Origin: Streptomyces coryli | GTDB lineage: Bacteria; Actinomycetota; Actinomycetes; Streptomycetales; Streptomycetaceae | Direction of reading: 5' to 3' | DNA length: 35,460 nt | Assembly: GCF_011044975.1 (NCBI RefSeq) | Contig: NZ_JAAKZV010000063.1 | Coordinates: forward strand, 1-35,460 | In this document: positions 1-35,460 of the stretch, one piece after another | Layout: the number at the start of each line of letters is the position of its first letter | How positions within the stretch are numbered: the stretch's first letter is position 1 | Translations under genes and position numbers: made by a program | The notes under the pieces: model-generated | What the model was told of the DNA's origin: nothing | The model's input: the letters and a program-made list of their open reading frames with translations, nothing else | Database searches by the model: none

Positions 1-477
1 CCCCGCCATAAACCCCGCATCCGCCACCAGCGTCTTGACCAACCGCCCAGCCGCCCACTCCTCCGCCACCCCCGGATCCGCGAGCACCGCATGCAGCGTG
101 GACTCCACCTCCTGCTGCACCGCCTCCCCCACCGGATTCCCGGCCTCCGCCGCCAGCCGCCGCGCGGCACGCGCGAGTTCGCCGACGAGTGCCCCCCGCC
201 GGCGCGACAGCTCGCGCAGCTGGTCGCCGGCGAGTGCTGCCTGCGCGTCGCGGAGGCCCTCGCCCAGCCGGAGCAGGGTGTCGACCTGGGCGGGTTGCGA
301 GCGGACGAGGAGGTTGCTCGCCCAAGCGGCGAGTGTAGGGCGGCGTAGCGCGGCGAGCTGTTTCGCGAGCGCCGGGTCCTTCGCCTTGCGGGCGGCCGCG
401 ACGTGCCGGTCGCGCGCCGCGGTGAACTCGGACGGGGGCAGCCCGTACAACTCTTCTGCGATGCTCTCCAGATCCAC
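1..477 (-). CDS. Conserved actinobacterial hypothetical protein (3' end outside window)
   Basis: The gene runs off the left edge, so only the first 159 codons are seen. The start is GTG at 477-475: an in-frame TAA lies seven codons upstream and no other start codon intervenes. The N-terminus carries an ELYGLPPSEFTAARD block (about residues 9-23), then an Ala/Lys-rich stretch and LRRPTLAAWASNLLVR. I recognise this pattern from conserved Streptomyces hypotheticals of unknown function. The rest is mostly helical and rich in Ala, Glu and Arg, with no signal peptide or membrane segment, so it is probably cytosolic. There is no clear Shine-Dalgarno, but TACCGT lies exactly 6 nt before the GTG, which suggests a leaderless transcript. 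Function is unknown. Confidence 0.75.
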   Translation of the reverse strand, partial: MDLESIAEELYGLPPSEFTAARDRHVAAARKAKDPALAKQLAALRRPTLAAWASNLLVRSQPAQVDTLLRLGEGLRDAQAALAGDQLRELSRRRGALVGELARAARRLAAEAGNPVGEAVQQEVESTLHAVLADPGVAEEWAAGRLVKTLVADAGFMAG

Positions 478-483
478 CCCACC

Positions 484-489
484 ACGGTA
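484..489 (-). promoter_or_regulatory. Candidate -10 box (TACCGT) of a leaderless gene
   Basis: Read on the minus strand, TACCGT fits the TANNNT -10 consensus and ends 6 nt before the GTG at 477, so transcription would start at or next to the start codon. No convincing -35 box is visible. Confidence 0.4.
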
Positions 490-717
490 TGTCCGTTACG
501 CCCCAGTGCGCCGACGGCACGGCGGGCTTTGATGTCGGCGCCATTGCAGGGTCATGTCGGTCCCGGGGAAATCCTTGACCGTAATTCCGGCGCGGCCGCA
601 TGCTCCTGGATATGAGCGCGCTGACGCCTCCCTTTTCCGCGTGTCCGGTCACCGCATAATTCCCCCTCTCCTCCGCATTGCCGCATTACCCATTCCGCAC
701 CCTAGAAGGGATTCCCC

Positions 718-1674
718 ATGCCCGCCCTCACCGTAGAAAAGGTCGGCGGCCGCATCGGCGCCATCGTCTCCGGCATCCGCCTCGGCGGCGGACTCGACGC
801 CGCCGACGTCGCCGCGATCCGCGCCGCCGCGCACGAGCACAAGGTCATCTTCTTCCGCGACCAGCACCACCTCGACGCCGAGAGCCACGAGGCCTTCGGC
901 CGCCTGCTCGGCGATCTCGTCGCGCACCCCACCGTGCCGTCCGTGGACGGGCGTTACGCGCTCGGCATCGACAACGAGCACGGCGGGCGCGCCAATCAGT
1001 GGCATACGGACGTCACCTTCGTCCCGGCCTACCCGGCCTTCTCCATCCTCCGCGCCGAGGTCATCCCGCCGTACGGGGGCAACACCCTCTGGTCCAACAC
1101 GGCCGCCGCCTACCAGGAGCTCCCGGAGCCGCTGCGCGTGCTCGCGGACAGCCTGCGCGGGGTGCACACCAACGACTACGACTACGCCGCCGTCCGCCCC
1201 AACGCACCGTCCGCCGCGCTCGAGCAGCACCGCAAGGTGTTCACCGCCGTCACCTTCAAAACCGAGCACCCCGTCGTCCGGGTCCACCCCGAGACCGGCG
1301 AACGCACCCTGATCCTCGGCAACTTCCTGCAGAAGCTGGCCGGCTTCAACGCCCCCGACTCCCGCGCCCTCATCGGCATCCTGCAGTCGCACGTGGAGCG
1401 CCCGGAGATCACCGTCCGCTGGCAATGGCGCGCCGGCGACGTCGCCATCTGGGACAACCGCGCCACCCAGCACTACGGCGTCGACGACTCCGACGCCCAC
1501 GAGCGCACCCTGCGCCGGGTGACGATCGACGGCGACGTCCCGGTCGGCGTCGACGGGCGGCGCTCGGTGCTGCTGTCCCCCGAGTCGGTTCCGGAGCCGC
1601 GATACGGCATCGCGTCCGGGGCCTCCACGGACGGCGAGGTGGCGGAGAAAGCGCGGGAGCGGGCCGCGGCCTGA
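718..1674 (+). CDS. TauD/TfdA-family Fe(II)/2-oxoglutarate dioxygenase
   Basis: 318 residues, the normal length for taurine dioxygenase-like enzymes. These oxidise a small acid, often a sulfonate or alkyl sulfate, with O2 and 2-oxoglutarate in the cytosol. The iron-binding triad is visible: H96 and D98 in WHTDVTF, and H252 in the segment [11 protein letters not shown]263 and R267 in [11 protein letters not shown] match the pair that binds the 2-oxoglutarate carboxylate. The ATG is supported by AGAAGGG at 704-710. No sulfonate transporter or monooxygenase is next to it, so the substrate cannot be read from context; sulfur scavenging is the usual role of this family. The downstream gene is on the same strand 86 bp away with its own promoter-like hexamer, so the two are probably not one operon. 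Confidence 0.9.
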
Positions 1675-1748
1675 GTCACACCCCGGAGCCACACCCGCCC
1701 GTTGTGCGAGCTATGTCACGTACCGGCCACAGCGCCGCCCGCCCGGGC

Positions 1749-1754
1749 TACAGT
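1749..1754 (+). promoter_or_regulatory. Candidate -10 box (TACAGT) of a leaderless gene
   Basis: TACAGT lies exactly 6 nt before the GTG at 1761, and there is no Shine-Dalgarno, so a leaderless transcript is likely. Confidence 0.4.
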
Positions 1755-1760
1755 CGATCG

Positions 1761-2081
1761 GTGCACGTATCACCCGATTCCGGCCCGCCCGGCTGCCCGC
1801 TCGTCGACATCACGGCGCGGTTCATGCCGCGGCTGACCGAGTTCGCCTTCGAGCCCGGCCTGGTCGCCGCCGTCGACCAGCACGCCGCCGCCGTACGCGA
1901 CGCGCTCGTGCCAGGTCCCCGCGCCGAGCTCCGGCGCGAGGACCTGGCTGACTACGTACTCGGCTTTACGGACGTGCTGACCGAGAACGGCTGGCGGGAG
2001 CCGGTCGGCTACGACTTCGCCGCCGTCCGGCTCACCGCCGTGTGCTGGCTGGTCCGCGAGCACGACCTGCTCAGCCGCTGA
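1761..2081 (+). CDS. Small conserved Streptomyces protein, possibly DUF6401-like
   Basis: 106 residues from GTG 1761. The sequence is a single soluble domain with helical segments such as [12 protein letters not shown], a central [17 protein letters not shown] and a C-terminal [14 protein letters not shown]. It resembles a family that I recall as DUF6401, sometimes labelled natural-product biosynthesis protein, but I cannot confirm this. There is no signal peptide or membrane helix. It converges on the membrane protein that ends at 2096, and both stop codons lie in one hairpin. The function is not known, and nothing in the neighbourhood suggests a biosynthetic cluster. Confidence 0.65.
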
Positions 2082-2101
2082 GGCCTGGCACGGCCTCAGC
2101 G
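2076..2101. terminator. Bidirectional terminator hairpin holding both stop codons
   Basis: A perfect 10-bp stem, CGCTGAGGCC and GGCCTCAGCG, surrounds a 6-nt loop TGGCAC. The TGA of the plus-strand gene (2079-2081) is in the left arm, and the TGA of the minus-strand gene (2098-2096) is in the right arm. No T-tract is present, as is common in Streptomyces. Confidence 0.7.
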
Positions 2102-2920
2102 CAGGGTGTCACCGTCCTCACCCAGCCGCCGCGTCGACGTCGTGCCGGTCTCGTACTCACCGGCCGGCTGCCCGGCCGCCGCGTCCGTACGCCCCGCCTG
2201 GTAGGCGGAGGGGCCCGTCGCACCCGAGTCGCCGCTGATCTTCGACGTCTCCCGCTCCGCGGTCTCCAGCCAGCGGTGCCAGCGGTCCCGCATCGGGTGG
2301 ATCAGGCCGCCGCCGACACCGACGATCGCGATGCCCGCCGCGGTGGCCAGCACCGCGGTCAGCAGCGGACCGGTGATCGAGGTGGCGATCTGCGCCTGGC
2401 CCAGGGCCGCGATGACGCCCAGGGAGACGATGAAGGCCCAGGCCACGGTGGCCACGGTCTTGCCGTACGAGGCGCCCGCCAGGGTGTTCTCCAGGATCTC
2501 GCGCACCCGCTTCGCGATGGCCATGGTGACCACCACCAGCAGCACCGCGACGACCGCCCGCGGCAGCCAGGCCACGATCGAGCGCAGCAGGTCGCTGACC
2601 GGGTTCGGGCCGAAGACGCCGAGCGCCATCTGGAGCGCGATCAGCAGCACGGCGTAGTAGATGATCTTCGAGACCAGGCCGGTGGCGTCGTATTTCGACC
2701 CCTCCAGCCACTTCCCCACGCCGCTGCGCTCCGCCATCCGCGAGAAGCCGGTGTGGTGCAGCACGGCCTCCGCGGCGCGGGCGATGACCTTCGCCACGAC
2801 CCAGCCGATGGCGAGGACGACCAGGAAGCCGAGCAGCTTCGGTACGAAGCTGATCACCCCGGCCATCGCGTCGGTGAAGCCCCGGCCGAAGTCGACCGAG
2901 AGGGCTAGATACTGCGTCAT
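2096..2920 (-). CDS. CmpX-like membrane protein of the mechanosensitive-channel superfamily
   Basis: 274 residues with about five hydrophobic segments (roughly 22-46, 82-102, 118-138, 157-176 and 182-204). The repeated pattern PKLLGFLVVLAIGWVVAKVI and PRAVVAVLLVVVTMAIAKRV is the conserved TM-helix repeat of CmpX/MscS-like proteins. The cytosolic beta domain that defines true MscS channels is absent; a hydrophilic tail of about 65 residues rich in Ser, Thr and Gly follows the last helix. Proteins of this type are placed in the cytoplasmic membrane and linked to envelope stress or osmotic response, but gating has not been shown for most. The ATG at 2920 is preceded by GAGAGG. The gene is transcribed away from the acetyltransferase gene with about 170 bp between them. 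Confidence 0.8.
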   Translation of the reverse strand: MTQYLALSVDFGRGFTDAMAGVISFVPKLLGFLVVLAIGWVVAKVIARAAEAVLHHTGFSRMAERSGVGKWLEGSKYDATGLVSKIIYYAVLLIALQMALGVFGPNPVSDLLRSIVAWLPRAVVAVLLVVVTMAIAKRVREILENTLAGASYGKTVATVAWAFIVSLGVIAALGQAQIATSITGPLLTAVLATAAGIAIVGVGGGLIHPMRDRWHRWLETAERETSKISGDSGATGPSAYQAGRTDAAAGQPAGEYETGTTSTRRLGEDGDTLR

Positions 2921-3088
2921 GGTGCAGACCTCTCATTCGTCGTGGACCCGGGCCGGACGCCAGGGGCCTCGACTTCCGACGAAACACCTGGGCGGGCAGT
3001 GACGCGCCCGCTCGTGGGCCCGCGTGGGCCAATCAGGTGACAGGTGCCGCCCCGCGGTTTGCGCTCCCCCCGTGTGAGACTGGCGCTC

Positions 3089-3604
3089 GTGCTGATCAGA
3101 CAAGAGCTCCCCGCCGACATCCCCGCCGTGCGCGCGGTCACCGCCGCCGCCTTCGCCACGAAGGACGGCAGTGAGCCGGTGGAGGCCTGGCTGCTGGACG
3201 AGCTGCGGGTGTCCGACGGCTGGCTGCCCGCGCTCTCGCTCGTCGCCGAGGACGCGGACGGCGAGGTCGTCGGCCACGTCGTGTGCACCCGTGGGGATGT
3301 CGCGGGCGCCCCGGCCCTCGGCCTCGGGCCCCTCTCCGTACGACCTGGTGACCAGCGCCGCGGCGTCGGCCTCGCCCTGATGCACGCCGTGCTCGGCGCC
3401 GCCGACGCGCTCGGCGAGCCGCTCGTCGTGCTGCTCGGCGACCCGCGCTATTACGGGCGCTACGGCTTCGTCGCGGCCGCCGAGCTCGGCATCGAGGCGC
3501 CCGACCCGAACTGGACCAGCGCCTTCCAGGCACGTCCGCTCACCGCGTACGAGCCGGGGCTCAAGGGCCGCTTTGCCTACGCCGAACCCTTCCGCCGACT
3601 GTAG
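3089..3604 (+). CDS. GNAT N-acetyltransferase, YhbS-like
   Basis: 171 residues from GTG 3089. The acetyl-CoA binding motif LGPLSVRPGDQRRGVGLALM is at residues 79-98, with the Q/R-x-x-G-V/A-G loop. The segment LLGDPRYYGRYGF (115-127) is typical of YhbS-type acetyltransferases. These transfer an acetyl group from acetyl-CoA to a small molecule or protein amine in the cytosol; the substrate is not predictable. A longer start at GTG 3044 would add 15 Arg/Pro-rich residues that lack family character, and its AGGTGA is only 3 nt away. I prefer 3089: it gives the usual N-terminus (IRQELPADIPAV), and GAGACT, close to a -10 box, lies 7 nt before it, consistent with a leaderless start. Confidence 0.85.
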   Translation: MLIRQELPADIPAVRAVTAAAFATKDGSEPVEAWLLDELRVSDGWLPALSLVAEDADGEVVGHVVCTRGDVAGAPALGLGPLSVRPGDQRRGVGLALMHAVLGAADALGEPLVVLLGDPRYYGRYGFVAAAELGIEAPDPNWTSAFQARPLTAYEPGLKGRFAYAEPFRRL

Positions 3605-3614
3605 GCAGGGGGCT

Positions 3615-3636
3615 GTTCACCCAGGGTTCAGCCGCG
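3615..3636 (+). promoter_or_regulatory. PHO box (PhoP-binding direct repeat) upstream of the PhoX gene
   Basis: Two adjacent 11-bp units, GTTCACCCAGG (3615-3625) and GTTCAGCCGCG (3626-3636). The first fits the Streptomyces PhoP consensus G(G/T)TCAYYYR(G/C)G at every position; the second differs only at position 6. The unit length, order and place before a phosphatase gene match known PhoP targets. A TANNNT hexamer (TAGCGT, 3664-3669) follows and could be the -10 box. Confidence 0.8.
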
Positions 3637-3703
3637 CGATGCCCCGTGTCAGGACCGCGCACTTAGCGTCCACACCGTCCCGAGCCCTGGGAGGGGAAAA
3701 AGA

Positions 3704-5779
3704 GTGCGCAAGAACCTGCCGCTGATCGGCACCAACTCGCACCCCGGTGGACGGTCCGCCATGACGTGCCGTTTCCGTTGCGGCGACGCGTGCTTCCACG
3801 AGGTGCCGAACAAGAGCGACAACGAGTACGCCGGCGACATCATCGCGTCCGCCGTATCGCGGCGCGCCATGCTCCGCGCCGGCGCCGCCGCGACCGTGGC
3901 CGTCGCGACCGCCGGCACGGTGGCGGCGAGCGCCGCGAACGGCGCCCCGGCCGCCGCCGAACCCACCGCCGCCGGCGGCACCTTCACCGGGAAGGCCGCC
4001 CGCGGGCTGCGCTTCGACGCCGTCGCGCCGAACAAGAACGACGCCGTGACCGTCCCCGCCGGGTACGAGCAGAGCGTCGTCATCCGCTGGGGCGAACCGA
4101 TCCTGCGCGGCGCCCCCGCCTTCGACCCGGACAACCAGTCGGCCAAGGCCCAGGCCGGGCAGTTCGGGTACAACAACGACTTCCTGACGCTGCTGCCGCT
4201 GCGCGAGCGCGGGCGCCAGCTGCTGGTGGCGAACCACGAGTACACCGACGAGGTGCTCATGTTCGCCGGTTACGACGAGGCGAACCCGACCCGCGAGCAG
4301 GTCGAGATCGCCTGGGCCGCGCACGGCCTGTCGGTCGTCGCGGTCGCCGAGGAGCGTGGCAGCGGCAAGCTCAGCCCCGTACCGCGGCATCACCTCAACC
4401 GCCGGATCACCGCCACGACGGAGTTCCGGGTCACCGGCCCGGCCGCGGGCAGCAAGCTGCTGCGCACCACCGCCGACCCGTCCGGCCGCAAGGTGCTGGG
4501 CACCCTCAACAACTGCGCCGGCGGCACCACTCCGTGGGGCACGGTGCTCTCCGGCGAGGAGAACTTCAACCAGTACTTCGCCAACGGTGCCAAGGTCACC
4601 GACGCCGACACCAAGGCGAAGCTGGCCCGTTACGGCATCGCGGGCGAGGCGAGCGAGCGGCAGTGGGAGAAGTACGACGACCGCTTCGACCTGCTGAAGG
4701 AGCCCAACGAGCCGAACCGTTTCGGCTATGTCGTCGAACTCGACCCGTACGACCCGGAGTCGACGCCGCGCAAGCACACCTCGCTCGGCCGCTTCAAGCA
4801 CGAGGCCGCGCAGCCGCGGCTGACCCGTGACGGGCGGGCCGTGGTCTACATGGGCGACGACGAGCGCTTCGACTACTTCTACAAGTTCGTCAGCAGCAAG
4901 AAGATGCGGCGCGGCTCCTCGCGCGCCGACCGCGAGCACAACATGGGGCTGCTGGACGAGGGGACCCTGTACGTCGCCAAGCTCACCGGCGACTCGCCGG
5001 CGAGCGAGATCGACGGGACCGGGAAGCACCCGGCCGACGGCGAGTTCGACGGCAGCGGCGAGTGGATCGCGCTGGCCAGCGGCGACAAGTCGTTCGTCCC
5101 CGGCTTCACCGCCGAGGAGGTGTACGTCTACACGCGGCTCGCGGCCGACAAGATGGGCGCCACCAAGATGGACCGCCCGGAGGACGTCGAGCCCAGCCCG
5201 CGCACCGGCCGCGTCTACGTGGCGCTGACGAACAACACCGACCGCGGCAAGGACGGCAAGGCGAAGGCCGACGAGGCCAACCCGCGCAACGCCAACAAGC
5301 ACGGCCAGGTGCTGGAGCTGGCCGAGCGCGGCGACGACCCGGCGGGCAAGCGTTTCTCGTGGCGGCTCTTCCTGGTCTGCGGCGACCCGTCGGACCCGGC
5401 CACGTACTTCGCGGGCTTCCCGAAGGACAAGGTCAGCCCGATCTCCTGCCCGGACAACGTCACCTTCGACGCGTACGGGAACCTGTGGATCTCGACCGAC
5501 GGCAATGCGCTCGGCACCCATGACGGGCTGTTCGGCGTCGCGACGTCGGGGTCGCGGGAGGGTGAGCTGAAGCAGTTCCTGACGGTGCCGATCGGGGCGG
5601 AGACCTGCGGTCCCGTGGTGCAGGAGGAGCGCGTGCTGGTCGCGGTGCAGCACCCGGGTGAGATCGACGGCGCGAGCGTGGAGAAGCCGGCGTCGACTTG
5701 GCCGGACGGGCCGGGGTCGTATGTGCGGCCGGCGGTCGTGAGCGTGTGGCGCAAGGGCGGGGGCGCGATCGGCGTCTGA
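3704..5779 (+). CDS. Tat-exported PhoX-family alkaline phosphatase (DUF839)
   Basis: 691 residues. PhoX enzymes are secreted, metal-dependent phosphomonoesterases that release phosphate from organic esters. The twin-arginine signal SRRAMLRAG (about 52-60) follows an unusually long n-region with a Cys-rich motif TCRFRCGDACFHEVPN (21-36), which is typical of actinobacterial PhoX proteins. Two blocks shared by the family are present: VANHEYTDE (about 176-184) and NNCAGGTTPWGT with EE at 285-286, where C271 corresponds to the iron-binding Cys of characterised PhoX. The rest is a large beta-propeller-like body. GTG 3704 is chosen for the strong GGGAGGGG at 3690-3697. The PHO box at 3615-3636 implies induction by PhoP under phosphate limitation. 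A strong hairpin ends the transcript. Confidence 0.92.
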   Translation: MRKNLPLIGTNSHPGGRSAMTCRFRCGDACFHEVPNKSDNEYAGDIIASAVSRRAMLRAGAAATVAVATAGTVAASAANGAPAAAEPTAAGGTFTGKAARGLRFDAVAPNKNDAVTVPAGYEQSVVIRWGEPILRGAPAFDPDNQSAKAQAGQFGYNNDFLTLLPLRERGRQLLVANHEYTDEVLMFAGYDEANPTREQVEIAWAAHGLSVVAVAEERGSGKLSPVPRHHLNRRITATTEFRVTGPAAGSKLLRTTADPSGRKVLGTLNNCAGGTTPWGTVLSGEENFNQYFANGAKVTDADTKAKLARYGIAGEASERQWEKYDDRFDLLKEPNEPNRFGYVVELDPYDPESTPRKHTSLGRFKHEAAQPRLTRDGRAVVYMGDDERFDYFYKFVSSKKMRRGSSRADREHNMGLLDEGTLYVAKLTGDSPASEIDGTGKHPADGEFDGSGEWIALASGDKSFVPGFTAEEVYVYTRLAADKMGATKMDRPEDVEPSPRTGRVYVALTNNTDRGKDGKAKADEANPRNANKHGQVLELAERGDDPAGKRFSWRLFLVCGDPSDPATYFAGFPKDKVSPISCPDNVTFDAYGNLWISTDGNALGTHDGLFGVATSGSREGELKQFLTVPIGAETCGPVVQEERVLVAVQHPGEIDGASVEKPASTWPDGPGSYVRPAVVSVWRKGGGAIGV

Positions 5780-5789
5780 GCGTGCTGTT

Positions 5790-5816
5790 GGGGAGCCGCG
5801 GTGGTCGCGGCTCCCC
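5790..5816 (+). terminator. Terminator hairpin after the PhoX gene
   Basis: A perfect 11-bp stem (GGGGAGCCGCG / CGCGGCTCCCC) with a 5-nt loop GTGGT lies 10 bp past the stop codon. It may also serve the convergent DUF6223-like gene. Confidence 0.8.
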
Positions 5817-5858
5817 TGCGGTGGTGCTTGTGCGGTGGTGCTTGTGCGGTGCTGCTTC
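5817..5858. repeat. 14-bp tandem repeat, three copies
   Basis: TGCGGTGGTGCTTG occurs twice exactly (5817-5830, 5831-5844) and once with two changes (5845-5858), directly after the terminator stem and before the end of the convergent gene. Confidence 0.75.
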
Positions 5859-5875
5859 TGAGGCGTGCGGGGGCT

Positions 5876-6226
5876 TTACGCGTCGGCCAGGCTTCCGGTG
5901 CGGGCCAGCGCCCGCCGGCCGAGGACCGTGCTCACCAGGCCGAACGCTACGGCCAGCACAGCGCCGACCAAGCCGTTGCCGGTGCCGGGACCGCCGTCGG
6001 CGGTGGCCACGACGACCGCGCCGAGGACGATGCTGAACAGCCCGCCTCCCACGGCCATCAGGCCGCCGCTGCGACCCGGCCCGCGCCGGATACGGCCCGC
6101 GGCGTGGGCCAGGGTGAGGGCGGCGGCGAAGATGCCGGCGAGGCCCACCAGCCATGCCACGAGGGCGGCGAAGCGGTCGGCGGTCATGCCGTCGACGGAG
6201 GCGGCGAGTTCGTATCCGAATGACAT
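5876..6226 (-). CDS. Small three-helix membrane protein, DUF6223-like
   Basis: 116 residues with three hydrophobic helices (about 19-41, 54-76 and 84-104). A Gly-rich loop VATADGGPGTGNG (73-85) joins the last two. This loop and the overall layout match proteins I recall as DUF6223, found mainly in Streptomyces. It should sit in the cytoplasmic membrane. No enzymatic residues are apparent. The ATG at 6226 is supported by GGGAGC about 7 nt upstream. It is divergent from the histidine kinase gene with a 221-bp gap, so a link to that two-component system is possible but only by position. Confidence 0.75.
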   Translation of the reverse strand: MSFGYELAASVDGMTADRFAALVAWLVGLAGIFAAALTLAHAAGRIRRGPGRSGGLMAVGGGLFSIVLGAVVVATADGGPGTGNGLVGAVLAVAFGLVSTVLGRRALARTGSLADA

Positions 6227-6397
6227 GATCTGCTCCCTTTGTGTCTGCTGTCCCTGATGTCATGGGAAGCATGGCCGCCCGGCCCACTCCGGCGCGTCCG
6301 CCAAGCGCGGACTCTTTCCGCTGCCACTTGTGCGGCAGCCGACTGCTGCGGCTGCGGCAGGAGTCGCGCGACTACCGCGGCTGCGGTAGCCGACTGG

Positions 6398-6406
6398 TTA
6401 TCCACA
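6398..6406 (+). promoter_or_regulatory. Single perfect DnaA box
   Basis: TTATCCACA matches the classic DnaA consensus exactly. It is alone, 42 bp before the histidine kinase start, so it is not an origin. It could be a DnaA-regulated site or a chance match. Confidence 0.35.
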
Positions 6407-6435
6407 GGCGGGATTCGCTTCCGGCGCGGCGCGGC

Positions 6436-6441
6436 TACTGT
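6436..6441 (+). promoter_or_regulatory. Candidate -10 box (TACTGT) of the histidine kinase gene
   Basis: TACTGT ends 6 nt before ATG 6448 and no Shine-Dalgarno is present, which suggests a leaderless mRNA. Confidence 0.45.
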
Positions 6442-6447
6442 GCGTGC

Positions 6448-7635
6448 ATGGACAAAGGACTGCTCGGCGTCCCGGCCGCCGTAAGAGACTGGGCGATCGC
6501 CCTCGGCGTGGCGGTCTCGCTGCTGGCCGCAGGTCCGGGCGGGCAGCATGATTCGTCTGAACTCGCCCCGCTCGGTTACGTGTTGCTGGCCGTCGGCGGT
6601 CTCGCGCTGGTCGCGCGCCGCCGGGCGCCGGTGCCGGTCCTCATCGTCACCGGGCTGTGCGCGATGGGCTATCAGGCGGTCGGCTTCGACGTGCCCGCGG
6701 TGGCGTATCTCTTCGGGGTGTACGCGGCCGTGCGCGAGGGCCATCGCGTGCTCACGCTGGTGGCGAGCATCGTCATGCTGGCCGCGCTGCCGCTGGCGAT
6801 GCTGGCCTCGCTGCAGGATGTCGGGGAGGCGTTCGCGCAGGCGCGGGATGCCCTGGAGATCGCCTGGATCGTGGCGGCGGCGGCCGCGGGCGAGGCGCTG
6901 CGGCAGGCGGAGCGGCGGGCCGACGAGGCCGAGCGGACCCGGGAGGAGACCGCCCGGCGGCGGGCCGACGAGGTGCGGCTGCACATAGCCAGGGAGTTGC
7001 ACGACTCGCTCACCCACCAGATCTCGATCATCAAGGTGCAGTCCGAGGTGGCCGTGCATGTGGCGCGCAAGCGCGGCGAGGAGGTGCCGCAGCCGCTGCT
7101 GGCGATCCAGGAGGCGGGCCGCGAGGCCACCCGGGAGCTGCGCGCGACGCTGGAGGCGCTGCGCGGCGACACCACCGCGCCGCCGCACGGCCTCGACGAC
7201 ATAGCGGAGCTGGTGCGGCGGGCCGGCGGCGCGGGCCTGGCGGCGACGCTGACGGCCGAGGGGCCGGAGGGGGCGCGGCAGGACGTACCGGCGGCGGTGG
7301 GCAGGACCGCGTACCGGATCGTGCAGGAGTCCCTGACCAACATCGCCCGGCATGCCTCGGCGTCCAGCGCGACGGTCCGTATCGACTACCGCCCCGATTC
7401 GCTGTCCATACGCATCGACGACGACGGCGCGGCGGTGCCGGACGCCCCGCCGGTGCCGGGCATCGGGCTGCTCGGCATGCGCGAACGGGTCACCGCGCTC
7501 GGCGGCCGGCTGCGCGCGGAGCCGCGGGACCCGCACGGCTTCACGGTCGAGGCCGAACTCCCGGTGGCGCGGGCCTCGGTCGCGGTCGAGCAGGCCGCCG
7601 CCCCGGCCGCGCTCCCTCAAGGGCAGCACTCATGA
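6448..7635 (+). CDS. NarL-type sensor histidine kinase
   Basis: 395 residues. The N-terminal 120-150 residues form about five membrane helices with short loops, so the sensor is probably in the membrane rather than in a large outside domain. An Arg/Glu-rich coiled segment (about 150-175) leads to the HisKA_3 dimerisation domain with the phospho-accepting H185 in ELHDSLTH. The ATPase domain follows: N-box ESLTNIARHA (294-303), DDDG (324-327) and GIGLLGM (338-344). It should autophosphorylate and pass the phosphate to the response regulator encoded next, whose ATG overlaps its TGA. ATG 6448 is chosen because the longer reading frame upstream is Arg/Cys-rich and a -10 hexamer lies 6 nt before it. 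The signal sensed is unknown. Confidence 0.92.
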   Translation: MDKGLLGVPAAVRDWAIALGVAVSLLAAGPGGQHDSSELAPLGYVLLAVGGLALVARRRAPVPVLIVTGLCAMGYQAVGFDVPAVAYLFGVYAAVREGHRVLTLVASIVMLAALPLAMLASLQDVGEAFAQARDALEIAWIVAAAAAGEALRQAERRADEAERTREETARRRADEVRLHIARELHDSLTHQISIIKVQSEVAVHVARKRGEEVPQPLLAIQEAGREATRELRATLEALRGDTTAPPHGLDDIAELVRRAGGAGLAATLTAEGPEGARQDVPAAVGRTAYRIVQESLTNIARHASASSATVRIDYRPDSLSIRIDDDGAAVPDAPPVPGIGLLGMRERVTALGGRLRAEPRDPHGFTVEAELPVARASVAVEQAAAPAALPQGQHS

Positions 7636-8297
7636 TCCGCGTCCTGCTGGTGGACGACCAGCCCCTCATCCGCAGCGGCTTCCGCGCGCTGCTCGATCTG
7701 GAGGACGACATCGAGGTGGTGGCGGAGGCCTCCGACGGGCAGGAGGGCCTGGCGCTCGCGAAGGAGCATCTGCCCGACATCGCGCTGATCGACATCCAGA
7801 TGCCGGTCCTCGACGGCATCGAGACCACCCGCCGGATAGCCGCAGAGCCCGCCCTGGCCGGGGTACACGTCGTCATCCTCACCAACTACGGCTTCGACGA
7901 GTACGTCTTCGACGCGCTGCGGGCCGGGGCCGCGGGCTTCCTGGTGAAGGACATCGTGCCGGACGACCTGCTGCACGCCGTGCGGGTGGCCGCCCGCGGC
8001 GACGCGCTGCTCGCGCCGTCCATCACCCGCAAGCTGATCCACCAGTACGTCACGCAGCCGCCGCGCACCGCCGACGACGACGCCCGCCTCGAGGAGCTCA
8101 CCAGCCGTGAGCGCGAGGCGGTGGCGCTGGTGGCGCGCGGCCTGTCCAACGACGAGATCGCGGACCGGATGGTGATCAGTCCGATGACGGCGAAGACCCA
8201 CGTCAACCGCGCCATGACCAAGCTCCGGGCGCGCGACCGGGCCCAACTCGTGGTGCTCGCCTACGAGTCGGGCCTGGTGACGCCGCGGGAGCGGTGA
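7632..8297 (+). CDS. NarL/FixJ-family response regulator
   Basis: 221 residues. The receiver domain (about 1-120) has the acidic pair D8/D9, phospho-acceptor D54 in LIDIQMP, switch T84 and K106 in FLVKD. A LuxR-type helix-turn-helix follows (about 155-215: LTSREREAVALVARGLSNDEIADRM, then TAKTHVNRAMTKL; shown in parts). It should bind DNA as a dimer after phosphorylation by the kinase encoded upstream; the 4-bp ATGA overlap gives translational coupling. Targets are unknown; the divergent DUF6223-like membrane gene and its own operon are natural candidates. Confidence 0.94.
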   Translation: MIRVLLVDDQPLIRSGFRALLDLEDDIEVVAEASDGQEGLALAKEHLPDIALIDIQMPVLDGIETTRRIAAEPALAGVHVVILTNYGFDEYVFDALRAGAAGFLVKDIVPDDLLHAVRVAARGDALLAPSITRKLIHQYVTQPPRTADDDARLEELTSREREAVALVARGLSNDEIADRMVISPMTAKTHVNRAMTKLRARDRAQLVVLAYESGLVTPRER

Positions 8298-8316
8298 GCG
8301 GGGTCGGGCTCCGGGG

Positions 8317-8973
8317 TCAGTAGCCGACGGTGAAGCGCCGCCCGCCGGTGAACCGCGGCCGCTCGATCTCGTCGAGCAGCGCGATCGCCGCGTCCTCGGC
8401 GCTGATGGACGACCGCCCGTCGGCGTCGACGAGCAGCTCGTCCGTGCCGGTCCGGAAGCGCCCGGTACGCTCCCCGGGCTCGAAGACCGCCGACGGGCTC
8501 AGGTAGGTCCAGTCGACCTCGGCACCGGCGGTACGGCACACCTCGTACTGCTCATTGGAGGCCTGCGCGAACTCCCGGTACTGCGGCGGCACGACGCTCG
8601 GATCGTCGATGGCGAGCCGCCCACCACTCCCCGGCACGACGAGACTCCCGGCCCCGCCGACCACCGTCAGCCGCACCCCGCTCCCGGCCAGCCCGGCGAG
8701 CACGGCCTTCATCACGACCGCCGCATCCTGCTCACGCCCGAACGCCGGCCGGGTCGCCTGCACAACCACGTCCTGCCCAGCAGCCAGCCGCGCCACGTCG
8801 CCGGGGTCGGAGGCATCGCCCGTACGAACCCGGACGCCCTCGCCGAGCCCGGCCAACCGGGCCGCATCGCGGCCCACCGCCGTGACCTCGTGCCCGCGGG
8901 CCCGGGCCTCGGCGACGATGCGGCTGCCGGACATCCCGGCGGCGCCGATGACTGCGATACGGAGCGGGGTCAT
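8317..8973 (-). CDS. NAD(P)H-binding protein, atypical SDR/NmrA-like
   Basis: 218 residues. The dinucleotide-binding loop GAAGMSG is at residues 10-16 after the beta strand RIAVI, followed by VTAVGRD at the end of beta 2. The classic YxxxK catalytic pair is not evident; the segment NEQYEVCRTAG is in its place. This matches the atypical SDR group (YwnB/NmrA-like), which acts as reductases or redox sensors in the cytosol. The ATG overlaps the TGA of the EamA transporter gene by 4 bp, so it is the second gene of that operon and should respond to the MarR repressor encoded divergently. Confidence 0.85.
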   Translation of the reverse strand: MTPLRIAVIGAAGMSGSRIVAEARARGHEVTAVGRDAARLAGLGEGVRVRTGDASDPGDVARLAAGQDVVVQATRPAFGREQDAAVVMKAVLAGLAGSGVRLTVVGGAGSLVVPGSGGRLAIDDPSVVPPQYREFAQASNEQYEVCRTAGAEVDWTYLSPSAVFEPGERTGRFRTGTDELLVDADGRSSISAEDAAIALLDEIERPRFTGGRRFTVGY

Positions 8974-9929
8974 GAGGTCCTCCTACGGGGGTTGAGCTGT
9001 GCGGCGGCGATGGAGACCATGGCGAGGGTGAAGCCGGTCAGTTGCAGCGGTGTCAGCGCCTCGCCGAGCACCGCCCACCCGAGCAGGGTGGCGACGGCGG
9101 GCGACAGCAGCGGCAGGAACGACAGTGCCGCGACCGGCAGCCGCTCCACACCGCGGAACCACATGGCGTACGCGAGCAGCGTGCCCACCCCGCCCAGCCA
9201 CAGATAGCCGCCGACGGCGGCACCGTCGAGCGCCGGCGGCGCGCCCTCGAAGGCCAGCGCGAGCGGCACCAGGAACAGCCCGCCGGCCGACAACTGCCAG
9301 CCGGTGAAGGCCAGCACCCCGACCCCCTCGGGCCGCCCCCACTTCTTGGTGAGCACCACACCGGAGGCCATGGCCGCCGTACCGCCAAGACCGGCGACGA
9401 TCCCCACCGCGTCGAGCACGAAGTTCCCGCGCAGCACCATCGCCGCCACACCCCCGGCACCCGCTATCGCCCACCCGAGCCGCCACCGGGTCGGCCGCTC
9501 CTGCAGCAGCATGAACGCGAGCCCGGCGACGGCCAGCGGCTGCACCGCGCCCAGGGTGGCGGCGACGCCGCCGGGCAGCCGGTACGCGGCGAGGAACAGC
9601 AGCGCGTTGAACGCCCCGATGTTGAGCACGCCCAGCACCGCCGCCCGCCCCCACCACCGGCGGCCGCGCGGCAGGACCCGGGTGAACGCCAGCAGGATCA
9701 GCCCCGCCGGCAGCGCCCGCAGCACCCCGGAGAACAGCGGCCGGTCCGGTGGCAGCCACTGCGAGGTGACCAGGTAGGTCGTCCCCCAGACCATCGGCGT
9801 CAGGGCGGTGACGGCGGTGAGCCCGAGGGTGTGCGGGCCGACGGCGGAGGCGCCCGAAGCCTTCCCCGAAGCCGCGGGACCCGTGGGAGCCGAAGGACCC
9901 GGAGCCGTACGCGTCTGCACTGCACTCAT
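8970..9929 (-). CDS. EamA/DMT-superfamily transporter
   Basis: 319 residues with about ten hydrophobic helices in two EamA repeats, after a hydrophilic Pro/Ala/Gly-rich leader of about 35 residues. The motif MVWGTTYLV in helix 1 and the ends of the repeats (LLQERPT; LLGWAVLGEAL) are typical of drug/metabolite exporters. It probably exports a small metabolite or toxic compound across the cytoplasmic membrane. The ATG at 9929 has GAGAGAAGG upstream. A good promoter (TTGACA-N17-TAGTCT) lies in the gap to the marR-like gene and is overlapped by palindromes, so repression by the divergent MarR protein is likely. The substrate is unknown. Confidence 0.9.
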   Translation of the reverse strand: MSAVQTRTAPGPSAPTGPAASGKASGASAVGPHTLGLTAVTALTPMVWGTTYLVTSQWLPPDRPLFSGVLRALPAGLILLAFTRVLPRGRRWWGRAAVLGVLNIGAFNALLFLAAYRLPGGVAATLGAVQPLAVAGLAFMLLQERPTRWRLGWAIAGAGGVAAMVLRGNFVLDAVGIVAGLGGTAAMASGVVLTKKWGRPEGVGVLAFTGWQLSAGGLFLVPLALAFEGAPPALDGAAVGGYLWLGGVGTLLAYAMWFRGVERLPVAALSFLPLLSPAVATLLGWAVLGEALTPLQLTGFTLAMVSIAAAQLNPRRRTS

Positions 9930-9947
9930 GATGTCGCGCCTTCTCTC

Positions 9948-9961
9948 AACATTGAAATGTT
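9948..9961. promoter_or_regulatory. Candidate MarR operator 1: AACATT-GA-AATGTT
   Basis: A perfect 6+6-bp inverted repeat with a 2-bp spacer, lying 18 bp before the EamA start and downstream of its -10 box. Confidence 0.55.
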
Positions 9962-9972
9962 CGACGCTGAGG

Positions 9973-10001
9973 AGACTACGACTCTGTTAGCTTGGTGTCA
10001 A
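9973..10001 (-). promoter_or_regulatory. Sigma-70-type promoter of the EamA operon
   Basis: Read on the minus strand, TTGACA (10001-9996) and TAGTCT (9978-9973) are 17 bp apart. The -35 hexamer lies inside the second palindrome. Confidence 0.65.
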
Positions 10002-10005
10002 ACAC
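9995..10005. promoter_or_regulatory. Candidate MarR operator 2: GTGT-CAA-ACAC
   Basis: A perfect 4+4-bp inverted repeat with a 3-bp spacer covering the -35 box of the EamA promoter. Just beyond it, TTCAACGCTGAG (10007-10018) repeats TTCGACGCTGAG (9960-9971) with one change. Confidence 0.5.
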
Positions 10006-10030
10006 TTCAACGCTGAGAGGTTGGGCAGTC

Positions 10031-10549
10031 ATGGCCGAGAGCGCCGAGCACGACAGCGTCGACCGGGTCCTCGCGCAGTGGAACGCCGAGCGCCCCGACA
10101 TCGACCCCGCCCCCATGGGCGTCATCGGCCGCATCTCCCGCGCCGCGGCCACCTTCGACAAGGCGCTGCGCGACAACTTCGCCAAGTACGGCCTGCAGCG
10201 CTGGGAGTTCGACATCATCGGCACCCTGCTGCGCTCGGGCCCGCCCTACCGGCTCACCGCCGGGCAGCTCACCGCCTCGACGATGGTGACCTCCGGCGCC
10301 ATCACCAACCGCATCGACCGCCTCGTCGACCGCGGCCTGGTCGACCGGGAGACCGACCCGGACAACCGCCGCCAGGTGCTGATCTCGCTCACCGCCGACG
10401 GCCGCAAGCTCGCCAATGAGGTGGTCGCGCACCACGCCACGTACGAGGCGGAGCTGCTGAGCCACCTCGACGCGGGCGAGCGCGACCAGCTCGCCGGGCT
10501 GCTGCGCAAGCTGCTCACCGGCCTCGGCGACACCACGCCCAAGGACTGA
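10031..10549 (+). CDS. MarR-family transcriptional regulator
   Basis: 172 residues. N- and C-terminal helices for dimerisation flank a winged helix-turn-helix (about 74-120). Its recognition region TMVTSGAITNRIDRLVDRG is followed by the wing DRETDPDNRRQVLISLT, a hallmark of MarR proteins. ATG 10031 is preceded by GAGAGG (10015-10020). The gene is divergent from the EamA/NAD(P)-binding operon with a 101-bp gap that holds two palindromes and a near-identical 12-bp direct repeat. The usual arrangement is repression of both transcripts, relieved by a ligand that the transporter exports. The ligand is not predictable. Confidence 0.92.
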   Translation: MAESAEHDSVDRVLAQWNAERPDIDPAPMGVIGRISRAAATFDKALRDNFAKYGLQRWEFDIIGTLLRSGPPYRLTAGQLTASTMVTSGAITNRIDRLVDRGLVDRETDPDNRRQVLISLTADGRKLANEVVAHHATYEAELLSHLDAGERDQLAGLLRKLLTGLGDTTPKD

Positions 10550-10604
10550 CGCCGCGCCCAAGCCCTGACGCCGCGCCCAAGGACCGACGCCGCACCCAAG
10601 GACC
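10529..10604. repeat. 19-bp tandem repeat, four copies, spanning the end of the marR-like gene
   Basis: Units start at 10529, 10548, 10567 and 10586 and follow the pattern GACGCCGCGCCCAAGGACC with one to four changes each. The first unit is coding (the last residues of the MarR protein), and its stop codon sits at the first junction (10547-10549). Confidence 0.85.
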
Positions 10605-10608
10605 GACG

Positions 10609-11196
10609 TCAGCCGAGCAGGGTCTCCACCCGCCCCCGGAACTTCGCCATGTCGAAGGACGGGTCGATCTTCTGGTCGGTCCACTCCTTGTGGCCGATAA
10701 CCGACTTCTGCGTCCACCCGTGCGCCCGGCAGATCGCCGTGGCCCAGCGGGCGGCGGCGTCCAACTGGGCCTCCGGCCACGGGTCCTCGCCGTCGCCGAG
10801 GTTGATCAGCTCGATGCCGTAGAAGCGGACGTTGCCGTCGGTGTCCGAGTCGTTCGGCCGCGGCAGGTCGCGCTCGGCGATGACCGCGCGCAGCACGTCG
10901 CCGTCGCCGCGCCCGGCATGGTTGGCGCGGCCGTGGCCGACCATGAACAGCCGGCCGTCCTTGGCGCCCACCGTGTGGCACAGCGGGCCCGGCAGCGTGG
11001 AATGCCCCTCGTAGCAGAGCTCGACGGAGGCGTCGGTGCCGGAGGTGACGGTGTGGTGGATCATGACGCCGTTGACCGGCCCCCAATCCCCCTTGTGATT
11101 CCGGTTGTGCGTCCGCCACGAACGGAACTCGACGACCTCACAACCCTCGCCCTCGAGCGCGGCCAGCATGCGCGCTGCGGTCAGTGGCTTGGCCAT
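10609..11196 (-). CDS. N-acetylmuramoyl-L-alanine amidase (Amidase_2/PGRP fold)
   Basis: 195 residues. It should cleave the amide between N-acetylmuramic acid and L-alanine in peptidoglycan. Zinc ligands are visible: H47 or H48 in VMIHHTVTSG and H169 in VIGHKEWTDQKIDPSF, with D178 in the third-ligand position and K175 nearby. The middle part (LCHTVGAKDGRLFMVGHGRANHAG) has the PGRP-like fold pattern. There is no signal peptide and no cell-wall binding domain, so it is either exported in a non-classical way, used as a lysin or active on internal muropeptides. ATG 11196 has GGGGGA upstream. It converges on the marR-like gene across the tandem repeat. Confidence 0.88.
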   Translation of the reverse strand: MAKPLTAARMLAALEGEGCEVVEFRSWRTHNRNHKGDWGPVNGVMIHHTVTSGTDASVELCYEGHSTLPGPLCHTVGAKDGRLFMVGHGRANHAGRGDGDVLRAVIAERDLPRPNDSDTDGNVRFYGIELINLGDGEDPWPEAQLDAAARWATAICRAHGWTQKSVIGHKEWTDQKIDPSFDMAKFRGRVETLLG

Positions 11197-11294
11197 ACGG
11201 ATCCCCCTGGGTCGCTGGAACAGCTGTCGTAAGGGGGAACGAGCGAACACCCGCCCGGTGACGCAGGATTTCGGCCACCGCGGCCACCGCGGCC

Positions 11295-11507
11295 CTACGC
11301 CGCCCACTGATGCGGACTGGCGCCCCGCCACTCGATGAGATGCGGATCGTCGAGCGACATGTCCGCGTCCTCGAGCCCGGCGCGCCGCAGGAACTCCACC
11401 AGATCCCGGTCGTCGTGCGCCAGCCCCAGGATCTGCCCGCGCACGGTGACCCGCCGCCCGCCGGAGGGCGACGGCGGATGCACGATGATGGGCGCCTGCC
11501 AGGCCAT
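11295..11507 (-). CDS. Small conserved Streptomyces protein (70 aa)
   Basis: The 70-residue product begins MAWQAPIIVHPPSPSGGRR and ends LIEWRGASPHQWAA. The two-part layout, a beta hairpin with VTVRGQILGLA and a helix DLVEFLRRAGL followed by a DDPHLIEWRG tail, recurs in short Streptomyces proteins that I remember as hypotheticals. It has normal codon bias. There is no signal peptide. The start ATG 11507 has no Shine-Dalgarno; CACTCT lies 6 nt upstream and could be a poor -10 box of a leaderless transcript. An in-frame TTG at 11522 is the alternative. Function is unknown. Confidence 0.7.
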   Translation of the reverse strand: MAWQAPIIVHPPSPSGGRRVTVRGQILGLAHDDRDLVEFLRRAGLEDADMSLDDPHLIEWRGASPHQWAA

Positions 11508-11561
11508 GAGACCAGAGTGCAATGAACGGCCCCGCGCCGCGAGTCGTAGCCACTGAAGCGA

Positions 11562-12806
11562 CTAAACCCGCCGCGCCACCAGCGCCGCCCGCAGGACCGC
11601 CAGATCGCTCGCGCTCCCCGCCGAGAGCCCGGTCAGCGCCGCCACCCGCCGCAGCCGGTAATCCACCGTGTTCGGGTGCACGTGCAGCGCCTCCGCCGCC
11701 ACCCGCCGGTCCTGGCCGCAGCGCACGTACTCCTCCACCGTCGCCAGCAGCTCCGGCCGCCCGTCCAGGGGCTCCAGCAGCGCCGCCAGCTGCGGCAGCG
11801 CCGCGCTGGGGCGGGTCAGCTGGTATTCGAGCAGCACGTCCGACAGCCGGTAGAGGCCGGGCGGGCGGCCGGTGCGCCGGGCGAGCGCGACCACCTCGCC
11901 GGTACGGGCCACGGCCTCCGGCACCCCGCCGGGCGCGGCCACCTCCGCCGCCGCGTACAGCTCCGCCCCGGCGGCGTCCGCGGCCTGCCGTACCGTCGCG
12001 CACAGCTCGGGCCACATCTCCACGGCGCCACTGTCCTGCGGCGGCGCGTCCGGCGGCACCGGCAGCAGCGCCGTACCGCCGCGGGCGTCCAGCGCGGTGA
12101 GCGCCGGCTCGCCCGCGTACGCGTTCAGCACCTCCCGTACCCGCCGCAGCTTGCGCCGGGCCGCGATGGCGGCGCGCGGCCCGGTGCCGTCCTCGTCCGG
12201 GTGCGGGCCGAGGGCCAGGGCCAGCACGGCGTACGCGGCCGCCGGGCGCATGCCGAAACCCGCGGGCCGGCCGCCCGGCGGAATCTCACCCGCGAGCAGC
12301 GCCGCCAGCAGCGCGTGCCGCCCGCCGTGGTCCTCGGCGTCCAGCACCTGCCGGGCGTCCAGGTACGCCCCGCTCACCGCCGAGGTCAGCCGCCGCTGCA
12401 GGTCGAGGGTGAGCGCGAACAGCTCCTGCAGATCGGTCAGATCACCGGGCCCCGCGCCCTCGGCGATGACCTCCCACGCCATCGCCGCACCCAAGTGATA
12501 CGCCGTCAGGATCGAATCCAGCGGCACGCCCTCCTCGGCGCGCTGCCCCGCCGACTCGCGCTGCCGCTCCAGCTCGGCGTCATCCGGCGGCCTGCGCCGC
12601 TCGATCACATCGGCGAAGAGCCGCAGCGTGCGCTGCACGATGTCGGCGATGTCGCCGTCGAGTTCCTCGCCCGGCAGTTGCGCGTACACCGGGAGCTCGG
12701 TGCGCAGCCGCGTGGTGACGCGCCGCGAGAGCGCCGGCACCCCCGCGCGCAGGCGTGGGCCCACGGGCCGGCCGGCAACGCGCAGGGGGGCTTTGTCACG
12801 CGTCAC
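11562..12806 (-). CDS. PucR-family helix-turn-helix regulator (CdaR-like)
   Basis: 414 residues if GTG 12806 is the start. The order is an all-helical N-terminal domain like RsbRD_N (about 30-170, with YHLGAAMAWEVIAEGAG), a GGDEF-like central domain (about 180-330) and a C-terminal HTH_30 with ATVEEYVRCGQDRRVAAEAL then HPNTVDYRLRRVAALTG. This layout is common in actinobacterial PucR/CdaR-type regulators. The start is uncertain: GTG codons at 12812, 12809 and 12806 cluster behind a G-rich stretch, and the reading frame is open much further upstream. It is divergent from the secreted lipase gene with about 100 bp between, so the lipase is a plausible target. Confidence 0.88.
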   Translation of the reverse strand: MTRDKAPLRVAGRPVGPRLRAGVPALSRRVTTRLRTELPVYAQLPGEELDGDIADIVQRTLRLFADVIERRRPPDDAELERQRESAGQRAEEGVPLDSILTAYHLGAAMAWEVIAEGAGPGDLTDLQELFALTLDLQRRLTSAVSGAYLDARQVLDAEDHGGRHALLAALLAGEIPPGGRPAGFGMRPAAAYAVLALALGPHPDEDGTGPRAAIAARRKLRRVREVLNAYAGEPALTALDARGGTALLPVPPDAPPQDSGAVEMWPELCATVRQAADAAGAELYAAAEVAAPGGVPEAVARTGEVVALARRTGRPPGLYRLSDVLLEYQLTRPSAALPQLAALLEPLDGRPELLATVEEYVRCGQDRRVAAEALHVHPNTVDYRLRRVAALTGLSAGSASDLAVLRAALVARRV

Positions 12807-12906
12807 AACCACCCCCGGAGAAGTCTGCGTTACCGACCAGTTAAACAGCTCCCGTTCCCTCTGCATCATGTCCGCGACAACATTCCCGAGCCACCCGGGA
12901 GCCGCC

Positions 12907-13791
12907 GTGCAGACTTCAGACCGCCTCCGCCGCGCCGCCACCGCTTTGGGCGCCGCCGCCCTCGCCGCAGCCACCCTCCTCACCCTGTCCGCCGCCCCGG
13001 CCCACGCCGCGGACGACGCGGCGGCCGGCGAGGTGTACGTGGCCCTCGGTGACTCCATGGCCTCGGGCCCGCTGATCCCCACCCCCACGGGCCCGCTCGC
13101 CTGCGGCCGCTCCACCCACAACTACCCGCACACCCTGGCCGCCCGCCTCAATGTGGCGACCTTCCGCGACGTCACCTGCAGCGGCGCCGACACCACCGAC
13201 ATGACCAACCCGCAGAAGCTCTCCCTCGGCGGCGTCGCCGCGGGCGAGGCGCCACCGCAGTTCAACGCGCTGACGGCCGACACCACCCTGGTCACGCTCA
13301 CCATCGGCGGCAACGACGTCGGCCTCGTCGGCGTCGCCCAGGACTGCATGACGGTCAACCCGTTCGCCACCCCGTGCAAGGGCGAGTTCGCCGCCGAGGT
13401 GCAGCGCAAGACCGCCGAGCTGGGCCCGAAGCTCGCCGCCGTCCTCGACGGCATCCACGCCCGCGCGCCCAAGGCGCGGGTGCTGGTGACCGGTTACGGC
13501 GCCTACATCAAGCCCGGCGGCTGCTTCCCGCTGCAGCCGGTGCTCAACTCCGACGCCGACTTCCTGCAGGGCAGCGTGGACGCGATGAGCGCGGTGATCG
13601 CCCAGCAGGCGAAGGCGCACAACGCGAGCTACGTGGACGTGAAGACCCCGAGTGCGGGCCACGACGCCTGCGCGGCGCCGGACAAGCGCTGGCTGGAGGG
13701 CTACGTACCGACGTCACTGGCCGCGCCGCTGCACCCGAACCGCCGGGGCGAGGAGGCGTACGCGGGGATCATCGCCGGACAGCTGGGGTAA
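12907..13791 (+). CDS. Secreted SGNH/GDSL-family lipase or esterase
   Basis: 294 residues from GTG 12907, supported by GGGAG at about 12897-12901; an ATG at 12868 in frame has no ribosome site. A Sec-type signal peptide ends with the cleavage site AHA|AD (about residue 34). Catalytic S50 lies in ALGDSMASG, block III N136 in TIGGNDVG and H276 in PLHPNRRGEEAY. The Asp usually three residues before the His is not there (LAAPLH), so this may be a Ser-His dyad enzyme as in the Streptomyces scabies esterase type. Six Cys residues in the mature part can form disulfides outside the cell. It probably hydrolyses acyl esters. A divergent PucR-type regulator lies next to it. Confidence 0.92.
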   Translation: MQTSDRLRRAATALGAAALAAATLLTLSAAPAHAADDAAAGEVYVALGDSMASGPLIPTPTGPLACGRSTHNYPHTLAARLNVATFRDVTCSGADTTDMTNPQKLSLGGVAAGEAPPQFNALTADTTLVTLTIGGNDVGLVGVAQDCMTVNPFATPCKGEFAAEVQRKTAELGPKLAAVLDGIHARAPKARVLVTGYGAYIKPGGCFPLQPVLNSDADFLQGSVDAMSAVIAQQAKAHNASYVDVKTPSAGHDACAAPDKRWLEGYVPTSLAAPLHPNRRGEEAYAGIIAGQLG

Positions 13792-13814
13792 CTCCCTCAT
13801 CCGTTCGGCCCAGC

Positions 13815-13855
13815 GCGCGGACCCGCGGAACGTATCTCCGACCGCCGGTCCGCGC
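13815..13855 (+). terminator. Possible terminator after the lipase gene
   Basis: A 9-bp inverted repeat, GCGCGGACC and GGTCCGCGC, with a 23-nt loop. The long loop makes the call weak. Confidence 0.35.
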
Positions 13856-13938
13856 CCGATTCTCCTCGCGTGCCCCCGCGCTCCGGCCATCCTGCTGACG
13901 CGCGTGTGCGAATGAAGCCGCGGGGCTATTGAACCTCC

Positions 13939-14378
13939 ATGCACCACAGCAACGGCGAACGCACCCCCGAGGAGAGCGGGACCACGGCGACCCCGCACGG
14001 CCTGCTGCGCAGAATGGGCGAGCAACTGGCAGGCCTCACCGACACCGTGGACGACCTCACCCGGCTGCTCGCCGACGACGACCACCCGGCCGTCCCCGCG
14101 CAGCGGGCAACACCCGATGCGGGCGCCGCCCCGTCCCTCCTCGACCGGCTCACCGCCCGCGAGAGCGAGGTGGCGGAGCTGCTGTCCGCCGGCCTCACCA
14201 ACCGCCGGATCGCCCGCACCCTGTCCATCTCCGAGCCCACGGTGAAGAACCACCTGCACGCCATCTACCTCAAGCTCGGCGTGACCGACCGCGGCCGCGC
14301 CATCTCCGTGCTGCTCGGCGGCCCTTCCGGTACGGGCCTGGGCTGCTGCTCGTGCCGCGCCCCCGACGAACCGCGCGG

Positions 14379-14382
<4 letters not shown>
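13939..14382 (+). CDS. Orphan LuxR-type DNA-binding protein
   Basis: 147 residues. A LuxR/NarL helix-turn-helix covers about 68-125 ([20 protein letters not shown], then [18 protein letters not shown]). The N-terminal 65 residues are not a receiver domain; they contain a short helix-forming part ([22 protein letters not shown]) that could dimerise. The C-terminal tail has three Cys in GCCSCRAP, unusual for this family, possibly a metal or redox site. No partner kinase is adjacent. ATG 13939 has a poor ribosome site. Its TAG overlaps the TAG of the convergent Nudix gene in a shared CTAG. Confidence 0.83.
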
Positions 14383-14789
<407 letters not shown>

Positions 14790-14796
14790 GGCCGGC

Positions 14797-14802
14797 AGCC
14801 TA
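14797..14802 (-). promoter_or_regulatory. Candidate -10 box (TAGGCT) of the Nudix gene
   Basis: TAGGCT on the minus strand ends 7 nt before ATG 14789; no ribosome-binding site is visible. Confidence 0.45.
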
Positions 14803-14816
14803 GATCAGCGGACCGA

Positions 14817-16292
14817 CTAGCCCTGCCGCCGCCACCGGCCGGTGATGGCGACCATGATCCCCGGATCCTGGATGTTCGCGAACAGCGTCTTCCCATCCGG
14901 GGAGAAGACGACGCCGGTGAACTCGCTGTACTCCGGCTCGGCTTCGGTCCCGATGTTCAGGTCGTTGCGGGCGATCGGGTATGTACGCCCGTCGTCCGTC
15001 GCACCGAAGAGGTGCTGGATGCCGTCGCCGTCCTCGGCGATCAGCAGCCCGCCGTACGGCGACACGGTGATGTTGTCCGGGCCGTCGAAGGCGCCGTCCT
15101 TCGACGGGTCGGCGTTGACCTCGAGCCGCACCTTCAGGGTGAGGGTGCGGCGGGACGGGCTGTAGAACCAGACCTGGCCGTCGTGCGGGACCGGGCTGTC
15201 CTCGTCACGGGCGTAGGAGGTGACGAGGTACGCGCCGCCGTCGCCCCACCACATGCCCTCCAGCTTCCGGGCCCGGGTGACCTCGCCGGCGTCGAACTGC
15301 TCGCGGACCGAGGTCTCGCGCGCGTCCCGGTCGGGGACGTCGACCCAGTCGACGCCGTAGACGATGCCGGTCTTGGTGGCCCGGGACAGGTCGTCGACGA
15401 ACTTGCCGCCGGAGTCGAAGCACTTGGGCGCCTGCAATGTGCCCGCGTCGTCGGCGAGCTTCGCCAGCTTGCCGCGGCCGTGCTCGAAGCCCTTCGGCGG
15501 GGTCCAGCGGTAGAAGAGGCCGTTGGGCTCGTCGGCGTCTTCCGTCAGATACGCGTGGCCGCGCCTGGGGTCGATGACGACGGCCTCGTGGGCGTAGCGG
15601 CCGAAGGCCTTGATCGGCTTCGGGTCCTGGTTGGCGCGGGCGTCGTGCGGGTCGACCTCGAAGACGTAGCCGTGGTCCTTGGTCATCCCCTCCTCGCCGG
15701 CCTTGGCCTCGGTCTCCTCGCAGGTCAGCCAGGTACCCCAAGGGGTCGAGCCGCCCGCGCAGTTGGTGGCGGTGCCGGCGATGCCGACCCACTCGGCGAC
15801 CGGCTCGCCCTGCTTGGACACCTCGACGACGGTGCAGCCGCCGGCCGCGGCCGGGTCGTAGACGAGGCCCTTGACGTGCGGGACCGGGGCCTTGGCCTCG
15901 GACAGCGGGTCGCCGATCTCGTGGTTGTTGACCAGGAGGGTGGATCCGCGGGAGCCGGCGAAGGTGGCGGTTCCGTCGTGGTTGGACGGCGTGGTCTCGC
16001 CGGTCTCGAGCTTGGTGGTGCCCGTCCGGGTGATGATGCGGTAGCTGAACCCGGCCGGCAGGGCGAGGATGCCGTCGGGGTCGGGCTGCAGCGGGCCGTA
16101 GCCGAGCGCGGTGCCGCCCTGGCCGTCCGCGCCGTTCGCGCCGTCCGTGGCGTCATCGCCGGACGCGTCGGAGCCGGACTCGCCGCCGAGGGCGCCGGGG
16201 GCCGTGGCCAGGACGCCGACCGTGCCGACGAGGGCGACGCCCGCTCCCGTATAGGCCGAGCGCTCCACAAATTTTCTCCGGGAAATCGACAT
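14817..16292 (-). CDS. Tat-exported PhoX-family protein (DUF839), second copy
   Basis: 491 residues from ATG 16292 (GGGAG about 10 nt upstream; a GTG at 16301 is the alternative). The Tat signal SRRKFVERSAYTGAG starts at residue 4, and an Asp/Ser/Gly-rich linker follows (about 37-60). The family blocks NNHEIGD (122-128) and NCAGGSTPWGT with C178 and EE at 192-193 are intact. It is 200 residues shorter than the PhoX protein encoded at 3704 and lacks that protein's long Cys-rich leader, so the two represent separate subfamilies. It should act outside the membrane as a Ca/Fe-dependent phosphatase. No good PHO box precedes it; an 11-bp-spaced pair at 16311-16332 is a poor match. Confidence 0.88.
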   Translation of the reverse strand: MSISRRKFVERSAYTGAGVALVGTVGVLATAPGALGGESGSDASGDDATDGANGADGQGGTALGYGPLQPDPDGILALPAGFSYRIITRTGTTKLETGETTPSNHDGTATFAGSRGSTLLVNNHEIGDPLSEAKAPVPHVKGLVYDPAAAGGCTVVEVSKQGEPVAEWVGIAGTATNCAGGSTPWGTWLTCEETEAKAGEEGMTKDHGYVFEVDPHDARANQDPKPIKAFGRYAHEAVVIDPRRGHAYLTEDADEPNGLFYRWTPPKGFEHGRGKLAKLADDAGTLQAPKCFDSGGKFVDDLSRATKTGIVYGVDWVDVPDRDARETSVREQFDAGEVTRARKLEGMWWGDGGAYLVTSYARDEDSPVPHDGQVWFYSPSRRTLTLKVRLEVNADPSKDGAFDGPDNITVSPYGGLLIAEDGDGIQHLFGATDDGRTYPIARNDLNIGTEAEPEYSEFTGVVFSPDGKTLFANIQDPGIMVAITGRWRRQG

Positions 16293-16680
16293 GCGGCACA
16301 CGCTCCCGCTCGCGGGGAAACGCCAGTTGAACGGGGTGCGACATCACGGCGGGCCTTTACGCGCAGGTACGAATCTTGCACAAACAAGGTCAACAGGCGA
16401 TCAAATCGGCCAAAAGCAAGATTTACCGCAGAACACCTTGACCGGCCCGCAACCCCGCAATAGACAGTTACCTACCTGCATCACCCATGGAGAAGGCGCC
16501 GCCCGCAAGCGCCGCGCGAATGTGGCCACCCGCGCGGACCGCGGCCCGCAGCCGACTCCCCCACGTCGGCCCCGGACCAGGGCCGGACGTATTGAACACA
16601 CTTCGTGAACGTGGTCCCGCGCGGCCGCGCAATTGCCCATGCCGTGCGTGACCTGCGATTCAGGGAAGAGGTGGTCTGGC
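16293..16680. other. 388-bp divergent intergenic region
   Basis: This is the largest gap in the window and lies between the second PhoX-like gene and the protease operon. The part at 16370-16470 is less GC-rich than its surroundings. For the minus strand, TTGACC (16393-16388) could be a -35 box. For the plus strand, TGAAC occurs at 16593 and 16606, 13 bp apart, near a possible -35 TTGAAC. No convincing reading frame, tRNA or known riboswitch is visible. Confidence 0.6.
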
Positions 16681-17835
16681 GTGAGCCAGCCCGAGATGAT
16701 GCGAGGACCCACCGGCGGCCAGGTACCGGACACCGCCCGCCAGCAAGCACTCTCCGACTTCCTGCGCCCGCAGAACCCGATGTCGAATGTCGTCGGCTTC
16801 GGCCACGGCGTGAAATGGACCGACGGGCAGCCCACCGGCGAGGAAGCGGTGCTCGTCTTCGTGACCCAGAAGGTCCCGGAGTCGATGCTTCCCGAACGCG
16901 ACGTCGTGCCCCGCCAGATGGACGACGGCACCCCCACGGACGTCGTCGCCGTCGGCCACGTCTCCGCGCAGCGCCAGCGCTCACAGCAGCGGATTCCGGG
17001 CCAGCGGGCCCAGGAATCCCAGCAGGGACAGGCGGAGGGCTCGATGGCCGAGCAGCTCGCGCCGCCGCTGCTGGAGGAGATGCCGGGGCTGCAGCAGGCC
17101 GGACCGCAGCTGCTGACCCGCAAGCTGCGCCCGTGCCCCTCCGGCTTCTCGGTCGGGAACGTACGGATCACGGCCGGCACCCTCGGCTCGGTGGTCTACG
17201 ACTTCCTGCCGGGCGCCACCACCGACCCGCCGGCCCCCGGGATCGGCGTGCCGGGCAAGTACTACATCCTCAGCAACAACCACGTGCTCGCCGACTCCAA
17301 CCGGGCCGGCATCGGCAGCCCCATCGTGCAGCCGGGGCCGTTCGACGGCGGCGTGGACCCGCAGGACCGGATCGCGATCCTGGACCGGTTCGTGACCATC
17401 CAGTTCGCCCCGCAGATCCCGCTGGAGCGGCACAACAACGTCGTCGACGCGGCGCTGGGCACGGTGTCCTTCCAGGACGCCACCCGCGACCAGTACTTCA
17501 GCGGCCCGCCGCGCGCCTGGCGGCGCAAGGCGAATGTGGCCGTCGGCGACCTGGTGAAGAAGACCGGCAGGACCACGAACCTGACCATGGGCCGGATCAT
17601 CGCGGTCGACGCCACCATCGACGTCAACTACGGGACCGCCGGCACGGCGCGCTTCCGCGACCAGATCCTCACCACGAACATCTCGGCCGGCGGCGACTCC
17701 GGCTCGCTGGTGACCTCGTTCGACAACGTGGCGCTCGGCCTGCTCTTCGCCGGTTCCTCGGTCGTGACGGTGTGCAACCACCTGGAGAACGTGCGGTCGC
17801 TGCTGCGCGTCGAGATCTCCGAGCAACTGGCCTGA
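16681..17835 (+). CDS. NAL1-like trypsin-fold serine protease, cytosolic
   Basis: 384 residues from GTG 16681 (GAAGAGG upstream). The N-terminal part (about 33-92) reads NVVGFGHGVKWTDGQPTGEE, then VLVFVTQKVPES, VVPRQMDDGTPTDVVAVG. I know this pattern from plant NARROW LEAF 1-type proteases and their bacterial relatives. The protease domain has H201 in ILSNNHVLAD, D256 in NNVVDAALGTV and S340 in SAGGDSGSLV, in the order of chymotrypsin-fold enzymes. A Gln-rich linker (about 97-125) separates the parts. There is no signal peptide or membrane helix, unlike most actinobacterial S1 proteases, so it is predicted to act inside the cell. A second gene starts 20 bp downstream, probably in the same operon. 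The substrate is unknown. Confidence 0.87.
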   Translation: MSQPEMMRGPTGGQVPDTARQQALSDFLRPQNPMSNVVGFGHGVKWTDGQPTGEEAVLVFVTQKVPESMLPERDVVPRQMDDGTPTDVVAVGHVSAQRQRSQQRIPGQRAQESQQGQAEGSMAEQLAPPLLEEMPGLQQAGPQLLTRKLRPCPSGFSVGNVRITAGTLGSVVYDFLPGATTDPPAPGIGVPGKYYILSNNHVLADSNRAGIGSPIVQPGPFDGGVDPQDRIAILDRFVTIQFAPQIPLERHNNVVDAALGTVSFQDATRDQYFSGPPRAWRRKANVAVGDLVKKTGRTTNLTMGRIIAVDATIDVNYGTAGTARFRDQILTTNISAGGDSGSLVTSFDNVALGLLFAGSSVVTVCNHLENVRSLLRVEISEQLA

Positions 17836-17855
17836 CCCGAAGGGGGATATCCACC

Positions 17856-18305
17856 ATGACGCAGGCCGCACAGCGGAAGAAGGGTCAGGCGCGCGGCGCC
17901 GAGCACCGCTTCTACAACCCGCAGGGACAGGAGGTGAAGACCCGCGACGAGGCCTTCGCCGCCCCGCGCGAGACCGACACCGAGGCCCTCGCCACCGAAG
18001 CGAAGCTGACCCTGCACAACGGGGCCGTCACCTTCGCGATCACCCTCAAGTACAACCCGAACACCTACCCGCACGTGATCACCGGAGGGCAGATCACCTC
18101 CGGCATCTGCGGCGCCCCCTGGGACATCACGGGCGGCACCCTCGGCGAGCAGCTCCGCCTCGACGCCAAGCGCGCCGGACAGGGCTCGTGCGCCAGCAGG
18201 ATCACGGTGGTCGGCGAGTTCCAGAACCCGCCGGCGTATCGCGGCACGTACGGCTTCGACGGCTCCACGTCGTCGTTCAAGCACACGACGCGGTACGAGT
18301 GCTGA
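17856..18305 (+). CDS. Unknown 149-aa protein in the protease operon
   Basis: 149 residues from ATG 17856, with AGGGGG upstream. The first 15 residues are basic (QRKKGQARG). A beta-rich core follows (LTLHNGAVTFAITLKYNPN, then HVITGGQITSGICGAPWDIT). Three Cys are present, in GICGAP, GSCAS and the C-terminal YEC; the protein ends on Cys. No signal peptide is visible, so export is unlikely unless it leaves with a partner. I do not recognise the family. The 20-bp distance to the protease gene and a shared hairpin terminator suggest co-expression, so it could be a substrate, inhibitor or adaptor of the protease. This is inference from position only. Confidence 0.8.
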   Translation: MTQAAQRKKGQARGAEHRFYNPQGQEVKTRDEAFAAPRETDTEALATEAKLTLHNGAVTFAITLKYNPNTYPHVITGGQITSGICGAPWDITGGTLGEQLRLDAKRAGQGSCASRITVVGEFQNPPAYRGTYGFDGSTSSFKHTTRYEC

Positions 18306-18325
18306 GCTGACCCACGCAGGTCAGA

Positions 18326-18360
18326 GCGGGCGGTCCGGCTGGACAAGCCGGGCCGTCCGC
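18326..18360. terminator. Hairpin terminator between convergent genes
   Basis: GCGGGCGGTCCGGCT and AGCCGGGCCGTCCGC pair over 15 bp, two of them G-U on one strand, with a 5-nt loop GGACA. It lies 21 bp past the stop of the 149-aa gene and can serve the convergent gene as well. Confidence 0.7.
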
Positions 18361-18376
18361 GCGCGGTTTCCTGGCG

Positions 18377-19840
18377 TCAGCGCGACCGCGCCTTGAAGGC
18401 CGCCTTCCTGGCCTCCTTCGCCACCTGCCGGTCCGGGTGCAGCCGCCCCATCGCCTCCAGCACCTCAGGCGTCGACGGGTGGTCCGTACGCCAGATCGTG
18501 TCGAAGAAGCCGGCGTTCTGCCCGACCAGCCCCTCGACGAGGTCGCGGAGCTCCGCCGAGTCGTCGTACGGGCCGCCGAGCTGCGCGGCGATGGTGTCGA
18601 CGGTCAGCCAGTAGACCGTGTCCTCCGCGGGCGCCGGCACGTCCGCGGCGCCGCGCTCGGTGAGCCAGACCCGGGCCAGGCCGCCGAGGTGGTGGTCGTC
18701 GAGCACCTCGCGGAGCGCTGGCTCGGCGGCCGGGCCGAGCATGGAGAGCGTCTGCTGGGCGGCCAGCCGGCGCCGCGGCCCGCGGCCGTCGTCGCCGCGC
18801 GCGGCCGCGAGCAGGTCGCGCGCCGCCTCGGCCTCGTCGCGGTCCGCCAGCCACAGCGTCGCCTCGCTGCGGGCCGCCGCGTCCGCGTACTCGGGCAGCG
18901 CCTCCAGCAGCGCGTCCGCACCCTTGTCGGCCAGGTCGCCGACGAGCGGCGCGTCCACGCCGTCGTCGATCATCCGCTCGCGGAGCCCGTAGACCCCGAG
19001 CGGCGTCAGCCGCACCACCCCGTACCGGCTGACGTCCTCGTCCTCGTCGGACGCCACCTCGGCAGGCCCGTTGTCGTCGACCGCCGCGATCAGCGCCTCG
19101 TCCACCGGCCGGTACGCCACCATGCCGGTCTGCTCCAGCAGCCGGAACTGGTCGTCGAGGCGCATCATCGCCTCGGACACCTCCTGCAGCACCTCGTCGG
19201 TCGGCTCGTCCATGTCCTCCGGTACGACCATGGACGCCGCGAGCGCGGGCAGCGGCACCGCGCCGTCGCCGTCCTCCATGGCGGTGAGGAAGTAGAGGTT
19301 GGCGAGGACCCCGTCGAGGAAGTCCGCGTCGGCGTCCGGGTCCCAGTCGAGCTCGTCGAGGTCCAGCTCGCCGTCCTCGCCGAGCTGCTCGACGAGGCCG
19401 CTGAGGTCGGGTGCGGCCGCGTCGGAGAGCACCGACTCGCAGGCCGTCAGCCACAGCCCGAGGATGTCCTGCGGCGAGCCCTTGCCGACGAGCGCGAGCT
19501 CCTCGCCGTGGGTGACGGTGCCCGCGGAGTCGGCGTCCTCGTCCCCCTCCGCGGACTCATCGGTCTGCTCGACCTCCACCAGGCCCGTATCGACGGCGAT
19601 CCGCCACGCGTCGTCGGCGTGCGCCAGATCCTCCTCGCTCTCGCCGAGGCCGAGCTGCTTCGCCGCCGCCCGCAGGTCGTCGTCGAGCAGCTCGCCGCCG
19701 GCGCCGACCCGGGTCTGCGGCCCCGACCACCGCGCCAGCACCACGGCGTGGGCGAACAGCGGCGCGGACAGCGCCGCTCGCGCGAGCTCCGCCTCGTCGG
19801 GCAGCTGCACCGGCGGAAGGGAGGGGGACTGAGCGGGCAT
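18377..19840 (-). CDS. Acidic conserved hypothetical protein with HEAT-like C-terminal half
   Basis: 487 residues from ATG 19840 (GGAG 6 nt upstream). The protein is very acidic, with Asp/Glu-rich runs around residues 95-110 and 150-175. The N-terminal third has LGLGESEEDLAHADDAWRIAVDTGLV, read in two parts, and a LTPLGVYGLRERM segment that looks like the end of a winged-helix-type domain. The C-terminal half (about 300-400) shows repeated helix pairs (ADALLEALPEYADAAAR; AAQQTLSMLGPAAEPALREV) like HEAT or Armadillo repeats. I know similar Streptomyces proteins only as hypotheticals. No signal peptide or membrane helix is present. It is monocistronic, with terminators on both sides. Confidence 0.8.
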   Translation of the reverse strand: MPAQSPSLPPVQLPDEAELARAALSAPLFAHAVVLARWSGPQTRVGAGGELLDDDLRAAAKQLGLGESEEDLAHADDAWRIAVDTGLVEVEQTDESAEGDEDADSAGTVTHGEELALVGKGSPQDILGLWLTACESVLSDAAAPDLSGLVEQLGEDGELDLDELDWDPDADADFLDGVLANLYFLTAMEDGDGAVPLPALAASMVVPEDMDEPTDEVLQEVSEAMMRLDDQFRLLEQTGMVAYRPVDEALIAAVDDNGPAEVASDEDEDVSRYGVVRLTPLGVYGLRERMIDDGVDAPLVGDLADKGADALLEALPEYADAAARSEATLWLADRDEAEAARDLLAAARGDDGRGPRRRLAAQQTLSMLGPAAEPALREVLDDHHLGGLARVWLTERGAADVPAPAEDTVYWLTVDTIAAQLGGPYDDSAELRDLVEGLVGQNAGFFDTIWRTDHPSTPEVLEAMGRLHPDRQVAKEARKAAFKARSR

Positions 19841-19888
19841 CACGGCTCCATCGGACCTGGACGAATCGGGCGCTGCCCAAGCGTAGCC

Positions 19889-19931
19889 GTACGCGCGGGA
19901 CCCGGGCTCCCCCGCCGGGTCCCGCGCGTAC
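19889..19931 (-). terminator. Very strong hairpin terminator of the first sigma/propeller operon
   Basis: A perfect 17-bp stem (GTACGCGCGGGACCCGG and its complement) with a 9-nt loop lies 18 bp past the stop of the beta-propeller gene. Confidence 0.85.
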
Positions 19932-19948
19932 CCCCGCTCACCCTGGGG

Positions 19949-21334
19949 TCATGAACCGGCCCCCGGGAGCACCGGCTTGATCCGGAACAGCTGGTCGCCG
20001 GACTGGCCGACCAGGTGACTGCCGTCGAACATCAACTCCGGCGCGACGCCCTCCTGTATGGGCACCTCCCCCAGATCCACCGTGGCCTTCCAGCGCACCG
20101 CACCGCTGCCCAGGTCGAGGCCCACCAACTGCCCGGCGGGGCTCATGAGGTACGCCACCCGGTGCTCGAGGTCGACCACCGGCGGGGAGACCAGCTCGCT
20201 CATCTTCGGCGAGCCGGCGGGGGCGGCCTCCATGCGCAGCTCCAGTCCGTGCTGCCGGGTCCACAGCCGCTTGCCGTCCGCGGCCCGGTATGCGGATACC
20301 GAGCTGTTGCCCTGCGCCAGGATGACGCCGTCCGCGACCACGTACCCCGGGAAGCCCTTGACCGGGTGGCGCGACACCTTGCCCGAGCTCGTATCGACGC
20401 GGACCAGGTCGATGGAGCCCTTGCCGCTCATGTCCTTCTTCGTGAAGGACTCCCGGCCGCCGCCCGGCGCGGCGAGCAGCACCGCATCGCCGTCGGTGCC
20501 GAGATACGCCGTATTCGCCCGGACCGTCGCCACCGTCTGCGGCCGGCCGGTGTCCGGATCCAGCCGTACGAGCGAGCTCTCCTTGGCGGCGCCCTTGCCG
20601 GCCGGCGAGCACGGCAGATACGGCACGCCCGCGATCACGGCGCGATCGCAGTCGGCGTTCTTCCACCGGTGCTGCCACAGCTCCTTGCCCGACTTCGCGT
20701 CCAGCGCCTTGACGCTCCGGAAGCTCGGGGAGTTCGCGAGCACCTTGTCGCCGAAGAGCATGGCGGCGATGCGGTCGCGGTGCGAGTCGGCCATCTCGTG
20801 CCGCCACAGCTCGCGATGGCTGCCGGTGTCCAGCGCGACCAGGTCGGTGCCGGTGTCGGACGTGCGCGGCGCGTGTTCGGCGAAGGTGTACAGCACCCCG
20901 TCGCGTACCCCCGGCAGCACCGCGGCGGGCGAAGCACCGGTGGCGTCGCCCTTGGACTTCCGGGTCCATTCGACCTTTCCGGTACGGGCGTCCACGCCGA
21001 CGGCGTCGTACCGCGGCCCCTGGCAGTACACGGCACCGGACCCGAGCGTGCACGCGTCCCACGCCTTGCCGGGCAGCGTGGCCCGCCACGCGAGCTTGCT
21101 CTTCTGGCTCGGCGGCCCGGCCGGCCGCGCCTCACCCCCGCCCGGGCCGTTGGCGAAGACGGTGCCGACGCAGATGCCGGCGAGGCCGAGGGCGGTGCCC
21201 AGCGCCCGGGCCGCGTTCCGCCGCCGGCGGCGCCGCATGACGCGGTCGGCGACTCCCACGGGCCCCGAAGGACCCTCGGGGTGCCAGTCCTTCAGGGCCT
21301 CGCGGACGGCGCGGTCCAGCTGGTCGGTGGTCAT
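19949..21334 (-). CDS. Single-pass membrane beta-propeller protein (PQQ-like repeats), partner of SigE-type sigma 1
   Basis: 461 residues. A short cytosolic N-terminus (1-41) contains ADRVMRRRRRRNAARA, then one membrane helix (about 42-62) and a large outside domain. That domain has PQQ/BamB-like propeller strands with the repeated pattern ARTGKVEWTRKS, LDTGSHRELWRHEM, DAKSGKELWQHRW and AADGKRLWTRQH. Pairs of Cys suggest disulfides. The ATG overlaps the TGA of the sigma factor gene by 4 bp, so the two are made together. By position and topology it is a candidate anti-sigma or co-sensor; this role is inference, because no ZAS motif is present. The second module at 24866 has the same layout and a related cytosolic motif. 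Confidence 0.85.
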   Translation of the reverse strand: MTTDQLDRAVREALKDWHPEGPSGPVGVADRVMRRRRRRNAARALGTALGLAGICVGTVFANGPGGGEARPAGPPSQKSKLAWRATLPGKAWDACTLGSGAVYCQGPRYDAVGVDARTGKVEWTRKSKGDATGASPAAVLPGVRDGVLYTFAEHAPRTSDTGTDLVALDTGSHRELWRHEMADSHRDRIAAMLFGDKVLANSPSFRSVKALDAKSGKELWQHRWKNADCDRAVIAGVPYLPCSPAGKGAAKESSLVRLDPDTGRPQTVATVRANTAYLGTDGDAVLLAAPGGGRESFTKKDMSGKGSIDLVRVDTSSGKVSRHPVKGFPGYVVADGVILAQGNSSVSAYRAADGKRLWTRQHGLELRMEAAPAGSPKMSELVSPPVVDLEHRVAYLMSPAGQLVGLDLGSGAVRWKATVDLGEVPIQEGVAPELMFDGSHLVGQSGDQLFRIKPVLPGAGS

Positions 21335-21885
21335 GCGCGGGCTCCCTTCGGGGCGTTGCCGAGTGGTGCGGTGATTGCGTCGGCCGCCGGACCGCCGCCG
21401 AGCTCGGGCGCCTGCGCCCGCAGCCGGGCGAGCGACCGGTGGGTGGTGCTGCGTACGGTGCCGATCGAGCAGCCCAGCACGGCCGCCACCTCGCTCTCCG
21501 ACAGATCCTCGAAATAGCGCAGCACCAGCACCGTGCGCTGCCGCGCGGTGAGCCGGGCCAGCGCCTGCCGGACGGTGATCCGCAGGTCGGCGGCGCCGGT
21601 GCCGTCGGCGACGCCGGCGTCCCTGGGCGGCGCGGCGAACGTCGGCTCGCGGTGCGGCCGGCGCAGCCGCCAGCGGCTGATCTGCTGCCGGTACATCACC
21701 TTGCGTACATACGCCTCCGGGTTCTCCACGTGCCGCCAGCGGCCGAGCGCCTTCATGAGCGCGCTCTGCACCAGGTCCTCCGCCTCGTGCCGGTCGCCGC
21801 CGGTGAGCAGGTTCGCCAGCCGCAGCAGCGCGGACCACCGGGCGTCGACGAACTCCCGGAAACTCTCGTTGTCCTGTGGGTCCAT
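21331..21885 (-). CDS. SigE-family ECF RNA polymerase sigma factor 1
   Basis: 184 residues. Region 2 (about 9-75) has SFREFVDARWSALLRLANLL, AEDLVQSALMKALGRW and YVRKVMYRQQISRWRLRR; region 4 (about 105-160) has LTARQRTVLVLRYFEDLSES and CSIGTVRSTTHRSLARLR. This is the actinobacterial SigE-family type (TIGR02983 style). ATG 21885 is preceded by GGGGAGGG. The gene is translationally coupled to the membrane beta-propeller gene. Upstream, AGGCATAG and CGTCTT are 17 bp apart, as in front of the paralogue at 26670, which suggests that each gene is read by itself or by its relative. It is divergent from the ExeM-like nuclease gene. Confidence 0.94.
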   Translation of the reverse strand: MDPQDNESFREFVDARWSALLRLANLLTGGDRHEAEDLVQSALMKALGRWRHVENPEAYVRKVMYRQQISRWRLRRPHREPTFAAPPRDAGVADGTGAADLRITVRQALARLTARQRTVLVLRYFEDLSESEVAAVLGCSIGTVRSTTHRSLARLRAQAPELGGGPAADAITAPLGNAPKGARA

Positions 21886-21913
21886 GGGGCCCTCCCCTTC
21901 CCTCACGCCGTCA

Positions 21914-21944
21914 AAGACGTGCGGGGTCCCCGCCATCTATGCCT
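21914..21944 (-). promoter_or_regulatory. Shared bipartite promoter-like motif, sigma gene 1
   Basis: On the minus strand AGGCATAG (21944-21937) and CGTCTT (21919-21914) are separated by 17 bp. The same two blocks with the same spacing precede sigma gene 2. CGTC is a usual -10 core of ECF promoters. Confidence 0.55.
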
Positions 21945-21997
21945 GCCGCCGCGGACTTTCTTCCCCGGGATTTTGCCTGCCGGCTCCCTGCCGAACC

Positions 21998-22027
21998 TTG
22001 ACAAGGACCATGCCAGGACAACAGATT
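21998..22027 (+). promoter_or_regulatory. Candidate promoter of the ExeM-like nuclease gene
   Basis: TTGACA (21998-22003) and CAGATT (22022-22027) are 18 bp apart, 35 bp before GTG 22063. The -35 is perfect; the -10 is fair. Confidence 0.45.
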
Positions 22028-22062
22028 GACGCGCGTAGACGAACTCACTCCGGAGGCCGACC

Positions 22063-23886
22063 GTGCCCAACCGTCCCGTCATGTCCCGCCGTTCCCTCGC
22101 CATCGCCGCCGCGACGGCCACCGCGCTCACGGCGGGGCTGCTCACCGCGCTGCCGTCCGCGTCCGCCGCCGAGGTCCGTATCCACGACATCCAGGGCGCG
22201 GGCCGCCAGTCCCCGCTCGCCGGCCAGACGGTCGCGGAGGTGCCAGGGGTCGTCACCGGCGTCCGGGGCTACGGCTCCGCGCGCGGCTTCTGGTTCCAGG
22301 ACCCGGACGCGGACGGTGAAGCGGCCACCAGCGAGGGCGTGTTCGTCTTCACCGGCAGCACGACGCCGACCGTGAAGGCGGGTGATTCGGTCCGGGTCTC
22401 CGGCACCGTCACCGAGTACGTCCCCGGCGGCGCCTCGTCCGGCAACCAGTCGCTCACCCAGATCACCAAGCCCACGGTGACCCCCGTCGAGTCCGGCGCG
22501 GAGATACCCGCGGCCCAGCAGCTCACCGCCGACGAGATACCCGACGCCTACACCGCCGACGGCGACCTCAACGCCCTCCCGCTGAAGCCGGACGCCTACG
22601 CCCTGGACCGCTGGGAGTCCCTGGAGGGCATGAACGTCTCGGTCACGGACGCCCGCGTCGTCGGCGCCACGGACGCGTTCAACGAGCTGTGGGCCACCGT
22701 GAAGCCGGACGAGAACCCGACCCGCCGCGGCGGCACCCGCTACGGCTCGTACACCTCGCAGAACGGCGGCAGACTGCAGATCCAGCAGCTGGTGCCGATC
22801 TCCGAGCACCCCTTTCCGAAGGCGAACGTCGGCGACGTCGTCACCGGCACCACCGAAGGCCCGCTGGACTACAACCAGTTCGGCGGCTACACCCTCACCT
22901 CCCGCACCCCGGTCGAGACCGAGGACCGCGGGCTCACCCGCGAGACCACCCGCGAGCAGGACCGCGATCAGCTCGCCGTCGCCACGTACAACGTCGAGAA
23001 CCTGGACCCGGGCGATCCGCAGGAGAAGTTCGACAAGCTCGCCGAGGCCGTCGTCGCGAACCTCAGGTCGCCCGACGTCGTCGCCCTGGAGGAGGTCCAG
23101 GACGACAACGGCGCGAAGAACGACGGCACGGTGTCGGCCGAAGCCACGCTGAAGAAGCTCACCGACGCCATCGCGGCGGCCGGCGGCCCGCGCTACGACT
23201 GGCGGCAGATCGACCCGGCCGACAAGCAGGACGGCGGCGAGCCCGGCGGCAACATCCGCCAGGCCTTCCTCTTCAACCCGGACCGGGTGTCCTTCACCGA
23301 CCGCGCCCCTGGCGACGCCACCACCCCGACGGAGGTGACGACGGTGAAGGGCCGCGCCGCCCTCACCCACTCCCCCGGCCGCATCGCCCCGGCGGACGCG
23401 GCGTGGAAGGACAGCCGCAAGCCCCTCGCCGGCGAGTTCGTCTTCCGCGGCCGGACGGTCTTCGTCATCGCCAACCACTTCTCCTCGAAGGGCGGCGACC
23501 AGGGCCTGACCGCCGCGACGCAGCCGCCGAACCGCTCGTCGGAAGCCCGGCGCACCGAGCAGGCCAAGCTGGTCAACGCCTTCGTGAAGGACATCCGCGG
23601 CAAGCAGCGGTCGGCCCGCACGGTGGTGCTCGGGGACATCAACGACTTCGAGTTCTCGGCGACGACGAAGGCCCTCACCGCGGACCGGGCGCTGCGTGCG
23701 GCGGCGTACGAACTGCCGCGGGCCGAGCGCTATTCGTACGTCTACCAGGGCAACTCGCAGATCCTCGACCAGATCCTGGTCAGCCCGTCGATCGACGACT
23801 TCGACTACGACGTGGTGCACATCAACGCCGAGTTCCACGACCAGAACAGCGACCACGACCCGGGCGTGCTGCGCTTCGAGCCCTAG
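22063..23886 (+). CDS. Secreted ExeM-like endonuclease/exonuclease/phosphatase protein
   Basis: 607 residues from GTG 22063 (GGAGG upstream). An export signal with MSRRSLAIAAATAT and an Ala-rich core ends at about ASA|AE (residue 36); the RR pair would allow Tat export. An OB-like N-terminal part (about 37-290) precedes the EEP catalytic domain. Its residues are visible: N310 in YNVENLDP, E344 in LEEVQDD, H472 in IANHFSSKGGD, D525 and N527 in LGDINDFE, D569 in QILDQIL, and D597-H598 in NSDHDPG. This arrangement is that of extracellular nucleases such as ExeM, which degrade DNA and supply phosphate and nucleotides. No PHO box is seen before it. Confidence 0.92.
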   Translation: MPNRPVMSRRSLAIAAATATALTAGLLTALPSASAAEVRIHDIQGAGRQSPLAGQTVAEVPGVVTGVRGYGSARGFWFQDPDADGEAATSEGVFVFTGSTTPTVKAGDSVRVSGTVTEYVPGGASSGNQSLTQITKPTVTPVESGAEIPAAQQLTADEIPDAYTADGDLNALPLKPDAYALDRWESLEGMNVSVTDARVVGATDAFNELWATVKPDENPTRRGGTRYGSYTSQNGGRLQIQQLVPISEHPFPKANVGDVVTGTTEGPLDYNQFGGYTLTSRTPVETEDRGLTRETTREQDRDQLAVATYNVENLDPGDPQEKFDKLAEAVVANLRSPDVVALEEVQDDNGAKNDGTVSAEATLKKLTDAIAAAGGPRYDWRQIDPADKQDGGEPGGNIRQAFLFNPDRVSFTDRAPGDATTPTEVTTVKGRAALTHSPGRIAPADAAWKDSRKPLAGEFVFRGRTVFVIANHFSSKGGDQGLTAATQPPNRSSEARRTEQAKLVNAFVKDIRGKQRSARTVVLGDINDFEFSATTKALTADRALRAAAYELPRAERYSYVYQGNSQILDQILVSPSIDDFDYDVVHINAEFHDQNSDHDPGVLRFEP

Positions 23887-23893
23887 GAACCGT

Positions 23894-23928
23894 GTAGAAG
23901 AACTACGAGGAGTGAAGTAGAAGAACTA
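23894..23928. repeat. 12-bp direct repeat upstream of the dapA-like gene
   Basis: GTAGAAGAACTA occurs exactly at 23894-23905 and 23917-23928, start to start 23 bp (about two helical turns). The segment is A-rich compared with everything around it. Confidence 0.75.
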
Positions 23929-23931
23929 AGT

Positions 23932-23954
23932 AGACCTTGCCGAAGGCGCGGTCT
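23932..23954 (+). promoter_or_regulatory. Small stem-loop before the dapA-like gene
   Basis: AGACC pairs with GGTCT and GCC with GGC around a GAA loop, with a 2-nt internal bulge on each side. It ends 13 bp before the ATG and could end the nuclease transcript or act in the dapA leader. Confidence 0.4.
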
Positions 23955-23967
23955 GACACTGTGCCAC

Positions 23968-24882
23968 ATGACCCTCACCCCCTTCGGCCGGACGGCCGCC
24001 GCAATGATCACGCCGTTCGACGCCGACGGCGCGCTCGACCTCGACGGGGCGTCGCGGCTCGCGGACCACCTGGTCTCCGCGGGCTGCGACGCCCTCGTGC
24101 TGAGCGGGACCACCGGCGAGGCGCCGACCACCACGGACGCCGAGAAGGCCGAGCTGGTACGGGCCGTGGTGGCGGCCGTCGGCTCAAGGGCCTTCATCAC
24201 CGCGGGAGTCGGCACCAACGACACCCGGCACTCGGTGGAGCTGGCCCGGCAGGCGGCCGCCGCCGGCGCCCACGGCCTCATCGTCGTCACCCCGTACTAC
24301 TCGAGGCCCACCCAGGACGGGATCGCCGACCACCTGAGCACGGTCGCCGACGCCACCGGCCTCCCGGTGCTGCTCTACGACATCCCGGGCCGCACGGGCG
24401 CGGGCACGGCTCTGGCGTACGACACGCTGCTCCGACTGGCCGAACACCCGCGCATCCTGGGGGTGAAGGACTGCGCCTACGACCCGCTGAAGTCGGCGCG
24501 GGTCCTCGGCGCCACCGACCTCGCCTACTACTCCGGCAGCGAGGAGAACAACCTCCCGCTCCGCGCCATCGGCGGCGCGGGCTTCGTCAGCACCGTCGCC
24601 AACGTCGCCCCGCGCGAAGTGATCGCCATCCTCGACGCCTTCGACGCGGGCGACACGGCCGAAGCCACCCGCCGCCACCTCGCCCTCGCACCGCTGGTCG
24701 AGGCGGTGATGTCAGCAGGCGTCGGCACCGTCATGGCAAAGGCCCTGCTGCGCGCCCAGGGCCTCCCGTCCGGCCCCGTACGCGGCCCGCTGAAGGACGC
24801 GGACGCGACGCAGACCGCCGAGCTGCTGGAGCAGCTGCGACGGTCCGCGCCGGAGGCGGAGCTGGTCAGCGCCTCGGCGTGA
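23968..24882 (+). CDS. dapA: 4-hydroxy-tetrahydrodipicolinate synthase (DapA) family aldolase
   Basis: 304 residues, full length. The enzyme condenses pyruvate with aspartate semialdehyde in the diaminopimelate/lysine pathway, in the cytosol. All key residues are in place: T48-T49 in SGTTGEAPT, Y111 in VTPYYSRPTQ, Y137 and R142 in LLYDIPGRTG, and the Schiff-base lysine K167 in GVKDCAYD. The conserved arginine implies the dapA reaction rather than a sialate or glucarate relative. No other dap gene is adjacent (dapD is about 5 kb away on the other strand), so it may be one of several paralogues. ATG 23968 lacks a clear ribosome site. Its end overlaps the convergent propeller gene by 17 bp. Confidence 0.9.
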   Translation: MTLTPFGRTAAAMITPFDADGALDLDGASRLADHLVSAGCDALVLSGTTGEAPTTTDAEKAELVRAVVAAVGSRAFITAGVGTNDTRHSVELARQAAAAGAHGLIVVTPYYSRPTQDGIADHLSTVADATGLPVLLYDIPGRTGAGTALAYDTLLRLAEHPRILGVKDCAYDPLKSARVLGATDLAYYSGSEENNLPLRAIGGAGFVSTVANVAPREVIAILDAFDAGDTAEATRRHLALAPLVEAVMSAGVGTVMAKALLRAQGLPSGPVRGPLKDADATQTAELLEQLRRSAPEAELVSASA

Positions 24883-26119
24883 AGACCGCGGTCCAGCGAC
24901 CGGGCGCGTCGTCCTTCTTGCCGCGGCCGCCGGTCAGCACCGTAGTGGTCTCCTTCTCGATGTCGACGAGCACCAGTTCGTTGTCGAACTCGCCCCTGCC
25001 CTTCCCGCACACGCCCTCGTGGCAGTCCCAGGCGATAACCCGCTTGCTGTCGGCCCAGGCCAAGAGCTGCTGGCCGGGGATTTCCTTCGCCGGCTTGCCG
25101 GTGTCCGGGTCGAGGAGATACGAGCTGGTCTTGTTGCCCTCGCCGGCGAAGTCACCCGCCATGTAGGTGCCGTCGGGCGACAGGCCCGCGGTGGGGTAGC
25201 CGCGGTGCTTCTCCTTCGGCGGGGCCGGGACCTGCTTGCCGTCCGTCGTCAGGAAGCGGATGTACGGCTTCGCCGACATGAACTCGTACAGGAGCGTCCC
25301 GTCGGCGTTCCAGCCGAAGTCCTCGCGGGGGTTGACGTGCGACGACAGCGGCATGCCCTTCGGCAGATCCAGGTCCTTCGGGTATCCCACCCGGTGATAG
25401 ACCGCCTCGCCGGAGGCCACGTCGACGATGTAGAAGCCGGTCCGGCTCGCCTTCGGACCGGGCTGGTCCTTGCCGTTGACCTTCTCCTTGGCATCCCAGA
25501 AGCGGCCGTCCGGATTGCGCGCATACGCGGTCGCCACCAGCCGCTTGCCGTCAGGGGAGAACTCGACGCCTCCCACGCCCTTCGGCACCAGGATCCAGCG
25601 GTCGACCTTCCAGGTGTCGAGGTTCAGGATGCCGATCCGGTCGGCGGGCAGACCGCGTTCGAGCACGGCGGCCTGCTGCATGCCGGGGGCCACGTCCAGC
25701 CAGGCCCAGTTGGTCTTCTCGTACCGCTTCGTCGCCGGGTGGTAGAGGTGCCAGACCGGGGTGAGATCCCACTCCTTGCCCGGCAGCTTCTTCTTGTGGT
25801 TCTGGCGGTACGCCGACACCGCCACGTCCCCGGCCGCCACCAGCTGGCGCGGCGGCGACTGGTCCGGCCGGGCGATGATGTCCTGCTGCGGGATCTCCAC
25901 CGCCGGGTCCGAGCCCCCTGTGCCCGGACCGAGCAGCGGAACCGCCACCGCCACGGCGACGATCGCGGCGACCGCCGTGATCAGCCCGGCGTATCTGCGG
26001 GTGCGGCGGCGGGAGCGGGTGCGCAGGACGCGGTCCGCGAGGTCCGGCTGTACCGCCGCCTCCTTCTTGTCGTCCGCGAGGTCGCGCAGCGACGCGCGCA
26101 CGAGCTCTTCGACATTCAC
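24866..26119 (-). CDS. Single-pass membrane beta-propeller protein (TolB/WD40-like), partner of SigE-type sigma 2
   Basis: 417 residues from GTG 26119, which overlaps the sigma stop codon by 4 bp (GTGA). The cytosolic N-terminus (1-43) has LVRASLRDLADDKK and ADRVLRTRSRRRTRR, then a membrane helix (about 44-63). The outside part shows TolB/WD-like strands with GGVEFSPDGKRLVATAY, EDFGWNADGTLLYEF and PTAGLSPDGTYMAGDF. One Cys pair (DCHEGVCGKG) lies near the C-terminus. The layout mirrors the partner of sigma 1, and the cytosolic motif ADRV(M/L)R-x-R/S-RR is shared, although the propellers differ. A role as sensor or anti-sigma is inferred. It overlaps the convergent dapA-like gene by 17 bp. Confidence 0.84.
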   Translation of the reverse strand: MNVEELVRASLRDLADDKKEAAVQPDLADRVLRTRSRRRTRRYAGLITAVAAIVAVAVAVPLLGPGTGGSDPAVEIPQQDIIARPDQSPPRQLVAAGDVAVSAYRQNHKKKLPGKEWDLTPVWHLYHPATKRYEKTNWAWLDVAPGMQQAAVLERGLPADRIGILNLDTWKVDRWILVPKGVGGVEFSPDGKRLVATAYARNPDGRFWDAKEKVNGKDQPGPKASRTGFYIVDVASGEAVYHRVGYPKDLDLPKGMPLSSHVNPREDFGWNADGTLLYEFMSAKPYIRFLTTDGKQVPAPPKEKHRGYPTAGLSPDGTYMAGDFAGEGNKTSSYLLDPDTGKPAKEIPGQQLLAWADSKRVIAWDCHEGVCGKGRGEFDNELVLVDIEKETTTVLTGGRGKKDDAPGRWTAVFTPRR

Positions 26120-26670
26120 GGCCTTACCTCCGTCAGGTGGTTCGGGCCGCCCTTGAGGGCGTCACCCGAGGCGAGGGCGGAGAGTTCGGGGGCCATGGTG
26201 CGGAGCTTGGCCAGGGAGCGGCGGGTGGTGCTGCGGACGGTGCCGACCGAGCAGCCGAGCAGTTCGGCGACGTCGGCCTCCGGCAGGTCCTCGTAATAGC
26301 GCAGCACGAGCATCGTGCGCTGCCTGGCGGTCAGCCGGCGCAGCGCCTTGCCCATGACGAGCCGCAGTTCCACGGCGTGCGCGGCGTCGCCGGCCGGAGT
26401 GGTCAGCTCCGGCGGTTCGGCGACGCTGTGCTCGCGGGCGCGGCCGCGCAGCCGCCAGCGGCTGATCTGCTGGCGGTAGAGGACCTGGCGGACGTATGCC
26501 TCCGGCTCCTCGATGCGCTGCCAGCGGCCTGCCGCCTTGATCAGCGCGTTCTGCAGCAGGTCCTCGGCGGCGCCGCGGTCCCCTCCGCTGAGCAGCAGCG
26601 CGACTCTGAGCAGCACACTGGATCTGCTCTCCACGAACTCCCGGAAACTGGCCTCACTCGCACTGTCCAC
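26116..26670 (-). CDS. SigE-family ECF RNA polymerase sigma factor 2
   Basis: 184 residues, the same length as sigma 1 and clearly its paralogue. Region 2 has SFREFVESRSSVLLRVALLL, AEDLLQNALIKAAGRW and YVRQVLYRQQISRWRLRG; region 4 has LTARQRTMLVLRYYEDLPEA and CSVGTVRSTTRRSLAKLR. The start is GTG 26670 with a very G-rich ribosome site (GGGGAGGGG). It is coupled to the membrane propeller gene through GTGA. The 49-nt leader contains a perfect palindrome AGCACCGGTGCT (26700-26711). Upstream is the same AGGCATAG-N17-CGTCTT motif as for sigma 1, here overlapping the stop codon of the EI24-like gene. Confidence 0.94.
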   Translation of the reverse strand: MDSASEASFREFVESRSSVLLRVALLLSGGDRGAAEDLLQNALIKAAGRWQRIEEPEAYVRQVLYRQQISRWRLRGRAREHSVAEPPELTTPAGDAAHAVELRLVMGKALRRLTARQRTMLVLRYYEDLPEADVAELLGCSVGTVRSTTRRSLAKLRTMAPELSALASGDALKGGPNHLTEVRP

Positions 26671-26699
26671 CGCCCCCCTCCCCTTCTCTTCCGTTGGTA

Positions 26700-26711
26700 A
26701 GCACCGGTGCT
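26700..26711. promoter_or_regulatory. 12-bp palindrome in the leader of sigma gene 2
   Basis: AGCACCGGTGCT is a perfect palindrome about 7 bp downstream of the CGTCTT block. It may be an operator; it has no equivalent before sigma gene 1. Confidence 0.4.
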
Positions 26712-26718
26712 ATCCGGG

Positions 26719-26749
26719 AAGACGCTTCGGGGGGCGTGCTGCTATGCCT
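26719..26749 (-). promoter_or_regulatory. Shared bipartite promoter-like motif, sigma gene 2
   Basis: AGGCATAG (26749-26742) and CGTCTT (26724-26719) on the minus strand, 17 bp apart, identical in blocks and spacing to the motif before sigma gene 1. Confidence 0.55.
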
Positions 26750-27563
26750 CGGGTTTCCGGAGACCGAACGCGGGGTGCTGGTGGGGATGGTGCGGCTGCG
26801 GCTGCCGGCGCTCGTGCTCGTTCTCGCGGGCGAGGACGTCGCGTACGAGCAGCGTGGCGCCGGCGACCGCGCCCGGCATGACGAAGACCGCGACGAGCGG
26901 GATGAGGAAGAGCAGCACCAGCGGCACCCCGAAGCCGAGGGCGAGCAGCTTGCGGCCGCGCAGCAGGGCGAGGCGTTCGCGGACGGCGATGCCGCGGCGC
27001 TGCATCGCGACGGCGGTGAGCTCGGCGGCGAGGAAGAAGCCGGAGACGGCGAAGCCGATGGCGGGGATGACGGTCTGCCCGATGAGGGGGATGAACCCGA
27101 GGAAGAAGAGCGGGATGGTGAACATCAGCGCGCGGGAGAGGACGTACAGGCTCTCCTTGGCGGAGATCCACAGCTCCTGCCACAGCGGCCGCCGCGGGGC
27201 GTCGTCCGGCGCCCCGCCCTCCGACTCCTCGACCGCCTCCGACAGCTTCTCGTAGAACGGCTCACCGATCAGCAGGGTGACGGCGGTGAAGCTCAGCACG
27301 GCCAGCGCCAGCCCCCCGACCAGCAGCAAGGCCATGAACAGCCCGCGCAGCACCCCGCGCCAGGTCTCGGACCAGCCGTCGGCGAAGGGCGTCGCCCAGG
27401 TGGCGATGTCATCGGCGAAGAACCCGAGCGCCACGAGCGCCGCCGCGAAGAGCACAAACGCCACCAGCCCGGGCAGCAGCCCGAACCCGTACCACCGCCC
27501 GTGCCGGGCCACCCATTTCTGCCCCTTGCCGAGATACGCCAGCCCGGCGCCGAATTCGCTCAT
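26742..27563 (-). CDS. EI24/CysZ-like integral membrane protein
   Basis: 273 residues. Four to six long hydrophobic segments (about 26-50, 68-98, 138-180 and 205-240) and the pattern LLIGEPFYEKLSEAVEE (about 97-113) are typical of the EI24 domain. CysZ, a sulfate permease, has the same fold, but no sulfate-pathway gene is near. The C-terminal tail is rich in His and Pro (PQPHHPHQHP), an uncommon feature that could bind metal. ATG 27563 is preceded by GCGGGG and, 6 nt upstream, TAGGCT, so it may be leaderless. It reads toward the sigma 2 module with 71 bp between, and the promoter-like motif of sigma 2 starts within its stop codon. Confidence 0.87.
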   Translation of the reverse strand: MSEFGAGLAYLGKGQKWVARHGRWYGFGLLPGLVAFVLFAAALVALGFFADDIATWATPFADGWSETWRGVLRGLFMALLLVGGLALAVLSFTAVTLLIGEPFYEKLSEAVEESEGGAPDDAPRRPLWQELWISAKESLYVLSRALMFTIPLFFLGFIPLIGQTVIPAIGFAVSGFFLAAELTAVAMQRRGIAVRERLALLRGRKLLALGFGVPLVLLFLIPLVAVFVMPGAVAGATLLVRDVLARENEHERRQPQPHHPHQHPAFGLRKPEA

Positions 27564-27569
27564 CCCCGC

Positions 27570-27575
27570 AGCCTA
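27570..27575 (-). promoter_or_regulatory. Candidate -10 box (TAGGCT) of the EI24-like gene
   Basis: TAGGCT on the minus strand ends 6 nt before ATG 27563, the same hexamer as before the Nudix gene. Confidence 0.45.
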
Positions 27576-27609
27576 GAGGAGTCGCCCGCTGCGCCGCCGG
27601 GTGGAGGCG

Positions 27610-29055
27610 TCAGCCGCCCTTCACCCGCAGCCGCAGCCCCAGTCCGGCCGGATCGGTGTAGCGCGAGGTGTCCGCCGCCAGGCCCTCGGCCGAGCCGGGG
27701 AAGAGCCAGAAGCCGCCGCGGAACACGCGGTATTGCGGGGCCGCGGCCACCACGTCGGCATACGTGTCGCCGTTGATGTCCAGCAGCGGGAAGTCGGCGT
27801 GGAAGCCGTGGTGGATCGTGCCCTTGTGGCGGGTGGGGACGCCCGGAGTGTCCAGGTCGAAGGCGGTCGCGCCGGCCGCGGTCGGCGGGCCGTGCGCGGC
27901 GCCCGGCAGCAGCGTGAAGCGGCCGTTGTCGTCGTCCTCGCCGGGGGTGTTGATCACCAGGTCGGGGCGGCGATCGCCGGTCACGTCGCCGGTGGCCGCG
28001 GGACCGAAGCGATCGGCACCTTGCGAGTCGCCCGGAATACCCGGAGTGTCCTGGCTGTAGACGGAATTGGGGCGTCCGGTGCCGGGACCTGACTTGGCCC
28101 CGTAGACGACCGTGAGCCGGCCGGCGCCGGGCTTGGGCGCGGGCGGCGGCATGTCGCCGTAGGAGAGCAGGTCGTCGATGCCGTCGCCGTCCACGTCGCC
28201 GGCCCGGGGCATGGTGCGGCCATCGGCGGTGGCATTGCCGAGGGTGCGCGGCAGCGGCATCCGGATCAGGCCCTGCGGACTGCCGCGGTAATAGCCCTCG
28301 ACCGGCGGCGGTGGCGGGTCGTCGTCCTCCTCTTCGCCCGTGTCGAGACTGAGGATCAGCGCGTCGTCGAAGCCGTCGCCGTTGAAGTCGCCCGTGAGGG
28401 GCCGGCCGCCGGCAGCGACGTCGAGGGCCGCGGTACGGGCGGGTGCCCCGTCCTTGCCGAACGGCCCGAACGCCACCGACCCCTTGCGCAGCCCGCCGGG
28501 GTTGCCGCCCTTGACGGCTGGAACGTGCCCGGGGTTGATCAGGTCGAGAGCGTCGTCGCCGTTCACGTCGGCCATCGCCCCGGCCGCGAAGTCCGCGGGC
28601 AGCTTGAGCGGCTGCGGGTCGCCGAGGCAGCCCGGGCCGCCCTTGATCACCACGGGGACCGGCGTACCGGGACCGTCCGGGTTCCGCTGGGCGAGCAGGT
28701 CCGTATAGCCGTCGCCGTCCAGGTCGCCGCGGGCGCCCGGGACCAGGCCGAGCTTGTCGAAGATGCGCACCCGGTGCCGGTCCAGGCCGCCCTTGCCGCC
28801 GTGGACGACCGCGACCTGGCTGCGGAGCAGCTGGGAGGAGGCGTCCCTGATCGACACGGTCGTCGCGTAGTCGTCGTATCCGTCCTGGTCCAGGTCACCC
28901 GCGCCCTTCGCGCCCCGGCCCTCCGGCCCGGAACGCTCGCCGCACTGCCCGGTCGCGCGACCGCCCTCCTCGGACCGCCCGGAGCCTGCACTGCCGCACC
29001 CGGCGAGCAGCACGGCCACACAGCCGGCTATTGCGGCGAGGGTGTGGGTACGCAA
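27610..29055 (-). CDS. FG-GAP repeat lipoprotein (integrin-like beta-propeller)
   Basis: 481 residues from a TTG start at 29055, chosen because GAGGAGG lies 4 nt upstream and the frame gives at once a lipoprotein signal. The lipobox LLAGC puts the lipidated Cys at residue 20, so the protein should be anchored outside the membrane. Seven calcium-binding FG-GAP cores can be read: DLDQDGYDDYAT, DLDGDGYTDLLA, DVNGDDALDLI, DFNGDGFDDALI, DVDGDGIDDLLS, DVTGDRRPDLVI and DINGDTYADVVA. Seven repeats agree with a complete seven-bladed propeller. An acidic/Pro insert (EEEDDDPPPPP) interrupts the middle. The function is unknown; adhesion or ligand binding is typical of the fold. Confidence 0.88.
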   Translation of the reverse strand: MRTHTLAAIAGCVAVLLAGCGSAGSGRSEEGGRATGQCGERSGPEGRGAKGAGDLDQDGYDDYATTVSIRDASSQLLRSQVAVVHGGKGGLDRHRVRIFDKLGLVPGARGDLDGDGYTDLLAQRNPDGPGTPVPVVIKGGPGCLGDPQPLKLPADFAAGAMADVNGDDALDLINPGHVPAVKGGNPGGLRKGSVAFGPFGKDGAPARTAALDVAAGGRPLTGDFNGDGFDDALILSLDTGEEEDDDPPPPPVEGYYRGSPQGLIRMPLPRTLGNATADGRTMPRAGDVDGDGIDDLLSYGDMPPPAPKPGAGRLTVVYGAKSGPGTGRPNSVYSQDTPGIPGDSQGADRFGPAATGDVTGDRRPDLVINTPGEDDDNGRFTLLPGAAHGPPTAAGATAFDLDTPGVPTRHKGTIHHGFHADFPLLDINGDTYADVVAAAPQYRVFRGGFWLFPGSAEGLAADTSRYTDPAGLGLRLRVKGG

Positions 29056-29100
29056 GGGGCCTCCTCGGAGCTGCGGGACTGAAGCGGTGACGGAGACACG

Positions 29101-29128
29101 GAGCGCCCCTCACGGATGAGGGGCGCTC
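29101..29128 (-). terminator. Terminator hairpin after dapD
   Basis: A perfect 11-bp stem (GAGCGCCCCTC / GAGGGGCGCTC) with a 6-nt loop lies 24 bp past the dapD stop codon. Confidence 0.8.
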
Positions 29129-29152
29129 TTCGCCTGCTTTGGGCGGTGGGAC

Positions 29153-30145
29153 TCAGTTGTGGCTGTGCAGGACGTCGTTGAGGCCGCCCCAGACCGCGTT
29201 GTTCGGGCGGGCTTCCACCGTGCCGGTGACCGAGTTGCGGCGGAAGAGGATGTTGGAGGCGCCGGAGAGTTCGCGGGCCTTCACCACCTGGCCGTCGGGC
29301 ATCGTGACGCGGGTGCCCGCGGTGACGTAGAGGCCGGCCTCGACCACGCACTCGTCCCCGAGGGCGATGCCGACGCCCGCCTCGGCGCCGACGAGGCAGC
29401 GCTCGCCGATGGTGATGCGGACGTTGCCGCCGCCGGACAGGGTGCCCATGGTGGACGCGCCGCCGCCGATGTCGGAGCCGTCGCCGACGACGACGCCCGC
29501 CGAGATGCGGCCCTCGACCATCGAGGTGCCGAGGGTGCCGGCGTTGAAGTTGACGAAGCCCTCGTGCATGACGGTGGTGCCCGCGGCGAGGTGCGCGCCG
29601 AGCCGGACCCGGTCGGCGTCGCCGATCCGGACCCCGGCCGGGGCGACGTAATCCGTCATCCGCGGGAACTTGTCCACGCTGGTGACCGCCAGGTGCAGCC
29701 CGTCGGCGCGGGCGTTCAGCCGCGCCTCCTCCAGCTTGTCGACCGGCACCGGGCCGAGGTTCGTCCAGGCCACGTTGGCGAGGAGGCCGAACTGCCCGTC
29801 CAGGCTGATGCTGTGCGGCTTGACCAGCCGGTGCGAGAGCAGGTGCAGGCGCAGGTAGACGTCGTGCGCGTCGGCCGGCTTCTCGGCGAGCGAGGAGATC
29901 ACGGTACGGACGGCGACGATCTCCACGCCGCGGCGCGGGTCCGGGCCGAGGGCCTTGGGCGCGGCGGCGCCCAGCAGCTCGGCGGCGCGCTCGGCGTCCA
30001 GCCGCTCGGTCCCGGCGGGGCCGGGCGCCTCGGCCAGCTCGGGCGCCGGGAACCAGGTGTCCAGGACGGTGCCGTCCGCGGCGACGGTGGCCAGGCCGGC
30101 GGCGACGGCGCCGGTGGTGGTGAGGGTGTCGTTCGTAGCAGTCAC
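29153..30145 (-). CDS. dapD: Tetrahydrodipicolinate N-succinyltransferase (DapD), actinobacterial type
   Basis: 330 residues from GTG 30145. It transfers succinyl from succinyl-CoA to tetrahydrodipicolinate in the diaminopimelate/lysine pathway. The C-terminal half is a left-handed beta helix with hexapeptide repeats ([60 protein letters not shown]). The signature [20 protein letters not shown] and [14 protein letters not shown] match the Mycobacterium-type DapD. The N-terminal part ([19 protein letters not shown]) binds the acceptor. Homologues are trimers in the cytosol. The start has TAGGTT 7 nt upstream, so it may be leaderless; AGGGGC directly before the GTG is too close for a normal ribosome site. 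Confidence 0.94.
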
Positions 30146-30152
30146 GCCCCTG

Positions 30153-30158
30153 AACCTA
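30153..30158 (-). promoter_or_regulatory. Candidate -10 box (TAGGTT) of dapD
   Basis: TAGGTT on the minus strand ends 7 nt before GTG 30145. Confidence 0.4.
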
Positions 30159-30229
30159 ACCGGACGGGGGGCCGGGAGGCGAACCGGTCTCGGACTGCGG
30201 GCGCCGCGCGCCGTGCCCATACCGGCCGC

Positions 30230-30550
30230 TCAGTGCGCCCCGGCGAGGTTCAGCACCGCCACGCCCGCGATCACCAGCGCGATGCCCAGGAACTTCGCCG
30301 CCGTCGCCGACTCCCCCAGGAACAGCATCCCGATCGCCGCGATCACCGCCGTCCCCGCCCCCGACCAGATCGCATAGACCGTCCCCACCTCGAGCGTCTT
30401 CAGCGTCTGCGCCAGCAGCCAGAACGACACCGCGTACCCGAGGGCCGTCCCCAGCGACGGCCACAGCCGGCTGAACCCGTCGCTGTACTTCATCGAGGTG
30501 GTGCCCAGCACCTCCGCCAGAATCGCGCCGCCCAGGGTCAGATAGATCAT
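30230..30550 (-). CDS. SMR-family small multidrug efflux protein
   Basis: 106 residues with four membrane helices, the normal size of EmrE/SugE-type proteins. The essential E13 is in LGGAILAEVLGTTSMKYSDG. The signature WSGAGTAVIAAIGMLFLGE lies in helices 3-4, and GIALVIAGVAVLNL in helix 4. It exports cationic or guanidinium compounds in exchange for protons and works as a dual-topology dimer. No second SMR gene is next to it, so it is not a paired type. ATG 30550 has no ribosome site; TACGCT is 6 nt upstream. It lies between dapD and an MFS gene on the same strand, each with its own start signals. Confidence 0.94.
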   Translation of the reverse strand: MIYLTLGGAILAEVLGTTSMKYSDGFSRLWPSLGTALGYAVSFWLLAQTLKTLEVGTVYAIWSGAGTAVIAAIGMLFLGESATAAKFLGIALVIAGVAVLNLAGAH

Positions 30551-30556
30551 GTCCCG

Positions 30557-30562
30557 AGCGTA
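30557..30562 (-). promoter_or_regulatory. Candidate -10 box (TACGCT) of the SMR gene
   Basis: TACGCT on the minus strand ends 6 nt before ATG 30550; no Shine-Dalgarno is present. Confidence 0.45.
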
Positions 30563-30607
30563 CGCAGCCGGGGTGGCCGGTATGGCCCGATTAACGGCAG
30601 CGCCCGA

Positions 30608-31828
30608 TCAGTCGAGGACCGGATGACGGGATTCCACGGGCACGCGCTCCGCCTGGCGCCCGAGCCGCGGCCCGACCGCCAGCACCACGACGCCGGCCAC
30701 GGCGGCCAGCCCCGCGCACACCTCCCACAGCATCCCGGGCGCCAGCTCGTACAGCCCGCCTCCCAGCGGCGGCGCCAGCACCACGCCGCTCACCGAGACG
30801 CCGGCGTACAGGCTCTGGAAGCGGCCCTGCAGCCCCTCCGGCGCCTGATCCGCCACGTACGCCGTGGCCGGGGTCTTGTAGAGGATCTCGCCGAGCGTCA
30901 GCAGCAGCATCATCCCGATCGCCGTGCCCAGGCCCACCCCCAGGGCGAGCACCGCATAGCCCGCCCCGACCAGCAGCAGTCCGCAGCCGAAGATCCGCAG
31001 CGGCGGGTGCTTGCGCAGGGCCAGCGTCGCGGGCAGCTCGAGCAGCAGGATCATGCCGCCGTTGATCGCTATCAGCCAGCCGTAGACGTGGGTGTCGAGG
31101 CCGTGCCGGCCGAGGTCCACGGGCAGCGTCGAGTACTGCTGCCGGTAGGCCATGTCCGTCAGCAGGGTCGCCCCCAGCAGAAGCAGCACCCCGGGCCGGG
31201 CGCGCAGCGCGGCCCAGACACCGGACCGCGGCGCGTCGTCTTCCTTGGTACGGGCCCGGCGCCGCCCCTCCGCGGGCAGCACCCGCGCCGAATACGCCGC
31301 GACCGCGAGCACCGCGAGCCCCTCGACGGCGAAGAGCCACCCGTACGACACGTACGCGATCAGCAGCGCCCCGAGCGGCGGCCCCACGGTGACCCCGGCA
31401 TTCGCCGCCAGCCGCCACACCGCGAAGGCCTGCCGCCGCTCCCCCTCCGGCACCACGACCGCGACGAGCGCGGCGCTCGCCGCCCGCATCGTGCCGCCCG
31501 CGTACTGCCCGAGCGGCAGCGCTACGTAGAGCAGCGCCACCGGCAGCACCGGCAGGCTCAGATACGCGAGCCCGGTGACTGCCGCGCCGGTGATCAGCAC
31601 CCGCCGGTGCCCGAAGCGGTCGCCGAACCAGCCGCCGGTGAAGTTCCCCGCCACCATGCCCGCGCCGCCGATCCCGCTGAGCACGCCGGCCTGGGCCACG
31701 GGGAAGTCGCGCGCGTCGGTGAGATAGACGAAGAAGTAGATGAAGGTGAACGACACGAAATGCTGGAAGAAGGTCGAACCCGCCAGCAGCCAGACCGTCT
31801 TCGGCACCTTTCGCAGCGTGCGCAGCAT
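30608..31828 (-). CDS. MFS transporter, drug-efflux type
   Basis: 406 residues with twelve predicted membrane helices. The MFS motif A-like loop GGWFGDRFGHRRVL lies between helices 2 and 3, and motif-C-like GPPLGALL in helix 5. The cytosolic loop between the halves (GRRRARTKEDDAPRSG) is charged. Such proteins export drugs or metabolites with protons. ATG 31828 has a GGGGGG run about 10 nt upstream. Directly before this lies a perfect 14-bp inverted repeat with a tandem-repeat loop (31844-31898), which may be the operator or a leader hairpin. No regulator gene is adjacent. Confidence 0.92.
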   Translation of the reverse strand: MLRTLRKVPKTVWLLAGSTFFQHFVSFTFIYFFVYLTDARDFPVAQAGVLSGIGGAGMVAGNFTGGWFGDRFGHRRVLITGAAVTGLAYLSLPVLPVALLYVALPLGQYAGGTMRAASAALVAVVVPEGERRQAFAVWRLAANAGVTVGPPLGALLIAYVSYGWLFAVEGLAVLAVAAYSARVLPAEGRRRARTKEDDAPRSGVWAALRARPGVLLLLGATLLTDMAYRQQYSTLPVDLGRHGLDTHVYGWLIAINGGMILLLELPATLALRKHPPLRIFGCGLLLVGAGYAVLALGVGLGTAIGMMLLLTLGEILYKTPATAYVADQAPEGLQGRFQSLYAGVSVSGVVLAPPLGGGLYELAPGMLWEVCAGLAAVAGVVVLAVGPRLGRQAERVPVESRHPVLD

Positions 31829-31843
31829 GCTCGGCGACCCCCC

Positions 31844-31898
31844 GCCATAGTCCGTTCGATGCTCGATGCTCGATGCTCGATGCGGAACGGACTATGGC
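31844..31898. repeat. 14-bp perfect inverted repeat with a 7-bp tandem-repeat loop
   Basis: GCCATAGTCCGTTC (31844-31857) and its exact complement (31885-31898) flank a 27-nt loop. With the last arm base, the loop is CGATGCT three times and then CGATGCG. It lies between the stop of the pseudo-transglycosylase gene (31912) and the MFS start (31828). It could be a terminator, an operator or a leader hairpin. Confidence 0.85.
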
Positions 31899-31911
31899 AG
31901 AGGGGTTCGGC

Positions 31912-33591
31912 TCAGCGCATGCCGGGGACCCAGATCGACCAGTCGTAGTAGTCGGTGCCGGGGAGCTTCCGCGACTGGGAGGGGCTGGGCGCGGGGTCGC
32001 CGCCGCCGTCGTCGCCGCCCGAACTCGAGCCGCCGCCCGAGGTACTTGACCCGCCGGACGTGCCGGAGCCGCCGGTGGTGCCGTCGTCGCCGGAGTCCCC
32101 GCCGCTCGTACCGCCGGACCCGCCGGACCCGCTCGACCCGCCGCCGGTCGCGTCCCCGCCCCCGGCCGAGCCGCCGGCGTCCGCGTCCTCGCCGCCCTGC
32201 GGCCGCGCACCGTCGCCGTCGGAACCCGCGCCGGCGGCGGCGTCGCGGCTATCGGGCTCCTTCTTGCTCTCGGCCTTGTCGGCATCGTGATCGGGCGACG
32301 ACTTCTCCGCCTTCTCACTGGCCGCGCTGCTCCCGGGTTCGGTGGGCCCGAACGGCGGGGCGCCGGAGGACGCCTGCGCCCCGTCCCCCGCATCCGCCTG
32401 ATCCCGATGCTGCGACTCAGGCCCGTCGGGCCCCTGCACCGCCAGCACCCCGAAGGCCGCACTGGCGGCGAGCACGACACCGACGGCGGCCCGTATGACC
32501 CAGCGCTCGGCTTTGGGCTGCTCGTGGGGGTCGAGGACGGGGGCAGCGGCGGTGGACGCGGCCTCCTCGGGAGAGACGAACTCCGCGAGTACGGCGGGCA
32601 GGAGGGCGGTGTCGCGGTCGGCGGAGGGCGCGGCATCGGGCTCGCGGCTGAGCTCCGGCACGAGCTCCCGCTCCGGCTCCGGCTCAAGCACGGGCTCGCC
32701 CACCCGCTCTGGCTCCCACCCAAGCGCGGGCTCGCGCTCAGCCTCGGGCTCGCCCTCCGGCTCGGGCTCCCACCCGAGTACGTGCTCGCGCTCGGCCTCG
32801 CCCGCCGGCTCCAACGCCGGCTCCGGCTCCGCCTCAACCGCGTAATCGGCCTCGGCCAGCTGCTCCGCCCAAGCCACCGCCGAAACGCCGTCGACCAGCT
32901 CCTCCACCTCGTCCGGCTCTCCGTCCCCAGCCGGCACACCGGACCAACTCAGCCCCAGCGCACCCGCCTCCACCACGGCCGAGGTAGACGTCCCTTCCAC
33001 CGCATACGACTCGGTCCACGCGATCACCGCATCCGCATACCCCTCCGCGGCATCGAAGGCCTCCAACGCAGCCCGGGCATCATCCTCATCCCGCAGGTCA
33101 CCCCCACCCGCACACAGACACAGCCCGGCCGACAGCGCCGCATCGTAGATGTTCAGCGGATCCGCACCCGCACCGCTCTCGCCGCCCTCGCCCCCTCCCC
33201 CGAGGGAATCGCGAGCCGCCCGGATCCCCCACAGCGCCCACACGGACGGATCGAACCCCATCGGCCCGATCCTCCGCCCCCCGGGCACCCCCTCGCCGGA
33301 GGCGGAGGCGGAAGCCAACGTCCCGCCCTCGTCGAGCGCCCCGCCCCACGCATGCCCGGACGCCACCATCCCCATCCCGGCCAGGAGTTCCCACCCCAGC
33401 CGGCTCCCCGGATACGTCACCGCGAGGCTCGCCTCCGCGTGCCGGTAGGCCGCGAGCGCGGTCGCGGGGATGCCGACGTGCGCCGGGACGGCCGGCACCT
33501 GGGCAGGGTCGTCCGAGGCGCCCGCCGGGGGCCCTGCGGGTGGCAGGTCGGTATGGAATGGCCGGGACGGCTGCTCCTGGTTGTCGGTCAA
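31912..33591 (-). CDS. Degenerate lytic-transglycosylase-like membrane protein (likely pseudoenzyme)
   Basis: 559 residues from TTG 33591, chosen for GGAGGG 4 nt upstream. Residues 38-192 match the Streptomyces SLT-type transglycosylase domain: IPATALAAYRHAEASL, GWELLAGMGMVASGHAWGG, IGPMGFDPSVWALWG, DPLNIYDAALSAGLCLCAGG. In active relatives the third reads GIGKVESGHARGG; here the catalytic Glu position is A77. The usual QFIPSTW is GFDPSVW, and the SYNHS block is missing. There is no signal peptide. A Glu/Pro-rich part (253-318) precedes the only membrane helix (about 366-386), so the domain should face the cytosol. A Ser/Gly-rich outside linker ends in KLPGTDYYDWSIWVPGMR. A structural or binding role is likely, not hydrolysis. 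Confidence 0.8.
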   Translation of the reverse strand: MTDNQEQPSRPFHTDLPPAGPPAGASDDPAQVPAVPAHVGIPATALAAYRHAEASLAVTYPGSRLGWELLAGMGMVASGHAWGGALDEGGTLASASASGEGVPGGRRIGPMGFDPSVWALWGIRAARDSLGGGGEGGESGAGADPLNIYDAALSAGLCLCAGGGDLRDEDDARAALEAFDAAEGYADAVIAWTESYAVEGTSTSAVVEAGALGLSWSGVPAGDGEPDEVEELVDGVSAVAWAEQLAEADYAVEAEPEPALEPAGEAEREHVLGWEPEPEGEPEAEREPALGWEPERVGEPVLEPEPERELVPELSREPDAAPSADRDTALLPAVLAEFVSPEEAASTAAAPVLDPHEQPKAERWVIRAAVGVVLAASAAFGVLAVQGPDGPESQHRDQADAGDGAQASSGAPPFGPTEPGSSAASEKAEKSSPDHDADKAESKKEPDSRDAAAGAGSDGDGARPQGGEDADAGGSAGGGDATGGGSSGSGGSGGTSGGDSGDDGTTGGSGTSGGSSTSGGGSSSGGDDGGGDPAPSPSQSRKLPGTDYYDWSIWVPGMR

Positions 33592-33611
33592 CGTTCCCTC
33601 CGGCACCGCTT

Positions 33612-33633
33612 CTTTGCGACGACTTTGCGACGA
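33612..33633. repeat. Two tandem 11-bp direct repeats before the pseudo-transglycosylase gene
   Basis: CTTTGCGACGA occurs twice without a gap (33612-33622 and 33623-33633), about 20 bp before the TTG start. The 11-bp period places both copies on the same DNA face. Confidence 0.7.
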
Positions 33634-33754
33634 CGACGCACTGGCGCAGCGGAACGTACTTCCGGCAACTATGCAGATCAATGGGTTACTTACAACTGTC
33701 GGCCCCTTTAGGCGAAGATTGTCACCGCCCTCAGTAATTCGAACACCGCGCTTG

Positions 33755-34126
33755 TCACGCGATCAGCGTCCGCTTGGGCCGTACGACGCAGAACTCATTC
33801 CCCTCCGGATCCGCCAGCACGGTCCACGACTCCTCCCCGGTCTGCCCAACGTCCACCCGCCGGGCGCCCAGCCGGATGACCCGCTCGATCTCCGCGTCGC
33901 GGTCCTCGGCCGTGGTGGTCAGGTCGATATGCAGCCGGTTCTTGGTCCGCTTCGGCTCGCTCACCGGCATGAAGCAGATCCCGGCCGGCGCGTTCTCGTA
34001 CGGGCCGATGACGATCTCCCGCTCCCGTACGGACAGAATCGGCCAGTCCAGCACCGCGGCCCAGAAGCGGGCGAGGCGCGGCAGGTCGTGCGTATCGATG
34101 ACGATGTGGTGCAGCTGCAGCGGCAT
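33755..34126 (-). CDS. VOC-superfamily (glyoxalase-like) protein
   Basis: 123 residues from ATG 34126. It has two beta-alpha-beta-beta-beta units: LHHIVIDTHDLPRLARFWAAVLDWP (read as two parts, residues 5-29) and NRLHIDLTTTAEDRDAEIER (63-82), and it ends with the typical ADPEGNEFCVV (105-115). H6 or H66 and a Glu near the end of each unit could bind metal. This resembles the Glyoxalase_6-type VOC proteins of actinomycetes, whose substrates are mostly unknown; some bind drugs, some are dioxygenases. A GGGG run lies before the ATG. It is divergent from the secreted EEP gene with 52 bp between. Confidence 0.88.
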   Translation of the reverse strand: MPLQLHHIVIDTHDLPRLARFWAAVLDWPILSVREREIVIGPYENAPAGICFMPVSEPKRTKNRLHIDLTTTAEDRDAEIERVIRLGARRVDVGQTGEESWTVLADPEGNEFCVVRPKRTLIA

Positions 34127-34178
34127 GCCCCGATCGTCGCGCAACTCCCGCGCAACCGGCACCCGGTATCCACGGGAC

Positions 34179-35204
34179 ATGCGAAGACGAGGACTTCTGC
34201 TCGCCGCCGCCGCGGCAGCGCTGGGCGCCGGCATCGCCTCCGTACCGGCCCCCGCCGCCCAGGCCGCCACCGGCGCCCCCAACAACGACCCGGCCTTCCT
34301 GCAGGCCTACGTGAACAACGTGGAGAACCTGCCGACGGTCGGCCTCCAGTGCCCCGGCGACTGGCAGGACCTGGTCCACTACATGAAGCTGCAGACGTAC
34401 CGGCCCGACGTCTTCGTGATGCAGCAGATCAGCAATCAGACGCAGCTCAACAGCTATACCGCCCGGCTCTCGCAGGAGTTCGGGGAGACCTACCGGGCGG
34501 TGATCGCCGAGCCCAGCCCCGCCGCGATGAACAGTCCCTGCGGCGCCCCGAAGGACCACCAGACCAACGCGGTGATCTACCGCACCGGCCGTTTCGACCT
34601 GAAGAGCGACCCGAACGCCGAGACGAAGCGCTGGCAGGCCCAGTCGGACGAGAGCGGCAGCTGCGCCAACAACGATCAGGCGCGGACGAAGGCGGTGAAG
34701 GTCCGGCTGCACGACAAGGCGGCGAACAAGGACGTCACGGTGGCCTCGGTGCACTGGCCCACCGCCGCGTCCGGCGGCCCCGCGTGCGCCGAGTCGAACG
34801 CCGCGGAGGCCGCCGCCGAGCTGACCCAGGACGGCTACGGCGGCAGCCTGCTGATCTTCGGCGGCGACGCCAACATCACGGACCTGGACGGCGCGGCGTA
34901 CCGCGGCTGGTACGCGAAGACCAACGGTGACCTGGGCGGCAGCCGCGGCTACCGCGACGGGGTGTACGCGGCCTGCGCCGGCGACAAGGCGTGCCTGGCG
35001 AAGAACTGGACGCTGAGCGGGACATCACGCCGTATCGACTTCCTCTTCGCGAGGAAGGGCGCGGGCGGCCTGCCGGCGACGTCCGACGCACACACCGTCA
35101 CCTGGGACGAGGGCGACGCCGCCGACAAGCAGCTGACCGGGGACGACCGGGCGGACATGAACTACTCGGATCACCGGGCGGTGCGGGTGCGGGTGCATTA
35201 CTGA
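34179..35204 (+). CDS. Secreted EEP-fold (DNase-I-like) protein with a changed metal site
   Basis: 341 residues from ATG 34179. MRRRGLLLAAAAAALG begins an export signal ending near AQAA|T (about residue 30). The EEP fold is seen through VNNVENLP (45-52), VASVHWP with H192 (188-194), FGGDANITD with D230 and N232, RRIDFLF with D287, and NYSDHRAV with D331-H332. The Glu that normally binds magnesium in the LQE motif is Gln here (MQQIS, Q83). I have a memory of similar Streptomyces proteins with QQIS, so the change may be family-wide. Four Cys in the mature part could pair outside the cell. Nuclease or phosphodiesterase action is possible but weaker than for the ExeM-like protein. The ribosome site is poor. 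Confidence 0.84.
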   Translation: MRRRGLLLAAAAAALGAGIASVPAPAAQAATGAPNNDPAFLQAYVNNVENLPTVGLQCPGDWQDLVHYMKLQTYRPDVFVMQQISNQTQLNSYTARLSQEFGETYRAVIAEPSPAAMNSPCGAPKDHQTNAVIYRTGRFDLKSDPNAETKRWQAQSDESGSCANNDQARTKAVKVRLHDKAANKDVTVASVHWPTAASGGPACAESNAAEAAAELTQDGYGGSLLIFGGDANITDLDGAAYRGWYAKTNGDLGGSRGYRDGVYAACAGDKACLAKNWTLSGTSRRIDFLFARKGAGGLPATSDAHTVTWDEGDAADKQLTGDDRADMNYSDHRAVRVRVHY

Positions 35205-35460
35205 GCCGGCGGGTCCCCGGTGAGCTTGGCCAGCTCGGTCTGGAAGTGATCCAACCGGGCCTGGAGCAGCGCCGCTTCGGCGGCGAGTTCGACGACGGTG
35301 CTGTCGCTGCCGGCTATCGGGGCCATACCCGCGGCCGCCGCGACCCGCACCCGCAGCCCCTCCCCACCCAGCCGCCCGAACTCCGCCGCTCCGACGGCCT
35401 TCCGCGCCCCCGCGCACCCGGCGCACGCCGGTTCCACCGCGAGCCACCCCGGCCGCCCCC
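35198..35460 (-). CDS. C-terminal part of an unknown protein (5' end outside window)
   Basis: The frame is open to the right edge, and the text PGWLAVEPACAGCAGARKAV reads well across a possible GTG at 35437, so the gene probably starts outside the window. A CAGC motif (CxxC) may bind metal. The C-terminal helix VVELAAEAALLQARLDHFQT could form a coiled coil, and the chain ends LTGDPPAQ. The stop codon region overlaps the end of the EEP gene by 7 bp. I do not recognise the family. Confidence 0.6.
   Translation of the reverse strand, partial: GRPGWLAVEPACAGCAGARKAVGAAEFGRLGGEGLRVRVAAAAGMAPIAGSDSTVVELAAEAALLQARLDHFQTELAKLTGDPPAQ

Follow-up and report, generated by a model that had tools for sequence, protein, structure and literature searches.

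Actinomycetes encode dozens of ECF sigma factors each, and the control of many of them is unexplained. The window analysed here, a stretch of 35,460 nucleotides from Streptomyces coryli, contains two ECF sigma genes that each overlap a gene for a predicted membrane protein, which raises the question of whether these gene pairs are signalling modules and how each sigma factor would be controlled. We conclude that each module is quite likely an autoregulated ECF sigma factor paired with a dedicated anti-sigma factor that spans the membrane once and joins a short cytosolic tail to exchangeable sensors.

Two pairs of sigma and membrane protein genes

Sigma A (21331..21885, minus strand, ATG start) and sigma B (26116..26670, minus strand, GTG start) are 58% identical at 184 aa each. 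They score 185.6 and 184.4 bits, respectively, against TIGR02983, above the curated cut-off of 141.55 bits for the SigE family, whose eponym is SigE of S. coelicolor. The gene calls and this profile thus agree with the first-pass annotation, which had described two SigE-family genes of this length. For sigma A, the open reading frame list offered an upstream ATG at 21936 (201 aa), a start that we rejected as the codon sits within the promoter-like motif described below; the ATG at 21885 is preceded by GGGGAGGG and yields the 184 aa product.

Each sigma gene shares four base pairs with the gene of a putative anti-sigma/sensor partner, as the annotation had noted: ATGA for partner A (461 aa, 19949..21334, minus strand) and GTGA for partner B (417 aa, 24866..26119, minus strand). 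Partner A is predicted to consist of a basic inner tail, one membrane helix and a BamB/PQQ-like propeller; partner B has a predicted basic, helical inner tail, a membrane helix at about residues 45-63 and a propeller at about residues 95-417. In both partners the peak hydrophobic stretch starts at residue 44-45, behind the basic tail, with a weak peak in partner A (1.59) versus partner B (2.61). The same stretch starts at residue 35-47 in 72 of the 73 partners of a wider set, the topology being read from hydrophobicity only. On this measure, the proposed single-pass architecture with a large outer domain holds, with an Arg-rich tail of about 42 residues.

The outer domains differ in type, in line with the earlier proposal. 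Propeller A matches Pfam PQQ_2 (1.1e-20), its structure model is BamB-like and its four Cys (95, 104, 229 and 242) are kept in 17/17 aligned sequences. Propeller B has no significant match in Pfam, and its structure model is WD40/TolB-like (AF2 models from 49 sequences for partner B and 17 for partner A). Comparison of the two outer domains gave no similarity. As a search of genome contigs for relatives of propeller B confirmed none, the sigma factors were used as queries instead.

A promoter-like element upstream of the sigma genes

Upstream of each sigma gene lies a putative autoregulatory ECF promoter, AGGCATAG-N17-CGTCTT, at 21914..21944 for module A and 26719..26749 for module B (both minus strand), with a -35 like GGCATAG and a -10 like CGTCTT. 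Searching the window for AGGCATAG-N15..19-CGTCTT returned exactly these two matches, both with the N17 spacing that the annotation had reported, and 100 shuffled windows returned 0 matches. Together with the recurrence of the motif in family loci, this rules out a chance origin.

The main survey covered 392 genomes of the Streptomyces group and 133 family loci, at 130 of which the sigma and partner genes overlap by 4 bp. We found CATAG-N17-CGTC upstream of the sigma gene in 119 loci and GATAG-N17-CGTC in 13, all PQQ-type, so that 132/133 carry the conserved -35/-10 pair expected of an autoregulated ECF system and the motif recurs in orthologous loci as anticipated. The sole exception (L348) is a decayed module with an in-frame stop in the sigma gene and a partner in pieces. 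In the first, wider set, the 4-bp overlap is found in 68/73 loci and CATAG-N17-CGTC in 57/71 (47 of these GGCATAG); with one GATAG-N17-CGTC locus the total is 58/71, plus two loci with CATAG at N16 or N18. The letters of the N17 spacer differ among these loci. Three Nonomuraea loci (L055, L057 and L059) combine a WD-type partner and a GTVRS sigma with absence of the motif.

Across four genomes the element is present at 6/6 family loci versus 1/24 other TIGR02983 loci, with an N16 spacer in that one (L082). In 20 genomes the strict pattern AGGCATAG-N17-CGTC occurs 25 times, of which 19 at module operons and 6 elsewhere, against 5 for an N14 spacing and 18 for the pattern read backwards. Relaxing it to GGCATAG-N16-R-CGTC gave 22 matches in 12 genomes, 15 of them at operons (backward control 22). 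In 147 genomes of the order there were 31 matches, of which 17 at operons (including L288) and 14 not; here the backward control reached 64, so that only the positions of the matches stand out and not their counts. A larger regulon was rejected, with no excess of matches outside operons over the controls at the stringencies used; weaker targets are possible. Since the motif is no commoner elsewhere in the genomes than control patterns, the AGGCATAG-N17-CGTC element looks like a dedicated, putative autoregulatory ECF promoter. Among the 25 non-operon motif loci (surroundings examined for 13), blastn found common DNA in three pairs only (L112/L164, L158/L170 and L159/L167), each pair evidently from close relatives.

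The promoter -35 class and the recognition helix of the sigma factor differ together. GTVRS is found in 65/73 sigma factors of the first set and GTVKS in 7, all of the latter at loci lacking the CATAG or GATAG element and five of them with GGCAACC. Sigma A and sigma B have nearly the same recognition helix and their promoters are alike, which makes cross-regulation between the two modules plausible.

A shared tail with exchangeable outer domains

The tail contains two predicted helices (residues 3-17 and 27-44 in partner B, 3-15 and 29-36 in partner A, at low to modest pLDDT) with a Pro-containing linker and an ADRV-x-x-R-RRR-like stretch at its end. Model confidence in this region is low, with 10-residue mean pLDDT over the first 50 residues of 44-75 (B) and below 55 (A). 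A28, R30, L32 and R35 are 90-100% conserved in 49 sequences, and mean pairwise identity in the tail (0.48) is only slightly above that in the outer domain (0.43). The positive-inside rule also predicts an Arg-rich stretch ahead of a membrane helix. Neither window partner has a Cys in its first 42 residues, and any Cys is found in only 7/204 tails; a zinc-binding class I anti-sigma factor was rejected for lack of the Cys/His motif. A profile of 19 tails, too short to exclude remote kinship, gave five matches at E up to 10 among solved chains, none to an anti-sigma factor.

We found that tail and sigma factor co-diverge beyond what outer domain and membrane helix account for, a conclusion supported by distance comparisons in two deduplicated sets of WD-type pairs. 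In 79 pairs, sigma and tail distances correlate with r 0.85, and the partial r given the outer domain is 0.70. The corresponding value is 0.55 for the stretch made up of membrane and juxtamembrane residues, and seven chunks of the outer domain range from -0.22 to 0.51. In 153 pairs, sigma2 correlates with helix 1 (0.37) and helix 2 (0.28) and not with the membrane helix (-0.01); correlations of sigma2 with the outer domain (0.26) and of sigma4 with the juxtamembrane stretch (0.16) indicate that shared ancestry is not fully removed. Helix 1 tracks sigma2, not sigma4, so that a CnrY-type arrangement of helix 1 with sigma4 is unsupported.

The annotation had also suggested that the sensor part is exchanged while the cytosolic part is kept, and this is best borne out by a B locus of Streptomyces beijiangensis (L025). 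The outer domain of its partner scores 120.6 bits for CU044_5270 (cut-off 100), its sigma falls among the WD-type sigmas in the tree (47/73 first-set sigmas, 13 further sequences and 24/30 paralog loci), and like other B loci it has dapA downstream and matching DNA upstream. Similarity to B partners stops at residues 54-78 in 21/25 of the matches listed. Promoter, sigma, tail and neighbours are thus those of a B locus despite the different outer domain, which supports an exchange of the outer sensor in place. The direction of exchange is read from this locus only, the tree setting no order of ancestry between WD and PQQ types.

Proposed mechanism, alternatives and known systems

From the anatomy, the conserved promoter-like element, the sensor exchange and the co-divergence, all read from sequence, we infer that the partner probably restrains its sigma factor. 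The tail of about 42 residues would bind the sigma factor and keep it at the membrane, and the propeller may sense a ligand in the cell envelope or outside the cell. Once the signal is bound, or the partner cleaved, the sigma factor would be set free, and with RNA polymerase it would read GGCATAG-N17-CGTC before its own operon and so amplify both itself and its restraint. The outer domain is exchangeable, with WD40/TolB-like, BamB/PQQ-like or CU044_5270-like versions combined with one type of tail and promoter.

The propeller protein might instead be the output: an ordinary surface protein, anchored in the membrane and sharing a transcript with the sigma gene, whose basic tail is a topology signal only. 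In favour of this reading, the module operon is the only recurrent motif target found and may thus encode the output, the Arg-rich flank fits positive-inside topology, and mean conservation differs little between tail and outer domain. We consider it unlikely: the four near-invariant tail residues, the persistence of the tail when the outer domain is replaced, and the co-divergence of the tail helices, but not of the membrane helix, with the sigma factor all argue against it. That co-divergence fits either sign of interaction, which is not readable from sequence, and the partner could accordingly act as a positive cofactor or membrane recruiter; since membrane partners of ECF sigma factors are typically anti-sigma factors, such a role appears very improbable.

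It is likewise improbable that some other factor, either a different ECF sigma or a DNA-binding regulator, recognises the motif and the operon is controlled from elsewhere. S. coelicolor sigE offers a precedent, being under the two-component system CseBC and not its own target (PMC6767563), and the three Nonomuraea relatives without the motif point the same way. However, the two-part element with its ECF-type -10, nearly strict N17 and concentration at family rather than other TIGR02983 loci argues for the own sigma factor, as does the -35 class following the recognition helix. A more far-reaching reading is possible but doubtful: sigma, two-helix tail and the non-AAC -35 (GGCATAG) would form a private unit with its own promoter as sole promoter, a self-contained and possibly bistable switch re-purposed by in-place sensor replacement. 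In that case, either the surface sensor protein or a small number of weak targets common to co-resident modules would be its output.

The family gives a testable rule, namely a short tail module, interchangeable sensors and a readable promoter, and the motif could serve as a reporter to find the signals of propeller-type sensors. It also offers a case of sensor replacement at one chromosomal position, illustrating one signalling chassis refitted to new signals, and an ECF -35 element whose deviation from the AAC type goes along with a Lys/Arg difference in the recognition helix.

Among the matches listed in the open-licence literature, a scope that leaves the main ECF classification papers outside, no description of this family was found. 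The fused ECF48, ECF52 and ECF53 sigma factors (e.g. SCO4117) also place an ECF sigma under control of a membrane helix and outer domain, but as a single protein with a zinc-finger anti-sigma domain (PMC8999054), whereas the modules are two genes and the window tails are without Cys. S. coelicolor SigE promoters share the CGTC-type -10 and a 16-17 bp spacer, but most of the -35 elements listed for them belong to the AAC type, GGCAACC for example, unlike GGCATAG; SigE itself is described with two-component control, no anti-sigma factor and no reading of its own promoter (PMC6767563). BldN-RsbN of Streptomyces, as described in a review, likewise pairs an actinomycete ECF sigma with a membrane-anchored, class III anti-sigma factor, but RsbN has no sequence match to the module tails (profile versus solved chains). 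Membrane partners of the CU044_5270 family (NF038083) often overlap distant ECF genes (gap of -4 in 14 of 30 loci, no sigma match in 12), and one such outer domain is grafted in L025; their tails differ, often being of the DLPPGRH type, and the CATAG/GATAG element was not found before the sigma genes identified at these 30 loci.

CnrY, the class II anti-sigma factor of CnrH in Cupriavidus, is like the partners in single-pass topology and operon layout. The module partners, which come from actinomycetes, differ in their propeller or CU044_5270 outer domain, and the same profile comparison detects no sequence similarity between CnrY and the tails. CnrY wraps a short two-helix cytosolic domain around its ECF sigma with helix 1 at sigma4 (PMC7406223), unlike the sigma2-helix 1 co-divergence of the modules. 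On balance, the best reading by analogy is that the module tail resembles class II anti-sigma factors of the CnrY kind.

Architecture and distribution of the modules

Both modules of the window are read from the minus strand. Module B comprises a promoter-like motif found by pattern match (26719-26749), a SigE-family sigma gene (26116-26670) and a partner gene (24866-26119), and module A comprises the corresponding motif (21914-21944, likewise a pattern match), SigE-family sigma gene (21331-21885) and partner gene (19949-21334). In each, the partner starts within the end of the sigma gene (overlaps ATGA and GTGA), and the two sigmas are 58% identical and both pass the SigE-family cut-off, which bears out the paired sigma/partner modules with overlapping genes claimed in the first-pass annotation. 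Elsewhere in the window, a gene for a protein with FG-GAP repeats, whose start is lipoprotein-like (27610-29055), adjoins a tetrahydrodipicolinate succinyltransferase-like gene (29153-30220).

Scanning species genomes with sigma A and sigma B gave a first set of 71 loci, or 73 sequences with the two window modules. Among these 73, sigma and partner genes overlap by 4 bp in 68, and hydrophobicity of the partner peaks in a stretch that begins at residue 35-47 in 72. Furthermore, a survey with sigma B covered 392 genomes from the genus to which S. smaragdinus belongs, 112 of which had matches at E <= 1e-48; survey counts cover all 133 listed loci, and the survey and the first set have some genomes in common. 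The survey partners are WD-type (B-like) at 104 loci, PQQ-type (A-like) at 27, of the CU044_5270 kind at one and not called at one (L348), with a 4-bp overlap at 130 junctions, a gap of 0 at two and one not called. We regard the modules as real, coherent and widespread.

L348 is a decayed module, with an in-frame TAG in the sigma gene, a partner matched only from residue 122 and in two pieces, no -35 element, a CGTC still present and dapA following the module. At L204, a B-type propeller is matched from residue 34, with no sigma gene within the fetched flank. Actinacidiphila glaucinigra carries a pair of B-type modules (L015, L016) separated by about 9 kb, and their promoter spacers are identical.

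A match to the window dapA-like gene, which adjoins module B, lies within the flank of 27 of the 71 loci. Between modules A and B, the plus strand carries two genes, one of the exonuclease/phosphatase family (22063-23886) and one of the DHDPS family (23968-24882), and module A is neighboured by a 488-aa gene (18377-19843). At six loci (L004, L018, L019, L026, L027, L029) the 488-aa gene follows the exonuclease gene within about 350 bp, which leaves insufficient space for an A module. Because module A sits between these two genes in the window, it looks to have been inserted at this site in the window lineage. A close A-type module and a B-type module occur together in four genomes, in G261 on a single contig at a distance of 2.2 Mb and in G001, G028 and G219 on separate contigs.

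Among 30 SigE-family loci of four genomes, 19 overlap or lie <=11 bp from a gene whose product has a membrane helix at its N-terminus; these include the six of the module family, and among the others are L079, L084, L087, L090, L092-L094 and L097-L101. The membrane-gene tails at such loci span about 38 to 126 residues. At L080 and L081, the SigE-family sigma is followed by a lipoprotein-like gene, and this may be the sigE-cseA locus. For 30 loci encoding CU044_5270 proteins (L219-L248), whose tail is frequently of the DLPPGRH type, the gap to a weakly matching ECF gene is -4 in 14, and no sigma match lies beside 12.

Outer domains and cytosolic tails

The tails of partners A and B can be aligned, unlike their outer domains, between which phmmer found no similarity (E about 0.07-0.08). 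Modelled with AlphaFold, the outer domain of A folds as a BamB-like propeller (lowest E 1.9e-15, with target TM of 0.55-0.72 over the five leading matches) and that of B as one of the WD40/TolB-like kind (Foldseek E 1e-8 at best, with low TM-scores of <=0.47 among the matches listed), in agreement with the differing propeller types proposed earlier. The proposal that the outer domain is exchanged while the cytosolic part is kept is supported by L025 of S. beijiangensis, where a CU044_5270 outer domain is joined to a B-like tail and the motif is present. Its upstream and sigma DNA align to B loci (72-88% in the pieces listed), and its downstream region, up to the contig end, carries a dapA gene as at B loci. 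In the sigma tree, L025 is placed with the WD-type rows of Streptomyces at forks of SH-aLRT 80-90, and the PQQ-type rows group together with SH-aLRT 92. L025 and the survey locus L341 count as one exchange case because they are the same protein.

At L060, a motif variant and the tail are kept and the outer part is a Thr/Pro-rich stub. Four cysteines of partner A (95, 104, 229, 242) are shared by all 17 A-type partners aligned and may form two disulfides in a redox-sensitive sensor. Cys 366 and 371 of partner B are found in 29 of 49 aligned partners.

For WD-type modules, sigma and tail distances correlate at r 0.85, or at a partial r of 0.70 once the outer domain is allowed for, above the values for the membrane/juxtamembrane part (0.55) and outer chunks (-0.22 to 0.51); the bootstrapped excess of the tail over the membrane part is 0.07 to 0.25. 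In a finer analysis of seven regions and 153 pairs, sigma2 is linked to tail helix 1 (0.37, 0.29-0.44), helix 2 (0.28, 0.17-0.36) and the outer domain (0.26), with no link to the membrane helix (-0.01). Sigma4 retains links to helix 2 (0.17) and the juxtamembrane stretch (0.16), and has none to helix 1 (0.04) although it is closer in the DNA, which argues against mere gene adjacency; sigma4 may, however, be less informative than sigma2 if it is less variable. These values are distance correlations between sequences, not contacts.

The promoter-like element and the sigma recognition helix

Upstream of the 71 first-set sigmas, we found GGCATAG-N17-CGTC at 47, another NNCATAG-N17-CGTC at 10, CATAG with N16 or N18 at two, GATAG-N17-CGTC at one and, at six distant loci, GGCAACC ahead of CGTC; no recognised element was found at five (L055, L057, L059, L067, L068). 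Locus sets derived from partner proteins agree with this: in the B set, 29 of 30 loci carry GGCATAG or a different NNCATAG, L204 being the exception, and the 13 A loci read NNCATAG in six and GATAG in seven. The expectation that the motif precedes related loci held in the survey, with CATAG-N17-CGTC at 119 of 133 loci and GATAG-N17-CGTC at 13, every one with a PQQ-type partner; only L348 has neither. In a PQQ-type subclade (L052, L182-L188), GGGATAG or GTGATAG replaces GGCATAG with unchanged spacing, and the start of the recognition helix is altered.

Genome-wide, AGGCATAG-N17-CGTC has 25 matches in 20 genomes, 19 of them at family operons, compared with 5 for N14 spacing and 18 for the backward-read pattern in the same genomes. 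Relaxed patterns placed 15 of 22 matches at family operons in 12 genomes (backward control 22) and 17 of 31 in 147 genomes (backward control 64). Set against these control totals, it is the positions of the matches and not their numbers that stand out. Matches outside the operons are near or under control level, and no shared DNA was found among 25 non-operon loci, three pairs of evident relatives excepted. In the four genomes with 30 SigE-family loci, the element is present at all six family loci and at one of the 24 others (L082, N16, different outer domain). We suggest that the element is a putative dedicated promoter of the module operons. An anti-sigma tail, autoregulation and exchangeable sensors together make the most economical mechanism, in which the tail would bind the sigma factor and probably restrain it.

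The recognition helix reads GTVRS in 65 of the 73 sigmas, GTVKS in seven and is incomplete in one. GGCAACC is found at five of the GTVKS loci, and no recognised element at the other two or at three GTVRS loci. Promoter class thus appears to track the recognition helix, as a correlation over few lineages. In the S. coelicolor SigE promoters as listed in PMC6767563, the spacer is 16-17 bp and the -35 is mostly AAC-type, whereas in the module family it is CATAG.
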